A program made the translations under genes and the position numbers. DNA of 64,000 nucleotides from Rhodanobacter sp. LX-99. GTDB lineage: Bacteria; Pseudomonadota; Gammaproteobacteria; Xanthomonadales; Rhodanobacteraceae. The stretch's first letter is position 1, and the number at the start of each line of letters is the position of its first letter. Of the stretch, positions 1-64,000 are shown piece by piece. Where the stretch lies: positions 1,364,001 to 1,428,000 of the forward strand of contig NZ_JAHFVL010000001.1 of assembly GCF_018599185.1 (NCBI RefSeq). Reading direction: 5' to 3'. Under the pieces are notes generated by a model. It saw only the letters and a list, made by a program, of their open reading frames with translations. It was not told where the DNA came from and searched no databases.

Positions 1-813
1 GTGCGCGAAATCTTCGCGCGGCATACCGATCTGATCGAGCCGCTGTCGCTGGACGAGGCCTACCTCGACGTCACCGAAACAAAAACCGGCCTGCCCTCGG
101 CCACCGCCACCGCCGAGGCGATCCGTGCGGCGATCCGCGAGGAGACGCAGCTCACCGCGTCGGCCGGCGTGGCGCCGAACAAGTTCCTCGCCAAGATCGC
201 CTCGGATTTCCGCAAGCCCGACGGCCTGTACGTGGTGCGCCCGCACCAGGTCGAGGCGTTCCTCACCCCGTTGCCGGTCGGCCGCCTGCCCGGCGTGGGC
301 AAGGTGATGGAGGCGAAGCTGGCCGCGCTCGGCATCGCCACCGTGGGCGAGCTGCGCGCGTTCGCGCAGGCGGAACTGGAGCAGCGCTTCGGCCGCTGGG
401 GCCGGCGCCTGCACGAACTGGCGCACGGCATCGACGAACATCCGGTGCAGCCGGAGCGCCTCACCCTGCAGGTTTCCGCCGAGGACACGTTCGAGCACGA
501 CCTGCGGCTCGACGAACTCGAGCCGCACATCCGCCGGCTCGCCGAAAAGGCCTGGGCCGGCCACCAGCGCGAGCACGGGCGCGTGGCACGCACCGTCGTG
601 CTGAAACTGAAGACCGCGGACTTCCACACGCTGACGCGCAGCCTCACCCCGCCGCAACGGCCGCTGTCGGCGAACGAACTGGCCGAGATCGCCTGCGCCC
701 TGCGCGAACGGGTCGAGCGCCCCGCCGACAGCCGCTACCGCCTGGTCGGCGTGGGCCTGGCCGGCTTCGTCGACCAGGACAGCTACCAGGCGCAGACGGA
801 CCTGTTCGACTGA
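1..813 (+). CDS. dinB: DNA polymerase IV, C-terminal part (5' end outside window)
   Basis: Translesion Y-family polymerase that copies past damaged bases. The visible 270 residues lack the N-terminal start of the palm; the window cuts the gene, so the GTG at base 1 is not a believable start. SLDEAYLD (visible residues 16-23) carries the catalytic Asp-Glu pair of the family. It is followed by ASAGVAPNKFLAKIAS, a helix-hairpin-helix thumb (LPGVGKVMEAKLAALGI, about 97-113) and the little-finger domain. The very C-terminus (QTDLFD) resembles a beta-clamp-binding peptide (QxxLF), which is inference. Roughly 85-90 residues should lie upstream of the window. Function is certain at family level. Confidence 0.95.
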   Translation: MREIFARHTDLIEPLSLDEAYLDVTETKTGLPSATATAEAIRAAIREETQLTASAGVAPNKFLAKIASDFRKPDGLYVVRPHQVEAFLTPLPVGRLPGVGKVMEAKLAALGIATVGELRAFAQAELEQRFGRWGRRLHELAHGIDEHPVQPERLTLQVSAEDTFEHDLRLDELEPHIRRLAEKAWAGHQREHGRVARTVVLKLKTADFHTLTRSLTPPQRPLSANELAEIACALRERVERPADSRYRLVGVGLAGFVDQDSYQAQTDLFD

Positions 814-828
814 CCGCGGCGTGGCGCG

Positions 829-1455
829 TCACGCCTGGCGGTCGCGGCCGAAGCGCGGCAGGTTCCAGTGGTAGCGCAGCGACAGGAAGCGCAGCCCGAA
901 GCAGGCCAGGATCGGCAGCCAGGTTGCCCATGCGGCCGGCCAATGCAGGCGCTCGCCGATCACCGTCAGCACGGCGCCGACGAACGCGGCCAGCGCATAG
1001 ATCTCCTTCTGCAGCACGACCGACACGCGCGCCAGCAGCACGTCGCGCGCCATGCCGCCGCCGATCGCGGTGACCATGCCCAGCAGGATCGCCACCTCCG
1101 CGTTGTGGCCGAACGCCAGCGCCTTGTGCGCGCCGTACACCGCGAACAGACCCAGCCCCATCGCGTCGAACAGGCGCACCGGATAAGTCAGCCGCTCCAC
1201 CCACGGATAGGCCCCGATGGTGAGCAGCGCGGCGACGACCGCGGTGAGCAGGTAGCGCCAGTCGGACAGACCCGCCGGCGGGATCGCGCCGATGCACAGG
1301 TCGCGCGCAATGCCGCCGCCGCAGGCAGTGATGAAGGCGATCGCCAGGATGCCGAACAGGTCGAGGTTGCAGCGCCGCGCCGCGGTCGCGCCGCTGATCG
1401 CGAAAGCGAACGTGCCGGCCAGATCCACCAGGTTGAACAGCAGTTGCTCATTCAT
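829..1455 (-). CDS. TRIC/YicG family membrane protein (UPF0126)
   Basis: Small integral membrane protein of 208 residues made of two similar halves. Each half holds a glycine-rich motif followed by Arg-Asp: GGGIARD in the first and GGGMARD in the second. This is the signature of the bacterial trimeric intracellular cation channel family, whose studied members conduct potassium. About seven hydrophobic segments are visible. The start is an ATG at 1455. It ends 15 bases after convergent dinB and stands alone on its strand. Family assignment is firm; ion selectivity and physiological role are unknown. Confidence 0.9.
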   Translation of the reverse strand: MNEQLLFNLVDLAGTFAFAISGATAARRCNLDLFGILAIAFITACGGGIARDLCIGAIPPAGLSDWRYLLTAVVAALLTIGAYPWVERLTYPVRLFDAMGLGLFAVYGAHKALAFGHNAEVAILLGMVTAIGGGMARDVLLARVSVVLQKEIYALAAFVGAVLTVIGERLHWPAAWATWLPILACFGLRFLSLRYHWNLPRFGRDRQA

Positions 1456-1573
1456 GCGGCCGGTTCGTTCGCGGGCATGCCGACGATGCGGCGATGCCCG
1501 CCATTGAACCAGTTTTTGAGCCTGCTCAATACCTCCACACGGCCCGCGCCGCGCGAAGGCATTGAACAGGCCC

Positions 1574-1900
1574 TCAGCCCAGCTTGCGCGAGATCGCGAA
1601 GAACGCCAGGTTGCCCAGGCCGGTGGCGCCGGCCAGCACGGCGACCAGACCGGGCGTGACGTCCTGCCAGCCGAACCACTGGATCAGGCCGAAGCCGAGC
1701 GCCAGCGAGACCAGCACGATGCCCCAGCGCAGCGAGGAATGGCGGCGGCGCAGTTCCTCGTCGCGCAGCACGGAGTTGACCAGTTCCTCCGAGCCGCCGG
1801 CGTTGACCATCTGGCGGCGCACCCTCGCGTCCACCACGACCTTGATGGCGTAGGCGATGCAGACGAACAGGCTGATCGGGATCAGGATTTCGAAATTCAT
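1574..1900 (-). CDS. small two- to three-helix membrane protein (DUF6249-like)
   Basis: 108-residue protein with an N-terminal hydrophobic helix (about 5-22), a charged middle (RRQMVNAGGSEELVNSVLRDEELRRRHSSLR) and two further hydrophobic helices to the C-terminus. The pattern resembles short DUF6249-type proteins found beside sigma/anti-sigma genes in Xanthomonadales; I make that match from memory. A Shine-Dalgarno-like AAGGAA sits upstream of the ATG at 1900. It is divergent from the ECF sigma gene that starts at 2023, so the two may share the control region between them. Function unknown. Confidence 0.75.
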   Translation of the reverse strand: MNFEILIPISLFVCIAYAIKVVVDARVRRQMVNAGGSEELVNSVLRDEELRRRHSSLRWGIVLVSLALGFGLIQWFGWQDVTPGLVAVLAGATGLGNLAFFAISRKLG

Positions 1901-2022
1901 GACGGCTTTCCTTGTGGCGGGTACGGGATGGTGGACCTTCGAGACCTTGGATACGGGCAGCCCGCGAACGGTTGCGACAAAGTGCTTGCAACCGTTTCCC
2001 GCCTGAGCGTATCCCTGGTGCC

Positions 2023-2604
2023 ATGGACGACACCCGCAGCAGCCCCGACCGCGAGCTGGTCGACGCCGTGCTGGCCAACCGGCCGGGCGCGTTCGAACGC
2101 CTCGTGCGCGAGTACCAGGGGTTGTGCTGGCACATCATCCAGCGCATGGTGCGCAACCCGGAGGACGCGCGCGAGCTGTGCCAGGACACCTTCCTGCGCG
2201 TGCACCAGTGCCTGCACCAGTACCGTCACGAGAGCGCGCTGAAATCGTGGATCGGGCGCGTGGCGTACACCATCGCCTTGCGCCACCTGCAGCACAAGCG
2301 CATCCCGCTGGTCGACAACGGCGGCACCGACGATGACTACGCCCTGGTGGAGAGCATCGGCGACGGCTTCGATCTGGAGGCGGCCTGCGCGAATGAGGAA
2401 GCGGCGCGGCACCCGCACGCCGCGATCGAGCAGTTGCCGCCGTTGCAGCGCACGCTGCTGACGTTGTATTACCTCGAAGAGACGACCATCCCGGAGATCG
2501 CGCGGATCACCGGCCTGGCCAGCGGCACCATCAAGAGCCACTTGTTCCGCTCACGTCTGCGCCTGCGCGGCGCACTCGAGGCGCGAACCGGAGTTGCAGC
2601 ATGA
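2023..2604 (+). CDS. ECF-type RNA polymerase sigma factor
   Basis: 193-residue sigma-70 family factor that would direct core polymerase to a small regulon. Region 2 is clear (FERLVREYQG... DARELCQDTFLRVH). Region 4 has the helix-turn-helix IPEIARITGLASGTIKSHLFRSR near the C-terminus. I chose the ATG at 2023 because sigma region 1.2/2 begins directly after it; an upstream in-frame extension to 1912 has no conserved sequence. The stop overlaps the start of the next gene (ATGA at 2601-2604), so the two are translationally coupled. Trigger and target promoters cannot be read from the window. Confidence 0.9.
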   Translation: MDDTRSSPDRELVDAVLANRPGAFERLVREYQGLCWHIIQRMVRNPEDARELCQDTFLRVHQCLHQYRHESALKSWIGRVAYTIALRHLQHKRIPLVDNGGTDDDYALVESIGDGFDLEAACANEEAARHPHAAIEQLPPLQRTLLTLYYLEETTIPEIARITGLASGTIKSHLFRSRLRLRGALEARTGVAA

Positions 2605-3083
2605 GCATCCAGCACATCGACGATCACATCCCGCCTTTTGGCGATGCCGCGCAAGAGCGCGAATGGCTGGCGCAGGAGAACGCCATGCGGCGCGAGCGTC
2701 TGCAGCTCGACCCCGCCGGCGACGACGCGCGCAGCCGGCGCTACCGCCTGCTCGCACGGGCTTTGCGCGAACCGTTGCCCGATGCGTTGCCGGCGGACTT
2801 CGCGCGACAGCTGGCCGCGCAGGTTGCCGCCCGCCCGGATCGGCGAGCGGCGTCCGGTACGCGTCTCGAATTCGCGCTGATGCTGGCGCTGGCAACCGTG
2901 CTGGCCGTAGCCGCGGGTATGGTGGTGGCGATCTACGGCGACGCGTGGCTGCCGTCGTTCGCCACGCTCCTGCCGACCCCGCACGCACCGGCCACCCGCT
3001 GGCTGCTGGCGCTGGCCAGCTGCCTCGGCGCGTCGTGGCTGCTGGGGTTATGGCAGCGGCATGCGCGTGCGCAAGAGGGCTGA
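2601..3083 (+). CDS. probable anti-sigma factor, membrane-anchored
   Basis: 160-residue protein overlapping the ECF sigma gene by four bases, the usual layout of a sigma/anti-sigma pair. The N-terminal 90 residues are soluble and charged and would face the cytoplasm. Two hydrophobic helices follow (about 91-112 and 131-147). No HxxxCxxC zinc-binding motif is present, so it is not a classical zinc-type anti-sigma domain. The role rests on gene order and topology, not on a recognised domain. Confidence 0.65.
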   Translation: MSIQHIDDHIPPFGDAAQEREWLAQENAMRRERLQLDPAGDDARSRRYRLLARALREPLPDALPADFARQLAAQVAARPDRRAASGTRLEFALMLALATVLAVAAGMVVAIYGDAWLPSFATLLPTPHAPATRWLLALASCLGASWLLGLWQRHARAQEG

Positions 3084-3093
3084 GCGGCCGCGG

Positions 3094-3894
3094 TTACCAC
3101 TCCAGCACCGAATCCAGCCCGCGATGCAGGCCGACCAGGCCGGACACCTTGCGGATCGCCAGCAACGCACCATCCACGTAAGGCTTCGCGCTGCTGCCGG
3201 CGTTGTGGCGCAGGCTCAGCGTCTGGTCCGGCATGCCGAAGACCGCCTCGGCGCCGATCACGAAGCCGGGCAGGCGCAGCGCATGCACCTGGCTGCCGGC
3301 CAGCGTGCCGCCGCGCGTCTCGCGCATGCCGACGGTCCGCTCCAGCGGCACTTCCAACTGCGGCTGGCGCACCCGGCCCATGCGCCCGGCCAGCTCGCGC
3401 ACGGTGCCGCTGGGCGCGTCCGGCTTGCCCGCGCTGGCGTAGTCGATGATCTCCCATTGCGGGATGAGCTTCGCCGCCATCTCGGCGAACTTGATCAGCA
3501 GCACCGCGGTCAATGCAAAGTTGCCGCAGGCCAGCACGCCGCGCTGGCGCTCGCGCGCGACCGCGTCGATCTGCGCGTAATCCTCGTCGGTGAGGCCCGA
3601 CGTGCCCACCACCACGTGCGCACCATGCGCCAGCGCGGCGAGGATGTTCGCCTTGGCGGTGTCGGGATGGGTGTACTCGACGAACACGTCGCAGGGCAGC
3701 GTCAGTGCCTCGGCGGCGCTGGCGAAGATCGGCACCGCCAGCCGCCGCTCGCCCAGCACATCGCCCAGCTGCTGTCCGGCATGCCGGCGCGCCACAGCCG
3801 CGACCAGTGCGAGGTCGGCGGCGGCGGCGATGCAGCGCGCCAGCTCGGAACCGGCCCAACCGGTGGCACCGGCAAGACATAGCTTCAGTGACAT
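3094..3894 (-). CDS. dapB: DapB-like dihydrodipicolinate reductase family protein, active-site histidines missing
   Basis: 266-residue enzyme of the DapB fold, which reduces 4-hydroxy-tetrahydrodipicolinate with NAD(P)H in lysine and peptidoglycan synthesis. Seen: N-terminal dinucleotide-binding loop GATGWAG (9-15), VVVGTSG (94-100), GNFALTAVLL (124-133) and the substrate loop KPDAPSGT (157-164). In E. coli DapB the segment before that loop holds two catalytic His residues (159/160). The matching positions here are Ala and Ser (EIIDYASAGK, 148-157), while the following Lys is kept. The ATG at 3894 is preferred over a GTG two codons upstream because GAGGTG sits before it. It may be a non-canonical DapB or a paralogue with another substrate. 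Confidence 0.8.
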   Translation of the reverse strand: MSLKLCLAGATGWAGSELARCIAAAADLALVAAVARRHAGQQLGDVLGERRLAVPIFASAAEALTLPCDVFVEYTHPDTAKANILAALAHGAHVVVGTSGLTDEDYAQIDAVARERQRGVLACGNFALTAVLLIKFAEMAAKLIPQWEIIDYASAGKPDAPSGTVRELAGRMGRVRQPQLEVPLERTVGMRETRGGTLAGSQVHALRLPGFVIGAEAVFGMPDQTLSLRHNAGSSAKPYVDGALLAIRKVSGLVGLHRGLDSVLEW

Positions 3895-3962
3895 ATCCAC
3901 CTCGTCGCAGTTGGCGCCCCGGTTTGAACCACGGCGTTCACCGATACTTTCCGGGCTTGCCT

Positions 3963-3996
3963 GGACAAAAGCCCGGATCGCTCCGGGCTTTTGTCC
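3963..3996 (-). terminator. hairpin terminator after lpd
   Basis: A perfect 14-base-pair stem with a six-base loop lies between the stop of lpd and the start of the dapB-like gene. Runs of A and T are built into the outer part of the stem, giving the form AAAAGCCCGG...CCGGGCTTTT, so it can work in either direction. It most likely ends aceF-lpd transcripts and insulates the dapB-like gene. Confidence 0.8.
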
Positions 3997-4012
3997 ATGG
4001 CGACCGCCTCGC

Positions 4013-5854
4013 TTACTTCTTCTTCGGCATGTACAGGTCGGTGATCGTGCCTTCGTACACTTCCGCCGCCATGCCGACCGATTCGCCCAGGGTCGGATGC
4101 GGGTGGATGGTGAGTGCGATGTCGGCTGCCTCGCTGCCCATCTCGATCGCCAGTGCCAGCTCGGAGATCAGGTCGCCGGCGTTCACCCCGACGATGCCGG
4201 CGCCGACGATGCGGTGGGTTTCCTCGTCGAAGATCAGCTTGGTGAAACCTTCGGTGCGGTCGATGCCGATCGCGCGGCCGCTGGCGGCCCACGGGAACTT
4301 GCCCACGCCGACCTTCAGGCCTTTCTCCTTCGCCTCGCGTTCGCTCACGCCGACCCAGGCCACTTCCGGGTTGGTGAACGCCACCGACGGAATCACCCGC
4401 GCGTCGAAATGGCTCTTCAGGCCAGCCACCGCCTCGGCCGCCACATGCGCCTCGTGGGTGGCCTTGTGCGCCAGCATCGGCTGGCCGACCAGGTCGCCGA
4501 TCGCGAAAATGTGCGGCACGTTGGTGCGCATCTGCGAGTCGACGTTGATGAAGCCGCGCTCGGTGACGGCAACGCCAGCCTTGTCGGCGCCGACCTTGCC
4601 GCCGTTCGGCGAGCGGCCCACCGACACCAGCACGCGGTCGAACAGCGTGGTCGCGGGGATGCTGTCGCCTTCGTAGCTGACCTCGATGCCTTTCTTCGTC
4701 GCCTTCGCCTCGACCACCTTGGTCTTCAGGTGCACGCCCTTGAGCCTGCCGCCCAGTCGCTTGGCCAGCGGCCGGATCAGGTCGGCGTCGGCGCCGGGGA
4801 TGAGCTGGTCCATGAACTCGACCACGGTGACTTCGCTGCCCAGCGCGGCATACACGGTGGCCATTTCCAGGCCGATGATGCCGCCGCCGACGACCAGCAG
4901 TTTCTTCGGCACGTCCTTCATTTCCAGCGCGCCGGTGGAGTCCATGATGCGCTCGTCGTCCCACGGGAACGACGGCAGCTTCACCGACTGCGAGCCGGCG
5001 GCGATGATCGCGTACTCGAAGCGGATCAGCTTCGCGCCGTCTTTCGTCTGGACTTCCATTTCGTTGGGCGACACGAACATGCCGGTGCCTTCGAGCGTGC
5101 GCACCTTGCGCTGCCTGGCCATGCCGGCGAGGCCGCCGGTGAGCTGGCCGACCACCTTGCCCTTGAAGCCGCGCAGCTTGTCGATGTCGATCGCAGGCTT
5201 GCCGAAACTGACGCCGTGCGCGGCCATCGCCGCGGCTTCGTCGATCACCGCCGCGGCGTGCAGCAGCGCCTTGGACGGGATGCAGCCCACGTTGAGGCAG
5301 ACGCCGCCGAGACTGGCGTAGCGTTCCACCAGCACGGTGTCGACGCCGAGATCGGCGGCGCGGAACGCGGCGGTGTAGCCGCCGGGACCGGAGCCGAGCA
5401 CGACCAGCTTGCATTCGATGTCGGCCTTGCGGCCGCTGCCAGCCGCCGCTCGCGGCGCTTTCCCCTCTCCCTGCGGGAGAGGGTGCCCCGAAGGGGCGGG
5501 TGAGGGTTCGGTCGGAGCCGAAGACCTCGCTTCGCCCGTACCCTCACCCCCAGCCCCTCTCTCCTGCAAGGGGACTTCCTGACGGTCGCCGATCGGAGAG
5601 GGGGGCGAAGCACCAGTCACTTCCAGCACGGCGATCACCGCACCTTCGGAAACCTCGTCGCCGACTTTCAATTTCAATTCCTTGATCACGCCGGCGGCGC
5701 TGGAGGGAATCTCCATGGTCGCCTTGTCCGACTCCAGCGTGATCAGGCTCTGTTCCTTCGCCACCGTGTCGCCGGCTTTCACCAGCACTTCGATCACCGG
5801 CACGTTGTCGTGGCCGCCGATGTCGGGAACCTTGATCTCGATCGTGTTCGCCAT
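4013..5854 (-). CDS. lpdA: dihydrolipoyl dehydrogenase with N-terminal lipoyl domain (PDH E3)
   Basis: 613-residue flavoprotein that reoxidises dihydrolipoamide with NAD+ in the pyruvate dehydrogenase complex. Residues 1-80 form a biotinyl-lipoyl domain with [10 protein letters not shown]; Lys44 is the lipoylation site. From about 143 the FAD domain starts ([17 protein letters not shown]). The redox cysteines are in [13 protein letters not shown] (Cys186, Cys191), and HPHPTLGES near the end gives the catalytic His-Glu pair. The linker at about 84-134 is coded by repeat-like DNA (separate entry). A start at 5854 fits GGAGG better than the ATG six bases upstream. It lies 14 bases after aceF on the same strand, so they form an operon. 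Confidence 0.96.
5457..5610. repeat. repeat-like insertion inside lpd linker (two inverted copies)
   Basis: Within the open lpd frame the DNA shows the form of interspersed repeats common in Xanthomonadales intergenic regions. One unit (about 5459-5506) reads CCCTCTCCCTGCGGGAGAGG and then a GGGTGAGGGT end. A second, opposite unit (about 5540-5573) reads ACCCTCACCCCCAGCCCCTC. The stretch is translated as a Pro/Gly/Glu/Ser-rich linker (PLPQGEG, PSPAPSG) between the lipoyl and FAD domains. Repeat identity is judged by eye. Confidence 0.7.
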
Positions 5855-5868
5855 CGTCATCGCCTCCG

Positions 5869-7254
5869 TCAGAGCAGCAGCCGGCGGATGTCGCCGAGCT
5901 GGTTGGCGAGGAAGCTGGCGAAGCGCGCGGCGAGCGCGCCGTCGATTACCCGGTGGTCATAGCTGAGCGACAAGGGAAGCACCAGCCGCGGCGCGAATTC
6001 CCTGCCGTTCCACACCGGCTTGGTCACCGACTTGGAGACGCCGAGGATGGCCACTTCCGGCGCGTTGACGATCGGCGTGAAGTAGGTGCCGCCGATGCCG
6101 CCGAGCGAGCTGATCGAGAAGCAGCCGCCGGACATCTCGGCCGGGCCGAGCTTCTTGTCGCGCGCCTTCTTCGAGATTTCGGCCAGGTCGCGCGCCAGGT
6201 CGAGCAGGCCCTTCTTGTCGCAGTCGCGGATCACCGGCACCACCAGGCCGTCGGGCGTGTCCACCGCGATGCCGATGTGGAAGTACTTCTTCAGGATCAG
6301 CTTCTCGCCCGACTCGTCGAGCGAGGCGTTGAACTGCGGGAACTGCTTCAGCGCGGCCACCACCGCCTTGATCTGGAACACCAGTGGGCTGATCTTCAGG
6401 TCCTTGTTCTCGGCGCCGAGCTGCTTGCGGAACGCCTCCATCTCGGTGATGTCGGCGTCCTCGTGCTGGGTGACGTGCGGGATCATCGCCCAGTTGCGCG
6501 CCAGGTTCGCGCCGGAGATCTTCTGGATGCGCGACAGCGGCTTTTCCTCGATCTCGCCGAACTTGGCGAAGTCGACCTTCGGCCACGGCAGCAGGTTCAA
6601 CCCGCCGACCGAGGCCGACGCGCCGGCCACCGGGCGGGCGCCGGAAGCGAGCGCGTGCTTGACGTAGGCGCTGACGTCCTCGCGCTGGATGCGGCCGCCG
6701 CGGCCGCTGCCCTTGACCTGCTGGATGTCCACGCCCAGCTCGCGCGCGAAGGCGCGCACCGCCGGGCTCGCGTACGGCGCGTCGCCGGGCATCACGATGC
6801 GCGCATCCATCGGCGGACGCACCTGCGGCGGCACGTCGCCCTCGGGCGCGTTGCCCGGCTGCACGCCCTGGCCGGCGATCGGCATGGGCTTCGGCTCGGC
6901 GGGTGCGGGGACTACGGATGTGGCGGGGGCGGGAACTGCTGGCTTCACCGCTTCGGGCGCACCCTCACCCCTGCCCTCTCCCGCCGCGGGAGAGGGGGAC
7001 GTGGAGACGGCTGCGCCGTCGGCTTCTATAACGGCGATCACCGCGCCTTCGGAAACCTCGTCGCCGACTTTCAGCTTCACTTCCTTCACCGTGCCGGCGA
7101 ACGGCGCGGGCACTTCCATGGTCGCCTTGTCCGATTCCAGCGTGATCAGGCTCTGCTCTTTCTCCACCCGGTCGCCGGCCTTGACCAGCACTTCGATGAC
7201 GGGAACGTCTGCGTGGCCGATATCGGGAACGCGGGCTTCTTTGAGGTCGGCCAT
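5869..7254 (-). CDS. aceF: dihydrolipoamide acetyltransferase (PDH E2)
   Basis: 461-residue core enzyme of pyruvate dehydrogenase that moves the acetyl group from lipoamide to CoA. Domains in order: one lipoyl domain (1-80, [10 protein letters not shown], Lys43); a Pro/Ala linker; a peripheral subunit-binding domain (about 160-197, [20 protein letters not shown]); and the catalytic domain ending in [16 protein letters not shown], whose His and Asp are catalytic. I chose the ATG at 7254 because AGGAG lies seven bases upstream and the lipoyl domain begins at once. Only one lipoyl domain is on E2; the partner E3 carries another. Upstream is a divergent control region facing an ABC transporter. 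Confidence 0.96.
6958..7002. repeat. repeat-like insertion inside aceF linker
   Basis: ACCCTCACCCCTGCCCTCTC and an opposing GGGAGAGGGG arm form one unit of the same type as in lpd, inside the E2 linker and in frame. It encodes residues 84-99 ([16 protein letters not shown]). Identity as an interspersed repeat is by pattern only. Confidence 0.6.
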
Positions 7255-7330
7255 GATGACTCCTGCTGGCGATGGCGTGCCGCTCGGGGATGGCGGCCGC
7301 GTACAAGACCTCAATCATAACGAAGGCACG

Positions 7331-7354
7331 CCCGATCCGTATGCCCGGATCGGG
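7331..7354. promoter_or_regulatory. 9-bp inverted repeat between aceF and the ABC operon
   Basis: CCCGATCCG and CGGATCGGG are perfect inverted copies around a six-base loop, in the 227-base divergent gap between aceF (start 7254) and the ABC ATPase (start 7482). There is no T-run, so a terminator is unlikely. It could be an operator or an RNA hairpin in one of the leaders. Confidence 0.35.
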
Positions 7355-7481
7355 TGATTACGCCGATTTCCCGGCCACCATGCGCGAGCGTATGCATGAC
7401 CTTGAGCGCACGCGCAGCCCTGATCCATGCCTTAGGCTGATCCGCAGGCTCAGGCCGCGCGGGCGGCGCCGGAAGACACCC

Positions 7482-8366
7482 ATGCTGACGATACGCGACC
7501 TGTCGAAAACCTACGCCAACGGCGTGCGAGCGCTGCGCGGTGTGTCGCTGGACATTCCCAACGGCATGTTCGGCCTGCTCGGCCCGAACGGCGCGGGCAA
7601 GTCGTCGCTGATGCGCACCATCGCCACGCTGCAGGATCCGGACGCAGGCACGATCAAGCTGGACGAGATGGACCTGCTCGCCGACAAGCAGGCCACCCGC
7701 CGCCTGCTCGGCTACCTGCCGCAGGAGTTCGGCGTGTATCCGAAGGTCTCGGCCGAGGCGATGCTGGAGCACTTCGCCGTGCTCAAGGGCGTCACCCTGA
7801 AGGGCGAACGGCGCGAGCTGGTCGAGTCGCTGCTGCGCCAGGTGAACCTGTGGGACGTGCGCAAGCGCAAGCTGGGCACCTACTCCGGCGGCATGCGCCA
7901 GCGCTTCGGCATCGCGCAGGCGCTGATCGGCGACCCGCGCCTGGTGATCGTGGACGAACCCACCGCGGGTCTCGATCCGGAAGAGCGCAACCGCTTCCTC
8001 AACCTGCTGGCCGAAATCGGCGAGCGCGTGGTGGTGATCCTGTCCACGCACATCGTGGAGGACGTCACCGACCTGTGTTCGCGCATGGCGATCATCGGCC
8101 AGGGCCAGGTGCTGCTCAGCGGCGAACCGGCCGAGGCGATCCGTTCGCTGGATGGCCGCGTGTGGCGGCGCACGATCGACAAGGCTGCACTGGACGGCTA
8201 CCGCGCCCGCATGAACATCCTGTCCACCCGCCTCGCCGGCGGCCGCACCCTGCTGCACGTGCTGGCCGACGCGCTGCCGGAAGAAGGTTTCGAACCCGTC
8301 GTGCCCGACCTGGAAGACGTCTACTTCGGCCGCCTGCGCGCGCAGGCGACGGTGCAAGCCGCCTGA
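7482..8366 (+). CDS. ABC transporter ATP-binding protein
   Basis: 294-residue nucleotide-binding subunit powering an ABC-2 type exporter. Walker A is GPNGAGKSS (34-42), the signature is SGGMRQR (135-141), Walker B is VIVDEP (155-160), and the switch His is in STHIVED. A C-terminal extension of about 80 residues is typical of this subgroup. The ATG at 7482 places the standard MLTIRDLSKTY start; the open frame continues upstream without conserved sequence. It is followed after 21 bases by the permease/peptidase fusion, clearly one operon. Substrate unknown. Confidence 0.93.
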   Translation: MLTIRDLSKTYANGVRALRGVSLDIPNGMFGLLGPNGAGKSSLMRTIATLQDPDAGTIKLDEMDLLADKQATRRLLGYLPQEFGVYPKVSAEAMLEHFAVLKGVTLKGERRELVESLLRQVNLWDVRKRKLGTYSGGMRQRFGIAQALIGDPRLVIVDEPTAGLDPEERNRFLNLLAEIGERVVVILSTHIVEDVTDLCSRMAIIGQGQVLLSGEPAEAIRSLDGRVWRRTIDKAALDGYRARMNILSTRLAGGRTLLHVLADALPEEGFEPVVPDLEDVYFGRLRAQATVQAA

Positions 8367-8387
8367 CCGCGCCGGCAAGGACGACCG

Positions 8388-11300
8388 ATGTTTTCCGAAA
8401 TCCTCCACTTCGAACTGCGCCAGCAACTGAAGGCGCCGCTGTTCTGGATCATCGCCGCGGTGTTCGCTGCGCTGGCCTTCGCGTTCGCCAGCACCGACGC
8501 GGTGATCGTCGGCGGCGCCAGCGGCAACGTGCTGCGCAACGCGCCGCTGGTGATCGTGCGGCTGCTCGACAACCTCGCGCCGCTGTGCCTGCTGCTGGCG
8601 GCCGCCTTCGTGGCCGGCGCGGCCCTGCGCGACTTCGACCATGGCACCGCCGAACTGATGTTCGCCACGCCGGTGCGCAAGCGCGCCTATCTCGGCGGGC
8701 GCTTCGCGGCGGGTTACCTGGTGATGGTGGCGATCATGCTGCTGTGCGCGCTGGGGCTGGCGGCGGGCGGCAGCATGCCGTGGATCGAGGCGGCGCGGCT
8801 GGGGCCGCCGGACTGGCGCGGCTACGCCTGGGCGTTCGGCGTGATGCTGCTGCCGAACCTGCTGTTCATCGCGGCATTGCTGTTCCTGCTCGCCACCGCC
8901 ACCCGCTCGCTGCTGGCCACGCTGATCGGCGTGATCGCCTTCATCGTGTTGCTCTCGGTGGCCAAGCTGCTGACCCAGGACGTCAACCACCACGCACTGG
9001 CCGCGATCCTCGACCCATTCGGCAACCGCACCCTGCAGATCGTCACTCGCTACTGGTCGGCGGACCAGCTCAACCGGCAGTTGCCGGCGCTGGACGGCCT
9101 GCTGCTGTTCAACCGGCTGCTGTGGACCGGCATCGCGGTAGGGCTTGCCGGCGCCGCGTTCGCGCTGTTCCGCGCCGACCGCGAGGGCCTGCAGTGGCAC
9201 CGGCGCACGCGGCGCGCAGAGCCGCCGATCCTGCGCCCCGCCGTCGGCGCCGCCACGCCGGCGCTGCCGGCGGCGCGGCTGGCGGTCGACGGGCGCGCGC
9301 AATGGGTCCAGCTGCGCCACCTGCTGGTGTTCGACACCTGGAGCGTGCTGCGCGGCGTGCCGTTCCTGGTGATGCTGGTGTTCGGCCTGGTCAACCTCGC
9401 CTTCAGCCTGGCGCTGTCCGGGCGCATCTACGGCACCGCCACCTGGCCGGTGACGCACAGCGTGCTGGAGATGTCGCAGGGCGCCCTGCAGTGGCTGCTG
9501 TACATCATCGTGATGTTCTACGCCGGCGAACTGGTCTGGCGCGAACGCATGCAGCGCAGCGCCGAGGTCAGCGACGCGTTCCCGCTGCGGGACTGGGTGC
9601 CGCTGGCGGCGAAGCTGGGCGCCTTGCTGGCGGTGATCGTGGCGTTCCTCGCCTGCGGCGCGGCGTTCGGCATCGGCTGGCAGCTGGCCCACGGCTACAC
9701 GCACATCGAGCCGGGCCTGTACCTGGGCACGTTGGCATTGCAGGCGATTCCGTTCGCGCTGCTGGCGGTGCTGGCGCTGTTCCTGCAGGTGATGTCCAAC
9801 AACCGCTTCCTCGGCTATCTGCTGACCGTGCTGTGGTTCGTCTGCCAGATCGCCTTCCCGCTGCTGCACTGGGACCACAACCTCTACAACTACGCCGCCG
9901 CGCCCTCCACGCCGTATTCGGACCTCAACGGCTTCGGCCATTTCCTCAAGGCCGCGCTGTGGTTCGACTTCTACTGGGCGAGCTGCGCCGTCGCCCTGCT
10001 GGTGCTGGCGGCGCTGTTCTGGGTGCGCGGCACCGGGCAGTCGTGGCGCGAGCGGTGGCGCGAGGCACGCGCGCGGTTCCGCGGACCGTCGCGTATCGCG
10101 CTGGGGCTGGCGCTGCTGGCCTTCGCGGGCAGCGGCCTCTGGATCTACTACAACACCAACGTGCTCAACCACTATCGCAGCGGCACCGCGGAAAAATGGG
10201 AGCGCGCCGACTACGAGAAGCGGTACGCGAAATACCTCGACGCACCGCAGCCGCGCATCACCTCGGTACGCACCGAGGTGGACATCCACCCCTACCGGCG
10301 CCGGCTGGAGATCCGCGGCCACTACAAGCTGGTCAACAGGACCATGGCGCCGATCGACACGCTGTACGTGAACTTCGACACCGACTTCACGGTGAATTCG
10401 CTGGACTTCGCGCCGCGCGACACGGTGAGCGACGACAAGCGCCTCGGCTTCGCCATCTACAAATTGCGGACGCCGCTGGCGCCGGGCGCGTCGATGCCGT
10501 TCGACTTCGACATCGCCTATGCGCCGAAGGGTTTCACCAACGAACCCGACGGCAAGTTCCTCGCCCACAACGGCACGTTCTTCAACAGCGGCGTGCTGCC
10601 GCAGTTCGGCTACCAGCCGCAGAACCAGCTCGTCGACCGCAACGACCGCCGCAAGTACGGCCTGCCGCTGGACGTGCCGCGCATGCCTCCGCTGGGCGAC
10701 CAGAAGGCGCGCGCCAACACCTACATCAGCAACGACGCCGACTGGATCGACTTCGATACCACGGTCTCCACCGCCACCGACCAGATCGCGCTGGCGCCCG
10801 GCGTGCTGCAGAAGGAGTGGATCGCCGGCGGTCGGCATTATTTCCACTACACCACGCTTCATGACGGCGGACAGCACCCGATGCTGAATTTCGCTGCGTG
10901 GATGTCGGCGCGCTGGGCGGTGAAACGCGTGGACGACCACGGCACCACCATCGCCGTGTACTACAACCCTGCCCACGCCTGGAACGTGGACCGCATGATC
11001 GAAGGCGCGCGGGACGCGCTGGCGTACTACGACACGCATTACACGCCCTACCAGTTCCGCCAGCTGCGCATCGCCGAAGTGCCCAACTACTACGGCTTCG
11101 CGCAGTCCTTCCCCAACACCATCGCGTTTTCCGAGGCGCTGGGCTTCATCGCCGACCTGCGCGACAAGAGCCGGATCGACTATCCCTACTACGTCACCGC
11201 GCACGAAGTGGCGCACCAGTGGTGGGCGCATCGGGTGGTCGGCGCGAACATGCAGGGCTCGACCATGCTCAGCGAATCGCTGGCGCAGTACTCCGCGCTG

Positions 11301-11987
11301 ATGGTGATGAAGCAGAAGTATGGCGCCGACCAGATGCACAAGTTCCTGAAGTACGAACTGGACGGCTATCTGGCGGGGCGTGCCACCGAGAAGCTGGCCG
11401 AGGAACCGCTGGCGAAGGTCGAGAACCAGCAGTACATCCATTACAAGAAAGGTTCGCTGGTGTTCTACGCGCTGCAGGACTACGTCGGCGAAGGCGTGCT
11501 GGACGCGGTGCTGAAGCAGTTCCTGATCGACAAGGGTTTCCAGCAGCCGCCGTACACCACCTCGCGGGAATTCATGGGCGCGCTGGGCAAGGCGCTCGAC
11601 CCGAAGTGGCAGCCGTTGCTGGACGATTTCTTCTGGAAGATCACCCTGTTCGACAACCGCCTCACCGATGCCACCGCGAAGAAGCTGCCGAACGGCAAGT
11701 ACGAAGTGACCCTGCAGGTGCACGCCGGCAAGGTTCACGTCGACGGCACCGGCAAGGAAACCGCGGCGAAGCCGGACATCCCGATCGAAGTCGGCGTGTT
11801 CGCCGCTCCGCCGGGCAACGGCGAGGACGGCAAGCCGCTGTACCTGGAAAAGCGCCTGCTGCCCGACGGCGACAGTACGATCACCGTGACCGTCGACGGC
11901 AAGCCCGCACTGGCCGGCATCGATCCCTACAACGAGCTGATCGACAAGGTGTCCAGCGACAACCGCCGCACGGTGACGATGCCGTAG
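8388..11987 (+). CDS. ABC-2 permease fused to M1-family aminopeptidase
   Basis: 1199-residue membrane protein. The first half (about 1-590) holds two sets of hydrophobic helices typical of ABC-2 permeases, including DFDHGTAELMFATPVRK between helices. The second half is an M1-like metallopeptidase with HEVAHQWW (His939, Glu940, His943) and a downstream Glu963 in TMLSESLAQYS as third zinc ligand; the spacing is one residue longer than the classical 18. The peptidase half follows the last helix and probably faces the periplasm. AAGGA precedes the ATG. Such fusions are known in Xanthomonadales, but the substrate is not. Confidence 0.88.
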   Translation: MFSEILHFELRQQLKAPLFWIIAAVFAALAFAFASTDAVIVGGASGNVLRNAPLVIVRLLDNLAPLCLLLAAAFVAGAALRDFDHGTAELMFATPVRKRAYLGGRFAAGYLVMVAIMLLCALGLAAGGSMPWIEAARLGPPDWRGYAWAFGVMLLPNLLFIAALLFLLATATRSLLATLIGVIAFIVLLSVAKLLTQDVNHHALAAILDPFGNRTLQIVTRYWSADQLNRQLPALDGLLLFNRLLWTGIAVGLAGAAFALFRADREGLQWHRRTRRAEPPILRPAVGAATPALPAARLAVDGRAQWVQLRHLLVFDTWSVLRGVPFLVMLVFGLVNLAFSLALSGRIYGTATWPVTHSVLEMSQGALQWLLYIIVMFYAGELVWRERMQRSAEVSDAFPLRDWVPLAAKLGALLAVIVAFLACGAAFGIGWQLAHGYTHIEPGLYLGTLALQAIPFALLAVLALFLQVMSNNRFLGYLLTVLWFVCQIAFPLLHWDHNLYNYAAAPSTPYSDLNGFGHFLKAALWFDFYWASCAVALLVLAALFWVRGTGQSWRERWREARARFRGPSRIALGLALLAFAGSGLWIYYNTNVLNHYRSGTAEKWERADYEKRYAKYLDAPQPRITSVRTEVDIHPYRRRLEIRGHYKLVNRTMAPIDTLYVNFDTDFTVNSLDFAPRDTVSDDKRLGFAIYKLRTPLAPGASMPFDFDIAYAPKGFTNEPDGKFLAHNGTFFNSGVLPQFGYQPQNQLVDRNDRRKYGLPLDVPRMPPLGDQKARANTYISNDADWIDFDTTVSTATDQIALAPGVLQKEWIAGGRHYFHYTTLHDGGQHPMLNFAAWMSARWAVKRVDDHGTTIAVYYNPAHAWNVDRMIEGARDALAYYDTHYTPYQFRQLRIAEVPNYYGFAQSFPNTIAFSEALGFIADLRDKSRIDYPYYVTAHEVAHQWWAHRVVGANMQGSTMLSESLAQYSALMVMKQKYGADQMHKFLKYELDGYLAGRATEKLAEEPLAKVENQQYIHYKKGSLVFYALQDYVGEGVLDAVLKQFLIDKGFQQPPYTTSREFMGALGKALDPKWQPLLDDFFWKITLFDNRLTDATAKKLPNGKYEVTLQVHAGKVHVDGTGKETAAKPDIPIEVGVFAAPPGNGEDGKPLYLEKRLLPDGDSTITVTVDGKPALAGIDPYNELIDKVSSDNRRTVTMP

Positions 11988-11989
11988 GC

Positions 11990-12844
11990 TCAGTCGGCTT
12001 TCGGTACGCACTGCACCAGGGTGACTTCGTGCGGCACCACGGGGACGCTGATCTGCTGCGCGTCGATCTTCTGCTTGATCGCGCGCAGCAGGTCGGTCTG
12101 CGCACCCCAGGTGTCGCCGCTGCGGGTCCAGCCGCGCAGCACCAGGTTGACCGTCTGCCCGGCCAGGCCTTCGATCCACACGCCGGGGACCGGTTCTTTC
12201 AGGATGCGCGGGTCCGACGCCATCAATTGCATGATCGTGGCCATCACCTGATCGGCATCGTCGCGGTAGGCGATGCCGAGCTTCAGCTCGAAGCGCCGCG
12301 TGCCCAGCCGGTTGAAGTTGATGATGGCATCGCTGCCGATCTTCGCGTTCGGCAGGATCGCCTCGCGGTTGTCCGGCAGGATCAGCTGGGTGTGCATCAG
12401 GTTGAGGCTCTGCACGGTGCCCTCGGTGCCGCCGGCGTTGACGTAGTCGCCGACGCGGAACGGACGGAACACCACCAGCAGCACGCCCCACGCCAGGTTG
12501 CTGAGCGAGCCCTGCAGGGCCAGGCCGATCGCCAGCCCGGCGGTGCCGAGCGCGGCGACCATGGGCGCCGACGGCACGCCCAGCACGCCCAGCGCGGTGA
12601 CCACCAGCAGGGCGATCAGCACGCCATAGATCAGGTTGCGCAGGAAGCCGCTGAGCGTGGAATCGAAATTGGCCCGGCCCAGCGCGGCCTGCGCGAAATT
12701 GGCCAGGCGGCGCGCCACCCACATGCCGACCAGCAGCACCAGCAGGGCGCCGATCAGATGCAGCCCGACCTGCACGGCCTGATCGGTATAGGCGGAAACA
12801 TCGACTGCGGCCACCGCCGCCGGCCTGCCGGAATGGTCGAGCAT
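11990..12844 (-). CDS. MscS-family mechanosensitive channel
   Basis: 284-residue small-conductance mechanosensitive channel. Three hydrophobic segments span about 25-150. The pore-lining helix shows the Ala/Gly pattern ALGTAGLAIGLALQGSLSNLAWG. This leads into the beta domain (FRPFRVGDYVNAGGTEGTVQSLNLMHTQL) and an alpha/beta C-terminal domain. Length matches E. coli MscS (286). The ATG at 12844 is used. It is convergent with the ABC permease with only two bases between the stops, and probably stands alone. Role in osmotic downshift relief is inferred from the family. Confidence 0.92.
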   Translation of the reverse strand: MLDHSGRPAAVAAVDVSAYTDQAVQVGLHLIGALLVLLVGMWVARRLANFAQAALGRANFDSTLSGFLRNLIYGVLIALLVVTALGVLGVPSAPMVAALGTAGLAIGLALQGSLSNLAWGVLLVVFRPFRVGDYVNAGGTEGTVQSLNLMHTQLILPDNREAILPNAKIGSDAIINFNRLGTRRFELKLGIAYRDDADQVMATIMQLMASDPRILKEPVPGVWIEGLAGQTVNLVLRGWTRSGDTWGAQTDLLRAIKQKIDAQQISVPVVPHEVTLVQCVPKAD

Positions 12845-12982
12845 GGCTTCGCCTCACGAAGAAAAATCGAGGGCCAGCCTAACAGCGTGGACGGCAAGAG
12901 TTCACCGTCGCACGTTCAACGGATTCAGAAAGCGGCGACCTTGTCCCTGGGGCGCGCATCGACGGCCTGGGCCCGCCCGCCA

Positions 12983-14215
12983 TCAGTCACGGAGCGAGGA
13001 TTCGTGCAGCCGCCGACGCAGATGCCGTAGCGAGACGGTCTCCCAGGCCGCCACCAGTACCAGCATCGAACTGCTGGCCAGTCCGAGCACAAACACACTC
13101 GGCGGCTGCTGGACGAGGACAGCGGCAAGCACCGCCAGCAGGCCCAGGCCGACCAGGTGCGACAGCGGCAGGTGGGTGTCGTTCACGGTCTTCTTGAACC
13201 ACGCATTGCCGGTCAGGTACAGCATCGGGCCGCCCAGCAGCACCGCGCCGCTGATCGCGCCGACGCGCTGCTGCGCATCGCGCAGGGTCAGTTCGTCGGC
13301 CACCGCGCCGACGATGATGCCGGCGACAATCAGCAGGTGCAGGTAGGTATAGGCGGCCCGCGCGGTGCGGCCCGGATCGGCCGCATGCCGGATCGCGCGG
13401 CTGCCGCGCTCGGCACCGAGATCGAAGTAGATCCACCACATCGCCACGCTGCCGACAAAGGCGCTGACAAACGCCAGCACGGCCTGCGGCTGCCAAGCGG
13501 TGGCGGCAAAACTCGACCCGGTGACCAGCACCGACTCGCCCAGTGCGATGATCACGAACAGGCTGCAGCGTTCGGCCAGATGGCCGCCGTCGATATCCCA
13601 GTCCGCCGTGCTCGACCGGCCCAGGCCGGGCACCGCGAAGGCCAGCGCCGGGCCGATGTATTCCAGCGCCAGTGCAGCAACCCACAGCAGCACGCGTTCC
13701 TTTCCGTCCAGCCACCCGCCGAGCAGCCACAGCGCACCGGAAACCGCCAGCCACACTGCGATGCGCTGGAAATTGCGGGTATTCGCCGGCGCGTCGTCGC
13801 CCAGCGCCCACAGCACGAACAGCGTGCGCCCCACCTGCATGAATACGTACGCGCCGGCAAACAGCAACCCGCGTTCGCCGAACGCCTCGGGCAGCGCCAT
13901 CGACAGCAGCAATCCGGCCAGCATCAGCGCCAACAACAGCAGGCGTACCAGCGGGCGTTCCGGATCCAGCCAGTTGGTGACCCAACTGGTAAATACCCAT
14001 ACCCACCACACCGCCAGGAACAGCAACAGCACCTGCAGCGCGCCGACGACGTTCAGCCCGTGCAGCAGCGTGTGCGACAGCTGGGTCACCGCGTAGACGA
14101 ACACCAGATCGAAGAACAGTTCGATATTGGTGACCTTGACAGCGCCGGCCGTCCGCGAACGCAGCAGGCTGCGTCGCGCCGGGCGAGCGGGATCGGCGGA
14201 CGGGGAAGTGCTCAC
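12983..14215 (-). CDS. low-temperature requirement protein A (LtrA) family
   Basis: 410-residue multi-pass membrane protein with about ten to twelve hydrophobic segments. The N-terminal segment VTNIELFFDLVFVYAVTQLSH is the hallmark of the LtrA family. GSVAMWWIYFDLGAERGSR and HLLIVAGIIVGAVADEL are also typical. The start is GTG at 14215, supported by GGAGG eight bases upstream. The family name comes from a Listeria mutant unable to grow in the cold; the molecular function is not known. It is monocistronic as far as visible. Confidence 0.9.
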   Translation of the reverse strand: MSTSPSADPARPARRSLLRSRTAGAVKVTNIELFFDLVFVYAVTQLSHTLLHGLNVVGALQVLLLFLAVWWVWVFTSWVTNWLDPERPLVRLLLLALMLAGLLLSMALPEAFGERGLLFAGAYVFMQVGRTLFVLWALGDDAPANTRNFQRIAVWLAVSGALWLLGGWLDGKERVLLWVAALALEYIGPALAFAVPGLGRSSTADWDIDGGHLAERCSLFVIIALGESVLVTGSSFAATAWQPQAVLAFVSAFVGSVAMWWIYFDLGAERGSRAIRHAADPGRTARAAYTYLHLLIVAGIIVGAVADELTLRDAQQRVGAISGAVLLGGPMLYLTGNAWFKKTVNDTHLPLSHLVGLGLLAVLAAVLVQQPPSVFVLGLASSSMLVLVAAWETVSLRHLRRRLHESSLRD

Positions 14216-14280
14216 GAGACGGCCTCCGGCAATGTCCGGCCTTTATCGCACGATGACCCGGACGCCGCCACGCGGGCGAT

Positions 14281-14589
14281 TCACAGCCGGCGGTCCTCGA
14301 TCTCGCTGACCCGGCCGTCGACGATCGTCACCACGGTGACGTGATCGCCGCGGCGGTAGCGCCATTGCTCGCCACCCTGGTGGTTGTCCACCACGCGAAC
14401 GCCACCGCGGCGATTGCCGTGGCTGCGCGACTTGTGCGCGTGCGATTTCGAGGTGGGCTTGCCCAGCAGCTCGACCACCCGCTCGCGGCTGTCGCCGGCG
14501 GTGAGTACCTGGCTGCCGACGCGCAAGGTGCTGGACGCCTGCACGGCGGCACTGAACGCGAACAATGCGATGGCGAGACGAATGTGCAT
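14281..14589 (-). CDS. small exported protein, DUF2845-like
   Basis: 102-residue protein with a signal peptide (about 1-18, cut near AQAS). The mature part reads TLRVGSQVLTAGDSRERVVELLGKP, then a His/Arg/Ser-rich loop (SKSHAHKSRSHGNRRGG), then EQWRYRRGDHVTVVTIVDGRV. This small alpha-beta pattern, with a 'set up - turn - EQW.Y - V.IVDG.V' flow, is that of DUF2845 and related BamE/SmpA-like periplasmic proteins. GGGAG precedes the ATG. Function unknown. Confidence 0.75.
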   Translation of the reverse strand: MHIRLAIALFAFSAAVQASSTLRVGSQVLTAGDSRERVVELLGKPTSKSHAHKSRSHGNRRGGVRVVDNHQGGEQWRYRRGDHVTVVTIVDGRVSEIEDRRL

Positions 14590-14670
14590 GACCTGCTCCC
14601 TGGTCTGGTTGGAATGATCTGGTTGGAATGGTCTGGTTGAAATTCCGAACCCCGCCAGTCATCCCGCGCT

Positions 14671-15246
14671 TCAGAAACCGGCACCCGGCTGGGCCAGGTA
14701 AAGCGTCTCTTCCGGCGTACTGGGACGACCGAGCGTGGCGTTGCGATGAGGGAAGCGGCCGAAGCGCGCGATCACCTCACGGTGGCGGCGAGCATAGTCC
14801 AGAAATTCCTCGAACTGTTTGCGCTGTTCCATCGGCACTTGCGCGCACAGCGCCTCGAACAATTCCACCGAACGCCGCTGCAGCGCGCCGTCCTCGGCGT
14901 GTTCCAGCGGCAGGTAGGCGAACACGCGCTGCACGGCGGGAAGTTGCCGGTCATCACCACGGGCCAGACCCGACAAGGCCACGCGTTGCGCGCGGGCGTC
15001 CGCGGCCCAGGCGCGCGGATCGTTGCGGTACAGGTTGCGCGGAAACTGGTCGAGCACGATCAACAACGCGAGCCAACCCGGCGGCGTACCCGCCCAATCG
15101 TCCAGCCGGCCCTCGGCAGCCGCCTCGACGGCTGCGCCGAAGCGCTCGCGAATCTGCGCATCGAACGCGGCATCAGCGGCGAACCAGTGGGCGGCGCCTG
15201 CTTCGGCAAACCAGAAATCGAGGACGTCCTGTGCGCTCGCGGGCAT
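14671..15246 (-). CDS. DUF924 family protein
   Basis: 191-residue all-helical cytosolic protein. DVLDFWF at the start, LLIVLDQFPRNLYRN (middle) and RFGRFPHRNATLGR followed by TPEETLYL near the end are the conserved DUF924 blocks; the fold resembles TPR proteins. The ATG at 15246 has GGAG six bases upstream and is preferred to a TTG five codons earlier that would overlap the previous gene. It follows the DUF2383 gene by only 11 bases, so the pair is probably one transcript. No biochemical function is established. Confidence 0.9.
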   Translation of the reverse strand: MPASAQDVLDFWFAEAGAAHWFAADAAFDAQIRERFGAAVEAAAEGRLDDWAGTPPGWLALLIVLDQFPRNLYRNDPRAWAADARAQRVALSGLARGDDRQLPAVQRVFAYLPLEHAEDGALQRRSVELFEALCAQVPMEQRKQFEEFLDYARRHREVIARFGRFPHRNATLGRPSTPEETLYLAQPGAGF

Positions 15247-15257
15247 CACCACTCCGT

Positions 15258-15698
15258 TCAATAGCGCGCGGTACCGGCCAGACTATGCATGTCCAGGTGG
15301 ATGCCGCGCAAACGCGGCAATTGCCGGCGCAGCACTAACGCCGACTCGGCGGGGGCCGTGGCAATGGCCTGCTCGAAGCGATGCAGCAACGCGCTCTCGC
15401 CATGCGCCAGCGCGCGGATCCACGCATGGTCGCGGCGCGCGACGGTACGTATCAGCCAGCCGGTGAGATGCCGATGCACGGTGCCGCGCCAGCTGCCGTG
15501 TTCGCACGGCTCGCCGCCGCGGTCGCGCAGCTGCGCCTGCAGCTCGGCGATCAGCAGGTCCAGCGTATGCACGTTGTCGTTCAGCACCATGCGCAAGCCC
15601 GGTTCGCACGCCGTCGCGGCATGACGATAGAGCTGGCGCAGGTCGATGCTGCGCCGGATCAGGGCGTTGCAGGTGGATACGGGCAGGTGCCGCGGCAT
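15258..15698 (-). CDS. DUF2383 / PA2169-type four-helix bundle protein
   Basis: 146-residue helical protein. The pattern LIAELQAQLRDRGGEP, SWRGTVHRHLTGW, ALAHGESALLHRFEQAI and LRRQLPRLRGIHLDM matches the ferritin-like four-helix bundle of the PA2169 (DUF2383) family, including the GGEP turn. The ATG at 15698 is chosen because GGAGG sits five bases upstream; another ATG 11 codons earlier is possible. Family members often respond to stress. It is upstream of and close to the DUF924 gene. Confidence 0.75.
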   Translation of the reverse strand: MPRHLPVSTCNALIRRSIDLRQLYRHAATACEPGLRMVLNDNVHTLDLLIAELQAQLRDRGGEPCEHGSWRGTVHRHLTGWLIRTVARRDHAWIRALAHGESALLHRFEQAIATAPAESALVLRRQLPRLRGIHLDMHSLAGTARY

Positions 15699-15808
15699 GG
15701 CCGCCTCCGGGCGGGTCGATCGGTGCGCCATCCTCGCCCTGCCCCACTTAGCGGGAGATTAACCCCGCGCGAGGCGCCATCCGGCAGTCAGCTGGCGGCC
15801 AGTCTCGT

Positions 15809-16561
15809 TCACTGCCCAACCTGCAGCAGGTTCAGCGGCTGCCCGTTGCTGCCGCGCACGCCCTGCTGCAACGCGGCGAGTTGCTGGATCGACGGGCACA
15901 GCGCCTCGATCTGCGGACGCAAGGCCTGCAGGCGCAACTGCAGGCGTGGCTGCAATGCGGTGGCGAGGTCGGCGGCACGGTCGCGCAGGCTGGCGGCAGC
16001 CTGCAGGTCGCCGGCCAGTGCCGCATTGATCGCCTGCTGGCCGAGGTCGGCCGCCAGCAGCGGCAGCAGGTCGCCGGCGATCTGGTTCATCGCCTGGTTG
16101 GCGGCGTCGCCCTGCCAGTCGTGCGTGCTCTGGCTGACCGAGATGCGCCGCTTCAGCTCGGCCGCATGCGCGTCCAGCCGACGGTTGAATTCGGCACGGG
16201 TATCGGCACCCAAGCCCATGCCGCCGGCCTCCTCGCGCAGCGCCTGCGCGGCGATGTCCACGCCGTTGCGTGCCACCGTGCGCACCCGCGGCGCCAGCGC
16301 GCGCAGGTCGCGTTCGAACAGGGCCAGCCGGTCCTCGTCTTCCGCATTCAACTTCACCGCGACGCCGTCGGTGCGCAGCGCGCCCTGCTGCAGCTCGACG
16401 TGGAATGGCGCGGGCGCCGGCCGATCGAACAGCAGGCTGCCGGGTTTCAGGGTGACGTCATAGCTGCTGCTGGCGTGGCAGGTCGTCGCCAGATCCTGGG
16501 CGTGCAGCCACGGCGCGGCGAGTGGCAGGACGAACAGGAGCAGCAATCGCGGCAGGAGCAT
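15809..16561 (-). CDS. exported DUF2884 (YggN-like) protein
   Basis: 250-residue periplasmic protein with a signal peptide (about 1-21, ending AAPWLHAQ). The body starts with a short beta segment (YDVTLKPGSLLFDRPAP) and continues as long amphipathic helices rich in Ala, Leu and Arg. DUF2884/YggN proteins have this order. Two cysteines are left in the mature form (CHASSS and EALCPS) and could form a disulfide bond. The ATG at 16561 starts the signal peptide. Function unknown; it stands alone on its strand. Confidence 0.75.
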   Translation of the reverse strand: MLLPRLLLLFVLPLAAPWLHAQDLATTCHASSSYDVTLKPGSLLFDRPAPAPFHVELQQGALRTDGVAVKLNAEDEDRLALFERDLRALAPRVRTVARNGVDIAAQALREEAGGMGLGADTRAEFNRRLDAHAAELKRRISVSQSTHDWQGDAANQAMNQIAGDLLPLLAADLGQQAINAALAGDLQAAASLRDRAADLATALQPRLQLRLQALRPQIEALCPSIQQLAALQQGVRGSNGQPLNLLQVGQ

Positions 16562-16630
16562 GGAGATTCCCGGAAGATGGACTCGCCCAGCGATAGCCGA
16601 CGTTGCCGCAACCGCCGCTGAACTGCCCGC

Positions 16631-17104
16631 TCAGCGAGGGCGCGGACGGAACTGCGCGCGCACCGCCGGCCGGCCGAGCTGCCAGGCCAGCCACAGCAGC
16701 AACGGGATCGCGGCGGCCTTGAGCGCCAGGCCGACCTGCCAGGTGCGTTCGGCCCGCGCGATCATCCACAGCGCGACCTCGCCCAGCTGCGGCTGCGCCA
16801 GTGCATGCTGCCTGGCGGTATCGAAGTCGCCCCATTGCTGCAGCATCAGCACGCCGCTGGCCAAAGCCCACACGGCCAGCAGCACCGCCAGCAGCTGCAT
16901 CGCCGGCCGTGCCCACGCCTGGCGCAGGATGCAACCGGCGCACGCCACGATGACCAGCAAGGCAGCAGCCAGGTACACGTACTCGGCATGCCGCAGGTAC
17001 TGCACGAAACCCATCGCGGCGAACAGCAGCAGCACCCACGGGCCGACCGCCCACGCCGAGAAGCGCCGCGCCGGCGCGGGGTCGGTGCGCACCGCCAGCG
17101 GCAT
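16631..17104 (-). CDS. small integral membrane protein
   Basis: 157-residue protein with four predicted hydrophobic helices (about 20-37, 43-60, 67-88 and 122-140) and a positively charged tail. I do not recognise a family. Its ATG overlaps the stop of the peroxiredoxin gene (TGATG at 17102-17106), so it is translationally coupled to it. This suggests a shared function in the envelope or redox homeostasis, but nothing in the sequence defines an activity. Confidence 0.7.
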   Translation of the reverse strand: MPLAVRTDPAPARRFSAWAVGPWVLLLFAAMGFVQYLRHAEYVYLAAALLVIVACAGCILRQAWARPAMQLLAVLLAVWALASGVLMLQQWGDFDTARQHALAQPQLGEVALWMIARAERTWQVGLALKAAAIPLLLWLAWQLGRPAVRAQFRPRPR

Positions 17105-17634
17105 CAGGGCGCCGCCTTCAACGTGGCGAGATCGCTCAGCACCTGGGCCGAGTTCTTTTCCGGATCGACGTCCACGTAGACCTTCGCGACCTTACCCTGC
17201 GGGTCGATCAGGAAGGTGGTGCGCTTGGCGTAGTGCATGCCCATGCGCGAGGTCAGCACGCCATAGCTGGTCGCGACGCTGCGCTCCGAGTCGGCCAGCA
17301 GCGGGAACGGCACACGGTATTTTTCGGCGAATTCGGCGTGCGACTTGACGTCGTCCAGGCTCACCCCGACCACCTCGGCACCGGCCTTGCGCAGCTTCGC
17401 GATGTCGTCGCGGAACGTGCAGACCTCGGTGGTGCAGCCGGGGGTGAAATCCTTCGGGTAGAAATACAGCACCAGCCAGTGGCCGTGGAAATCGGCCGGT
17501 GTGCGCCAGTGGCCGTTCTGGTCCTGCAGGCGGAAGTTCGGGGCGGTCTCGCCCACTTGCGGGGTGGCGGCAAACGCCGGGACGATCAGGGCACACAGCA
17601 GGGTCAACACGAGCAAGCAGGAAAGGCGACGCAT
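17104..17634 (-). CDS. exported peroxiredoxin (AhpC/TSA, BCP-like)
   Basis: 176-residue thiol peroxidase. A signal peptide covers residues 1-23 (MRRLSCLLVL... PAFAA), so it would work in the periplasm. The active site is DFTPGCTTEVCTF, with peroxidatic Cys67 and a second Cys72 five residues on, as in bacterioferritin-comigratory-type peroxiredoxins. The ATG at 17634 has GGAG eight bases upstream; the longer open frame upstream has no signal-like start. The coupled membrane protein downstream may be its partner. The reductant is unknown. Confidence 0.9.
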   Translation of the reverse strand: MRRLSCLLVLTLLCALIVPAFAATPQVGETAPNFRLQDQNGHWRTPADFHGHWLVLYFYPKDFTPGCTTEVCTFRDDIAKLRKAGAEVVGVSLDDVKSHAEFAEKYRVPFPLLADSERSVATSYGVLTSRMGMHYAKRTTFLIDPQGKVAKVYVDVDPEKNSAQVLSDLATLKAAP

Positions 17635-17694
17635 GACGGGATCTCCAGTGGGGATGCCTGGGAACAACCGCCACAGTTTACGCGTACCCATGAA

Positions 17695-17720
17695 GGAAGG
17701 GCGCCATCCGGCGCCCTTCC
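17695..17720 (-). terminator. hairpin terminator after exported protein gene
   Basis: A perfect 11-base-pair stem (GGAAGGGCGCC) with the four-base loop ATCC lies 20 bases past the stop of the gene at 17741-18199. The following T-run is weak, so efficiency is uncertain. It also lies in the leader of the peroxiredoxin gene. Confidence 0.55.
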
Positions 17721-17740
17721 CGATCACGCCTGCGCCAGCA

Positions 17741-18199
17741 TCAAGGCTTGCTGATGGTGAACTTGCCCACCGAGATGCCCAGGTTGACGCCTTGGCCGGT
17801 ACCGGCCAGCGCCAGCGAGGTGGTGCCCTTGGTCAGCACCTGCGCGGAGGAGCTCTTCACCACGCCGGCCTCGGCGCCAGCCTGCACGTAGTCGCCGTAC
17901 ACGTCGGAGATGTCGTGCACCTTGCTGATCTCGCCCTTGCCGTTGTCGATGTGGTACTTGCCGGCGGTGAGGCCGCCGCCGACCACGCCGATCTTCACGT
18001 TCGCACGCTGGCCATTGTCGCAGGTGATCGTGCCGCTGCCTTCGGCATGCTTGTAGATCAGCGACCAACCGGACAGGTTGTAGGCGAGATCGCATTTCAC
18101 CGAGGCCTCGGCGGCCTGCGCGCCGCCGACCGGCAACACGGTCGCTGCGCCCGCGCAAGCCATTACCAGGGCAGCCATTCCAAACGTTCGCTTGATCAT
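17741..18199 (-). CDS. exported protein of unknown function, EipA/YSC84-like pattern
   Basis: 152-residue protein with a clean signal peptide (about 1-29, ending GGAQA). The mature part has two cysteines and many Gly/Val beta strands (TITCDNGQRANVKIGVVGGG, GEISKVHDISDVYGDYVQAG, TSLALAGTGQGVNLGISVG). This repeated 'ring' pattern recalls EipA (DUF1134) and YSC84-type envelope proteins, but the match is weak. AGGAG sits before the ATG at 18199. The longer upstream frame is rejected. A 285-base divergent gap separates it from the stress protein gene and includes a small hairpin at 18239-18255. Confidence 0.7.
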   Translation of the reverse strand: MIKRTFGMAALVMACAGAATVLPVGGAQAAEASVKCDLAYNLSGWSLIYKHAEGSGTITCDNGQRANVKIGVVGGGLTAGKYHIDNGKGEISKVHDISDVYGDYVQAGAEAGVVKSSSAQVLTKGTTSLALAGTGQGVNLGISVGKFTISKP

Positions 18200-18484
18200 C
18201 GTCGTCTCCTTCAACCTTCTTACTGCGGGTGGGTGTTCGTGCATCGCGGATGCACGGCAGGAACCGGCAAGCCGCGGTGCGCAGATGGCAGGTTGTGCAG
18301 GGCAGCGTGACAAGCGCGTGCAGGAGCACGACCGTCCGTTCAGGTTCTCGCCGTTGATGCCGCGGTAACAAAATGCCGTGCAGACTGCCAACGGCGCGCA
18401 AGACGCGCCTGGTGGTCGTGGCGCGGCGGGCCATTCCGCACAGAACTCGACACGGCCCATGCCGGAGCAACGCAAAGGAGCACC

Positions 18485-18901
18485 ATGGTCAAGTATTCAC
18501 TGGTCGGTTATGACGGCTCGGAGGCCTCCCGCCGCGCGTTCCAGTTCGCGGTCGAACTGGCCCGCTGCAGCCACGGCCGCGTGCGCGTGGTGTCGGTGCT
18601 GCAGGTCACCGAGGGCGGCGCCGACGCATGCGCCTTGATGATCGCCGACACCGGCACCGAGCGTGTACAGGAGCTGCTGCAGGAACTGACCGCGATCGTG
18701 CCGGATGCGGCCGATCTGATCGACGTCGAACTGACCCTCGGCAGCCCCGGCGACGTGCTGCTGAGCCAGATCGAGCAGCACGGCGTCGACCACATCGTGA
18801 TCGGCCATACCGAACGCGGCGCGCTCGCCCGCTGGCTGCTCGGCTCGGTGTCCGGCAACGTGCTGGCGCGTGCGCACGTGCCGGTGACGGTGGTGCGCTG
18901 A
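18485..18901 (+). CDS. universal stress protein family (UspA-like)
   Basis: 138-residue single Usp domain. It starts with KYSLVGYDGSEASRRAFQFAVELA, keeps the DGSEAS loop, and ends with HIVIGHTERGALARWLLGSVSGNVLARAHVPVTVV. This contains the G-x2-G-x9-G-S/N type nucleotide motif in slightly altered form. Such proteins are cytosolic, often bind ATP and accumulate in stress or stationary phase. GGAG precedes the ATG at 18485. It probably has its own promoter in the divergent gap. Confidence 0.9.
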   Translation: MVKYSLVGYDGSEASRRAFQFAVELARCSHGRVRVVSVLQVTEGGADACALMIADTGTERVQELLQELTAIVPDAADLIDVELTLGSPGDVLLSQIEQHGVDHIVIGHTERGALARWLLGSVSGNVLARAHVPVTVVR

Positions 18902-19026
18902 GGCACTGACCGGCAAGTCGGCCGGCGTTAATCCGCTGCCGCGATCAGGCCGTATCCTGTGTCATCTTCTTGTCACCTGAAGACGGGCCGTCAGTCGACG
19001 GGGCCATCGCCGCACCGGGAACCCGC

Positions 19027-19848
19027 TTGAATTATTCCACCGCCCTGCCCTGGACCCTGGAGAACATCGACCTCGACCGCATCGAGGTCGCCCGCGTGCG
19101 CCACGACGAGGACCTGTTCTTCCTGCTGTGCAGTTCGTCGTTCGTCGAGAGCGGCTCGGACCTGTACACGCAGAACCTGATCGACCATTTCGCCGATGAT
19201 GAGGATTTGCAGGGCTGGCTCAGCCAGCACTGGCAACACGAGGAACTGCAGCACGGCCGCGCGCTGGCCGCCTACGTGCGCAAGGTCTGGCCGGAGTTCG
19301 ACTGGGACAAGGGTTTCCAGACGTTCTGGAGCGAGTACGGCGCGGTGTGCACGGCCGAGCAGCTCGAACCCGACCGCGGACTGGAGCTGGCCGCGCGCTG
19401 CGTGGTGGAGACCGGCACCGCCAGCCTGTACCGCGCGCTCAACGAGATCACCGACGAACCGGTGCTGAAACAGCTGACCAACCACATCAAGAGCGACGAG
19501 GTGCGCCACTACAAGCACTTCTACCAGCACTACCAGCTGTATCGCGAGCGCGAGGGCTTCGGCCGCTACAAGGTGTTCCGCGCAATCCTGCGCCGGGTCA
19601 ACGAGATCAAGAGCGAGGACAGCGACATCGCGCTGCGCCACGTGTTCAACCAGTGCTACCCGCAGCACCTGGGCAACGAGGCGGAGTTCCGCCGCATCAG
19701 CAACCGCGCCCAGGGCCTGCTGCGCCGGCACATCCCGGCCGGCATGACGGTGAAGATGCTGCTCAAGCCGCTGGACCTGCCGCCCCGCCTGCAGGGTGCG
19801 CTGGAAAAGCCGCTGGCGAAGATCACCGAGAAGCTGTTCCTGCACTGA
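19027..19848 (+). CDS. ferritin-like di-iron protein
   Basis: About 273 residues, mainly helical. Two metal-binding motifs are visible: HWQHEELQHGRAL (Glu..His) and, after ETGTASLYRALNE, IKSDEVRHYKHF (Glu..His). Two ExxH helices plus extra Glu residues are the mark of ferritin-like di-iron oxidases and desaturase relatives. The start is uncertain: TTG at 19027 (LNYSTALPW) is close to the conserved region, and a TTG at 18970 would add 19 residues. No ATG is available. The substrate is unknown; the protein is cytosolic and appears monocistronic. Confidence 0.75.
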   Translation: MNYSTALPWTLENIDLDRIEVARVRHDEDLFFLLCSSSFVESGSDLYTQNLIDHFADDEDLQGWLSQHWQHEELQHGRALAAYVRKVWPEFDWDKGFQTFWSEYGAVCTAEQLEPDRGLELAARCVVETGTASLYRALNEITDEPVLKQLTNHIKSDEVRHYKHFYQHYQLYREREGFGRYKVFRAILRRVNEIKSEDSDIALRHVFNQCYPQHLGNEAEFRRISNRAQGLLRRHIPAGMTVKMLLKPLDLPPRLQGALEKPLAKITEKLFLH

Positions 19849-19851
19849 CGC

Positions 19852-20310
19852 TCACTGTGCGGCTGCCGGCTTGTCCGCGCTGCGCGCCGCGCTCTCGATC
19901 TGCCGCTGCTTCTGCTGCGCGAGCTTCAGGCTTTTCACGTCGATCGGGCGGATCTGCGTGATGGTGCAGGGGAAGTTGTGGCGTCCGGTGAGCACCTTGT
20001 CGAACCCCACCATCACCTGGTTGATGTTGGAGGTGAGCCCGATGCTGTTGACGAAGAGCAGGTCCTGGCAGCCGCCGAGATCCAGCAGCCACGCCTTGTT
20101 CGGCTGCGTGTAGACGGCCAGTTCGGTATCGCTCAGCGGCTCCCACGAGTACAGGCTGAAGAAGTTGAAGCTGCGCACCGGCGCGCCGGCCGCCGCCGCA
20201 TAGGCGGCCTGACGCTCGCTCATGCGCTGCGCATAAGGCACGCTGGAGCAGCCGGCGCACAACAGGCCAAGCATCAACGCGCCGGCAGGGATCAGGGGTG
20301 ACTTGGACAT
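19852..20310 (-). CDS. DUF6491-like lipoprotein
   Basis: 152-residue lipoprotein. The lipobox LLCAGC places the acylated Cys at 21. The mature part RSFNFFSLYSWEPLSDTELA, AWLLDLGGCQDL, IGLTSNINQVMVGFDKVL and CTITQIRPIDVKSL fits the DUF6491 family found in Xanthomonadales. Cysteines in GGCQD and FPCTIT may pair. AGGA lies upstream of the ATG. It is convergent with the ferritin-like gene, with a three-base gap. Function unknown. Confidence 0.8.
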   Translation of the reverse strand: MSKSPLIPAGALMLGLLCAGCSSVPYAQRMSERQAAYAAAAGAPVRSFNFFSLYSWEPLSDTELAVYTQPNKAWLLDLGGCQDLLFVNSIGLTSNINQVMVGFDKVLTGRHNFPCTITQIRPIDVKSLKLAQQKQRQIESAARSADKPAAAQ

Positions 20311-20388
20311 GAGGCGGTCCTCGGTGGAGACTCTTCTTGTCCAGACGCATGGGCGCCGTTTCGGTTGACGCCGCCAGGCGCGGACAAG

Positions 20389-21117
20389 CTACTTCTTGCC
20401 GCCCTTGCCCACGGCGGCCCACTTCGCCGGGTCGAAACCGCCCACCTCGTAGACCAGGGTCTGTTTCTTCTCGCCGTCGACCAGGGTGACGTCCATGCCG
20501 ATCTTCTTCGCCTTGCCCAGCATGGCGATGAAGGCCTTGTCGTCGCGGATCATCAGCGCCGGCTCGCCGGTGGACGGCGCGAACGCCTTGATCCGCACCG
20601 GCTTGCCGTCGACCGTGGCGGCGATGGTGCAATTGCCGCGGCAGACGAAACCGGGCTTGCTGCCGTACAGGAACGCGCTCTGGCCCCAGCTGGTGTGCCG
20701 GCGCAGCACCAGCCGCACGCGGTCGCCGCCGGCGGGCTGGCTGTTCTCGATGGTGGCGGTGGACTGCGTGCCGCCGGCCATCGGCGCCACCTGGTACAGC
20801 CACAGCCTGGCCAGCCGGCTCTTCTCGCTGGTCTCGGTGTAGCGCTTCTCGATCGCCGGCAAGGTCTTCTGCACTTCCTTCGCGGCGTCGCTGTCGGGAA
20901 ACCGCTTGACGATGTCCTTGCCCATCGACACCGCCATCTCGTCGTTGCCGATGCGCAGCAGCTGGCGATAAGTGTCGAGGTTGCGCGCCGCATCGGCCGC
21001 CTGCGCCTGGACTTGCTGCTGTTCGGCCGTCGGCGCGCCTCCCTGTTGCGAACAGCCGGCAAGCATCCAGGCGGCGCAGAAAGCCATCACTGCGTAACGG
21101 GGAAAAGCGCGATTCAT
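20389..21117 (-). CDS. lipoprotein of unknown function
   Basis: 242-residue protein with a lipoprotein signal ending WMLAGC (Cys22). Residues 30-90 are helical (AADAARNLDTYRQLLRIG... KEVQKTLPAIEKRYTET). Residues 100-240 look like a beta domain with two cysteines (GFVCRGNCTIA) and the phrase AFIAMLGKAKKIGMDVTL, reminiscent of IalB-like or other small-substrate sensing folds. The start at 21117 is the ATG before the signal. No family name is secure. The gene at 19852 follows on the same strand after 78 bases, so co-transcription is possible. Confidence 0.75.
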   Translation of the reverse strand: MNRAFPRYAVMAFCAAWMLAGCSQQGGAPTAEQQQVQAQAADAARNLDTYRQLLRIGNDEMAVSMGKDIVKRFPDSDAAKEVQKTLPAIEKRYTETSEKSRLARLWLYQVAPMAGGTQSTATIENSQPAGGDRVRLVLRRHTSWGQSAFLYGSKPGFVCRGNCTIAATVDGKPVRIKAFAPSTGEPALMIRDDKAFIAMLGKAKKIGMDVTLVDGEKKQTLVYEVGGFDPAKWAAVGKGGKK

Positions 21118-21187
21118 CGGCGGCCTACCTGGCGGGAACAGGCCGCTAGCTTGGAACGATCCGCGGTCGCCATGCAACCGCGCCGGC

Positions 21188-22054
21188 TCAATCCGGCTGG
21201 CCGAAACGCTCGCGCAACGCGGCACGGTAACGCCGGCTGCAGGGGATCTTCGCGCCGTCGCGCATCTGCAGGCGTGCGTCGCCGCTTTCGAGCGGCTCGA
21301 TCTCGGCGAGGTAATCGAGGTTGACGAAATGGCTGCGGTGCACCCGTACGAACCGCGCCGGGTCCAGCCGCTCCTCGATTCCGGCCATGGTGGCGCGCAG
21401 CGGATAGTCGCGCCCGCGCACGTGCAGGTTCACGTAATTGCCGGACGCCTGCAGCCATTCGATCTCGCTGGCGTTGAGCAGGAACTCCTTGCCCAGCTTG
21501 CGCACCAGGAAGCGCTCCGGCCGGTCGACCGGTTCCACCGGCGCGCCTTCGTCCGGCTCGGCCAGCAGGCGCGCCTCGCCCTGCTGGCGCAGCAGCCACA
21601 GCCGGTACAGCACCAGCGTGCCGACGATCACGAAATAGGTGCGCACGTCCTTGAGGTACTCGTAGCCGAAATTGACCCACCACGACGCGCCGAAAGCGTC
21701 GTAATGCTCGCCGGCAATGAAGTAGCCGAGCCTCCGCAGCAGATGCATCGCGCTCACGTGGATCAGGCTGAACGGGACGCTGAACAACAGGTGCAGCGGC
21801 AGGTTGCGGCGCCAGTTGTCGAAGCGGATCGGCCAGCGCCGTTCGAGCGCAATCACCCCAGGCAGCAGGGCCAGCAGCACCAGCAGGCTGCTCCACTCCC
21901 ACAACCAGGGTTCCCATGCCGCCGCGCCGGCATGGTCGAGGCGCGAGTTGATGCTGTTGAAGATCCCGTTCAGCACGAAGAACGTCACCCAGGCGCCGAC
22001 CTCGAAGGGCCGCCGCCAGCGCTGGTAGATGTCGAAACCGGGAGTCGTGCCCAT
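21188..22054 (-). CDS. membrane-bound LytTR transcriptional regulator
   Basis: 288-residue regulator. Residues 1-160 hold four hydrophobic helices. After a linker, the C-terminal 100 residues form a LytTR DNA-binding domain: FLVRKLGKEFLLNASEIEWL, LHVRGRDYPLRATM, FVRVHRSHFVNLDYLAEIEP and the final RYRAALRERFG. It is thus a one-component membrane sensor rather than a phosphorelay regulator. The ATG at 22054 is preferred to a TTG six codons upstream. It is divergent from an acyltransferase gene (start 22200), its likely target. Confidence 0.88.
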   Translation of the reverse strand: MGTTPGFDIYQRWRRPFEVGAWVTFFVLNGIFNSINSRLDHAGAAAWEPWLWEWSSLLVLLALLPGVIALERRWPIRFDNWRRNLPLHLLFSVPFSLIHVSAMHLLRRLGYFIAGEHYDAFGASWWVNFGYEYLKDVRTYFVIVGTLVLYRLWLLRQQGEARLLAEPDEGAPVEPVDRPERFLVRKLGKEFLLNASEIEWLQASGNYVNLHVRGRDYPLRATMAGIEERLDPARFVRVHRSHFVNLDYLAEIEPLESGDARLQMRDGAKIPCSRRYRAALRERFGQPD

Positions 22055-22199
22055 CCGCCGGAGTTTACCCAACTCGTCCCGCCATTCGTCCCTGCACGCC
22101 GCGATTCGTCACAGCAGCCCGGCGGACGGTCACTTCGGGCAGGACAAGCCCTGCACGGCAACCCAGGCTGGAGCCACTTTCACGCACGGGAGTGCCGCC

Positions 22200-23402
22200 A
22201 TGAACCGCCGCCACGATATCGACGCGCTGCGCGTCCTCGCCTTCGGCCTGCTGATCCTGTACCACGCCGCCATGCTGTACGTGGCCGGCGAAGGCTGGGA
22301 TTTCCATCTCAAGAGCAGCCACACCACCGAATGGCTGCAGTACCCGATGCTGTTCCTCAACCGCTGGCGGATGGAACTGCTGTTCCTGGTTTCCGGGCTG
22401 GCGGTGAACTTCATGCGCCGGCGCGGCAGCCTCGGCCGGCTGGTCGGCAAGCGCAGCCTGCGCCTGCTGCTGCCGCTGGTTTTCGGCGTGCTGGTGGTGG
22501 TGCCGATCCAGCCCTACGTGCAGGGCCTGTCGAACCACCTGGTCGAGCCGGGCTTCGGCCACTTTCTGCTGCGCTACTGGAGCGGCGGCCCATGGCCGGC
22601 CGGCGCGTTCACCGGCTGGCAGTACGGCTTCACCTGGAATCACCTGTGGTACCTGCCGTATCTGTGGGTGTACACGATGCTGCTGCTGGGCGCGATGCCC
22701 GCGCTGGAATCGCGGCTGGGCCAGCGCCTGCGCGCCGTCGTGCTGCGGCTGCGCGGCCCGGCCCTGCTGTTGCTGCCGGCGATCCCGCTGTTCGCCTGGG
22801 ATCGCCTGCTGGCCGGCCGCTACCCGTTCACCGGCGCCCTCTGGGGCGACTGGTATGCCCATGCGCTCTACTTCAGCATGTTCCTGTACGGCTATCTGCT
22901 CGGCACCGACACTGGCCTGTGGGCGGAGCTGGCGCGGCTGCGCCGGATCTCGCTGTCGTCGGCGCTGGCCTGTTTCGCGCTGTACCTGGCCGGCATCCGG
23001 CTGCTGCCCGACGCGGCGCCGACCGCCGTGTGGTGGATCGTGCATGCGCTGCGCTACGCGTATCTGTGGACGGCCATCTGCGCCGTGCTGGGCTGGGGCC
23101 ATGCCTACCTCGACCGCCCGTTCCGCTGGCTGCCGTATGCACGCGAGGCGGTGTATCCGTGGTACGTGCTGCACCAGAGCCTGCTGTTGCTGTTCGCCTG
23201 GCGGCTGATGCCGCTGGGGCTGGGGCCGGTCGTCGAGCCGGTGCTGATCGTGCTGGCCACGGTGGGCGGCTGCGCGCTGCTGCACGAGTGCGTGATCCGC
23301 CGCGTGCGCTGGCTGCGGCCGCTGTTCGGACTCGACGCGGCGCCTTCGCGCACCCCGCGGACCGCCGCCAAGATGCCGCAACCGGCCGACGATCTGGCCT
23401 GA
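22200..23402 (+). CDS. acyltransferase family 3 membrane protein
   Basis: 400-residue integral membrane protein with about ten helices. RRHDIDALRVLAFGLLILYH at the N-terminus carries the conserved Arg/His of acyltransferase family 3 (OpgC/OafA/NodX group). NRWRMELLFLVSGLAVNFM is the second typical block. Such proteins add acyl groups to glycans or lipids at the inner membrane. The ATG at 22200 follows the divergent 145-base control region shared with the LytTR gene. The acceptor is unknown. Confidence 0.88.
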   Translation: MNRRHDIDALRVLAFGLLILYHAAMLYVAGEGWDFHLKSSHTTEWLQYPMLFLNRWRMELLFLVSGLAVNFMRRRGSLGRLVGKRSLRLLLPLVFGVLVVVPIQPYVQGLSNHLVEPGFGHFLLRYWSGGPWPAGAFTGWQYGFTWNHLWYLPYLWVYTMLLLGAMPALESRLGQRLRAVVLRLRGPALLLLPAIPLFAWDRLLAGRYPFTGALWGDWYAHALYFSMFLYGYLLGTDTGLWAELARLRRISLSSALACFALYLAGIRLLPDAAPTAVWWIVHALRYAYLWTAICAVLGWGHAYLDRPFRWLPYAREAVYPWYVLHQSLLLLFAWRLMPLGLGPVVEPVLIVLATVGGCALLHECVIRRVRWLRPLFGLDAAPSRTPRTAAKMPQPADDLA

Positions 23403-23405
23403 ACT

Positions 23406-23708
23406 TCAGGTTTCGCTGGCCATGCACGAGTCCAGGTGTTCGACCCGCAGGATTTGATCGAGCCAGACCTGCCGGCTCCACTCCGGCACGTCGGGCCGTT
23501 CCAGTTGTACGGTGGCGTTGACGCCTTCGCGCTCGTCGGCATCGCGGAACAACTGCACGTTCGGCCGCGTGGTGATCACGCCGTCGCAGCTGCTGCCATC
23601 CTTCAGCAACAGCACCACATGGCCGTTGGCCGGCAGTTGATCGACCAGCGACTCGAGCTTTCGGATGCTGCCCTGATCGGTATAGACGCGATTCGCCTGT
23701 CTGCCCAT
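23406..23708 (-). CDS. DUF3247 family protein
   Basis: 100-residue cytosolic protein (MGRQANRVYTDQGSIRKLES... DGVITTRPNVQLFRDADERE... LDQILRVEHLD). This matches DUF3247, a small Sm-like beta protein family restricted to Xanthomonadales. GAGGCG precedes the ATG. The gene is convergent with the acyltransferase (three-base gap). A perfect hairpin (23725-23750) lies in its leader. Function unknown. Confidence 0.85.
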   Translation of the reverse strand: MGRQANRVYTDQGSIRKLESLVDQLPANGHVVLLLKDGSSCDGVITTRPNVQLFRDADEREGVNATVQLERPDVPEWSRQVWLDQILRVEHLDSCMASET

Positions 23709-23724
23709 GGGATTCGCCTCGCAT

Positions 23725-23750
23725 GACTAGCGTGTTTGTTCACGCTAGTC
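23725..23750. promoter_or_regulatory. perfect 10-bp inverted repeat in DUF3247 leader
   Basis: GACTAGCGTG and CACGCTAGTC pair perfectly around TTTGTT, 17 bases upstream of the DUF3247 ATG. There is no T-run on the minus strand, so it is a possible operator or 5'-UTR hairpin rather than a terminator. Confidence 0.45.
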
Positions 23751-23950
23751 GCCAAAACGGAAAAAACCTGTCAATTCGCCCGTCTGGCAGCTGAACAGTC
23801 GAGGTACTTGTCGGCACTTGCAGCGGGTGTCGGCGGCACTCCTGCCGGTGCGACGGCGCTGGACGCCATCGGTTGCATGCGGAAGCCGCTGCACGGGAAG
23901 AACCGGCAGCGGATATCCTGCGAAGGTCAGCCGACACACGGAACCGTCCC

Positions 23951-24868
23951 ATGATCGCCACCTCGCCCGCCGAATTCCTCGAAGCCTACGCCGCGCTGGC
24001 GCCGCTGCCGGAAGCCGCGGCGACCGCGCGGGCGGCGTTCCTGGTCGCGCCTGCCGAATTCGCCCTGGCGGAGGAATCGGCACGCGACAACCGCTACATG
24101 GACATGAACCTCGCGGTCAATCCGCTCAAGGCCCTGGCCCAGCACACCGCGCTGGCGCAGGCGTTGCGCGCGGACGTGCCGGTGATCACCTTTCCCGGCA
24201 ACCCGGCGACACCCGACGCGGTGTTTCCGAACAACGTGTTCGCCACGGCGCCGGGCCGACTGATCGTGGGCCGCATGCGCCACCCCGTGCGCCAGCGCGA
24301 GGCCGAGCGCAGCGACATCCGCGCGTTCTTCGGCGAGCTGCTGGGCTATGACGAGATCGACCTGTCCGGCTGCGACGACCTGGTCGCCGAGCTGACCGGC
24401 TCGCTGGTCATCGACCGTGCCCGCGGCGTCGGCTACTGCGGCCTCAGCGAGCGCTGCGACATGGCCGGCGCGCAGGCGATGCACAAGGCGTTCGACCTGC
24501 GCCTGACGTACTGCTTCGAGCTGGCCGAAACCGAATACCACACCAACGTGGTGCTGGCCCTGCTGGCCAGCCGCGCCGTGATCATCGCCGCCGACGGTTT
24601 CCGCGATCCGGCCGCCGCGCAGGCGATCGCCCACGCCTACGGCGACCGCGCGATCTGGCTCGCCCCGGCGCAGAAGCGGGCCTTCGCCGGCAACGCGATC
24701 ACCTTGTCCGACGACCGCGTGTGGATGAGCGCCTGCGCCGCCGCCGCGCTCACCGACGAACAGTGCGAGGCGCTGGCCGGGTACGGATTCGCGATCGGCG
24801 CGGTGGGGCTGGGCGAAATCGAGAAGGCCGGCGGCAGCCTGCGCTGCTGCGTGGGCGAGATTTACTGA
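23951..24868 (+). CDS. dimethylarginine dimethylaminohydrolase / arginine deiminase-like hydrolase
   Basis: 305-residue enzyme of the guanidine-group modifying superfamily, which hydrolyses arginine derivatives through a Cys-His-Glu/Asp triad. Seen: NLAVNPLKALAQH, PDAVFPNNVFAT (substrate loop), EYHTNVVLALL with the catalytic His region, and C-terminal GGSLRCCVGEIY holding the nucleophilic Cys. Length and order fit the DDAH-like amidinohydrolases. The ATG at 23951 is used. Whether it acts on methylarginine, arginine or another guanidine compound cannot be decided from sequence. Confidence 0.82.
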   Translation: MIATSPAEFLEAYAALAPLPEAAATARAAFLVAPAEFALAEESARDNRYMDMNLAVNPLKALAQHTALAQALRADVPVITFPGNPATPDAVFPNNVFATAPGRLIVGRMRHPVRQREAERSDIRAFFGELLGYDEIDLSGCDDLVAELTGSLVIDRARGVGYCGLSERCDMAGAQAMHKAFDLRLTYCFELAETEYHTNVVLALLASRAVIIAADGFRDPAAAQAIAHAYGDRAIWLAPAQKRAFAGNAITLSDDRVWMSACAAAALTDEQCEALAGYGFAIGAVGLGEIEKAGGSLRCCVGEIY

Positions 24869-24919
24869 AACCGCTGCCACGCCGTTGCGCCGGTGGCCAT
24901 CGCGGTGCATTCTCCGTGG

Positions 24920-26782
24920 ATGCCGTCGATTTTCCAGCCATCGACACCACGCCCGCAGACGCTCTGCCTGGTCGCGCTTGCCGCCGGCCTGTTCGGCCCG
25001 GGCGCGATGGCCGCCACGCCTGCGGGCGGGCGCACCTGGGCCAACCCGGTCGATCTCGACTATCGCTATAACTACGAGCAGATGAACGAGGGCATCTCGT
25101 ACCGCACCGGTGCGGATCCCGCGATCGTGCGCTACGGCGATGGCTATTACCTGTTCCTTACGCTGGCCGACGGCTACTGGCATTCGAACGACCTGGTGCA
25201 CTGGCAGTTCGTGCAGCCGGATCGCTGGCCGTTCGACGGCCCGGTGGCGCCGGCCACCCTGGTCGCGGACGGCAAGCTGTTCCTGATGCAGGCGGCGATG
25301 GAGCCGAAGCCGCTGCTGTACTCGACCGATCCCGCGCATGGCCACTGGCAGTTCTGGACGCGCCTGCTGCCGGCGGTACCGGGCGCGGTGTGGGGCGGCC
25401 ACGAGAGCGCGATGAAACCGGGCGACCTGCCGCCGGGACCATGGGATCCGGGCCTGTTCCGCGACGAGGACGGCAAGACCTATCTGTACTGGGATTCCTC
25501 CAACGTCTTTCCGTTGTACGGCGCGCAGATCGACCTGGCGCTCGACCACGCCGGCGAAGGCGAAGGCAAGCGGATGCGCTTCGTCACGAAGCCGGTCGCC
25601 CTGCTCAAGGCCGATCCGGCCGCGCACGGCTGGGAGCGCTTCGGCCAGGACCATACCGACACCAGCATCCAGCCCTACGTCGAGGGTGCCTGGATGAACC
25701 GGCATGGCGACCGCTACTACCTGCAGTACGGCGCGCCCGGCACCGAATACAACGTGTATGCCACCGGCGTATACGTCGGCAGCAAGCCGCTCGGACCGTT
25801 CACCTATGCGCCGTACAACCCGGTCGGCTACAAGCCCGGCGGCTTCGTCGTCGGCGCCGGTCACGGTTCCACGTTCCAGGACGCGCATGGCAACTGGTGG
25901 AACAGCGGCACCATGTGGGTGGGCCTGAACTGGAGGTTCGAGCGGCGCATCGACTTGTTCCCCGCCGGCTTCCACGCGGACGGCCAGATGTGGGTCGACA
26001 CCCGTTTCGGCGACTTCCCGCAGCGCATGCCCGATCACCCGCTGCATGAAGGCGAGAGCACGTTCACCGGCTGGATGCTGCTGTCGTACCGCAAGGCCGC
26101 GCAGGCTTCGTCGCAACGGCCGGAGCATCCGCCCTCCGAAGTGACCGACGAGAATCCGCGCACGTTCTGGGTCGCCGCGAACAACACCGCCGGGCAGACG
26201 CTCACGCTCGACCTCGGCGGCCTGCGCACGGTGCGCGCGGTGCAGGTGAACTACGCCGACTACCAGTCCGGCCGCTACGGCGACGCGCCCGACATCGTCA
26301 CCCGGTTCCGCCTCGAGGGCTCTGTCGACGGTCGGCAGTGGAGCACGCTGGCCGACCTCTCGCACGAGACGCGCGACCGGCCGAACGCCTATCTCGAACT
26401 CGACCATCCGGCGCGCATCCGCTACGTGCGCTACGTACACGGTCACGTCGGCGCGCATACGCTGGCGATCTCCGACCTGCGCGTGTTCGGCAACGCCGAC
26501 GGCCCGCCGCCGCCCGCGCCGGTGCTGGTCTCCGCGCATCGCCTGGCCGACACCCGCGATGCCGAGATCGTGTGGAAGCCGGTGCCCGGCGCGGTGGGCT
26601 ACAACGTGCGCTGGGGACTTGCCGCCGACCGGCTGCACGAGACCTACCAGCGCTTCGCCGACCAGCCGACGCGGTTGACCCTGCGCTCGTTGAACAAGGG
26701 CGTGAAATACGTTGTGGCGGTGGAGGCCTTCGACGAGCATGGCGTGTCCACCCTGTCGCGGACGGCCGTGCTGAACCCCTGA
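24920..26782 (+). CDS. secreted GH43-type glycosidase with F5/8C and FN3 modules
   Basis: 620-residue exported enzyme. Signal peptide 1-32 (ends GAMAA). The five-bladed propeller holds the three acidic residues expected of glycoside hydrolase family 43: Asp66 in GADPAIVRYG, Asp176 in GPWDPGLFRDEDG and Glu255 in YVEGAWMN. Residues about 400-530 form a discoidin/F5-8C carbohydrate-binding module, and about 540-620 a fibronectin type III module. The ATG at 24920 is chosen; a GTG nine codons upstream is possible. GH43 enzymes usually cut arabinan or xylan. No transporter or other glycosidase is near. Confidence 0.85.
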   Translation: MPSIFQPSTPRPQTLCLVALAAGLFGPGAMAATPAGGRTWANPVDLDYRYNYEQMNEGISYRTGADPAIVRYGDGYYLFLTLADGYWHSNDLVHWQFVQPDRWPFDGPVAPATLVADGKLFLMQAAMEPKPLLYSTDPAHGHWQFWTRLLPAVPGAVWGGHESAMKPGDLPPGPWDPGLFRDEDGKTYLYWDSSNVFPLYGAQIDLALDHAGEGEGKRMRFVTKPVALLKADPAAHGWERFGQDHTDTSIQPYVEGAWMNRHGDRYYLQYGAPGTEYNVYATGVYVGSKPLGPFTYAPYNPVGYKPGGFVVGAGHGSTFQDAHGNWWNSGTMWVGLNWRFERRIDLFPAGFHADGQMWVDTRFGDFPQRMPDHPLHEGESTFTGWMLLSYRKAAQASSQRPEHPPSEVTDENPRTFWVAANNTAGQTLTLDLGGLRTVRAVQVNYADYQSGRYGDAPDIVTRFRLEGSVDGRQWSTLADLSHETRDRPNAYLELDHPARIRYVRYVHGHVGAHTLAISDLRVFGNADGPPPPAPVLVSAHRLADTRDAEIVWKPVPGAVGYNVRWGLAADRLHETYQRFADQPTRLTLRSLNKGVKYVVAVEAFDEHGVSTLSRTAVLNP

Positions 26783-26960
26783 TCCTGCGCAGGCGCCGGC
26801 CGCACGTGCCGCATCCACGCACGGCCGGCCTGGCAACGCGCGCTGCGACAGGGTGGCGAATACGTCCTCGGCTGAATGGGCGACGCGGCCGCGCGCCGCT
26901 GTCCACGCCCCGCTCACGGCGGCGCTGGCAGCCTGTGATGCCAGCCTGAGGAGAACAGTC

Positions 26961-27293
26961 ATGCGCAACCGTGATGAGATCCAGCGCCAATTCCAGGACG
27001 CCGGCGAGCGTGCCGGCGAACGCGTGCGACACTACGCCGATGGCGCGGTCGAACGCGCGCATCATCTGTACGACCGCAGCCGCGAACTGCGCGCACGTTT
27101 CGGCCAGCACGGCGATTCCTACAGCCGCCGGCTGGCGCATGCGGCCGAGGATTTCGCCGACGAGGCGAACTACCACTACCGTCGCCTGCGTCGGCAGGTG
27201 AGTCGCCACCCGGCTGCCACGGCGGCGATCGTCGCCGGCACCATCGGCGCCTTCCTGCTGCTGCGCCGCGCGTTTCGCAGCGACGACGAATGA
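26961..27293 (+). CDS. small membrane-anchored helical protein (ElaB/YqjD-like pattern)
   Basis: 110 residues: a long charged amphipathic region (DEIQRQFQDAGERAGERVRHYADGAV...) followed by one C-terminal membrane helix (TAAIVAGTIGAFLLLRRAF) and an acidic tail. This resembles the ElaB/YqjD ribosome-associated tail-anchored proteins in layout, without strong identity. GAGGAG sits nine bases before the ATG. Function unknown. Confidence 0.7.
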   Translation: MRNRDEIQRQFQDAGERAGERVRHYADGAVERAHHLYDRSRELRARFGQHGDSYSRRLAHAAEDFADEANYHYRRLRRQVSRHPAATAAIVAGTIGAFLLLRRAFRSDDE

Positions 27294-27431
27294 ACGCCTG
27301 ACACCCGTCTGACTCCAGCGCTCTCGCACCGACGAAAACCCGCCCTGGGCGGTTCGTCGGCCGGCCCGCCGCCGCCACCGACGTGGCCTCGCCGCTGCTA
27401 AGCTGGCCGCCTCGTGCCACGACGGTCGCCC

Positions 27432-29048
27432 ATGCGCCAAAGAGACATTACCTTCCATCACCCCGTGGCGTTCTGGCTGGGCTGCGCGGCGGTGGTCGCG
27501 GGCGTACTGGCGCACCTGCCGATGCTGGCGATGGCCGCGCCGATGCATTACCAACTCGCCGGCATGCCGATGGACAACGCGATGCTGGTCGGCATGGCAC
27601 TGGTGCCGCTCGGCGTGCTGCTGGCCGGCTATGGCCTGATGCCGCGGATGGAGCAGATGCGGCGCACCCTGCATCCTGATCGCAGCCCGCTGCCATTCCA
27701 CGCCGCCGACCACGTACCGCTCAATCGCGAGCACTGGAAGCTGGTGACCGTGCTGACCGTCGCGCTGGCGGTAGACGTGATGAAGCCGGCCACCATTGGT
27801 TTTGCGATGCCGGGCATGTCGGCCGAATACGGCATCAGCGGCTCGACCGCCGGATGGCTGGCACTGTCGGCGCTGACCGGCACCGTGGTCGGCTCGATCG
27901 TGTGGGGCCGGCTCGGCGATCTGTTCGGTCGTCGCGCCACCATCCTGCTCTCGGCGCTGATGTTCATGGGTACCGCAATCTGCGGCGCGATGCCGGCGTT
28001 CGGCTGGAACCTGGTGATGTGCTTCATGATGGGCGCGGCCGCCGGCGGCATGCTGCCGATCACCTTCACCCTGATGGCCGAGACCATCCCGACCCGGCAC
28101 CGCGGCTGGCTGCTGGTGGCCCTGGGTGGCGTCGGCACCTCGGCCGGCTACCTGCTCGCCTCGGGCGCGGCCACGCTGTTCGAACCGACCTACAGCTGGC
28201 GTGCGCTATGGCTGCTCAACTTGCCCACCGGCGCGCTGATCGTGTTCCTCAACCGCTACATTCCCGAGTCGCCGCGCTTCCTCGCGCTGGCCGGACTGGA
28301 GGATCAGGCGCGCGCGGTGCTGCAGCGGTTCTCGGGCACGGCGGCACCGACGGCTGCGCCTGTCCACCCCACGGGCGAAGCGGCCCGGCCCGACCCGCAT
28401 GCCTCCGCCCGCATCGGCATGCGCCAGCTGCTGCGCGGAAGGCATGCGGCGATCAGCTGGGGGCTGATGATGTGCGCGGTGGCCTGGGGGCTGGCGAACT
28501 TCGGCTTCCTGCTGTGGCTGCCGGCGAACCTGGTCAAGCTGGGCATCGATGCGCAGGCCAGCGCCGCGCTGCTGGCGCGCTCGGCGATCCTGGCGCTGCC
28601 CGGCATCGGCGTGGTGGTGTGGTTCTACCAGCGCTGGAGCAGCATCCGCACCCTGGTGCTGTTCATCGGACTGACCGCGCTGTCCCTGCTGTTCTTCTTC
28701 GCGATCGCGCTGGCCAACCTGCACTCGACGACGCTGACCATCGTCGGCACGGTGGCGCTGCTGCTCAGCATCAGCGGGGTGATCGCCACGCTGATCCCGT
28801 ATGCGGCGGAGATCTACCCGGTGCACCTGCGCAGCACCGGCGCGGGGCTGATCGCCGGGGGCTCGAAGTTCGGCGGCATCCTCGGCGCGGTGATCGGCGT
28901 GGCCGGCCTGTTCGAGCACTTCATGCTGTCGGCGCTGCTGATCGCGCTGCCGATGGCAGTGGCCGGCTGGATGCTCGCGCGCAGCGGCATCGAGACGCGC
29001 GGCCACGGACTGGAAGCGATCCAGGACGCGCTGTCCCGGCCGTCGTGA
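27432..29048 (+). CDS. MFS transporter, sugar/aromatic acid type
   Basis: 538-residue permease. Two N-terminal hydrophobic segments (about 10-70) precede the 12-helix major facilitator core, which is unusual. Conserved: GSIVWGRLGDLFGRRATIL (loop 2-3), IPTRHRGWLLV (loop 4-5) and YIPESPRFLALAG after helix 6, the sugar-porter/aromatic-acid type signature. YAAEIYPVHLRSTGAG is the mirrored loop in the second half. The ATG at 27432 is preferred to a GTG six codons earlier. Substrate unknown. It is convergent with aceE. Confidence 0.88.
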   Translation: MRQRDITFHHPVAFWLGCAAVVAGVLAHLPMLAMAAPMHYQLAGMPMDNAMLVGMALVPLGVLLAGYGLMPRMEQMRRTLHPDRSPLPFHAADHVPLNREHWKLVTVLTVALAVDVMKPATIGFAMPGMSAEYGISGSTAGWLALSALTGTVVGSIVWGRLGDLFGRRATILLSALMFMGTAICGAMPAFGWNLVMCFMMGAAAGGMLPITFTLMAETIPTRHRGWLLVALGGVGTSAGYLLASGAATLFEPTYSWRALWLLNLPTGALIVFLNRYIPESPRFLALAGLEDQARAVLQRFSGTAAPTAAPVHPTGEAARPDPHASARIGMRQLLRGRHAAISWGLMMCAVAWGLANFGFLLWLPANLVKLGIDAQASAALLARSAILALPGIGVVVWFYQRWSSIRTLVLFIGLTALSLLFFFAIALANLHSTTLTIVGTVALLLSISGVIATLIPYAAEIYPVHLRSTGAGLIAGGSKFGGILGAVIGVAGLFEHFMLSALLIALPMAVAGWMLARSGIETRGHGLEAIQDALSRPS

Positions 29049-29074
29049 CCCCACCGCGGCGACACGGCGGGGTC
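29047..29074. terminator. possible bidirectional terminator between MFS gene and aceE
   Basis: GACCCCACCG and CGGCGGGGTC form a stem with one mismatch and an eight-base loop in the 33-base convergent gap. It lacks a T-run. Position suggests a shared terminator. Confidence 0.4.
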
Positions 29075-29081
29075 GGCGGCG

Positions 29082-31802
29082 TCACACCGTCAGCGGATTC
29101 GGCTTGTCCTGGTCGAGCTTGTATTCCTTGATCGCGCGGCTGACGTCCTTCGCGTTCACCTTGCCGTCCTTCGCCAGCGCGGCCAGCGCCGCGTGCGCGA
29201 TCCAGTAGCGATCGACCTCGAAGAACTCGCGCAGGTGCGCGCGGGTGTCCGAGCGGCCGAAGCCGTCGGTGCCCAGCACGGTGTAGCGCATGCCGTCGGG
29301 CAGGAACGCGCGGATCTGGTCGGCGTACTCGCGCACGTAGTCGGTGGCGGCGATCGCCGGGCCGGAGCGCCCGTCGAGCAGGCCGGTGACGTACGGCACG
29401 CGCTGCTCCGCTTCCGGATGCAGGCGGTTCCAGCGCTCGGCGTCGAAGCCGTCGCGGCGCAATTCGATGAAGCTGGGGCACGACCAGATGTCGGACTCGA
29501 CACCGAAGTCGTTCTTCAAAAGGTCGGCAGCCGCGATGACTTCGCGCAGGATCGTGCCCGAGCCGAGCAGCTGGACGCACGGCGCCTTGCTCTTGCCCTT
29601 GGCTTTGCCCGATTCCCCATTCCCGATTCCCGAATCCCGGAACAGGTACATGCCCTTGATGATGCCTTCCTCGCTGCCCTTGGGCAGGTCGGGGTGGCTG
29701 TAGTTCTCGTTCATCACGGTGACGTAGTAGTAGATGTCCTCCTGCTCCTGCATCATCCGGCGCACGCCGTCCTGCAGGATCACCGCCACTTCGTACGAGA
29801 AGGTCGGGTCGTACGACTTCACGTTCGGGATCGCGCCGGCCATCAGGTGCGAGTGGCCGTCCTCGTGCTGCAGGCCCTCGCCGTTCAGCGTGGTGCGGCC
29901 CGAAGTGCCGCCGACCAGGAAGCCGCGCGAGCGCATGTCGCCCGCGGCCCAGCACAGGTCGCCGATGCGCTGGAAGCCGAACATCGAGTAGTAGATGAAG
30001 AACGGCAGCATCGCCTGGTTGCTGACCGAGTAGCTGGTCGCCGCCGCCATCCACGACGCCATGCCGCCGGCCTCGCTGATGCCCTGCTGCAGCACCTGGC
30101 CCTTCTGGTCCTCGCGGTAATACAGCAGCTGGTCGGAATCCTGCGGCTTGTACTTCTGGCCGAACGGCGCGTAGATGCCGATCTGGCGGAACATGCCTTC
30201 CATGCCGAACGTGCGCGCCTCGTCGGCCACGATCGGCACGATCCGCTCGCCCAGCTGCTTGTCGCGCAGCAGCAGGTTGATGCCGCGCACCAGCGCCATC
30301 GTGGTGGAGATCTCGCGCTCGCCGGTGCCCTTGGTGATCTGCTCGAACGCGGCCAGCTCCGGCGCCTTCAGCTTGGCGTCGGCCTTGCGCCGGCGCTGCG
30401 GCAACGCGCCGCCGAGCGCCTGGCGGCGCTCCAGCATGTACTGCACTTCCGGCGAGTCCTTGCCCGGGTGGTAGTACGGCACGTCGTGCAGCTTGTCGTC
30501 GGGAATCGGAATCTGGAAGCGGTCGCGGAAATGCCGCACCGACTCGTCGTCCAGCTTCTTCTGCTGGTGGGTGGGGTTCTGCGACTCGCCGGCCGCGCCC
30601 ATGCCGTAGCCCTTGACCGTCTTGGCCAGGATCACCGTGGGCATGCCCTGGGTGTTCACCGCCGTGTGATAGGCCGCGTAGACCTTGTGCGGATCATGGC
30701 CGCCGCGGTTCAGCCGCCAGATGTCGTCGTCGCTGAGGTTGGCGACCATCTCGCGCGTCTCCGGGTATTTGCCGAAGAAGTGCTCGCGCGTATACGCGCC
30801 GCCGAACGCCTTGCACGCCTGATACTCGCCGTCGACGGTTTCCATCATCAGCTTGCGCAGCACGCCCTTGCTGTCGCGCGCCAGAAGCGGATCCCAGTAG
30901 CTGCCCCAGACCACCTTGAGCGCGTTCCAACCGGCGCCGCGGAACACGCCTTCCAGTTCCTGGATGATCTTGCCGTTGCCGCGCACCGGGCCGTCCAGCC
31001 GCTGCAGGTTGCAGTTGATCACGAAGATCAGGTTGTCCAGGCCCTCGCGGCCGGCCAGCGAGATCGCGCCGAGCGACTCCGGCTCGTCGCATTCGCCGTC
31101 GCCCATGAAGCACCAGACCTTGCGGTCGCTCTTCGGCACCAGCCCGCGGTGTTCGAGGTACTTGAAGAACTGCGCCTGGTAGATCGCCTGGATCGGGCCC
31201 AGCCCCATCGACACCGTCGGCACCTGCCAGTAGTCCGGCATCAGCCACGGGTGCGGGTACGACGACAGCGCGCGGCCATGGCCGGCCACTTCCATGCGGA
31301 ACAGGTCGAGCTGGTCCTCGGCCAGGCGGCCTTCGAGGAACGAGCGCGCGTAGATGCCCGGGCTGGAATGGCCCTGGTGCAGCACCAGGTCGCCCGGGTG
31401 ATCGGCGCTCGGCGCGCGCCAGAAATGGTTGAAGCCGACGTCGTACAGCGTCGCGCTGGAAGCGAAGCTGGCGATGTGCCCGCCCAGCTCGCCCGGCTTG
31501 CGGTTTGCGCGCACCACCATCGCCATCGCGTTCCAGCGGATCAGCGAGCGGATGCGCCATTCCATCGCGGCATCACCGGGGCTCTTCGCTTCCTGGCTGG
31601 GCGCGATCGTGTTGACGTATTCGGTGGTCGGGTTGAACGGCAGGTAGCCACCCGAACGGCGGGTGGTGTCGACCATCTTCTCCAGCAGGAAATGCGCGCG
31701 TTCGGTGCCGTCGTGATGGATCACCGCGTCGAGCGAGTCGATCCACTCCCGGGTTTCGGTGGGGTCGATGTCCTGGTTGAGGATGTCGTCGAGCTGATCC
31801 AT
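29082..31802 (-). CDS. aceE: pyruvate dehydrogenase E1 (homodimeric type)
   Basis: 906-residue thiamine-diphosphate enzyme that decarboxylates pyruvate and acetylates lipoyl domains of E2/E3. The ThDP motif is GDGECDEPESLGAISLA followed by NCNLQRLDGPVRGN. The central domain has MEGMFRQIGIYAPFGQ and QEQEDIYYYVTVMNENY. GGAG lies eight bases before the ATG at 31802, which starts the usual MDQLDDILN. About 12 extra residues (GIGNGESGKAKGKSK, near 719-735), coded by repeat-like DNA, interrupt the segment before VQLLGSGTILREV. aceE lies 22 kb from aceF-lpd. Confidence 0.96.
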   Translation of the reverse strand: MDQLDDILNQDIDPTETREWIDSLDAVIHHDGTERAHFLLEKMVDTTRRSGGYLPFNPTTEYVNTIAPSQEAKSPGDAAMEWRIRSLIRWNAMAMVVRANRKPGELGGHIASFASSATLYDVGFNHFWRAPSADHPGDLVLHQGHSSPGIYARSFLEGRLAEDQLDLFRMEVAGHGRALSSYPHPWLMPDYWQVPTVSMGLGPIQAIYQAQFFKYLEHRGLVPKSDRKVWCFMGDGECDEPESLGAISLAGREGLDNLIFVINCNLQRLDGPVRGNGKIIQELEGVFRGAGWNALKVVWGSYWDPLLARDSKGVLRKLMMETVDGEYQACKAFGGAYTREHFFGKYPETREMVANLSDDDIWRLNRGGHDPHKVYAAYHTAVNTQGMPTVILAKTVKGYGMGAAGESQNPTHQQKKLDDESVRHFRDRFQIPIPDDKLHDVPYYHPGKDSPEVQYMLERRQALGGALPQRRRKADAKLKAPELAAFEQITKGTGEREISTTMALVRGINLLLRDKQLGERIVPIVADEARTFGMEGMFRQIGIYAPFGQKYKPQDSDQLLYYREDQKGQVLQQGISEAGGMASWMAAATSYSVSNQAMLPFFIYYSMFGFQRIGDLCWAAGDMRSRGFLVGGTSGRTTLNGEGLQHEDGHSHLMAGAIPNVKSYDPTFSYEVAVILQDGVRRMMQEQEDIYYYVTVMNENYSHPDLPKGSEEGIIKGMYLFRDSGIGNGESGKAKGKSKAPCVQLLGSGTILREVIAAADLLKNDFGVESDIWSCPSFIELRRDGFDAERWNRLHPEAEQRVPYVTGLLDGRSGPAIAATDYVREYADQIRAFLPDGMRYTVLGTDGFGRSDTRAHLREFFEVDRYWIAHAALAALAKDGKVNAKDVSRAIKEYKLDQDKPNPLTV
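29608..29643. repeat. repeat-like insertion inside aceE
   Basis: Tandem near-copies of ATTCCC: GATTCCCCATTCCCGATTCC followed by CGAATCCCGG. It resembles the short 'GATTCCCGATTCCCG' repeats seen between genes in Xanthomonadales. It is in frame and read on the minus strand as RDSGIGNGESG. Absent from E. coli AceE at the same place. Judged by eye. Confidence 0.65.
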
Positions 31803-31969
31803 GAAGATTCTCCGCGGCGCCGTTGCAGCGCTCATGCTTGAGGGGGTACCCGCCGCCGGGGGATTGCGGCGGGATCAACGTCCAAGTCTAGCCGTTGGGC
31901 CCGAGGGTCGCCAATGCAGATTCCATGCGGCGGCGCACGGCGGCGGGGCCACCGGCGCCAGGCGGGCGG

Positions 31970-34261
<2,292 letters not shown>

Positions 34262-34290
34262 TGGATACGTTTTGTCGGTGAAGGGAAGTC

Positions 34291-34308
34291 CATCCGCCGC
34301 GGCGGATG
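34291..34308. promoter_or_regulatory. palindrome upstream of maeB
   Basis: An 18-base perfect palindrome, CATCCGCCGCGGCGGATG, extended by partly matching GGAAGTC/GACTTTCC arms, lies 29 bases before the maeB ATG. It could end transcripts of the upstream QEGLA gene or act as an operator for maeB. Confidence 0.4.
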
Positions 34309-34374
34309 ACTTTCCGTGATGTTAGCACCGGGGCGGCCTGCGCCGGCCCGTTCTTGCGGCGCTACGCCGCGCTC

Positions 34375-35673
34375 CTAGACGCTCTGCAGCAGTTCGTCGC
34401 CATGTACCCGGTTCAACTGGATGCCGTTGATGAAGACCGAGAACGCCAGCTTGCCGGCCAGTCCATGCACGTGCTGCATCCACGGCGGCAGCCAGCGCGG
34501 CGGCAGGATCGCGCCGGATTCGAAGTGCGGCTGCAACGCGACCACGTCATGCAGGGTCAGCTTGCCAGCGAACAGGTGGCGCAGCAGATCCATCCGCCGC
34601 TGCTTCAACGCCAGGCGGAAGAACGTGTGCACGGTGAGCAGGCCGGACAGGTAGACGTTGTCCTTGGCGAACGCCGCGCCGCCGCCCAGCGGCACGCCGC
34701 GGAACACGCGCTGGGCCGAATGGAAGCTGTCCGCCGCGCTCTGCCCGCAGGCGCTGAAGTACTTGTAGACCTCGACGAAGTCGGCGCCGCCGAGCGCCAT
34801 GTCGATCGCCAGGATGCGCAGGCTGATGCGCTTGAGCCGGGTGATGTCGATCGCGCCGGACATCAGCTCGGCGAACACCGCCAGGCCTTCCTGGGTCGCG
34901 GTGACCCGCGGCGAGGTGCGCGCCAGCGAGGCCAGCAGCGGCTGCCGGCGGCCGTTCAACGCGGTCAGCGAATGCACGAACGCCTCGTGCGCCAGCAGCT
35001 GGTGGCGATCGTATTCGCTGAAGCTGGCGCCGCCGCGCAGGCGGATGCGGGTGGCGCCGGCGGCCGCCTTGGCGGTCAGCTCGGGATCGACCTCGACGTT
35101 GATCGTGCCGGCGCCGAAGAACTCGTCCAGGGTGGCGGCCAGGTCGCCGCGCAGCACGTCGGCCGGCACGTTCACGCAGCTGTCGTCGGCCAGCAGGTCC
35201 GCGCCCAGCTCGTCGGACAATTCGACGAAGTAGCGCGCCGCATCGAGGTTGCTGCGCCGGCTGCCGGGGATCATGTCGTCTGGACGTCCATACAGCGCGA
35301 TCGACGGCGCGGTGACGCCGGCCGTGCCGACCGATTCCAGCATCTCGGCGGCAATGCGCCAGGATTCGGCGGTGCGGCGCAGGTAGTCGCCCAGCGGGTC
35401 GATCTCCGCACCCTCGGCCGCCGCCGCCTCGATCGCCGCCAGCTCGGCGCGCGCCGCGGACAGGTCCGGCCGCGTGTAGCTCACGTCCGGCAAGGCGAAG
35501 CGACCCTTGTCGTAGGCCTCGATCATGCGGCCTTCCAGCGACGCCGGCCACGCCACCGTGGGCAGGATGTGGATGCCGCGCACCGCCGCCAGCAGGCGCT
35601 GGTCGAGCGCGGCGTAGCGCTGCAGCCCGGGCGCGACGGTACCGTCCGATGCGTTCATCGCGCGGCCCTGCAT
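34375..35673 (-). CDS. QEGLA-motif protein (DUF1704, putative metallopeptidase)
   Basis: 432-residue cytosolic protein. The motif ATQEGLAVFAELMSG gives the family its name ('flavohemoglobin expression-modulating QEGLA motif protein'). Upstream, LLAHEAFVHSLTALNG offers an HExxxH zinc motif; together with the Glu of QEG it makes the metal site shared with the eukaryotic MATCAP tubulin carboxypeptidases. Two in-frame ATGs (35673 and 35658) are possible and I list the longer. It follows rsgA on the same strand after 128 bases. A peptide target in bacteria is not known. Confidence 0.85.
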   Translation of the reverse strand: MQGRAMNASDGTVAPGLQRYAALDQRLLAAVRGIHILPTVAWPASLEGRMIEAYDKGRFALPDVSYTRPDLSAARAELAAIEAAAAEGAEIDPLGDYLRRTAESWRIAAEMLESVGTAGVTAPSIALYGRPDDMIPGSRRSNLDAARYFVELSDELGADLLADDSCVNVPADVLRGDLAATLDEFFGAGTINVEVDPELTAKAAAGATRIRLRGGASFSEYDRHQLLAHEAFVHSLTALNGRRQPLLASLARTSPRVTATQEGLAVFAELMSGAIDITRLKRISLRILAIDMALGGADFVEVYKYFSACGQSAADSFHSAQRVFRGVPLGGGAAFAKDNVYLSGLLTVHTFFRLALKQRRMDLLRHLFAGKLTLHDVVALQPHFESGAILPPRWLPPWMQHVHGLAGKLAFSVFINGIQLNRVHGDELLQSV

Positions 35674-35801
35674 GACGAGCCGGTACGACCTCCCGGCTCG
35701 GAATATGACGACGACAACCGACGCATGCCTGCGCTCCGCTACGACGATGCCGCGATACTAGATGCTTTGGCGCGCCTCGTGCGCAAGCCGAGCGCGCCGG
35801 C

Positions 35802-36857
35802 TCAGTCCCGCTCGCGCTGCCCGCGATGGCCGTGCGGCCGCTCGATCGGCCGGCCGCCACGCTGGCGGCGCAGGCGCGCTTCCAGCGTCGCCGCCTGCTC
35901 CTCGCGCTCGTCGTGCAGCTTGAGGAAGTTGCGCCAGCGCCCGGGCGCCAGTTCGCCACTGTCGAGCGCCACCTGTATCGCGCAGCCCGGCTCGCTGCCG
36001 TGGCCGCAATCGGCGAAACGGCATTGCTCGGCCAGCGCCTCGATGTCGGCGAACAGGTCGAGGTTTTCCTCGCCGGTGAGCTTCAGCTCGCGCATCCCCG
36101 GCGTGTCGATCAGGCAGCCACCGCTGGGCAACTGCAGCAGGGCGCGATGGGTGGTGGTGTGGCGGCCGCGGCTGTCGTGGCTGCGCACTTCGGCGGTGGC
36201 CATGCGTGCCGTGCCGAGCAGGGTATTGGTCAGGGTCGACTTGCCGGCGCCGGAGGAGCCGACCAGCACCGCGCTGTCGCCCGGCTGCAGGTACGCCGCC
36301 AGCTGCGCCACGCTGGCCGGGTCCTTGCCGTTCAGTGCATGGATCGGCGTCGCGGCGGGCAGCCGCGCACGCAACGCCGCGATCTGCGCCGCGGCGTCCT
36401 CGCGCGTGTCCAGCTTGCTCAGCAGCACCACCGGCTGCGCACCGGAATCTTCGGTCAACGACAGGTAGCGTTCGATCCGCGCCGGGTTGAAGTCGCCATC
36501 CAGTCCGGTCAGTACCAGCACGTAGTCGATGTTGGTGGCGATCAGCTGCCGCTCGTAGCGCTCGCCGGCCGCCGCGCGCGACAGCACCGTGCGCCGCGCC
36601 AGCACGTTGACGATGTGCGGCGGCTTGCCCGCCTCGACCTCGACGAAGTCGCCGACCACCGGCCGCTCGGCCGGGTCGATGCCGCGCTTGAGGAAACGCC
36701 CGTCCGGCTGCGCGCCGAACAGGGTCCCGCCGTCGTGCAGCTCATAGCCGGCGCGATGCTGGGCCACGACCCGCGCCAGGCGCAAACCGGCGGCCGGCAG
36801 CGCATCACCGCGCCAGCCGATGCGGCGCAGGCGTTCGATCGTTTCGGCATCGCTCAT
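35802..36857 (-). CDS. rsgA: ribosome small-subunit GTPase RsgA
   Basis: 351-residue GTPase that helps mature the 30S subunit. Circularly permuted G motifs appear in the expected order: G4 as LSKLD (the usual Asn replaced by Ser), then G1 GSSGAGKST, G2 within TTTHR, and G3 DTPGMREL. An N-terminal OB fold (RPVVGDFVEVE) precedes and a C-terminal zinc knuckle follows (CRFADCGHGSEPGC). The ATG at 36857 begins the natural N-terminus. It is divergent from the aminotransferase gene (171-base gap). Confidence 0.95.
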   Translation of the reverse strand: MSDAETIERLRRIGWRGDALPAAGLRLARVVAQHRAGYELHDGGTLFGAQPDGRFLKRGIDPAERPVVGDFVEVEAGKPPHIVNVLARRTVLSRAAAGERYERQLIATNIDYVLVLTGLDGDFNPARIERYLSLTEDSGAQPVVLLSKLDTREDAAAQIAALRARLPAATPIHALNGKDPASVAQLAAYLQPGDSAVLVGSSGAGKSTLTNTLLGTARMATAEVRSHDSRGRHTTTHRALLQLPSGGCLIDTPGMRELKLTGEENLDLFADIEALAEQCRFADCGHGSEPGCAIQVALDSGELAPGRWRNFLKLHDEREEQAATLEARLRRQRGGRPIERPHGHRGQRERD

Positions 36858-37028
36858 GGGGAAGTTCAGTCGGCTCGGTCCGGTGATTATGCCTTGCCTG
36901 AAGATTGCCCGACGATGAACCGGAATCCGGCCCAAAAGATGCTCGCGCTGCACTGCACCACGCTGCTAGCATCAAGCCGCCGGCGGCACGCCCGCCTGTC
37001 GACCTCAACCTGCACAAGGACACCGGCG

Positions 37029-38273
37029 TTGGCCTCGATCACACCCAGTGCGCACCTGGCGGACGTGCGCTACGAAATCCGCGGTGCACTGACCCGGCGC
37101 GCGCGCGAACTGGAGGCTGCCGGCCTCGACATCATCAAGCTCAACATCGGCAACCCCGGCCGCTACGGCTTCGCGGCGCCGGCGCACCTGCGCGAGGCGA
37201 TCGCCGGCCACCTGCACGAGAGCGAGGCCTACGGCCACGAACAAGGCCTGGAACTCGCCCGCGAGGCGATTGCCGCGCAGCAGCGCGCACGTGGCGGCCA
37301 GGGCGTCGAACCCGAGCGCATCTTCATCGGCAACGGCGTCAGCGAGCTGATCGACCTGTCGCTGCGCGCCCTGCTGCAGGCCGGCGACGAGGTGTTGCTG
37401 CCGAGCCCGGACTACCCGCTGTGGAGCGCCGCCACCATCCTCAACGGCGGCCAGCCGCGCTACTACCGCTGCCTCGCCCGCCACGGCCACCTGCCCGATC
37501 CGGACGAGATCGAGGCGCTGATCACGCCGCGTACCCGGGCCCTGGTGCTGATCAACCCGAACAACCCGACCGGCGCGGTCTATCCGCGCGCGCTGCTGGA
37601 ACGACTGGTGGCGATCGCGGCGCGGCATCGCCTGCTGCTGCTGTCCGACGAGATCTACGACGAGATCCTGTACGACGGCGCCACCTTCCAGCCGCTGGCC
37701 GAAGTGGCCGACGAGTGGCCCTGCCTCAGCTTCGGCGGCTTGTCCAAGGTGCATCGCGCCTGCGGCTACCGGGTCGGCTGGATGAGCCTGTCCGGCGATC
37801 CCGCGCGCAGCGCGGCCTATCGCGATGCGTTGCAGCTGCTGGCCGCACTGCGCCTGTGCGCAAACGTCACCGCGCAATGGGCGGTGCTGCCTGCGCTGCA
37901 GGATGCGCCGACGATCGGCACGCTGACCGCTCCCGGCGGCCGCCTGCACGAGGCGCGCCGGGTCGTGCTGGAAGGCGTCGCCGCCAGCGACTACCTGGAA
38001 CTGGTGGCTCCGGAAGGCGCCCTGTACGCGTTCCCGCAGGTGCGCGCCGACCGCCTCGCCGGCTTCGACGACGAGGCCTTCGCGCTGCGCCTGCTGGAAG
38101 AGGAATCGGTGCTGGTGGTGCCCGGCAGCAGCTTCAACGTGCCGCGCAGCCGCCACTTCCGGCTGACCCTGCTGCCGCCGCCCCCGCAATTGCGCGAAGT
38201 GTTCGTGCGGATCGAGCGGGTGCTGGCGGGCATGGCGCGCGAGCAGTCGCCATCCGCCGCCGCGGTGGCCTGA
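37029..38273 (+). CDS. AlaA-type PLP aminotransferase
   Basis: 414-residue class I/II aminotransferase; AlaA in E. coli makes alanine from pyruvate and glutamate. Seen: LADVRYEIRGAL at the start, NIGNP, PSPDYPLWSAA, NPNNPTGAVY, SDEIYDEILYDG and the PLP lysine in GGLSKVHRACGYRVGW (Lys240). I chose a TTG start at 37029 because AAGGA lies eight bases upstream and the family begins there. An in-frame ATG about 115 bases upstream would add about 38 unconserved residues. The SGNH hydrolase follows after eight bases. Confidence 0.88.
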   Translation: MASITPSAHLADVRYEIRGALTRRARELEAAGLDIIKLNIGNPGRYGFAAPAHLREAIAGHLHESEAYGHEQGLELAREAIAAQQRARGGQGVEPERIFIGNGVSELIDLSLRALLQAGDEVLLPSPDYPLWSAATILNGGQPRYYRCLARHGHLPDPDEIEALITPRTRALVLINPNNPTGAVYPRALLERLVAIAARHRLLLLSDEIYDEILYDGATFQPLAEVADEWPCLSFGGLSKVHRACGYRVGWMSLSGDPARSAAYRDALQLLAALRLCANVTAQWAVLPALQDAPTIGTLTAPGGRLHEARRVVLEGVAASDYLELVAPEGALYAFPQVRADRLAGFDDEAFALRLLEEESVLVVPGSSFNVPRSRHFRLTLLPPPPQLREVFVRIERVLAGMAREQSPSAAAVA

Positions 38274-38281
38274 GCCGCGCC

Positions 38282-38881
38282 GTGCCGACCTGTCTCGCCC
38301 TCGGCGACTCCTACACCATCGGCGAGGCGGTGGCGGTGCACGAACGCTGGCCGGCCGTGCTGGCGCAGCGCCTGCGCCACAGCGGCACGTCGATCGACGA
38401 GCCGCAGATCGTTGCCGTCACCGGCTGGGCCACCGACGAACTGGCGCAAGGCATGGACGCCGCGGTGCTGCTGCCGCCCTACGACCTGGTGACGCTGCAG
38501 ATCGGCGTGAACAACCAGTACCGCGGCCGCCCGGCCGACGACTACCGCGCACAGTTCGCCGGCCTGCTGGAGCGCGCGATCGCGCTGGCCGGCGACCGCG
38601 CCGCGCGCGTGGTGGTGGCGTCGATCCCGGACTGGGGCGTCACCCGCTTCGCCAGCGAACAGGGCCGCGACCGCGCACGCATCGCCGCCGAGCTGGACGC
38701 CTACAACGCGCTGGCCCGCGCTGAAAGCGAACGCGCCGGCGCCCGCTTCGTCGACATCACCGGCATCTCGCGCCAGCATCCGGAGCTGCTCGCCGACGAC
38801 GGCCTGCACCCTTCCGCGGCGCAGTACGCCTTGTGGGTGGAGGCGATCGAACCGGCGGTGCGCGCGGCGCTTCGCTGCTGA
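38282..38881 (+). CDS. SGNH/GDSL hydrolase
   Basis: 199-residue esterase/lipase-like enzyme without a signal peptide. Block I is LALGDSYTIGEAV (Ser nucleophile). Block III is QIGVNNQYRG (Asn oxyanion). Block V is LADDGLHPSAAQYALW (Asp and His). These complete the SGNH set. The start is a GTG at 38282, since the conserved GDSY follows at once. It lies eight bases after the aminotransferase stop and is very likely in its operon. The natural ester is unknown. Confidence 0.88.
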   Translation: MPTCLALGDSYTIGEAVAVHERWPAVLAQRLRHSGTSIDEPQIVAVTGWATDELAQGMDAAVLLPPYDLVTLQIGVNNQYRGRPADDYRAQFAGLLERAIALAGDRAARVVVASIPDWGVTRFASEQGRDRARIAAELDAYNALARAESERAGARFVDITGISRQHPELLADDGLHPSAAQYALWVEAIEPAVRAALRC

Positions 38882-38967
38882 TCGCAACCGCGCTGCAACC
38901 TGTCCGCCATCGCACGGTGACGTGGTGCTTTCACACTGGCGCCCCGGGCAACCACCGGGGACCGGCC

Positions 38968-39825
38968 ATGACCAGCCTGCACTGCCGCAGCGCCTTCATC
39001 TCCGACGTGCATCTGGGCACGCCGGACTGCAAGGCCGCCTACCTGCTCGACTTCCTGCGCCAGCTGCGCTGCGAGAAGCTCTACCTGGTCGGCGACATCG
39101 TCGACCTGGAGGCGCTGTCCCGGCGCCGCTGGTGGCATGCCGAACACAGCGCGGTGATCGCCGAGATACTGCAACTGGCGCGCCGCGGCGTCGACGTCGT
39201 CTACATCCCCGGCAACCACGACGCGCCCATGCGCGGCCTGCACGGACAGAACTTCGGCGGCGTGCGGATCGCACTGGATGCGGTGCACGTCGGCGCCGAT
39301 GGCCGCCGCTACCGGGTCAGCCACGGCGACGAGTTCGACCCCGAGCGGATCGGCCGCCGCTGGATGCTGCAGTTCGGCGAGGCGATGCATCGACTCATCT
39401 GCTGGAGCAACCGCCGGCTGCATGCGATGCGGCGACGGCTGCAGCTGCCGTACCTGCCGCTGTCGATCGTCCTCAAGTCGCACATCGGCAGGGCGCTGGC
39501 GTACATCCGCGCGTACGAGCAACGCGTCGCCGCGGACGCGCGCGAACGCGGCTTCGACGGCCACATCTGCGGGCACATCCATTTCGGCCACGTGCGCGAG
39601 CTGGCCGGCGTGCTCTATCTCAACGACGGCGACTGGGTCGAGCACTGCACCGCGCTGGTCGAAGACCACACCGGTGCGATGGAACTGATCCACTGGAGCG
39701 AGCAGTCCACCGCGCTGGGTCGCGCCAGCCGCGAGCTGGTCTGGCCCTCGCCCGCCGCGGTGCTGGCGCTGGCGCCGCTGGGCGCCCGCCGGCGCCACCT
39801 CGGCGAGCTGCACCGGGCCGCCTGA
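38968..39825 (+). CDS. LpxH-like metallophosphoesterase (UDP-2,3-diacylglucosamine diphosphatase family)
   Basis: 285-residue calcineurin-like phosphoesterase. Metal motifs are in order: FISDVHLG (Asp13, His15), LVGDIVDLE (GD 42-43), PGNHD (GNHD 82-85), SHGDEFD and CGHIHFGHV. The extra helices (CWSNRRLHAMRRRL, IGRALAYIRAYEQR) match the LpxH/LpxH2 clade that cleaves the pyrophosphate of UDP-diacylglucosamine in lipid A synthesis. The ATG at 38968 is used. Xanthomonadales often carry several paralogues, so I do not give it the lpxH name. Confidence 0.85.
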   Translation: MTSLHCRSAFISDVHLGTPDCKAAYLLDFLRQLRCEKLYLVGDIVDLEALSRRRWWHAEHSAVIAEILQLARRGVDVVYIPGNHDAPMRGLHGQNFGGVRIALDAVHVGADGRRYRVSHGDEFDPERIGRRWMLQFGEAMHRLICWSNRRLHAMRRRLQLPYLPLSIVLKSHIGRALAYIRAYEQRVAADARERGFDGHICGHIHFGHVRELAGVLYLNDGDWVEHCTALVEDHTGAMELIHWSEQSTALGRASRELVWPSPAAVLALAPLGARRRHLGELHRAA

Positions 39826-39905
39826 GCGGGGGCAGCCTTGAAGGCCGGCAAGTCCCCCGCATATCGGACGGCGTATCATTGAAGCCTTCTTTGCCGGAGT
39901 TCCCC

Positions 39906-40829
39906 ATGTCCCTCGACGCCGCCACCCGCGAACGTATCGAAACCCTGCTCAAGGACCACCGCGTGGTGCTGTTCATGAAGGGCAACCGCCAGCAGCCGAT
40001 GTGCGGCTTCTCCGCCGCAGCCACCAACACGCTGAACGAGCTGCTGCCCGAGTACCACACGGTCAACGTGCTGGACGACCCGGAGATCCGCGAGGGCATC
40101 AAGGCCTACGGCGACTGGCCCACCATCCCGCAGCTGTACGTGGAAGGCGAACTGGTCGGCGGCGCCGACATCATCCGCCAGATGTACGGCAGCGGCGAGC
40201 TGCACCAGCTGTTCGGCATCGCCGCGCCGGACCGCACCCCGCCGGAAATCACCATTACCGATGCCGCCGCCGAGGCGATCCGCCAGGGCACCGCGAACGC
40301 GCAAGGCGTGGCGCTGCACCTGGAGATCGGCCCCGACCACAGCGCCGGCTTCCAACTGGCGCCGGCCGGCGAACACGACATCGTGGCCCACGCGAACGGC
40401 CTCGAAGTGCACTTCGACCCGGCCAGCGCACAGCGCGCCAAGGGCATCGTGATCGACTGGGTGTCCACCGTGCAGGGCGAGGGCCTGAGCCTGAAATTCC
40501 CCGGCGCCACCGAGATCAAGCCGCTCAGCGTGCAGCAGCTGAAGCAGCGGCTGGCCGCCAACGACATCACCCTGATCGACGTGCGCCCCGCCGCCGGCCG
40601 CGCCCAGGCCGCGCCGCTGGCACAGGCCCGGGTACTCGAAGAGGAAGGCTACGAGAGCCTGGCCAACCTGCCGAAAGACACCGCGCTGGCCTTCATCTGC
40701 CACCACGGCATGTCCAGCCGCGCCATGGCCGAACGCTTCGCCGCACACGGCTTCAGCAACATCTATAACGTGGAAGGCGGCATGGACGCGTGGGCCAGCG
40801 AGGTAGATTCCGGCGTGCCGCGCTACTGA
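39906..40829 (+). CDS. Grx4 monothiol glutaredoxin - HesB-like - rhodanese fusion
   Basis: 307-residue three-domain protein. Residues 1-105: monothiol glutaredoxin with CGFS (Cys33), which binds a 2Fe-2S cluster with glutathione. Residues 112-200: HesB/A-type fold (ITITDAAAEAIRQG... GIVIDWVST) without any cysteine, so its own cluster site is lost. Residues 205-307: rhodanese domain with the active loop CHHGMSS (Cys265). The layout suggests iron-sulfur cluster transfer combined with sulfur handling. GGAG precedes the ATG. The same fusion is known in Xanthomonadales; its exact role is not. Confidence 0.92.
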   Translation: MSLDAATRERIETLLKDHRVVLFMKGNRQQPMCGFSAAATNTLNELLPEYHTVNVLDDPEIREGIKAYGDWPTIPQLYVEGELVGGADIIRQMYGSGELHQLFGIAAPDRTPPEITITDAAAEAIRQGTANAQGVALHLEIGPDHSAGFQLAPAGEHDIVAHANGLEVHFDPASAQRAKGIVIDWVSTVQGEGLSLKFPGATEIKPLSVQQLKQRLAANDITLIDVRPAAGRAQAAPLAQARVLEEEGYESLANLPKDTALAFICHHGMSSRAMAERFAAHGFSNIYNVEGGMDAWASEVDSGVPRY

Positions 40830-40849
40830 GCAGCACATTCTTGCTGAAA

Positions 40850-41270
40850 GAAAAGCGCCGTGATGAAGGTGCTTTTCACGGTGAAACAAGATGGCTGCGC
40901 GAGCCGGGCCTTCTGGCTGGCTGCGTATTCGGGCGAAGGACACGAGATGCTGTTCGATGCCCACGCGCAGTGCCTGACCGGCCTGGGAGGCGTGGCATCT
41001 AGACAACATGAGGGCGGCTGTGGACAGGGTGGGCAAGGGCAAGGAGCACATCGTCAACGCCCGTTTCGCGGTGATCTGCTCGCACTATCTGATCGATGCG
41101 GACTTCTGCAACGTCGTCGCCGGTTAGGAGAAGGGGCGCGTCGAGAAGGACGCGCAGGATAACCACCGTGGCCTCTGGCAGGAGGCAGAGAACGAGCGTT
41201 GGGGCTCATTCGCCGAGCTCAATGCTTGGCTGACCGTACGCTGCCCCGGGCATGGGCCGCCGCGTCTCAC
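40850..41270 (+). pseudogene. decayed IS21-type transposase (istA) fragment
   Basis: Pieces of an IS21-family transposase can be read only by changing frame: SRAFWLAAYSGEGHEMLFDAH (from about 40898), then, in another frame, LDNMRAAVDRVGKGKEHIVN and ARFAVICSHYLIDADFCNVV (41000-41117), a stop TAG at 41124-41126, and EKGRVEKDAQDNHRGLW, ERWGSFAELNAWL (to about 41235). The order matches the C-terminal half of IstA proteins. Frameshifts, the stop and missing ends show that it is dead. Confidence 0.8.
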
Positions 41271-41524
41271 CCGAACCATCCAAGCATGAGCATCGCTACC
41301 GCCCAGGCGAACAAGGCGAAAATCACCTCACGCGAGCGGGCACGCAAGCGGGGCTATGGCAGTGTCGACCCCATCCAAACCAAAGGGGGCCATCGATCCG
41401 TTTTGAGCGTCGGCCACCTATACTTATCCACGGCCGAGGGGGGGGACATCCCCTCGGCCTCGTTGCCCTAGTCAATTTTCAATCTGCAGAGGTGATCGGT
41501 TTTCAACCGGCGCCAACGCGGTGG
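41271..41524. mobile_element. remnant IS-associated sequence, no intact gene
   Basis: Between the istA fragment and the first sulfotransferase gene I see no credible gene. The stretch holds a 10-base-pair hairpin (GGCCGAGGGG, 41432-41459) and a segment (about 41471-41515) with TCAATTTTCAA and CGGTTTTCAACCG, which recalls sequence next to IS21 elements. No clear terminal repeats or target duplication were found. Confidence 0.4.
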
Positions 41525-43375
41525 TCATTTAACGCGAGCGCGTCGTTCAGCACGATCAAGGGTAGGCTGCAAATCAGGGAGAACCCGTTTGATCAGGTCC
41601 GCATGCCGGTGCCACTTGCCCGGAGCGGGCTCGGTCACGGTGTAACGTGAAAGCGGCAAAGCACCGTCGAATGAGCAATCCCAGTCAAACCCAAGCTCGG
41701 CGCACAGCCGCGCCACCTCTGCCGCAGGGTTCGTAAGGAGCACGTCATAGCGTGCAATATGGCAACGACCAAGCGGCAGCGAATCAAGATCATCGAGCAG
41801 GATGCGTGTGGTGGTGTCCCACTGCGCTGCCACGATCTCAACCAACGGTCGCCCGATGAGGTTACGCCAACCCGGCACCAGCAACAATGACCAAGGCAGG
41901 CCAGTCCAACCAGGAAGGTTCGGATAAGTACGGAATCTGCCGGACTGCCAAGCCTCGATCATGCTGCTCAGGATCTCGCGCGGATCGCGGTGCAGATAGA
42001 TGAACTGTGCTTCCGGAAAAACTTTCGCCAGGAACGGTATGCGCAATGCGTTCTTGGGTGTTTTCTCGAGCAGCCGAAGCGGTCGCTGTTCCGGCGACCT
42101 GCCACTCCGGTCGCGCAGCTCGGCGAGAAAACGGCGCCGCAATGCCTCGATCAGTTCCGGTGACGCTGCAATTGCATCAAGACGGTTGGAGTCATAACCA
42201 AACTCACTTGCGCTCAAGCCAGGGGTGCCTTCGATCAGCGAATGACTTTCGCGGCCAATCGTGTAAAGCCCTGGTGCCTTCGCCAAGGTCTCAAAAAGCA
42301 GGGTAGAACCGGAGCGGGGGGGCGAAATAATGAATACCGGACGATCGTAGATCGGGTCGCGGTCAATTCCATCCGCACGCGGCCCTGGAATGGTGGAGAT
42401 CGTACTCTGGCGCAATTCATCGCCACTACAGGCACGATTGTTGTCACCAATCGCCACTGACAGGACCATGAGTCGCAATGCGACCACCAACGACGAGTCA
42501 TTGACCAATTGCAATTGCGATGCGGAATTCTGCAGCCACTGCTGGTAGGAATTCAGCGCTTTGCGATAGGCAGGCAAACCGGCCGGATCGGTACCATATT
42601 CCGACCACAGCGCCTGCCAGGCGGCAAGAAAGCGCGCTGTCACATGCTTCACTGGCTCCAGTTGCGAATGCGGACGCACCTCATGCAGGAGAAAGGTGAT
42701 GTGCTCTCGCATCTCCCAGGGCGTCATCACGGCAGGCAGGTTGACCGATTCATAGCGTAAGGCAGGGTGGAGTTCGTCAGTCGGCGCAACAAGCTCGGCA
42801 CGCCAGCCCTCAGGCACGTAGTTGCCCGGCATCTGGCCGTCTCTCACCAGTTCCCCGAACCCGTCGCTACCGACGGTATCTGCCACCAGATGAATCCGCT
42901 CGTCGTCGGAGCCATTGATCACTTGATGCTGGCGCCAAGTATCGAATATCCAACACTCACCCGGCCCCATATTCACTTCAACTTCCCCGCATATGAATCG
43001 TACGGTCGGCTTGGTCACGATGGGCACGTGCACACGTGCGCGTGCGCGCCAGTAGTAGTTGACGTCGAAGTGCGGAGTGACCTCGGCGTGACCGGTAAGT
43101 TTCATCAGGCGGGTCCGTCCCCATACGGCGCCAATTCGCGACAGCACCTGCATCAAATAGGGACTTTGCAGAAGATAGGGCGTGGGCCGCATCGCACCCG
43201 AGAAAGACTCATTGTCAGGATTGCCATCGACCGCAATCAACGGTAACCACAAATTGCCGGGATACTTCTGCGGGTGTTCGTGCCAGGCGTCTTCGCCAAA
43301 CATCGCGATCTCCCGCGCGAGTACCTCGGCATCGAACCGTAACGGCAACTGGATAAATGGGACCGGCAGTTTCAC
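41525..43375 (-). CDS. aspartyl/asparaginyl hydroxylase - sulfotransferase fusion
   Basis: 616-residue two-domain protein. Residues about 1-200 match aspartyl/asparaginyl beta-hydroxylase-like dioxygenases (LMKLTGHAEVTPHFDVNYYW with His102 and Asp104, then WIFDTWRQHQVINGSDDERIHLV with His150/162). Residues about 345-616 form a PAPS sulfotransferase: phosphosulfate loop SPPRSGSTLL (351-360), LLEKTPKNALRIPFL and the 3'-phosphate loop LHRDPREILSSM. No signal peptide. The start is GTG at 43375, directly after an in-frame stop; no strong ribosome site. It lies 157 bases downstream of the next sulfotransferase gene. The target of both activities is unknown. Confidence 0.85.
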   Translation of the reverse strand: MKLPVPFIQLPLRFDAEVLAREIAMFGEDAWHEHPQKYPGNLWLPLIAVDGNPDNESFSGAMRPTPYLLQSPYLMQVLSRIGAVWGRTRLMKLTGHAEVTPHFDVNYYWRARARVHVPIVTKPTVRFICGEVEVNMGPGECWIFDTWRQHQVINGSDDERIHLVADTVGSDGFGELVRDGQMPGNYVPEGWRAELVAPTDELHPALRYESVNLPAVMTPWEMREHITFLLHEVRPHSQLEPVKHVTARFLAAWQALWSEYGTDPAGLPAYRKALNSYQQWLQNSASQLQLVNDSSLVVALRLMVLSVAIGDNNRACSGDELRQSTISTIPGPRADGIDRDPIYDRPVFIISPPRSGSTLLFETLAKAPGLYTIGRESHSLIEGTPGLSASEFGYDSNRLDAIAASPELIEALRRRFLAELRDRSGRSPEQRPLRLLEKTPKNALRIPFLAKVFPEAQFIYLHRDPREILSSMIEAWQSGRFRTYPNLPGWTGLPWSLLLVPGWRNLIGRPLVEIVAAQWDTTTRILLDDLDSLPLGRCHIARYDVLLTNPAAEVARLCAELGFDWDCSFDGALPLSRYTVTEPAPGKWHRHADLIKRVLPDLQPTLDRAERRARVK

Positions 43376-43532
43376 TGATTATATTCACTTAGATGGATTG
43401 AACTGTGTCCCGACAGTGGAACTGAATGAGCTGCTTCAGCTCCCATGGGAGTTGACTACTTCATAGTAAAGAAGGGAACATACTCTTTAACCACTCATCA
43501 ATGGAATGACCCCACGCGTTTGCCTCAGCACA

Positions 43533-45089
43533 CTATATGGTGATCGCCTGGCGTAAGGACAGCAGGTGTTCTTCGTAGTGCCGCCACTCCTGGAAAAACC
43601 GTTGGTGAATCGGCTCACGGACCTGGGCCGCGCTGAGGGTTGCGACCACCGCCTTGTTGCTCGTTATATCGACGCAGCCCGGCTCCCACTCCAGGCCACA
43701 GAATGCAAGCGCCTTGCGGGTGGTTGTTTCCGGGTCCCTGACGAGTTCACTGTACGACACGTCATGAATGACCCCCGGCATCGCCGCATGCCAATGGGCC
43801 AGCACCTTCCGGTATTGCAGATAGTGCGCAGCGAGAGCCTGCAGGTCATAGTTCCACGGAAATGATTCACCCATGACCCAGGTACGGAAATTGGAAAAGC
43901 ACACATCCATGGGATCGCGAACCATGTTAAGTATTCGCGCCTGGGGCAGCGCCCGATGGATCATTCCGGCAAGCATCCAGTTGCGCGGCATCTTGTCGAC
44001 GAAAAACCCCGTATCCCGGGCGCGCCATTGCGTCCGCTCCAGGTACCGCCGCCCGATTTCCGTATAATCCAGCCCGGGCAATCGCTCCACGACACCTTCG
44101 TCCAGGATGCTCTGGTTGTTCGCCGCCCAACGAAGCTGCATCCCGAAATCATAGAGTTCGCCTGCGGACGTCACCTGGGAGTGGTTGCTGATCACGCGCT
44201 CCATCAGCGTTGTCCCGGACCGGGGCATGCCGATGATGAAAATGGGTTGCGGCCCTTCGTGGACCACATCCCCAGGTTGAAGAAATTCTGGGGTGCAGCG
44301 CTCGATCAGGCCATTGAACAGGCGCCACGCATAATCGGGATCATGGTTCTGGCGCGCATACATGGTTGCATTGGCGCGCTCCAGTGCGCCCCACGCCTCG
44401 TCATAGCGGCCAAGATCCTCCAGCTCCTTGTAGAGGGCGAACAGGATGATCGCTTCGTCGTCGCTCCCCGGTGTCACCTGCCGCAACTGCTGTCTCAGTC
44501 GGTCCAGGTGATTGCGCTCGGCGGTCTGCTTGCGCACTCTGGAAAGCGAGAGTGTCGTCATGCCGTCCAGCGGTCTCAGACAAAGGCTCGCCTCCAGTTC
44601 GGCCTCGCCCTCCTGCAGATGCCCGTTGAAGATCAACGCATGCGCACGATCGAATCTGAACTCGGGGCTGTTCATGCCTGCAGCCTCAGCGCGATTCAGC
44701 AAGGCCAATGACCCCTCATGATCGCCAAGAATGCGGCGCAGCTTTGCCATTCGGGCAAGCCTCGGCGCGTCACTGATTCGCGCAACGGCGGCATGGTTCA
44801 AGGTGTCCCGCGCCACCACCGTTTCACCCACCTGTAGCAACGCATCCACGACATCGACGATCAACTCCGGGTCGTCCGACAGATGGCTCACGGCGGTCAA
44901 TGCCAGCGCGGTCGCCGCTTGCACCCGTCCATCTTCCAGCGCAATTGCGTGAAGAGCCAACATCGAAGGAACATGCGTGGGATTTCGCTGGATCAGCGAC
45001 TCCAGAGCAATGCGTGCTGCCATTGTCTGGCCACTGAGCAGATAGCGCTGGGCTCGCCCCCAGTACTTGGCTGTTGTTGCATCAGACAT
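43533..45089 (-). CDS. TPR-domain sulfotransferase
   Basis: 518-residue protein. Residues 1-265 are helical TPR-like repeats (RYLLSGQTMAARIALESLIQ... GSLALLNRAEAAG... GRYDEAWGALERAN), likely a substrate-docking arm. Residues 280-518 are a sulfotransferase domain with IIGMPRSGTTLMERV (PAPS loop, 289-294), FVDKMPRNWMLAGMI, ILNMVRDPMDVCFSNF and REPIHQRFFQEWRHYEEHL. No export signal. ATG at 45089. It probably shares a transcript with the fusion gene downstream. Substrate unknown. Confidence 0.9.
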   Translation of the reverse strand: MSDATTAKYWGRAQRYLLSGQTMAARIALESLIQRNPTHVPSMLALHAIALEDGRVQAATALALTAVSHLSDDPELIVDVVDALLQVGETVVARDTLNHAAVARISDAPRLARMAKLRRILGDHEGSLALLNRAEAAGMNSPEFRFDRAHALIFNGHLQEGEAELEASLCLRPLDGMTTLSLSRVRKQTAERNHLDRLRQQLRQVTPGSDDEAIILFALYKELEDLGRYDEAWGALERANATMYARQNHDPDYAWRLFNGLIERCTPEFLQPGDVVHEGPQPIFIIGMPRSGTTLMERVISNHSQVTSAGELYDFGMQLRWAANNQSILDEGVVERLPGLDYTEIGRRYLERTQWRARDTGFFVDKMPRNWMLAGMIHRALPQARILNMVRDPMDVCFSNFRTWVMGESFPWNYDLQALAAHYLQYRKVLAHWHAAMPGVIHDVSYSELVRDPETTTRKALAFCGLEWEPGCVDITSNKAVVATLSAAQVREPIHQRFFQEWRHYEEHLLSLRQAITI

Positions 45090-45504
45090 CTTGAATTGCG
45101 CCGGCGATTGCGGTCATGGATCAGGGTGAAGCAGCAGTAAGTTGGTCAATGGCCCGAACGGCATGCAAACGCATCCGTGCTCGTCATCGATTTGGTCATC
45201 ATGCTCTCAGATTGAACTTCGACGCGCCAGCTCGTGCCTCTTTCAGCAAGCAGCGAGCCTGAGAGATGTCACCTGATCCTGCTGAGCGTGAGTTGCACCA
45301 AGGCTGTTTGCGTCATCGAACTGACGAGTCTGGTTGGCGACTACAGGGGAAGTGCATCAATGAAAGCAGGCGACGGAGCGCCGCTGGGAAACAGCGTCAA
45401 AAATCAACCGATAATCATCATTTCGGCGCAACCATGCCGATGTTTTGGCGCGACAGCCAGAACGGCCATCTGGACTTTAATTGATCTGAGCGTCCCTGGC
45501 GCAG
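45090..45504. other. 415-base gap without convincing gene
   Basis: The gap between the TPR-hydroxylase gene and the TPR-sulfotransferase gene holds only weak open frames on the plus strand (45234-45530, 45266-45484) with no ribosome sites and no recognisable motif. It is AT-richer than the flanks. It should contain the promoter of the minus-strand gene at 45089, but I see no clear consensus boxes. Confidence 0.5.
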
Positions 45505-46815
45505 CTAGGCAAGTCCGGTCGCCTGGTTGAAATCGCCGATAGCCTCCACCAAGTCCGTCACCGCGAGGCGTTCGGCCTCGCTGAGATCCGGATTCCAGCA
45601 ATCCAGAATGAGCACGACCCGGGTTTCGTCACTGCGGTTCCATGCCTCGTGCACAAAGGTGTCGTCGAAGGAGACGCAGTGACCTTCCCTCCAGATGTGG
45701 TCTTCGCCACCCACGCGAAGCGCGCAATCGGACGGAACCATGAGCGGAAGATGAGTTACCAGACGCGTGTTGGTGACGCCAGTGTGCGGCAGGATATGGG
45801 CACCCGGACTCAGCACAGAGAAAAGCGTTTCAGGCGCGTGATCACGAATTCGCACCAGTGGCAAGGTGTCGAGCAGGCTCGCGGTTTGCGGACACGCCAT
45901 GCAATTTGCGTCGTAGCGCTTGCCATGACGGTAGAAAAAGTATGCGTCCCACGCGGCGGGCCGGTCACTGGAGGAGCTGAGCATTTCCCCGGCTTTCTCG
46001 GGAGACTGCACACCGAGGAATGGCTCCAGCTGACGATCCTTCGACAGCACCGCGCGCAACTCCTCATTGACAGCGTCGGTTGTCGCCTCCAGCTCCTCCA
46101 GCCAGGGGAAGCGCTCGCGCGGATAGAACGGCTGGCTCGGGATGTCGGGAAAGTACAGGAATGTCGGCTTCTGGCGCTGATCCGGGACGTTCTTAGGCTG
46201 CTCGCCCAGATAGATGGCTAGGCAATGTTCCACCCGTACCAGTTCGGACCTGCCGTAGCGTTGCTGTAGCGGAGCCAGTACCTCGCTGAACAACCGCTGG
46301 CGCCCCTCATTGGCATAGTTCATGGCGTACTTGACCACGACACGCAGCGCTGGCGCCGTGGTGCCATCATCAAGCCAGCGCCCCTTCAGTTGCGCTGTTC
46401 GTATCGCGGTGAAGTAGGCCAGAAGCGCCTCATGCGCACGCCCCAACTGCTCCAGCGCGATACCCAGCTGCAGACGCGCAACGAAGGCTTGCGGTGTCCG
46501 CGCCAAGGCGGTTTCGAGGCTGACCGCGGCGGCGCTGAAATCGCCCGCTGCGAGCTGGGCCGAACCCAGCTGGCTCAGAACGGCGGGGTCCTCCGGTTTG
46601 ACCCGATCGGCGTCTCGCAAGAGTTTGATTGCCTGGGCGTGATCATTGCGGGCAAGATGACGATCAGCGAGAAACTGCAACGCCTGCACGTCATCCGGCG
46701 CAACTCCGTGAAGACGGGCAAAGCACTTTTCGGCCAGTTCAGCCTCGCCGCGACGCAGATGTTCCAGCGCCATCAACCGGTATGTCTCGGGGGTTGCTTG
46801 CTGCAAGTCGTTCAT
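45505..46815 (-). CDS. TPR-linked aspartyl/asparaginyl beta-hydroxylase
   Basis: 436-residue protein. Residues 1-140 form TPR repeats (MALEHLRRGEAELAEKCFAR, DHAQAIKLLRDADRVKPEDP, GDFSAAAVSLETALARTP). Residues 215-420 form a 2-oxoglutarate/Fe(II) dioxygenase of the AspH type: ILPHTGVTNTRLVTHLPLM (His344), DDTFVHEAWNRSDETRVVLILD (His389 and the 2-oxoglutarate-binding Arg399), and DCWNPDLSEAER. A cluster of Cys residues (YDANCMACPQ) is present. No signal peptide. It is divergent from the next sulfotransferase gene. Enzymes of this family hydroxylate Asp/Asn side chains; the target here is unknown. Confidence 0.88.
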   Translation of the reverse strand: MNDLQQATPETYRLMALEHLRRGEAELAEKCFARLHGVAPDDVQALQFLADRHLARNDHAQAIKLLRDADRVKPEDPAVLSQLGSAQLAAGDFSAAAVSLETALARTPQAFVARLQLGIALEQLGRAHEALLAYFTAIRTAQLKGRWLDDGTTAPALRVVVKYAMNYANEGRQRLFSEVLAPLQQRYGRSELVRVEHCLAIYLGEQPKNVPDQRQKPTFLYFPDIPSQPFYPRERFPWLEELEATTDAVNEELRAVLSKDRQLEPFLGVQSPEKAGEMLSSSSDRPAAWDAYFFYRHGKRYDANCMACPQTASLLDTLPLVRIRDHAPETLFSVLSPGAHILPHTGVTNTRLVTHLPLMVPSDCALRVGGEDHIWREGHCVSFDDTFVHEAWNRSDETRVVLILDCWNPDLSEAERLAVTDLVEAIGDFNQATGLA

Positions 46816-46883
46816 CGCTCCGGCTTCATTCTCGCGTTGGCTGGTACCGACACCTTGCCGCGTCTACGGGCCGATCACAAAGG

Positions 46884-46889
46884 TATAAT
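46884..46889 (+). promoter_or_regulatory. possible -10 box (TATAAT)
   Basis: An exact TATAAT lies in the 197-base divergent gap, 124 bases before the plus-strand sulfotransferase start. No good -35 box is present at 16-18 bases (TTGCCG lies 23 bases upstream), so this is a weak candidate. Confidence 0.3.
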
Positions 46890-47012
46890 ACGCGTTCACG
46901 CGGCGCCACCGTCGGCGTGTCGAAGCCAGCCACGAGTCATACCGCGTCTGGTAGGCGTACAACACATCGGAACAGCTCCCATGGCGCCGCCACCGGCAAC
47001 CCGGAGTGAAGA

Positions 47013-48587
47013 ATGACGACCCGCCTCGATGGGCTGACAGTGACTGCCGTGCAACAGGTGGTGGCTGCAGGACAAGCACTGGACGCAGGCCGCATCGACC
47101 AGGCCAGCCGCTATCTGGCCAGCGTCACGGCGGCACATCCCGATCACCCGGAAGTGCTGCGCATGTTGGCCGGCATCCAGGGTATGCAAGGTCAACACCA
47201 GGAGTCGGTCCGCACGATGCGCCGCGCGCTGGCACAGCGACCTGGCGATCCCGCTTATCACAACACCCTAGGCACCCTGCTTGGCCAGGCCGGCGAATAC
47301 GATGCCGCCATCACGGCGCTGCGACACACCTGCGAGCTGCAGCCGGACATGGCCATCGCCTGGTACAACCTCGGCGTGATGCTGGTGCGCTCGGTGCGCA
47401 ATGAAGAGGCGTTATACGCACTGCAACAAGCTGTAGCGCTCGACCCCCATCACATGTCGGCACGAGCGCTGTTGGCCGACATGTTGCGCATGCGCGGTGA
47501 AACCGGGCAGGCCGAGACGGAGTATCGGCGGGTAATCGCGGAGCAGTCTTGGGCAGGCATGGCGTGGTGGGGACTGGCTGACCTCCGGACGCAGTGTCTT
47601 GTCGAGAGCGATATTCAGAAAATGCAGCAGGCACTGCGCGAACCACGGGCCAGCGACGACGACCTTATGGCGATCGGCTTCGCCCTGGCCAGGGCGTATG
47701 ACGAAGCAGGGCAATATGCGGAATCACTTGAGGCGCTCGCCTCCGCCAACGCCATTGCACATCGTCGCCGGACCTGGGATCGACGGGGCTACTCGACGGC
47801 GATTTCTTCGCTCAATGCGGCCTTTACGCCGCCCCCTGCGGGCGCGCCGCGGGGACTAGGTGAAGAGGTTGTCTTCATCGTCGGCCTGCCGCGCTCCGGC
47901 TCGACCCTGGTCGAGCAGATACTGGCGTCACATTCAATGGTGAACGGTGCCGGCGAGCTGCCCGACCTACCCCAGGTATTGGCCGAAGAGTCACGACGTC
48001 GCGGTCAGCACTTTCCGCGCTGGGTCAATGCCATGCGGCCAGCCGACTGGGAGCGGCTGGGCCAGCGCTATCTCGAACGTACTGCGTATTGGCGAAAGAC
48101 GCGGCAGCGCTCCACGGACAAACTGCCAGGCAACTGGATCTACCTCGGTGCGATTCGCGCGATGCTTCCCGGTGCGCACATCATCGGCTGCCAACGCGAC
48201 CCTCTGGAGACCTGTTTCTCTTGCTATCGCCAGCGCCTGGATAACAATGAATACACGCGAAACTTCGACGATCTCGCAAGCTTCTGGCGGGACTGCGAGC
48301 GCAGTTTGCGGCACTGGCACAACCTGCACCCGTCGAAGGTACTGATCCATGATTACGAGGCCATGCTGGCAGAACCGACTGCCCGCATTCGCGAGTTGCT
48401 GGAATTCTGCAATCTGCCGTTCGAGGAAGCCTGCCTGCGATTCCACGAGAACACGCGCGAAGTGCGTTCACCCAGCGCAACCCAGGTGCGCCAGCCATTG
48501 ACGGCGAACACTGCCAGAACGGATCGTTACGGCGCCCTGCTCGACCCGTTGCGTACCGCGTTGGGTTTGCCTGTATGGAGCAACTGA
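47013..48587 (+). CDS. TPR-domain sulfotransferase
   Basis: 524-residue protein with six or more TPR units in residues 10-250 (LDAGRIDQASRYLASVTAAH, GQHQESVRTMRRALAQRPGD, GEYDAAITALRHTCELQPD, NEEALYALQQAVALDPHH). A sulfotransferase domain follows: VFIVGLPRSGSTLVEQIL (PAPS loop 293-298), STDKLPGNWIYLGAI, IIGCQRDPLETCFSCY and VRQPLTANTARTDRYGAL at the end. CGGAG precedes the ATG at 47013. It is the first gene of a plus-strand pair. Substrate unknown. Confidence 0.9.
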   Translation: MTTRLDGLTVTAVQQVVAAGQALDAGRIDQASRYLASVTAAHPDHPEVLRMLAGIQGMQGQHQESVRTMRRALAQRPGDPAYHNTLGTLLGQAGEYDAAITALRHTCELQPDMAIAWYNLGVMLVRSVRNEEALYALQQAVALDPHHMSARALLADMLRMRGETGQAETEYRRVIAEQSWAGMAWWGLADLRTQCLVESDIQKMQQALREPRASDDDLMAIGFALARAYDEAGQYAESLEALASANAIAHRRRTWDRRGYSTAISSLNAAFTPPPAGAPRGLGEEVVFIVGLPRSGSTLVEQILASHSMVNGAGELPDLPQVLAEESRRRGQHFPRWVNAMRPADWERLGQRYLERTAYWRKTRQRSTDKLPGNWIYLGAIRAMLPGAHIIGCQRDPLETCFSCYRQRLDNNEYTRNFDDLASFWRDCERSLRHWHNLHPSKVLIHDYEAMLAEPTARIRELLEFCNLPFEEACLRFHENTREVRSPSATQVRQPLTANTARTDRYGALLDPLRTALGLPVWSN

Positions 48588-48667
48588 CAGGATCTGGGGT
48601 GACTGCGTCGAAGTGCATCCCTGCCGCGTTCGATGCTCGAGCCCGCGCATCGTAAGGTCGCTTTGCA

Positions 48668-50308
48668 ATGAATCATTCTACCGAAAGCGCTTCCGGCCAC
48701 CTCAGCCACGCTGACCTAGCCTTGGCCGCATACGATCGTCAATGCTCCGCCCACGCTCACGACGCGTTGACTGATGCTCTCACCGGTGCACCGGAGCCGG
48801 CGTGGCTGGAATGCGCCCGAACGCTGATTCTGCGTGGTGACGCCGAGGCGACGCTGGCCGTTCTGGACGCTGCATTGGCGCAGTTCCCCGCATCCAGCGA
48901 AGTACGGCTGGCGCTGGCTGGCATCGCGTTTCAACAGGGAGCAAGCGAACGCGCGGAATCACTGCTACGCAGCATACTCGATGATGACTCGGACTGCGTC
49001 GCAGCAACCTTCCAACTGGCGCGGCTGCTGAAGGAGCAAGGACGGATGCATGCCGTTGCGTCGGTGATTTGCGCCGGGTTCCGCCATGAGCGGCATGATG
49101 CCGAGCTGGTGATCCGTGGTGTCGAAATGCTCGACGACTGCGGCCGCAAGCGTGAAGCGGCAGCGTTATGCGAACGGGAAATCGCCGCGGGGTCCCGCGA
49201 CACCCGCCTGCATGCCTATGCGGGCATGCTGCTGACCCAGCTAGGTCAGTTCGAGCTCGCCCGCACTCGACAGGAATATGTACTCGATCACGACCCAGCC
49301 GGACTGGAATGGCATGTCCCCCTGGGCCTCACCGGGCTGCAGCGCTACACGGACGGCAGTCATCCCGACTTCGCCCGATTACGCCAGTATCTTTTGCTAC
49401 CCGATCTCAGCGAACAGGCGCGTGCCTCCGTGCTGTTCGGGCTGGGCAAGGCACACGATGACATTGGTGAGTACGCCTTGGCCAGCACCTACCTGCGCCA
49501 AGCAAATGCCATCGTCCACAACGTCAAGCGCTGGCCACGAAAACGCTGGCGGCGAAGCATCGGGGCAAGAATCGACCGCACCCTGCCGCCCCAAAAGCTT
49601 GCTGCATTCACGGACTGGACGCCTCTGTTCATTATCGGCCTGCCCCGCTCCGGCACTACCCTGCTGGCCGAACGACTGGCCCGACATCCCGATATCTGCC
49701 AGCGCGGCGAGCTGCCCTGGCTTCCCATACTGGCCGAACAGGTCGTCACAGGCGACGGTGGATATCGCGAGCGCCTTCAACGAGCAGCGACGACCTATGC
49801 AGCCCAACTGCGCCAGGATGATTCAGGCGCACACTGGATGCTCGATAAGCAGCCGCACAACTTCATGCATGTCGATTTGATCCTAGCGCTGTTTCCGAAT
49901 GCCCGCTTCCTCTATTGCAAGCGCCATGCACGTGACAACGCGCTTTCATTGTGGATGCAGTCGTTTCAGGCTGGAACGCAGGATTATGCCTATGACTTCA
50001 CCGACATCGGCGCTATTATCCAAGGCTCCCGCCGACTGATGAAACACTGGTTGACACGCTATCCTGATGCCATCCGCGCAGTCGAATACGAACACCTGGT
50101 CTCGGCGCCCGCAAGCGTGCTGCGCAGCGTAATGGACTGGCTTGAACTGCCGCCGCATGATCTGCTCTCCAGCGATACCGGTGGCAACTCCATCATCAGC
50201 ACCGCAAGCCTGTGGCAGGCTCGACAACCGATCAACACGCGGTCGCTTCACCGGTGGGAAAATTACGCCGCGTACGTGCCCGAGTTGCTCCAGCTTCCGG
50301 ACAACTGA
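48668..50308 (+). CDS. TPR-domain sulfotransferase
   Basis: 546-residue relative of the preceding gene, 80 bases downstream. TPR-like helices run from about 15 to 290 (AEATLAVLDAALAQFP, ERAESLLRSILDDDS, GEYALASTYLRQANAI). The sulfotransferase part has LFIIGLPRSGTTLLAERL (326-331), MLDKQPHNFMHVDLIL, FLYCKRHARDNALSLWM and WQARQPINTRSLHRWENY. No export signal. It converges with the next gene, with 16 bases between stops. The differing TPR arms imply different docking partners. Confidence 0.9.
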   Translation: MNHSTESASGHLSHADLALAAYDRQCSAHAHDALTDALTGAPEPAWLECARTLILRGDAEATLAVLDAALAQFPASSEVRLALAGIAFQQGASERAESLLRSILDDDSDCVAATFQLARLLKEQGRMHAVASVICAGFRHERHDAELVIRGVEMLDDCGRKREAAALCEREIAAGSRDTRLHAYAGMLLTQLGQFELARTRQEYVLDHDPAGLEWHVPLGLTGLQRYTDGSHPDFARLRQYLLLPDLSEQARASVLFGLGKAHDDIGEYALASTYLRQANAIVHNVKRWPRKRWRRSIGARIDRTLPPQKLAAFTDWTPLFIIGLPRSGTTLLAERLARHPDICQRGELPWLPILAEQVVTGDGGYRERLQRAATTYAAQLRQDDSGAHWMLDKQPHNFMHVDLILALFPNARFLYCKRHARDNALSLWMQSFQAGTQDYAYDFTDIGAIIQGSRRLMKHWLTRYPDAIRAVEYEHLVSAPASVLRSVMDWLELPPHDLLSSDTGGNSIISTASLWQARQPINTRSLHRWENYAAYVPELLQLPDN

Positions 50309-50324
50309 GCGGGCCCTGCAGGCG

Positions 50325-52154
50325 TCAAACGGGCGCATCCACCGCATAGCCCCAGTGATCCAGCATGGGCTGCAGAATAGGCAGGACGGGCACCAGCGCC
50401 TCTCGATAGCGTACCCATCGGTCGAGCCCCTTGCGGTTCACCGGCACGATCACTTGAGTGTAACTTGGTGTGGCGATATACCCCTTGTCGCGCGCGCGCT
50501 GATCGAAGTTCAGCATCGCAGAGGCATCTTCAAGGCCTATGAACTCGGCGATCTTGCGGGTCTGCCCCACCGTATCGGCAACCAATTCCTCGTACCGCGA
50601 AACGAAGACGTTGGGCTTGAACACCTCGACATGATCAAGCCAGCATTCCATCGCGGCGACGTAGGCCTTGGCCAGCTGAGGCAGCGATTCACAAGCCATC
50701 GCCAGTACGGTCGAACGGAAGTTCTGCATGTAGTTGCTCAGCAACACGTCACATGGGTGACGCAGCGCCAATATGATTTTTGCCTCCGGAAAGAGACGAT
50801 GAATCATTGGTAACCACAACATGTTGAGCGGATTCTTGTCCACCAGTTGTGTGTCCCATCGACGTGGAACCTTGGTACACACCATGCTTACGTAGGCTTT
50901 GCGCAGCTCGTCACAATTGCGCTGGTCGAGCTTGTACATGTCCCGTGGAAACTGGAATTCATGGTTGTCCAGTCGATCGGCAAGAACGTTGAAGAACGGC
51001 CGTTCGTCCATTGACTGCAGTTTTGGATGCGCATCCAGCATCTGTTCAAGCAAGGTTGTCCCGGAACGCGGGAACCCGACGATAAAGACGGGGGAGTGCG
51101 CTGCATCGGGAGCGCTGAGTGTCGGCCATGTGCGGTAGTCCTGTGCCGTCACCCGGCCTATCGCGGTCGGAATGATGGGCGCGTCCGGTGCGAAACGATC
51201 CGGCACAACCGCACGCATTTCCTCTGTCTGCAGTGCATGTGCCGACTCCAGCGCCTGAAGTGCTCCGGCGATATCACCGAGCTTGTCGCACACACCCGCC
51301 AGCATGAAGTAGTGAGTGTAGTCGTCGGTGGTGCGCGGCCCGGCGAGCTCAAGCATGCTTCTTGCGGCAGCGAGGGCGCCCCTGCGCGCCGCGAGCGAGG
51401 CACGCTGATGCGCGATTTCGAGGCGCACCATGTCCTCGGATGCATGCTGCCCGGCTTCGACCTCCCGCAACTTGGCTTCGGCCAGATCCAACTGGTTGAC
51501 CCTTTCATAGACGCTCGCCAGCAGCAGTTGCGCCTGCAGGTGCAACGGCTCCCGCGCCAGCAGCTCCTCGAGTAACGCCTGCACCGAGTTGGCGTCGCCC
51601 AGCATCAGTTGCAGCATGGCCAGCTCGAACTGCTCCTCCGGCTCCAGGGACAACCAGCCACGCCATGGCTTGAGCAGTTCGTCCACCCGTTGATCATCCC
51701 TGCAGGCGGCGCAGGCACGCGCCGCATGGATCCGGACTGACGGAGCATCTGGCTCAATTGCAAACGCATCCAGCAAGGTGTCTCGCGCCTCGACGAAATG
51801 ACGCTGTTGCAACTGCAGCATGCCCAGATTGAGCATCTGCTCGGTATTCTTTGGGTCCAACCGCAGTGAAGCACGGTACGTCTCTTCAGCCTCATCCAGG
51901 GCACCGGCATCTCGCAATGCGGTGGCATGGTTGCCCACATGCAGACTGTTTTCCGGAAACAGCCGTGCCAGCTCCGCATATACCGGCAGGGCTTCCTGGA
52001 ATTTCTGCTGCTGTTGCAGACTCAGAGCCAGTAAGAAAAGCAGCTCTTCATCCCCCCCATGCCGTTCCAGCTGAGACCGGGCGAGCTGTTCCGCCTCGGC
52101 AAGTTGGCCGCTCTGGAACGCGGCGAGAATTCCCTGTTTCGCTTGTGTCGTCAT
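50325..52154 (-). CDS. TPR-domain sulfotransferase, downstream of TonB receptor
   Basis: 609-residue protein. TPR units fill residues 5-320 (GQLAEAEQLARSQLERHG, FQEALPVYAELARLFPENS, LDEAEETYRASLRLDPKN). The sulfotransferase part has VFIVGFPRSGTTLLEQML (362-367), LVDKNPLNMLWLPMI, IILALRHPCDVLLSNYM and PVNRKGLDRWVRYREAL. The ATG at 52154 is chosen because AGGA lies just upstream. That ribosome site touches the T-tract of the receptor's terminator, so expression needs read-through or an overlapping promoter. Substrate unknown. Confidence 0.9.
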   Translation of the reverse strand: MTTQAKQGILAAFQSGQLAEAEQLARSQLERHGGDEELLFLLALSLQQQQKFQEALPVYAELARLFPENSLHVGNHATALRDAGALDEAEETYRASLRLDPKNTEQMLNLGMLQLQQRHFVEARDTLLDAFAIEPDAPSVRIHAARACAACRDDQRVDELLKPWRGWLSLEPEEQFELAMLQLMLGDANSVQALLEELLAREPLHLQAQLLLASVYERVNQLDLAEAKLREVEAGQHASEDMVRLEIAHQRASLAARRGALAAARSMLELAGPRTTDDYTHYFMLAGVCDKLGDIAGALQALESAHALQTEEMRAVVPDRFAPDAPIIPTAIGRVTAQDYRTWPTLSAPDAAHSPVFIVGFPRSGTTLLEQMLDAHPKLQSMDERPFFNVLADRLDNHEFQFPRDMYKLDQRNCDELRKAYVSMVCTKVPRRWDTQLVDKNPLNMLWLPMIHRLFPEAKIILALRHPCDVLLSNYMQNFRSTVLAMACESLPQLAKAYVAAMECWLDHVEVFKPNVFVSRYEELVADTVGQTRKIAEFIGLEDASAMLNFDQRARDKGYIATPSYTQVIVPVNRKGLDRWVRYREALVPVLPILQPMLDHWGYAVDAPV

Positions 52155-52163
52155 GGCAGTCCT

Positions 52164-52199
52164 GAAAAAAAGAGCCGCGCGATGGTTCGCGCGGCTCTT
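52164..52199 (-). terminator. strong rho-independent terminator after TonB receptor
   Basis: A perfect 11-base-pair stem (AGAGCCGCGCG) with a six-base loop, followed on the minus strand by seven T residues. It starts 32 bases past the receptor stop and ends 10 bases before the ATG of the TPR-sulfotransferase gene. Confidence 0.9.
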
Positions 52200-52230
52200 C
52201 AACATACAACTTTTACAGGAAGTTACTCGA

Positions 52231-55209
52231 TCAGAACTTGACCGTCACGCGAGCCCAGAAGTAGCGACCGATCAGGTCGAAGTCGCTCGGATCGGTGTTT
52301 GCGTTCAGCGTGTTGTTCGCATAGAGGAACGGCGGCTGCTTGTCGAACAGATTGTTCACACCGAAATCGACACGGGTGTTGAACGGCTCGATGTTGTAAC
52401 CCACCGAAACGTCGTTGTAGATCGTAGCGCCGTACTTAAGCACCACGCCGGTTGCGTTGCAGTGATTACCTTGCGGCTTGCCCTCGTAGTAGCACACGCC
52501 ACCCGGGAACGTATCCTGGCTCGGGCTCTTCGAACCGTTCTGGAAGCTGCCGATGTAACGCATGCGCCAGGACGCATCCCAGTTGCCCAGATTCCAGTTC
52601 AGGTAACCCTGCCCACGCCAGCGCGGGAACAGGCAGACGCCACCGCCACTGGGGCAGGCTGCAGCTTGCGCCGAGCCGAACGGCATGAAGTGGCCGGCAT
52701 CATGATAGATCGCATTGGCATCGCTACCCGGCGCCGTCTGCTGATCCCAACGCGACAGGTAGGTTGCATCCAGACCGATCGTGAAGGTGCCGAAAGAGAA
52801 CTGCGGCAGCTTGTAGCGCAGCGACATGTCCACGCCGCCCGCATCGGTACGGCCGAGGTTGCCGGTCGGCTCGATGATGTTGTCGATCTGCCCAGCGTTA
52901 ACGTTGCCAGCCGGGAAACGCTTGATCAGCGGGCAGTACGTGGTTTCACCGGCGTAGCACAGGTTGAGCACCGTCTGCGCACCAATGGTGGTGATGGTGT
53001 CGTTCAGGTAGATCTTCCAGATGTCCACGCTGGCCGACAGGCCCGGGACGTAGCTCGGCGAGTAAACGATGCCCCAGTCGAAGGACTTGCCCTTCTCCGG
53101 CCCGATCGGGATGCCCGCGTACTGGGCACCGGCCGCCACGCCCTTGATCTGCTGACCCGCCGCCACATCGGAGTTGGTGAAGCTGCCGTCAGTGGGCACG
53201 CCCACGCAAGCGGGGTTGCCGGGGGTAGTAATGCCGTTGCAGGGGTCGTTGCTGAGCTTCGGCGCGTCGCTCGCCGCTGCACCGAACTTGTCGAGGACGG
53301 TCGGAGCGCGGAACACGTCCGACACGGTGGCACGCAACAGGAGGTCGTTGATCGGGCGATATTCCACCGCGAACTTCTTGCTGTTGTTGGTGCCGAACAG
53401 GTTGAACTTGGAATAACGGTCGCCGATCGTGACGTTCAAGTTCTGCACACCCGGCAGATCCTTCAGTATCGGCACGAACACTTCGGCGTAGACTTCCTTC
53501 GAGTTGTAGCCACCCTGCAGCGGCGAAGCGCACTGACTGCCCAGCGTGCAGTTCAAGGTTGTTGGATCAATCAACAGCAACGGGTCGACCGTGCTGTTGG
53601 TGTACTCCTTGCGATAGCCAGCGCCAGCCGCCAGTTGCACGGTACCGGCCGGCAGATCGAACAAGCCACCGTTGACGTCAATGGAGTAGACCTTCTCGAT
53701 CCGGTGAGCGTTGCTGATCGCGGGAACGGCAGCGGCCTGCAAGGCAGCGACTGACTGCGGGTCAAACATGTTGAACGGATTGAACGGAACGCAGCCGGCA
53801 GCGCCCGAATCGCAGACCACCTTGCCAGTAGCAGGGTCGAGATGGGACGGCCCCAGATCGGCATTGATCTTGTCTGTGTTCGGCAGGCCACGGGTAATCA
53901 GATCCTGCGAGAAATGGCCATAGCTCATCCCGGCGTCCCAGTTCCAACTCTGGTCGAGGATGGTGAAGTCACCCTTCAGTCCGGCATGAACCTGATCGGT
54001 CGAGGTGCCATAGTTGGCGCTGCGGTTGCCGGCGGAAACCAGGCGCACGCGGAAATCGTTGCCGCCCGGTACGAAGTCTTGGCCAAACGGGTTGTAATAG
54101 CTGTCCTTCGAGATCATCGCGCCGTAGGCGGTGCCGTACAAGGCCGGCGCCAGCTGGAAGCCCGACGTCGTCTTGTTGTGATAGGCATCCATGTAGGCCG
54201 TCACGTGTTCACCCAGATTGTAGGTGCCGTTGACGAACAAGCTGGTGCGTTCCTGCGGGGTCTGGATCAGGTTGACGCTGGCGTAGTTGTATTTGTCGGC
54301 ATTGGTGAAGCAGTGGTAATCGGTCGCCGGGTTCTGACCGCTAGCGCCGGCATTCGCCACACCGTACTTGCAGCCCAGGGTTGCCTGCAGAGCGGCCGGC
54401 AGCTGGACGCGACCGTGGGCGTTGAAGGTCGAACCACCGATGTAGCTGGCGATCGGGGTGCTCTTGGTGCCATAGAGCGACACCGCGTTCTCGGAGAACT
54501 TGCGACTGCTGGCGAGGATCGCATCCGACTTGTTGTAGTCGATGCCGGCAACGATGCTGCCCTTGTCCGAAGTCTGGCCGAACGTAAACGTGGCGCCACG
54601 CGAGGTGCCATCGTTGTGGTCGGACTCACCATAGTTCACCGAAACTTGGGCGCCCTGATAATCCTTCTTCAGGATGAAGTTGACCACGCCGCCGATCGCG
54701 TCGGAGCCATAGACCGAAGACGCGCCGTCGGTCAGCACCTCGACGCGCTCGATCATGTCCGCCGGGATCGAGTTCGGATCCTGATTGATGATGCGCTTGC
54801 CGTTGATCAGCAGCAGGGTGCGCTGGGAACCGAGGCCGCGCAAGCCGATCGAGCTGCCGCCGGTGCCGCCGCTGTTGTTGACCTGCGGGTTGATGTTGCC
54901 ACCGGTCACCGCCGGCAGCTGCTGCACGATGTCGCCCAGCGTGAGCTTGCCGGTGGCCTTGATCTGCGCGGCATCAATGGTCACGACCGGGTTGGACGTT
55001 TCCAGGTCCACGCGGCGGATGTGCGAGCCGGTGACCACGACGGTCTGCAGTGTTTTTGCGTTTTCTTGGCCGGATTGATTGGTCGCATTCTGGCTGCCCG
55101 TATCTTGGTCTTGGGCAAACGCCGTGCCCGAAGCGCCTACCGCGATGACAGCACCCAGCGAAAGCGCCAGACGGACTGCCGAAGAAAGTTTCTTGACCCC
55201 AAGTTTCAT
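52231..55209 (-). CDS. TonB-dependent outer-membrane receptor
   Basis: 992-residue receptor that would import a large ligand using TonB energy. Signal peptide about 1-33 (ends GTAFA). A TonB-box-like TLQTVVVTGSHI and a plug domain follow (NPVVTIDAAQIKATGKLTLG, GSSIGLRGLGSQRTLLLINGKR, SIPADMIERVEVLTDGASSVYGSDAIGGVVNF). A 22-strand barrel ends in ARVTVKF with terminal Phe. Several Cys pairs occur in barrel loops (TLGCKYG, VVCDSGAAGC). GGAGG sits nine bases before the ATG at 55209. No substrate is evident, but sulfotransferase genes fill the neighbourhood. Confidence 0.93.
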   Translation of the reverse strand: MKLGVKKLSSAVRLALSLGAVIAVGASGTAFAQDQDTGSQNATNQSGQENAKTLQTVVVTGSHIRRVDLETSNPVVTIDAAQIKATGKLTLGDIVQQLPAVTGGNINPQVNNSGGTGGSSIGLRGLGSQRTLLLINGKRIINQDPNSIPADMIERVEVLTDGASSVYGSDAIGGVVNFILKKDYQGAQVSVNYGESDHNDGTSRGATFTFGQTSDKGSIVAGIDYNKSDAILASSRKFSENAVSLYGTKSTPIASYIGGSTFNAHGRVQLPAALQATLGCKYGVANAGASGQNPATDYHCFTNADKYNYASVNLIQTPQERTSLFVNGTYNLGEHVTAYMDAYHNKTTSGFQLAPALYGTAYGAMISKDSYYNPFGQDFVPGGNDFRVRLVSAGNRSANYGTSTDQVHAGLKGDFTILDQSWNWDAGMSYGHFSQDLITRGLPNTDKINADLGPSHLDPATGKVVCDSGAAGCVPFNPFNMFDPQSVAALQAAAVPAISNAHRIEKVYSIDVNGGLFDLPAGTVQLAAGAGYRKEYTNSTVDPLLLIDPTTLNCTLGSQCASPLQGGYNSKEVYAEVFVPILKDLPGVQNLNVTIGDRYSKFNLFGTNNSKKFAVEYRPINDLLLRATVSDVFRAPTVLDKFGAAASDAPKLSNDPCNGITTPGNPACVGVPTDGSFTNSDVAAGQQIKGVAAGAQYAGIPIGPEKGKSFDWGIVYSPSYVPGLSASVDIWKIYLNDTITTIGAQTVLNLCYAGETTYCPLIKRFPAGNVNAGQIDNIIEPTGNLGRTDAGGVDMSLRYKLPQFSFGTFTIGLDATYLSRWDQQTAPGSDANAIYHDAGHFMPFGSAQAAACPSGGGVCLFPRWRGQGYLNWNLGNWDASWRMRYIGSFQNGSKSPSQDTFPGGVCYYEGKPQGNHCNATGVVLKYGATIYNDVSVGYNIEPFNTRVDFGVNNLFDKQPPFLYANNTLNANTDPSDFDLIGRYFWARVTVKF

Positions 55210-55635
55210 GAAAGCACCCTCCCGATTAATTGACACCCTCCGATGGCTACTGCCTTGGACTGGAGATCCCTAGCCCAAAACCCCAACCTCGGCCTCCCCA
55301 AACCAATGAACCTCAGACTCACGGAATTCCCGGTCTGGTGTCGATACCGTAACAGGCAACAACGCAGTTTTAACACGCAGCATACCTGCCTGTCCCTATG
55401 ACTGACCGCCACTGCCTGTCCCGGATACCGCGGCGCAGAGCCAATCCTGTCATTGAACTTGATGCAGCCGGCCCGCTCTGATGCGTACTTATTACGCCTC
55501 ATTTACATACTGTCAACAAATTTTGTACTGTAAAAACTTGCGCTTGGGGATTGATTCAGTGTTTTGGCAGGCCGCTTCCAGACACCCGAAGGGAGACCCG
55601 GCCTCCAAAAAGCCGCTCCTGCCGCCGGATCGCGG
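55210..55635. other. leader of TonB receptor gene and 3' flank of AMP nucleosidase gene
   Basis: This 426-base gap has no gene. It holds a promoter candidate (55489-55516) and a long leader of about 270 bases to the receptor ATG. The leader has an 11-base direct repeat, CTGCCTGTCCC on the plus strand (55386-55396 and 55412-55422), 26 bases apart. I do not recognise a riboswitch class. Confidence 0.5.
55489..55516 (-). promoter_or_regulatory. sigma-70 promoter candidate of TonB receptor
   Basis: On the minus strand a perfect TTGACA (55511-55516) stands 16 bases upstream of TAATAA (55489-55494). The region is AT-rich against a GC-rich background. It implies a leader of about 270 bases. Confidence 0.55.
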
Positions 55636-56427
55636 CTATTCCACCTCTCCGTCCGCTTCGAAGCGCAGGTGTTTCACGCTGCGCCCGTTGCGGCGCACCA
55701 ATTTGAGGGCCTCGACGCCGATCTTGATGTGCGCCTCGACGAACTGCGAGGTGATGTTGCGGTCGCTGGCCTCGGTCTTTACCCCTTCCGGGATCATGGG
55801 CTGGTCGGACACCAGCAGCAGCGCGCCGCAGGGGATCCGGTTGGCGAAGCCGGCGGCGAAGATGGTCGCTGTTTCCATGTCCACCGCCATGCAGCGGGTG
55901 CGCCGCAGGTAGTCCTTGAAGGTGTCGTCGTGTTCCCACACGCGGCGGTTGGTGGTGTACACCGTGCCGGTCCAGTAGTCGTGGCCGAGGTCGCGGATCA
56001 TGGTGGAGACCGCGCGCTGCAGCTGGAACGCCGGCAGCGCCGGCACCTCCGGCGGCAGGTAGTCGTTGCTGGTGCCTTCGCCGCGGATCGCGGCGATCGG
56101 CAGCACCAGGTCGCCGAGCTGGTTCTTCTTCTTGACCCCGCCGCACTTGCCCAGGAACAGCGCGGCGCGCGGCTCGATCGCACCGAGCAGGTCCATCACG
56201 GTGGCCGCGTTCGGGCTGCCCATGCCGAAGTTGATCAGGGTGATGCCGTCGGCGGTGGCGTTCGGCATCGGCCGGTCGCGGCCCTGCACTTCCACTCCGT
56301 GCCACTGCGCGAACAGTTCCACGTAGTGGCCGAAGTTGGTCAGGAGGATGTGTTCGCCGAATTGTTCGAGTGGCGTGCCGGTATAGCGCGGCAGCCAGTT
56401 GGAGACGATTTCCTGCTTGTTCTTCAT
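55636..56427 (-). CDS. amn: AMP nucleosidase (short form)
   Basis: 263-residue purine phosphorylase-fold enzyme that splits AMP into adenine and ribose 5-phosphate. Seen: ITLINFGMGSPNAATVMDLL, LFLGKCGGVKKKNQLGDLVLPIAAIRGEGTS, AVDMETATIFAAGFAN (the MET motif of the family) and LLVSDQPMIPEG. It is shorter than E. coli Amn (about 480 residues) since it lacks the N-terminal regulatory domain, as in several other phyla. The ATG at 56427 is used; a longer open frame upstream has no conserved sequence. Monocistronic. Confidence 0.85.
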   Translation of the reverse strand: MKNKQEIVSNWLPRYTGTPLEQFGEHILLTNFGHYVELFAQWHGVEVQGRDRPMPNATADGITLINFGMGSPNAATVMDLLGAIEPRAALFLGKCGGVKKKNQLGDLVLPIAAIRGEGTSNDYLPPEVPALPAFQLQRAVSTMIRDLGHDYWTGTVYTTNRRVWEHDDTFKDYLRRTRCMAVDMETATIFAAGFANRIPCGALLLVSDQPMIPEGVKTEASDRNITSQFVEAHIKIGVEALKLVRRNGRSVKHLRFEADGEVE

Positions 56428-56613
56428 GATGGAGCGGTACCCGATTGCGTTACCCGCGACGCCACGCCGGCGAGATGCCAGATGAGGTCGCGCCATCTTA
56501 GGTGGCCGCCCCCGTGCCCGCCAGCTTCCGGCACCGCCGTGCGGCCAGCCGGCAAACACCGCCACCACGGCCCCATGCTATGTTTCGGCTGCCATTCATG
56601 ACCGGGGGATCAC

Positions 56614-57561
56614 ATGATGCGGATGGGTCTGGCAATCGATGCGGCCTGCGATCTTTCGCAGGCGTTCCTGCAGAAGCACGACATTGCGGTGATGCCGATC
56701 ACCGTGCGTGTGGACAGCGAAGTCTTCATGGACGACCGCAAGCCGGCCGAAATCCAGCGCTTCATCGATCGTCGCCTGGGCAGCCGCAGCCATTCGGCGG
56801 AAACCGAACCCTGCCCGGTGGAAGAGGTGCAGAAGCTGTTCCTGGAGAAGCTGGTGCTGGAACAGGACTGCGTGTTCTGCCTGACCATCACCGCCACCCG
56901 CAGCCCGATCAACGAACACGTCAACAAGGCCAGCTTCGGCATCCTGAAGAATTATCGCCAGGTGCGCGAGCAGGCCGGCGTGCCCGGCCCGTTCATGATG
57001 CGCGTGATCGACACGCGCAACATCTTCGCCGGGGCCGCGCCGGTGATCTATGAGGCGGCCCGGCTGATCGCCGCCGACGAGCCACCGGCCACGATCCGCG
57101 AACGGCTTACCCATCTCGCGAACCATACCTACGGCTACATGCTGCCGCGCGACCTGTACTACCTGCGCGCCCGCGCCAAGAAGAAGAACGACCGCAGCGT
57201 CGGCCTGGTCAGCGCGATGCTGGGCTCGGCGCTGGACATCAAGCCGATCCTGCGCTGCTTCCGCGGCGAGACCGGCCCGGTCGGCAAGGTGCGCGGCTTC
57301 GAGCAGGGCGCGGAAGCGCTGTTCGGCTACGCCGCGCAGCGGGTGCGTGCCGGCCTGCTGGTGCCGCTGGTGTGCGCCAGCTACGGCGGCGACCTCGCCG
57401 TGCTGTCGCACCTGCCCGGCTACGCCGGGTTGCGCCAGGCCTGCGAGGAGTGCGGCGTCGAGCTGATGGAGGCGCCGATGAGCATCACCGGCATGGTCAA
57501 CGTGGGCGAAGGCGCGGTGACGATCGGCTTCGCCGCCGAGGAACACGTCGCCGAGTTCTGA
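56614..57561 (+). CDS. DegV family fatty-acid-binding protein
   Basis: 315-residue protein. GLAIDAACDLSQAFLQKHDIAVMPITVRVD is the DegV start. CLTITATRSPINEHVNKASF carries the Ser/Thr loop that holds the fatty acid carboxylate. LGSALDIKPILRCFRGETGPVGKVRG is the second conserved block, and AEEHVAEF ends it. In Gram-positives DegV/FakB proteins present fatty acids to a kinase; no kinase is near here. GGGGGA lies before the ATG at 56614. Confidence 0.9.
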   Translation: MMRMGLAIDAACDLSQAFLQKHDIAVMPITVRVDSEVFMDDRKPAEIQRFIDRRLGSRSHSAETEPCPVEEVQKLFLEKLVLEQDCVFCLTITATRSPINEHVNKASFGILKNYRQVREQAGVPGPFMMRVIDTRNIFAGAAPVIYEAARLIAADEPPATIRERLTHLANHTYGYMLPRDLYYLRARAKKKNDRSVGLVSAMLGSALDIKPILRCFRGETGPVGKVRGFEQGAEALFGYAAQRVRAGLLVPLVCASYGGDLAVLSHLPGYAGLRQACEECGVELMEAPMSITGMVNVGEGAVTIGFAAEEHVAEF

Positions 57562-57574
57562 GGATGCCCGCCGC

Positions 57575-58213
57575 ATGCCGCACCCGAGCGCCCTGCTGCT
57601 CCTGCTCGCCGTGACCGGCACACCGGCCGCCGCCGGTACGGTATACAAGTGCAGCGGCACGGACGGCCGGGTGATCTACCAGGACACACCCTGCGCGAAG
57701 GCGCAGCGGCAGCAGACCCTGCAGTTGCCCGACGACACGACCGCGCCGTCGCCGCCGGCCAGCGCAGCCACCAGGCCCGACAAGCCGCCGCCCGTGGCGG
57801 CGCCCGCCCCGCCACCCACGCCGGGCGTGCCACTGGTCCAGCTGTACCAGTGCAGGCACGCCGTCGACGGCAGCCTCTACGTCAGCCGCAACGGCAGGCC
57901 GCCACCGTTCCGCGCACCGCTGGGCATGCTGAGCGCGTTGTCGACGCCGCTGGGCGAGGTCTACGGATCACCGAACCACGCCGGCATCTCGGCGCCGGAG
58001 GCGAACCGCGGCCGGGTCGGTGCCGGGCTGGTCGCCAACCATTACGTGTGGGTGCAGGACCAGTGCAGGCCGCTGAGCGTGTCGGAGATCTGCGGCGAGT
58101 TGCGCGACGAGCAGGAGCAGAACACGCGCAAGCTGCAGCATGCGTTCAAGAGCGATCGGCCGCCGCTGCAACGCCGCGACGACGAGCTGCAGGCGCAGTT
58201 GACCCACTGCTGA
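57575..58213 (+). CDS. exported DUF4124-type protein
   Basis: 212-residue protein with a signal peptide (about 1-20, ending PAAA). The DUF4124 block YKCSGTDGRVIYQDTPCAKAQRQQ (23-47) has two conserved cysteines. A Pro/Ala linker follows, and then a region with LVQLYQCRHAVDGSLYVSRNG, which looks like a second, similar unit. It lies 13 bases after the DegV gene, so it may be in the same operon. Function unknown. Confidence 0.8.
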   Translation: MPHPSALLLLLAVTGTPAAAGTVYKCSGTDGRVIYQDTPCAKAQRQQTLQLPDDTTAPSPPASAATRPDKPPPVAAPAPPPTPGVPLVQLYQCRHAVDGSLYVSRNGRPPPFRAPLGMLSALSTPLGEVYGSPNHAGISAPEANRGRVGAGLVANHYVWVQDQCRPLSVSEICGELRDEQEQNTRKLQHAFKSDRPPLQRRDDELQAQLTHC

Positions 58214-58219
58214 AACCGC

Positions 58220-59002
58220 TCAGAAACCGTAGCTCGTGAACCCGCCGTCCACCGCCAGCACCTGGCCGGTGATGTAGCTGGCCGCCGGCAGGCACAGGAA
58301 CGCGATCGCGGCAGCCACTTCCTCCGGCTCGCCGATCCGCTTCAAGGGCGTGCGCTCGAGCACCTCGTCCAGGTAATCGGCGTCGGCCAGCGCGGGGTCG
58401 GTGCGCTGGGTGCGGATGTACCACGGCGCCACCGCGTTGACGCGGATGCCGTCCACTGCCCACTCCGCGGCGAGGTTGCGGGTGAGCTGGTGCAGCGCCG
58501 CCTTGCTCATGCCATAGGGCGAGCCGGTGCGCACGTGCGTCATCGCCGAGACCGAACCCACGTTGACGATCGCCGCGTTCGCGTGCTGCACGAGTTGCGG
58601 ATGCGCCAGCCGGCACATCTCGAACGCGGAGAACAGGTTCTGTTCGAAGACCGCGCGGTATTCCTCTTCGCGATAGTCCAGCGTGGCCATGGGCTGGTTG
58701 CCGCCGGCGTTGTTGATCAGCAGCGATACCGGCGCGGCCAGGTCGGCGATCCAGTCGAACACCGCCAGGCGCTCCTCCGCCTCGGCCAGGTCCGCGCCGA
58801 ACGCCAGCACTTCGACGTCGGCGAATTCGTCGGCCAGTTCCACCCGCACCTGCTCGAGGTAATCCTCGTCGCGCGCCACCAGCAGCAGGTCGGCGCCGAG
58901 GCTGGCCAGTTCACGCGCGGTGGCGTAGCCGATGCCCTTGCTGGCGCCGGTGATCAGGGCGGTGTGGCCTTGCAGTTGCCAGGCGTCGGGACGGCTGTTC
59001 AT
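58220..59002 (-). CDS. short-chain dehydrogenase/reductase (tropinone-reductase-like)
   Basis: 260-residue NAD(P)-dependent oxidoreductase. The cofactor loop is GASKGIG (19-25). [13 protein letters not shown] and [10 protein letters not shown] give the Asn-Ser-Tyr-Lys catalytic set. The end [11 protein letters not shown] is typical of the 'classical' SDR group, close to tropinone reductase-like and gluconate dehydrogenase-like members. ATG at 59002. It is convergent with the DUF4124 gene (6-base gap). Substrate unknown. Confidence 0.9.
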
Positions 59003-59113
59003 GGGCGCAGCTTAAAACGTCGTTCCGGCCGCGCCTAGTGATGCGCCCCGTGTCCTTGCCTGCGAACGTGCATGGCGGGACACTCGGCACTTCGACCACG
59101 CGCGAGAACCGCC

Positions 59114-59323
59114 ATGAAGCCGCTGCCGCTCCTGCTCTGCGTCCTTGCCCTCGGCGCCTGCTCCGGCAAGCCGCCGGAGCCCCAGGCCAAGCCGGCGGCG
59201 GCCGACACCGCCACGCCGTTCGACGCGCTGAAGGCGGACGAGCAACGCGCCAAGGACGTGCAGAAGGTCGTCGACAAGCAGGCCGAGGAGCAGCGCAAGC
59301 AGATCGAGGCGCAGGAGCAGTAA
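59114..59323 (+). CDS. small lipoprotein
   Basis: 69 residues: signal peptide with lipobox LALGAC (Cys16), then a Pro/Ala linker and a highly charged helix (DEQRAKDVQKVVDKQAEEQR) to the end. Similar small 'KQAEEQRKQ' lipoproteins occur in Xanthomonadales. The ATG at 59114 begins the signal. Function unknown. Confidence 0.7.
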   Translation: MKPLPLLLCVLALGACSGKPPEPQAKPAAADTATPFDALKADEQRAKDVQKVVDKQAEEQRKQIEAQEQ

Positions 59324-59353
59324 GGTCCGCCTCCGCTCAGTGACTGACCCGCT

Positions 59354-61234
59354 TCAACGCGGGCTGCACAGGCAGTCCGCGTAGATGTTCGGCGTGCCGG
59401 CCTTCGCGTTGCGCAACAGCTGCAGTTCCGGCGCCAGCGCGGGCAGCTGGGCGAACCAGTTCGGCAGGCGCACGCCCCACGAGCGCAGCACGTGCATGCT
59501 GGCGTTCTGGTTGAGGCCGATCAGGAAACGCTCGAAGCCGCCCAGCGGCGCCTCCACGTAGCGCACCGGGTAGCCCTTGCCCAGCTTGGCCAGGCTGGCC
59601 GCATCGGCGACGGCGGCCTGCAGCCCGCCGAGCCGGTCGACCAGGCCGCGCTCGAGCGCCTGCTGACCGGTCCACACGCGGCCCTGCGCGACCGCGTCGA
59701 CCGCGTCGTAGCTCTTGCCGCGTGCCTTCGCCACGTTGCCGACGAAGTCGCGGTAGCCCTTGTCGATGATCGCCTGGATCACCGTGCCGACCTTCGGATC
59801 GAGCGGACGGCTGATGTCGAACGCGCCGGCCATCGGCCCGGTGCCGACGCCGTCGCTGCGGATACCGAGCTTGGCCAGCGTGTTCGGCACCGTGTAGTAC
59901 ATGCCGAAGATGCCGATCGAACCGGTGATGGTGTTCGGCTCGGCGAAGATGCGATTCGCGTTCATCGCGATCCAGTAGCCGCCGCTGGCCGCCACGTCGC
60001 CCATCGACACCACCACCGGGATGCCCGCGCTGCGGGTCAGCTCGACCTCGCGACGGATCTGCTCGGCTGCGTACACCTCGCCGCCGGGCGAGTTGACCCG
60101 CAGCACCAGCGCCTTGGTCTTGCGGTCCTCGCGCGCGCTGCGGATCAGCGCCGCGGTGGATTCGCCGCCGATCGAACCGGCCGCGCGCTTGCCGCCGGCG
60201 ATCTCGCCCTCGGCCACCACGATCGCCACGCCCGGCGCGAACAGGTCGCCGTCGCGCGGCACGCCGGCCGCGTAGCGGGCAAACTCGACCTGGCGGAAGC
60301 TGTGGCCTTTCCGGTCGGCCGGCACGCCTTCCTTGCGCATCATCGCGATCAGTTCGCTGCGGGTGGCCAGGCCGTCGACCAGGTGCTGGTTCAGCGCCAG
60401 CTGGGCCAGGTTGCCCTGGGTGCTGGCGATATGCTGCGGCAGGTCGTCGATGTCGTCGCGCAGTACCGCCGGGTCCAGCTTGCGCAGCTGCGCCACTTCG
60501 GCGAGGTAGCCGTCCCACAGGCCGCCCATCCAGTAGCTGTCGGCCTGTTTCGCCTCGGCCGAGGCGTGATCGAGGATGTACGGCTCGGCCGCACTCTTGA
60601 ACTCGCCCACGCGGAACAGGTGCACGTCGACGCCAAGCTTGTCCAGCAGGTCCTTGTAGAACAGGCGGTAGTTGGCCAATCCGGTGATCAGCACGCCGCC
60701 CTGCGGATCGACCAGCAGGCGATCGGCATGCGCGGCCAGGTAGTACTGGCCCTGGTCCAGGTTCACCGCCCACGCGACCACCGGCTTGCCCGCCGCGCGG
60801 AAGCGGTCCAGCGCCGCGCCGACCTCGCGCAACGCGGCAAAGCCGCCGCCCTGCAGCTCGTCCGGCAGCAGCAGGATGCGGCTGATCCGCTTGTCCTTCG
60901 CCGCCGCGTCGATCGCGCCGACCAGGTCGCGCAGCTGCACCTGCTTCGGCTGCTCGCCGGACAGGCCGGCCAGCGCACGCTGCAGAGGATCGATGCTGTA
61001 CTGCTCGACCAGCTGCCCCTGCGGCTTGATCACCAGCACGCTGTCGTTCTGCACCGCGCGCTCCATCCGGCTGCCGGCGATGCCTGCGGTCAGCAGCAAC
61101 AGCAGCACGAACAGCACGCCGAAGAACACCAGGTTGATGATCACCAGCCGCAGCATGTTGATGCCGCGCCCGAGCGCGCGCAGAAAGGCCCAGAAACCGT
61201 TGCGGCGGGGCGGTGGCGGTGGTGGAAGCGTCAT
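59354..61234 (-). CDS. sppA: signal peptide peptidase SppA, 67K type
   Basis: 626-residue inner-membrane serine protease that degrades cleaved signal peptides. One N-terminal membrane helix (about 27-52) follows a Pro-rich start. The first Clp-like half has the catalytic Lys in RVGEFKSAAEPYI. The second half has VLRVNSPGGEVYAAEQIRRE and the nucleophile Ser in MGDVAASGGYWIAMNA, followed by TGSIGIFGMY. Length matches the E. coli enzyme (618). ATG at 61234. The MATE gene lies upstream on the same strand, 36 bases away. Confidence 0.95.
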   Translation of the reverse strand: MTLPPPPPPRRNGFWAFLRALGRGINMLRLVIINLVFFGVLFVLLLLLTAGIAGSRMERAVQNDSVLVIKPQGQLVEQYSIDPLQRALAGLSGEQPKQVQLRDLVGAIDAAAKDKRISRILLLPDELQGGGFAALREVGAALDRFRAAGKPVVAWAVNLDQGQYYLAAHADRLLVDPQGGVLITGLANYRLFYKDLLDKLGVDVHLFRVGEFKSAAEPYILDHASAEAKQADSYWMGGLWDGYLAEVAQLRKLDPAVLRDDIDDLPQHIASTQGNLAQLALNQHLVDGLATRSELIAMMRKEGVPADRKGHSFRQVEFARYAAGVPRDGDLFAPGVAIVVAEGEIAGGKRAAGSIGGESTAALIRSAREDRKTKALVLRVNSPGGEVYAAEQIRREVELTRSAGIPVVVSMGDVAASGGYWIAMNANRIFAEPNTITGSIGIFGMYYTVPNTLAKLGIRSDGVGTGPMAGAFDISRPLDPKVGTVIQAIIDKGYRDFVGNVAKARGKSYDAVDAVAQGRVWTGQQALERGLVDRLGGLQAAVADAASLAKLGKGYPVRYVEAPLGGFERFLIGLNQNASMHVLRSWGVRLPNWFAQLPALAPELQLLRNAKAGTPNIYADCLCSPR

Positions 61235-61270
61235 GTGGGTATCCGGAATCGTCGGGGCAAGCGTAGCCGG

Positions 61271-62656
61271 TCAGGCCGGCGCGGTCATTGGCATGTGACG
61301 GCGCCAGCGCTGTTTCCACGCGCTGCGCCAGAAGCGGGTGAACAGCATCACGGCAGCCACGGACAGGCCGGCGATCAGGCCGATCCACATCCCGCGTGCG
61401 CCCATGCCGTGATGGAAGGCCAGCCACCAGCCCACCGGCATGCCGATCATCCAGTACGCGAACAAGGTGATCGCCATCGGCACGCGGGTGTCCTTGAGCC
61501 CGCGCAGCGCGCCGTTGGCGGCCACCTGGATGCCGTCGGAGAACTGGAACAGCCCGGCCAGCATGATCAGTTGCGCGGCCAGCGCGATCACCTTCGGCTC
61601 GTGTGTGTACAGCGTGGCGATGAAGTGCGGCAGGCCCAGCATCAGGCCGGCCGAGAACAGCTGGGTGACCAGGGTCAGGCCGATCCCGCACAAGCCGGCG
61701 TAGCGCACGCCGCGCTCGTCGCCACGGCCCACCGCGTTGCCCACGCGCACGGTGATCGCCATCGCCAGGCCGAGCGGGATCATGAAGAACAGCGAGGCGA
61801 TGTTGATCGCCACCTGGTGGCTGGCGATCACGTCCTCGCCCAGCGTGGCGATGATCAGCGCGGTGGCCACGAACAACCCGGCCTCGGCCAGCAGGGTCAC
61901 CGCCATCGGCAGGCCGATGTGCACCAGCGTGCCGATCCGGCGCAGGTCCGGCCACTCGAAACGATCGAACAGGCCCAGCCCGTGGTAATTGCGCCGGAAG
62001 ATCACATAGACGCCGAACGCCAGCATCTCCAGCCACAGCACGATCGCCGTGGCCACGCCGCAGCCGTGCGCGCCCTGCGGCGGAATGCCGAGCTTGCCGA
62101 ACATCAGCACATAGCCCAGCGGCACCAGCAGCACCAGCCCGCCGAGGCTGAAGTACATCGACGGCCGGGTCAGCGACAGCCCTTCGGACAGGCCGCGCAG
62201 CGCGAAGTAGGTGGTCAGCGCCGGCGCACCCCAGCTGATCGCCAGCAGGAAGCGCTGCACGTCGTGGCGCAGGCTCGCCGTCACCCCGATCAACTCGATC
62301 AGCGGCTCCGCATGCCGCACCGCGAACCACAGCAGCACGCCCATGCCAAGCGCCAGCCACAGCGCCTGGCGGAATACCGCGCCGACCTCGTGGCGCCGGC
62401 CGGCGCCGTCGAGCTGGGCCACCGACGGCGGCACCGCCATCATCATGCCGATGCCGCTGACGATCGCCAGCGACCAGATGCTGGCGCCCACCGCCACCGC
62501 ACCGAGCACGTGCGCGCTGACGTGCCCGGCCAGCACCGCGTCGATCACGTTGCTGCCGACCGCGGCCAACTGCGCGGCGATCAGCGGCAACGCGAGACGC
62601 ACGGTGGCGCGCACCTCGTGGAACAAGTGAGCACGCTCGGGACGAAAGGGTTTCAT
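61271..62656 (-). CDS. MATE family efflux transporter (NorM-like)
   Basis: 461-residue multidrug/Na+ antiporter-type protein with 12 hydrophobic helices in two halves. FHEVRATVRLALPLIAAQLA opens the first half. VGSNVIDAVLAGHVSAHVLGAVAVGASIW is the NorM-like segment after helix 1. Two in-frame ATGs exist (62698 and 62656); the family usually starts near the second. Likely in one transcript with sppA. Substrate unknown. Confidence 0.9.
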   Translation of the reverse strand: MKPFRPERAHLFHEVRATVRLALPLIAAQLAAVGSNVIDAVLAGHVSAHVLGAVAVGASIWSLAIVSGIGMMMAVPPSVAQLDGAGRRHEVGAVFRQALWLALGMGVLLWFAVRHAEPLIELIGVTASLRHDVQRFLLAISWGAPALTTYFALRGLSEGLSLTRPSMYFSLGGLVLLVPLGYVLMFGKLGIPPQGAHGCGVATAIVLWLEMLAFGVYVIFRRNYHGLGLFDRFEWPDLRRIGTLVHIGLPMAVTLLAEAGLFVATALIIATLGEDVIASHQVAINIASLFFMIPLGLAMAITVRVGNAVGRGDERGVRYAGLCGIGLTLVTQLFSAGLMLGLPHFIATLYTHEPKVIALAAQLIMLAGLFQFSDGIQVAANGALRGLKDTRVPMAITLFAYWMIGMPVGWWLAFHHGMGARGMWIGLIAGLSVAAVMLFTRFWRSAWKQRWRRHMPMTAPA

Positions 62657-62762
62657 GGGCACAGCAGACTCCAGGGCCGCACATTCTACCTGAGCCATTC
62701 GTCACGACCGCCGGGCCACCGTCCTGTGCGAAGATCCTCCGCTGCAGCGAACGGGAACCTCA

Positions 62763-63923
62763 ATGAAGCAGCTGACCAGCTACGAAGGATTGCACTGCGC
62801 CAACTGCGGCGCCGCGATGCGGGGCGAGTTCTGCCACGAATGCGGGCAATCGATCCACAGCGTGCTGAAGCCGATGCACCACATGCTCGAGGAAACCGTC
62901 GAGACGGTGCTGCACATCGACGGCCGCATCGTGCACACGCTGCCGCCGCTGCTGCTCAAACCCGGCTTCCTCACCCTGGAATACTTCGCCGGCCGGCGGG
63001 TGCGCTACATCGCGCCGTTCCGGCTGATGTTCGTGCTGTGCCTGCTGTCGTTCTTCGTGGTTCACCTGGCGATCGACCAGATATCCGCCAAGGTGGCGGC
63101 GCGCCAGGGCCCCACGGTGACCGTGACCGGCGAGGCCTTCAGCGATGCCGACACCCCGAAGGAAGTGCGCAAGGTACTGAAGAGTCAGCTCAAGACCCTG
63201 CCGCACATCGCCGCGTATGGCGTGCTGCCGCAACAGCAGCTCCAACTGGCTGCCGAGAACATGCAGCAACAGGCGAACAAGCGCCTGATCGAACTTGGCG
63301 CCGCCCCGATACCGGCCGCCTCCGTCGCCGCGAATCTCGAGGTCGCCGTCCGGGCCAGCGAGGCTCCGGACCACGAGCCCCAGCCGGTCCACATCAGCTG
63401 GCTGCCGGAGGCGGCCAACGCCAGGCTGACCCGGCTGGGCCAGCAGATCCAACACAACTGGCGGGCGTTCAAGGACGGCGACCCGTCCACCCGCGCCGAA
63501 GCAAAACAGCGGATGATCAATGGCGTGTTCGGCGCACTGCCGGCCACCATGTTCGTGCTGATTCCGGTCTTCGCCGGCCTGCTCAAGCTGTTCTACGTAT
63601 TCCGCCGGCGGCTGTACATGGAACACCTGACCGTGGCCCTGCACAGTCACGCCTTCATGTTCCTCGGCGTGATGCTGATCACCGTGACCGGCATGCTGTC
63701 GACCTGGCTACGGCCTCATGCCGCCTGGGCCGGCTACGCACTGGGCTGGATACAGGCCGTGCTCATGCTGTGGATCCCGACCTACCTGCTGATCATGCAG
63801 AAGCGGATCTACCACCAGGGTTGGCCGATGACCCTGTTGAAATTCTGGTTCATCGGCTGGTGTTACTTCTGGCTGCTGATGCTCGCGCTGACGGTCGCAG
63901 CGGCCTTGGGCTTGGCCCACTGA
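62763..63923 (+). CDS. DUF3667 membrane protein with N-terminal zinc ribbon
   Basis: 386-residue protein. A CxxC...CxxC zinc ribbon is at 12-28 (CANCGAAMRGEFCHECGQ). It is followed by the DUF3667 helix-rich segment (ETVLHIDGRIVHTLPPLLLKPGFLTLEYFAGRRVRYIAPFRLMF). A periplasmic or loop region of about 150 residues and four or five further membrane helices complete it. The ATG at 62763 is used. Divergent from the MATE gene (106 bases). Function unknown. Confidence 0.85.
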   Translation: MKQLTSYEGLHCANCGAAMRGEFCHECGQSIHSVLKPMHHMLEETVETVLHIDGRIVHTLPPLLLKPGFLTLEYFAGRRVRYIAPFRLMFVLCLLSFFVVHLAIDQISAKVAARQGPTVTVTGEAFSDADTPKEVRKVLKSQLKTLPHIAAYGVLPQQQLQLAAENMQQQANKRLIELGAAPIPAASVAANLEVAVRASEAPDHEPQPVHISWLPEAANARLTRLGQQIQHNWRAFKDGDPSTRAEAKQRMINGVFGALPATMFVLIPVFAGLLKLFYVFRRRLYMEHLTVALHSHAFMFLGVMLITVTGMLSTWLRPHAAWAGYALGWIQAVLMLWIPTYLLIMQKRIYHQGWPMTLLKFWFIGWCYFWLLMLALTVAAALGLAH

Positions 63924-64000
63924 GGCCGCTTTCCGGCCGGCGGCGCGGCGGGTTTTGCACAGCGTCATGAGCCTGTCAAGGCGACCGGTACCCGCTTGTC

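Follow-up and report, generated by a model that had tools for sequence, protein, structure and literature searches.

A conserved locus of sulfotransferases and AspH-type hydroxylases adjoining a TonB-dependent receptor in Rhodanobacter sp. LX-99

Results

The locus and its enzymes

Rhodanobacter sp. LX-99 is a soil-type bacterium. The window is the whole 64,000-nt stretch of its DNA that was analysed, and the coordinates of the locus, 41525..55209, are positions in that window. The locus consists of seven genes, g1-g7, assigned with Pfam and, for g7, by its Plug domain (PF07715) and hydropathy:

g1, 41525..43375, minus strand: AspH-type 2OG dioxygenase domain (N-terminal) fused to a PF13469 sulfotransferase (ST) domain (C-terminal), 616 aa
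g2, 43533..45089, minus strand: TPR and PF13469 ST, 518 aa; an optional member
g3, 45505..46815, minus strand: TPR and AspH-type hydroxylase, 436 aa
g4, 47013..48587, plus strand: TPR and PF13469 ST, 524 aa
g5, 48668..50308, plus strand: TPR and PF13469 ST, 546 aa
g6, 50325..52154, minus strand: TPR and PF13469 ST; the tightest partner of the receptor
g7, 52231..55209, minus strand: TonB-dependent receptor (TBDR), 992 aa, with a signal-like N-terminus

The g6 product may start at 52154 (609 aa) rather than where its ORF opens, at 52205, because most of its homologues among the 120 matches listed are ~600-620 aa long; three close ones are 627 aa. Ten flanking ORFs were scanned; five matched a family (GDSL lipase, aminotransferase, glutaredoxin/rhodanese, nucleoside phosphorylase, DUF4124) and five matched none, and a RaxST/RaxX-like type I exporter with peptidase was not among the ten. 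The best Fur box match 5' of g7 scored 10/19, the same as in shuffles. Because the locus holds 5 of the genome's 12 PF13469 matches, and because the arrangement is conserved as described below, the clustering of these genes is not chance. Elsewhere in the genome, contig 4 carries a second set (L039:8697-16763) with a TPR-AspH gene, a g6-type ST, a g7-like TBDR and a second AspH gene, and there are two more TBDR-ST pairs of other kinds (L040:6996-11673, L041:6138-11094).

PF13469 scored 97-161 bits in g1, g2, g4, g5 and g6, with a cut-off of 27, and the PAPS P-loop reads PRSGST or PRSGTT in all five STs, each time followed by a [DE]KxPxN motif. The AspH model PF05118 (cut-off 22.6) scored 160 bits in g3 and 50 bits in the N-terminal part of g1. 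TPR models matched g2-g6, that is, five of the seven proteins and five of the six enzymes; Pfam gave no TPR match in g1. By a hydropathy check, g7 alone has a signal-like N-terminus, and g1-g6 have none. The preliminary description, made from the DNA letters, had claimed five STs with intact PRSG-S/T-T loops, two AspH-type domains, TPR arms on five proteins, a 992-residue TonB receptor and an export signal on the receptor alone; all of this held up, with g7 starting at 55209 and its Plug domain scoring 82 bits.

The best solved relatives of g1, g2, g5 and g6 are TPST1 and TPST2, Golgi enzymes without TPR arms. The similarity is weak, with the same P-loop and the same Glu position: the Glu following the P-loop in these four proteins lines up with the second of the two Glu in the GEET stretch of TPST, presumably the TPST base, and in g4, too, this position is Glu. 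The top solved relative of g2 is the protein-tyrosine sulfotransferase 8w5z (E 7e-8). With the ST domain alone as query, g6 matched TPST at E 4e-17 over ~250 residues and g5 matched TPST1 at E 6e-10; g1 gave a partial alignment with a protein-tyrosine sulfotransferase at E 5.6e-5. For g4, TPST1 (E 2.9e-5) was about level with CurM (E 2.6e-5), a polyketide-pathway sulfotransferase. AspH was the top solved relative of g3 (E 4e-28), with the PHTG and FxHE stretches of the PF05118-type domain aligned around both His and the TPR region weakly matched. AspH is an ER enzyme that acts on EGF-like domains, whereas g7 had no Pfam match besides Plug at E 0.01. Among the nearest relatives of the g1 AspH domain are a solved 'Beta-hydroxylase' and proline hydroxylases. 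The nearest NCBIfam catalytic models for g3 are OlsC and LpxO, and by the equivalog cut-offs g3 is neither, with 106.8 of 450 bits for OlsC and 78 of 500 for LpxO. Two APS kinase domains are encoded in the genome, and therefore PAPS can be made.

Conservation around g7-like receptors

To the preliminary description had been attached, beforehand, a check of gene neighbourhoods in related bacteria. For this, 80 stretches around g7-like receptors were fetched, picked mostly top-down from a similarity list, with skips; a gene's type was its best BLAST match among g1-g6, anywhere in the stretch (up to 20 kb) and with no identity floor. Among the fetched loci, 47 have a receptor with 45% or more identity to g7; of these, 43 contain a g6-type ST, 30 a g5-type, 23 a g4-type, 21 a g3-type TPR-AspH and 7 a g2-type, and three loci contain none of the types. 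Conserved sets of TBDR, TPR-ST and AspH genes thus do recur in relatives (g6-type 43/47, g3-type 21/47). Across several genera the usual block reads TBDR>> g6>> <<g5 <<g4 >>g3. The closest case is a Rhodanobacter sp. 67-28 MAG (L171), whose seven genes are collinear with those of the window at 76-88% identity, the receptor being cut by the end of the stretch. All seven types are also present, in a different order, in Rhodanobacter sp. C01 and C05 and in Dyella sp. S184 (L168-L170). The description's further idea, that the enzymes are parallel specialists, fits these loci: counterparts of g2, g4, g5 and g6 can be told apart as types in different genera, and most genomes examined below keep several receptor-ST pairs. 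A short (~300 aa) ST adjoins the TPR-AspH gene in several loci (L113:793-1794, L115:1014-1937).

The loci collected gave 94 g7-like TBDRs at 35% identity or more; nine of these came from loci retrieved with g1 or as ST loci of the window's own genome, and the window's receptor is counted among the 94. An ST lay within 5 kb in 77/94, and a g6-type ST lay directly downstream on the same strand in 60/94; for the 84 rows fetched by receptor similarity (L088-L167) the corresponding figures were 67/84 and 51/84. On a FastTree tree of the 94 receptors, built with a long-branch warning, ST linkage required 7 changes, against a shuffled mean of 15.8, and none of 500 shuffles was as low. Ten of the 17 unlinked receptors form one clade, and because a GH127 and/or GH35-like neighbour is present in 8/10 of its loci, this clade looks like one of sugar uptake. 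No glycoside hydrolase was found in 18 further stretches scanned, where many of the ORFs were probably in the wrong frame. Across the class, g6-type matches at E 1e-50 occurred in 11 of 369 genomes, with at most three candidates scored per genome; two of the 11 are in the window's family, its own genome included.

Receptor-ST linkage independent of g7

Linkage between STs and TBDRs in general was examined in seven genomes, six of them single-contig and the seventh represented by contig 1 of the window's own genome; the other contigs of that genome, the contig 4 pair among them, and the second half of one split match in G083 were dropped from the count. Plug matches were those listed, with 11 of the 161 from one underlying search left out. 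Of 39 strong ST loci, 27 lay within 4.5 kb of a TBDR plug, against a rotation mean of 3.0, and 0/2000 rotations gave as many. The 39 omit 12 hand-marked weak ST matches, namely all below 75 bits and one of 83 bits (G006:3148991, with no plug near); with weak matches included, 28/50 were near a plug versus a null mean of 3.9.

Twenty-seven adjacent TBDR-ST pairs, three convergent and the rest on one strand, were drawn from 29 loci of the seven genomes, two loci having no pair. In 19/27 pairs, the nearest relatives in other genomes agreed for both partners; when partners were shuffled within genomes the mean was 3.3 and the maximum 14 of 27, and 0/2000 shuffles reached 19. Across genomes, pair distances of ST and TBDR correlated with a rho of 0.52 (307 comparisons), and within genomes they showed no significant correlation (rho 0.22, p 0.16, 44 comparisons). 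Several kinds of TBDR-ST pair, each kept together, coexist in six of the seven genomes. As judged by these sequence comparisons, receptors and STs are inherited in stable pairs, of which there are several kinds. Joint descent shows a functional link; it does not name a substrate. In one pair of loci from different genomes (L041:6138-11094 and L248:8561-13477) the receptors are 90% alike and the STs 54% alike, so there the enzyme changes much faster than the receptor.

The AspH-ST fusion

Matches like g1 (E 1e-60) were found in 42 of the 147 genomes of the family. Both domains are present in 119/120 g1 homologues among the matches listed. Across 35 aligned fusion proteins, 34 of them relatives of the window's own at 48-86% identity, H102, D104, H150 and R160 are invariant, as are P353, R354, G356, S357, E376, K438, R463 and S471 of the ST half; we take these to be the metal, 2OG and PAPS residues. 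The AspH and ST halves are separate adjacent matches in G067. Nine genomes have the AspH half without the ST half at E 1e-60. A g7-like TBDR lies within 2.8 kb of it in 8/9, and a g6-type ST is present too in 6/6 of those eight that were fetched; the locus of the ninth genome, G044, has no g7-like TBDR. A joint hydroxylation and sulfation role is supported by the fusion and by the AspH-half-only genes near g7-like receptors, and hydroxylase and sulfotransferase thus probably belong together.

The loci of fusion relatives, taken as the best 80 of 175 found in named genomes, include Pseudoxanthomonas, Arenimonas, Dokdonella and Caulobacterales. In 5/9 Pseudoxanthomonas loci (L195, L205, L230-L232) the fusion immediately follows a different TBDR and shares its strand. 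No TBDR plug was found within 8 kb in 62/80 fusion loci, some of them on short contigs and one of them L171, counted here although it contains part of the receptor, and 59/80 loci had no other ST beside the fusion, which speaks against a strict tie. In several loci the stand-alone fusion has thiC or a ferritin-like gene beside it; the ~626-aa protein that recurs next to stand-alone fusion genes proved to be ThiC. A separate second copy of the AspH half adjoins the fusion at L069:8785-11743, L072:2726-5610 and L074:8489-11385. A 2OG-FeII_Oxy_3 gene (PF13640) stands amid the STs of several other sets, for example at L133:13205-13882 (plus strand).

Recurring neighbours and the search for a precursor

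Small ORFs in the gaps of the clusters were compared (2476 ORFs of at least 22 aa, 225 gaps, 76 clusters), and for the 15 largest families as many as seven members each were viewed. No precursor peptide was recognised among these 15 families; the largest, with 73 loci, lumps together high-GC frames, and a small precursor family could be concealed in it. One or two representatives were scanned for seven of eleven recurring neighbour families. Six are nucleoside phosphorylase, 2OG-FeII_Oxy_3, GH127, GH35-like, a type II/IV secretion ATPase (recurring in six loci) and an AraC-type regulator; no peptide- or siderophore-assembly enzyme (NRPS/PKS) and no inner-membrane uptake gene was among the families identified. 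Because neither a precursor nor an assembly enzyme was recognised, the receptor is the obvious non-enzyme partner of the block.

The seventh scanned family is a barrel-like exported protein of ~340 aa, without a Pfam match in the four members scanned (e.g., L110:5530-6573, plus strand). It has matches in 144 of the 147 family genomes, one per genome in all but two; many of these, that of the window's own genome (G000:C3:518575-518961) included, cover the C-terminal part only. The gene lies upstream of the receptor, at ~2.3 kb or less, in 30 loci, and all 30 proteins end in the tail PY[VI]QYxQ[DT]L. With two Tyr near an acidic end, this tail could possibly be a sulfation site, or simply an odd barrel-end signal.

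Receptor residues

The g7 product has the features of a TonB-dependent receptor: a Plug domain, ~1000 residues and a signal-like N-terminus. The Plug match was its sole Pfam match at E 0.01, no barrel profile scoring. Its nearest solved relatives are the colicin I receptor, BtuB and ferric enterobactin receptors, with the best stretch in the plug region. For nine residue letters, the unlinked clade of 10 was set against 60 g6-linked receptors. Five columns differed, one of them a Tyr (Y234), which is present in 76/77 linked rows (Phe in the linked L039). Y234 was rejected as a site that tracks the enzymes: it is also present in 8/17 unlinked rows, and because the rows that lack it, bar L039, form one clade that holds all nine such unlinked rows, it gives no independent support. 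Tyr was not enriched in linked receptors, making up 4.50% of residues (n = 77) versus 4.81% (n = 17) in unlinked ones, and Tyr, Asp and Glu content showed no enrichment with linkage. The preliminary description had proposed that the enzymes hydroxylate and sulfate a common class of target. The joint role gains from the fusion and from the TBDRs near the AspH half (8/9), whereas for the common target, no receptor residue cleanly tracking the enzymes was found among 77 linked and 17 unlinked receptors.

Discussion

The reading that we prefer, tentatively and with a probability of about 0.4, is that the locus encodes a dedicated cytoplasmic, TPR-guided module that would hydroxylate and sulfate its cognate outer-membrane receptor before export. 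Its observed basis is the enzyme classes as read from sequence, the intact motifs, the lack of signal-like N-termini on the enzymes, the conserved linkage to the receptor and the co-descending pairs. We infer from these the receptor as substrate, the residues modified, the order of steps and the effect. Counting against this reading are the receptor comparison, in which no residue cleanly tracked the enzymes and Tyr was not enriched, the fusion loci that lack a plug within 8 kb (62/80) and the non-significant correlation of ST and TBDR distances within genomes. The site of action would be the cytoplasm, where PAPS and 2-oxoglutarate are available. Before export, the receptor or a part of it would be bound by the enzymes' TPR arms; AspH-type dioxygenases would hydroxylate Asp/Asn-type side chains, and TPST-like sulfotransferases would sulfate Tyr or other hydroxyls, with both reactions carried out partly by one fused enzyme, g1. 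Sec would then export the modified receptor, which would take its place in the outer membrane, where its sulfates may alter ligand binding, or recognition by phages or hosts. A bolder proposal, and in our estimate a long shot, is that the AspH-ST fusion hydroxylates an Asp/Asn-type residue and then sulfates the new hydroxyl, in receptors with adjoining enzyme genes; we know of no sulfated beta-hydroxy residue in proteins.

The enzymes could instead modify a substance that the receptor imports, such as a siderophore- or RiPP-like peptide or small ligand, much as MbnS has been proposed to sulfate the methanobactin taken up by MbnT. A sulfotransferase (MbnS) and a TonB-dependent transporter (MbnT) do occur together in methanobactin operons (PMC3621798), and CurM among the solved relatives of the STs, like the 'Beta-hydroxylase' and proline hydroxylases near the AspH domain of g1, would suit such a role. 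A secreted peptide or siderophore product would lead one to expect a precursor, assembly enzymes or an exporter, but no precursor, NRPS/PKS or inner-membrane uptake gene was among the neighbours identified (7/11 families sampled), although a very short or divergent precursor might escape notice, and we consider this origin of the arrangement unlikely. The methanobactin set also differs in having a PF00685 enzyme, a precursor peptide, MbnB/MbnC and a MATE exporter, none of which was recognised at the g1-g7 locus. Quite improbable, in our view, is that the enzymes modify an envelope lipid or other surface molecule and that the receptor is a co-regulated neighbour. The nearest NCBIfam models of g3, OlsC (107 bits) and LpxO (78 bits), are lipid hydroxylases, and a barrel-like exported protein lies near some of the sets; yet those scores are far under the cut-offs (450 and 500 bits), and both the TPR arms and the several distinct co-kept TBDR-ST pairs per genome would be left unexplained. 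That a recombination-prone neighbourhood has gathered enzymes with unrelated targets and no common substrate, as the varying gene order and the frequency of AspH-ST fusions without receptor or other ST might suggest, is likewise improbable in our view, given one block that reappears in different genera and whose members can each be recognised as a type of its own.

RaxST is found in bacteria related to the window's host. The nearest published systems to the module proposed here are RaxST (PMC4216712) and the methanobactin pair MbnS/MbnT (PMC3621798). In Xanthomonas, RaxST is PAPS-dependent and has tyrosine sulfotransferase activity in vitro; its proposed substrate is a molecule with a leader, modified before it is secreted (PMC4216712). 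RaxST and the STs of the locus are alike in being bacterial PAPS-dependent sulfotransferases, but raxST sits with a type I secretion system (PMC4216712), whereas the locus combines several STs, most with TPR arms, with AspH domains and a TonB receptor. Modification before export has a parallel in the BAHT/NGT systems, in which autotransporters bound for the outer membrane are glycosylated in the cytoplasm; they share with the proposed module cytoplasmic enzymes and outer-membrane-bound protein targets, and differ in glycosylating autotransporters rather than sulfating and hydroxylating TonB receptors (PMC8151025). A literature search covering titles and abstract openings among the matches listed, with few subscription papers and no bioRxiv preprints in its reach, returned no description of such a set, and, with the same reach (few subscription papers, no preprints), no use of the phrase 'TPR sulfotransferase'.

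The conserved arrangement suggests that the receptor, or something that it handles, is chemically modified in an undescribed way. Nutrients, antibiotics and phages all enter cells through TonB-dependent receptors. Should the enzymes act on a ligand, the loci would mark sulfated compounds that the usual cluster-finding programs overlook. Should they act on the receptor itself, this receptor class would be one of sulfated, hydroxylated bacterial proteins, each with its own tailored set of enzymes. The relatives of g6 and g1 are, among the matches listed, mostly unnamed or named by their sulfotransferase or repeat parts alone, and at least 4873 proteins related to g6 and at least 3742 related to g1 would gain a testable partner.
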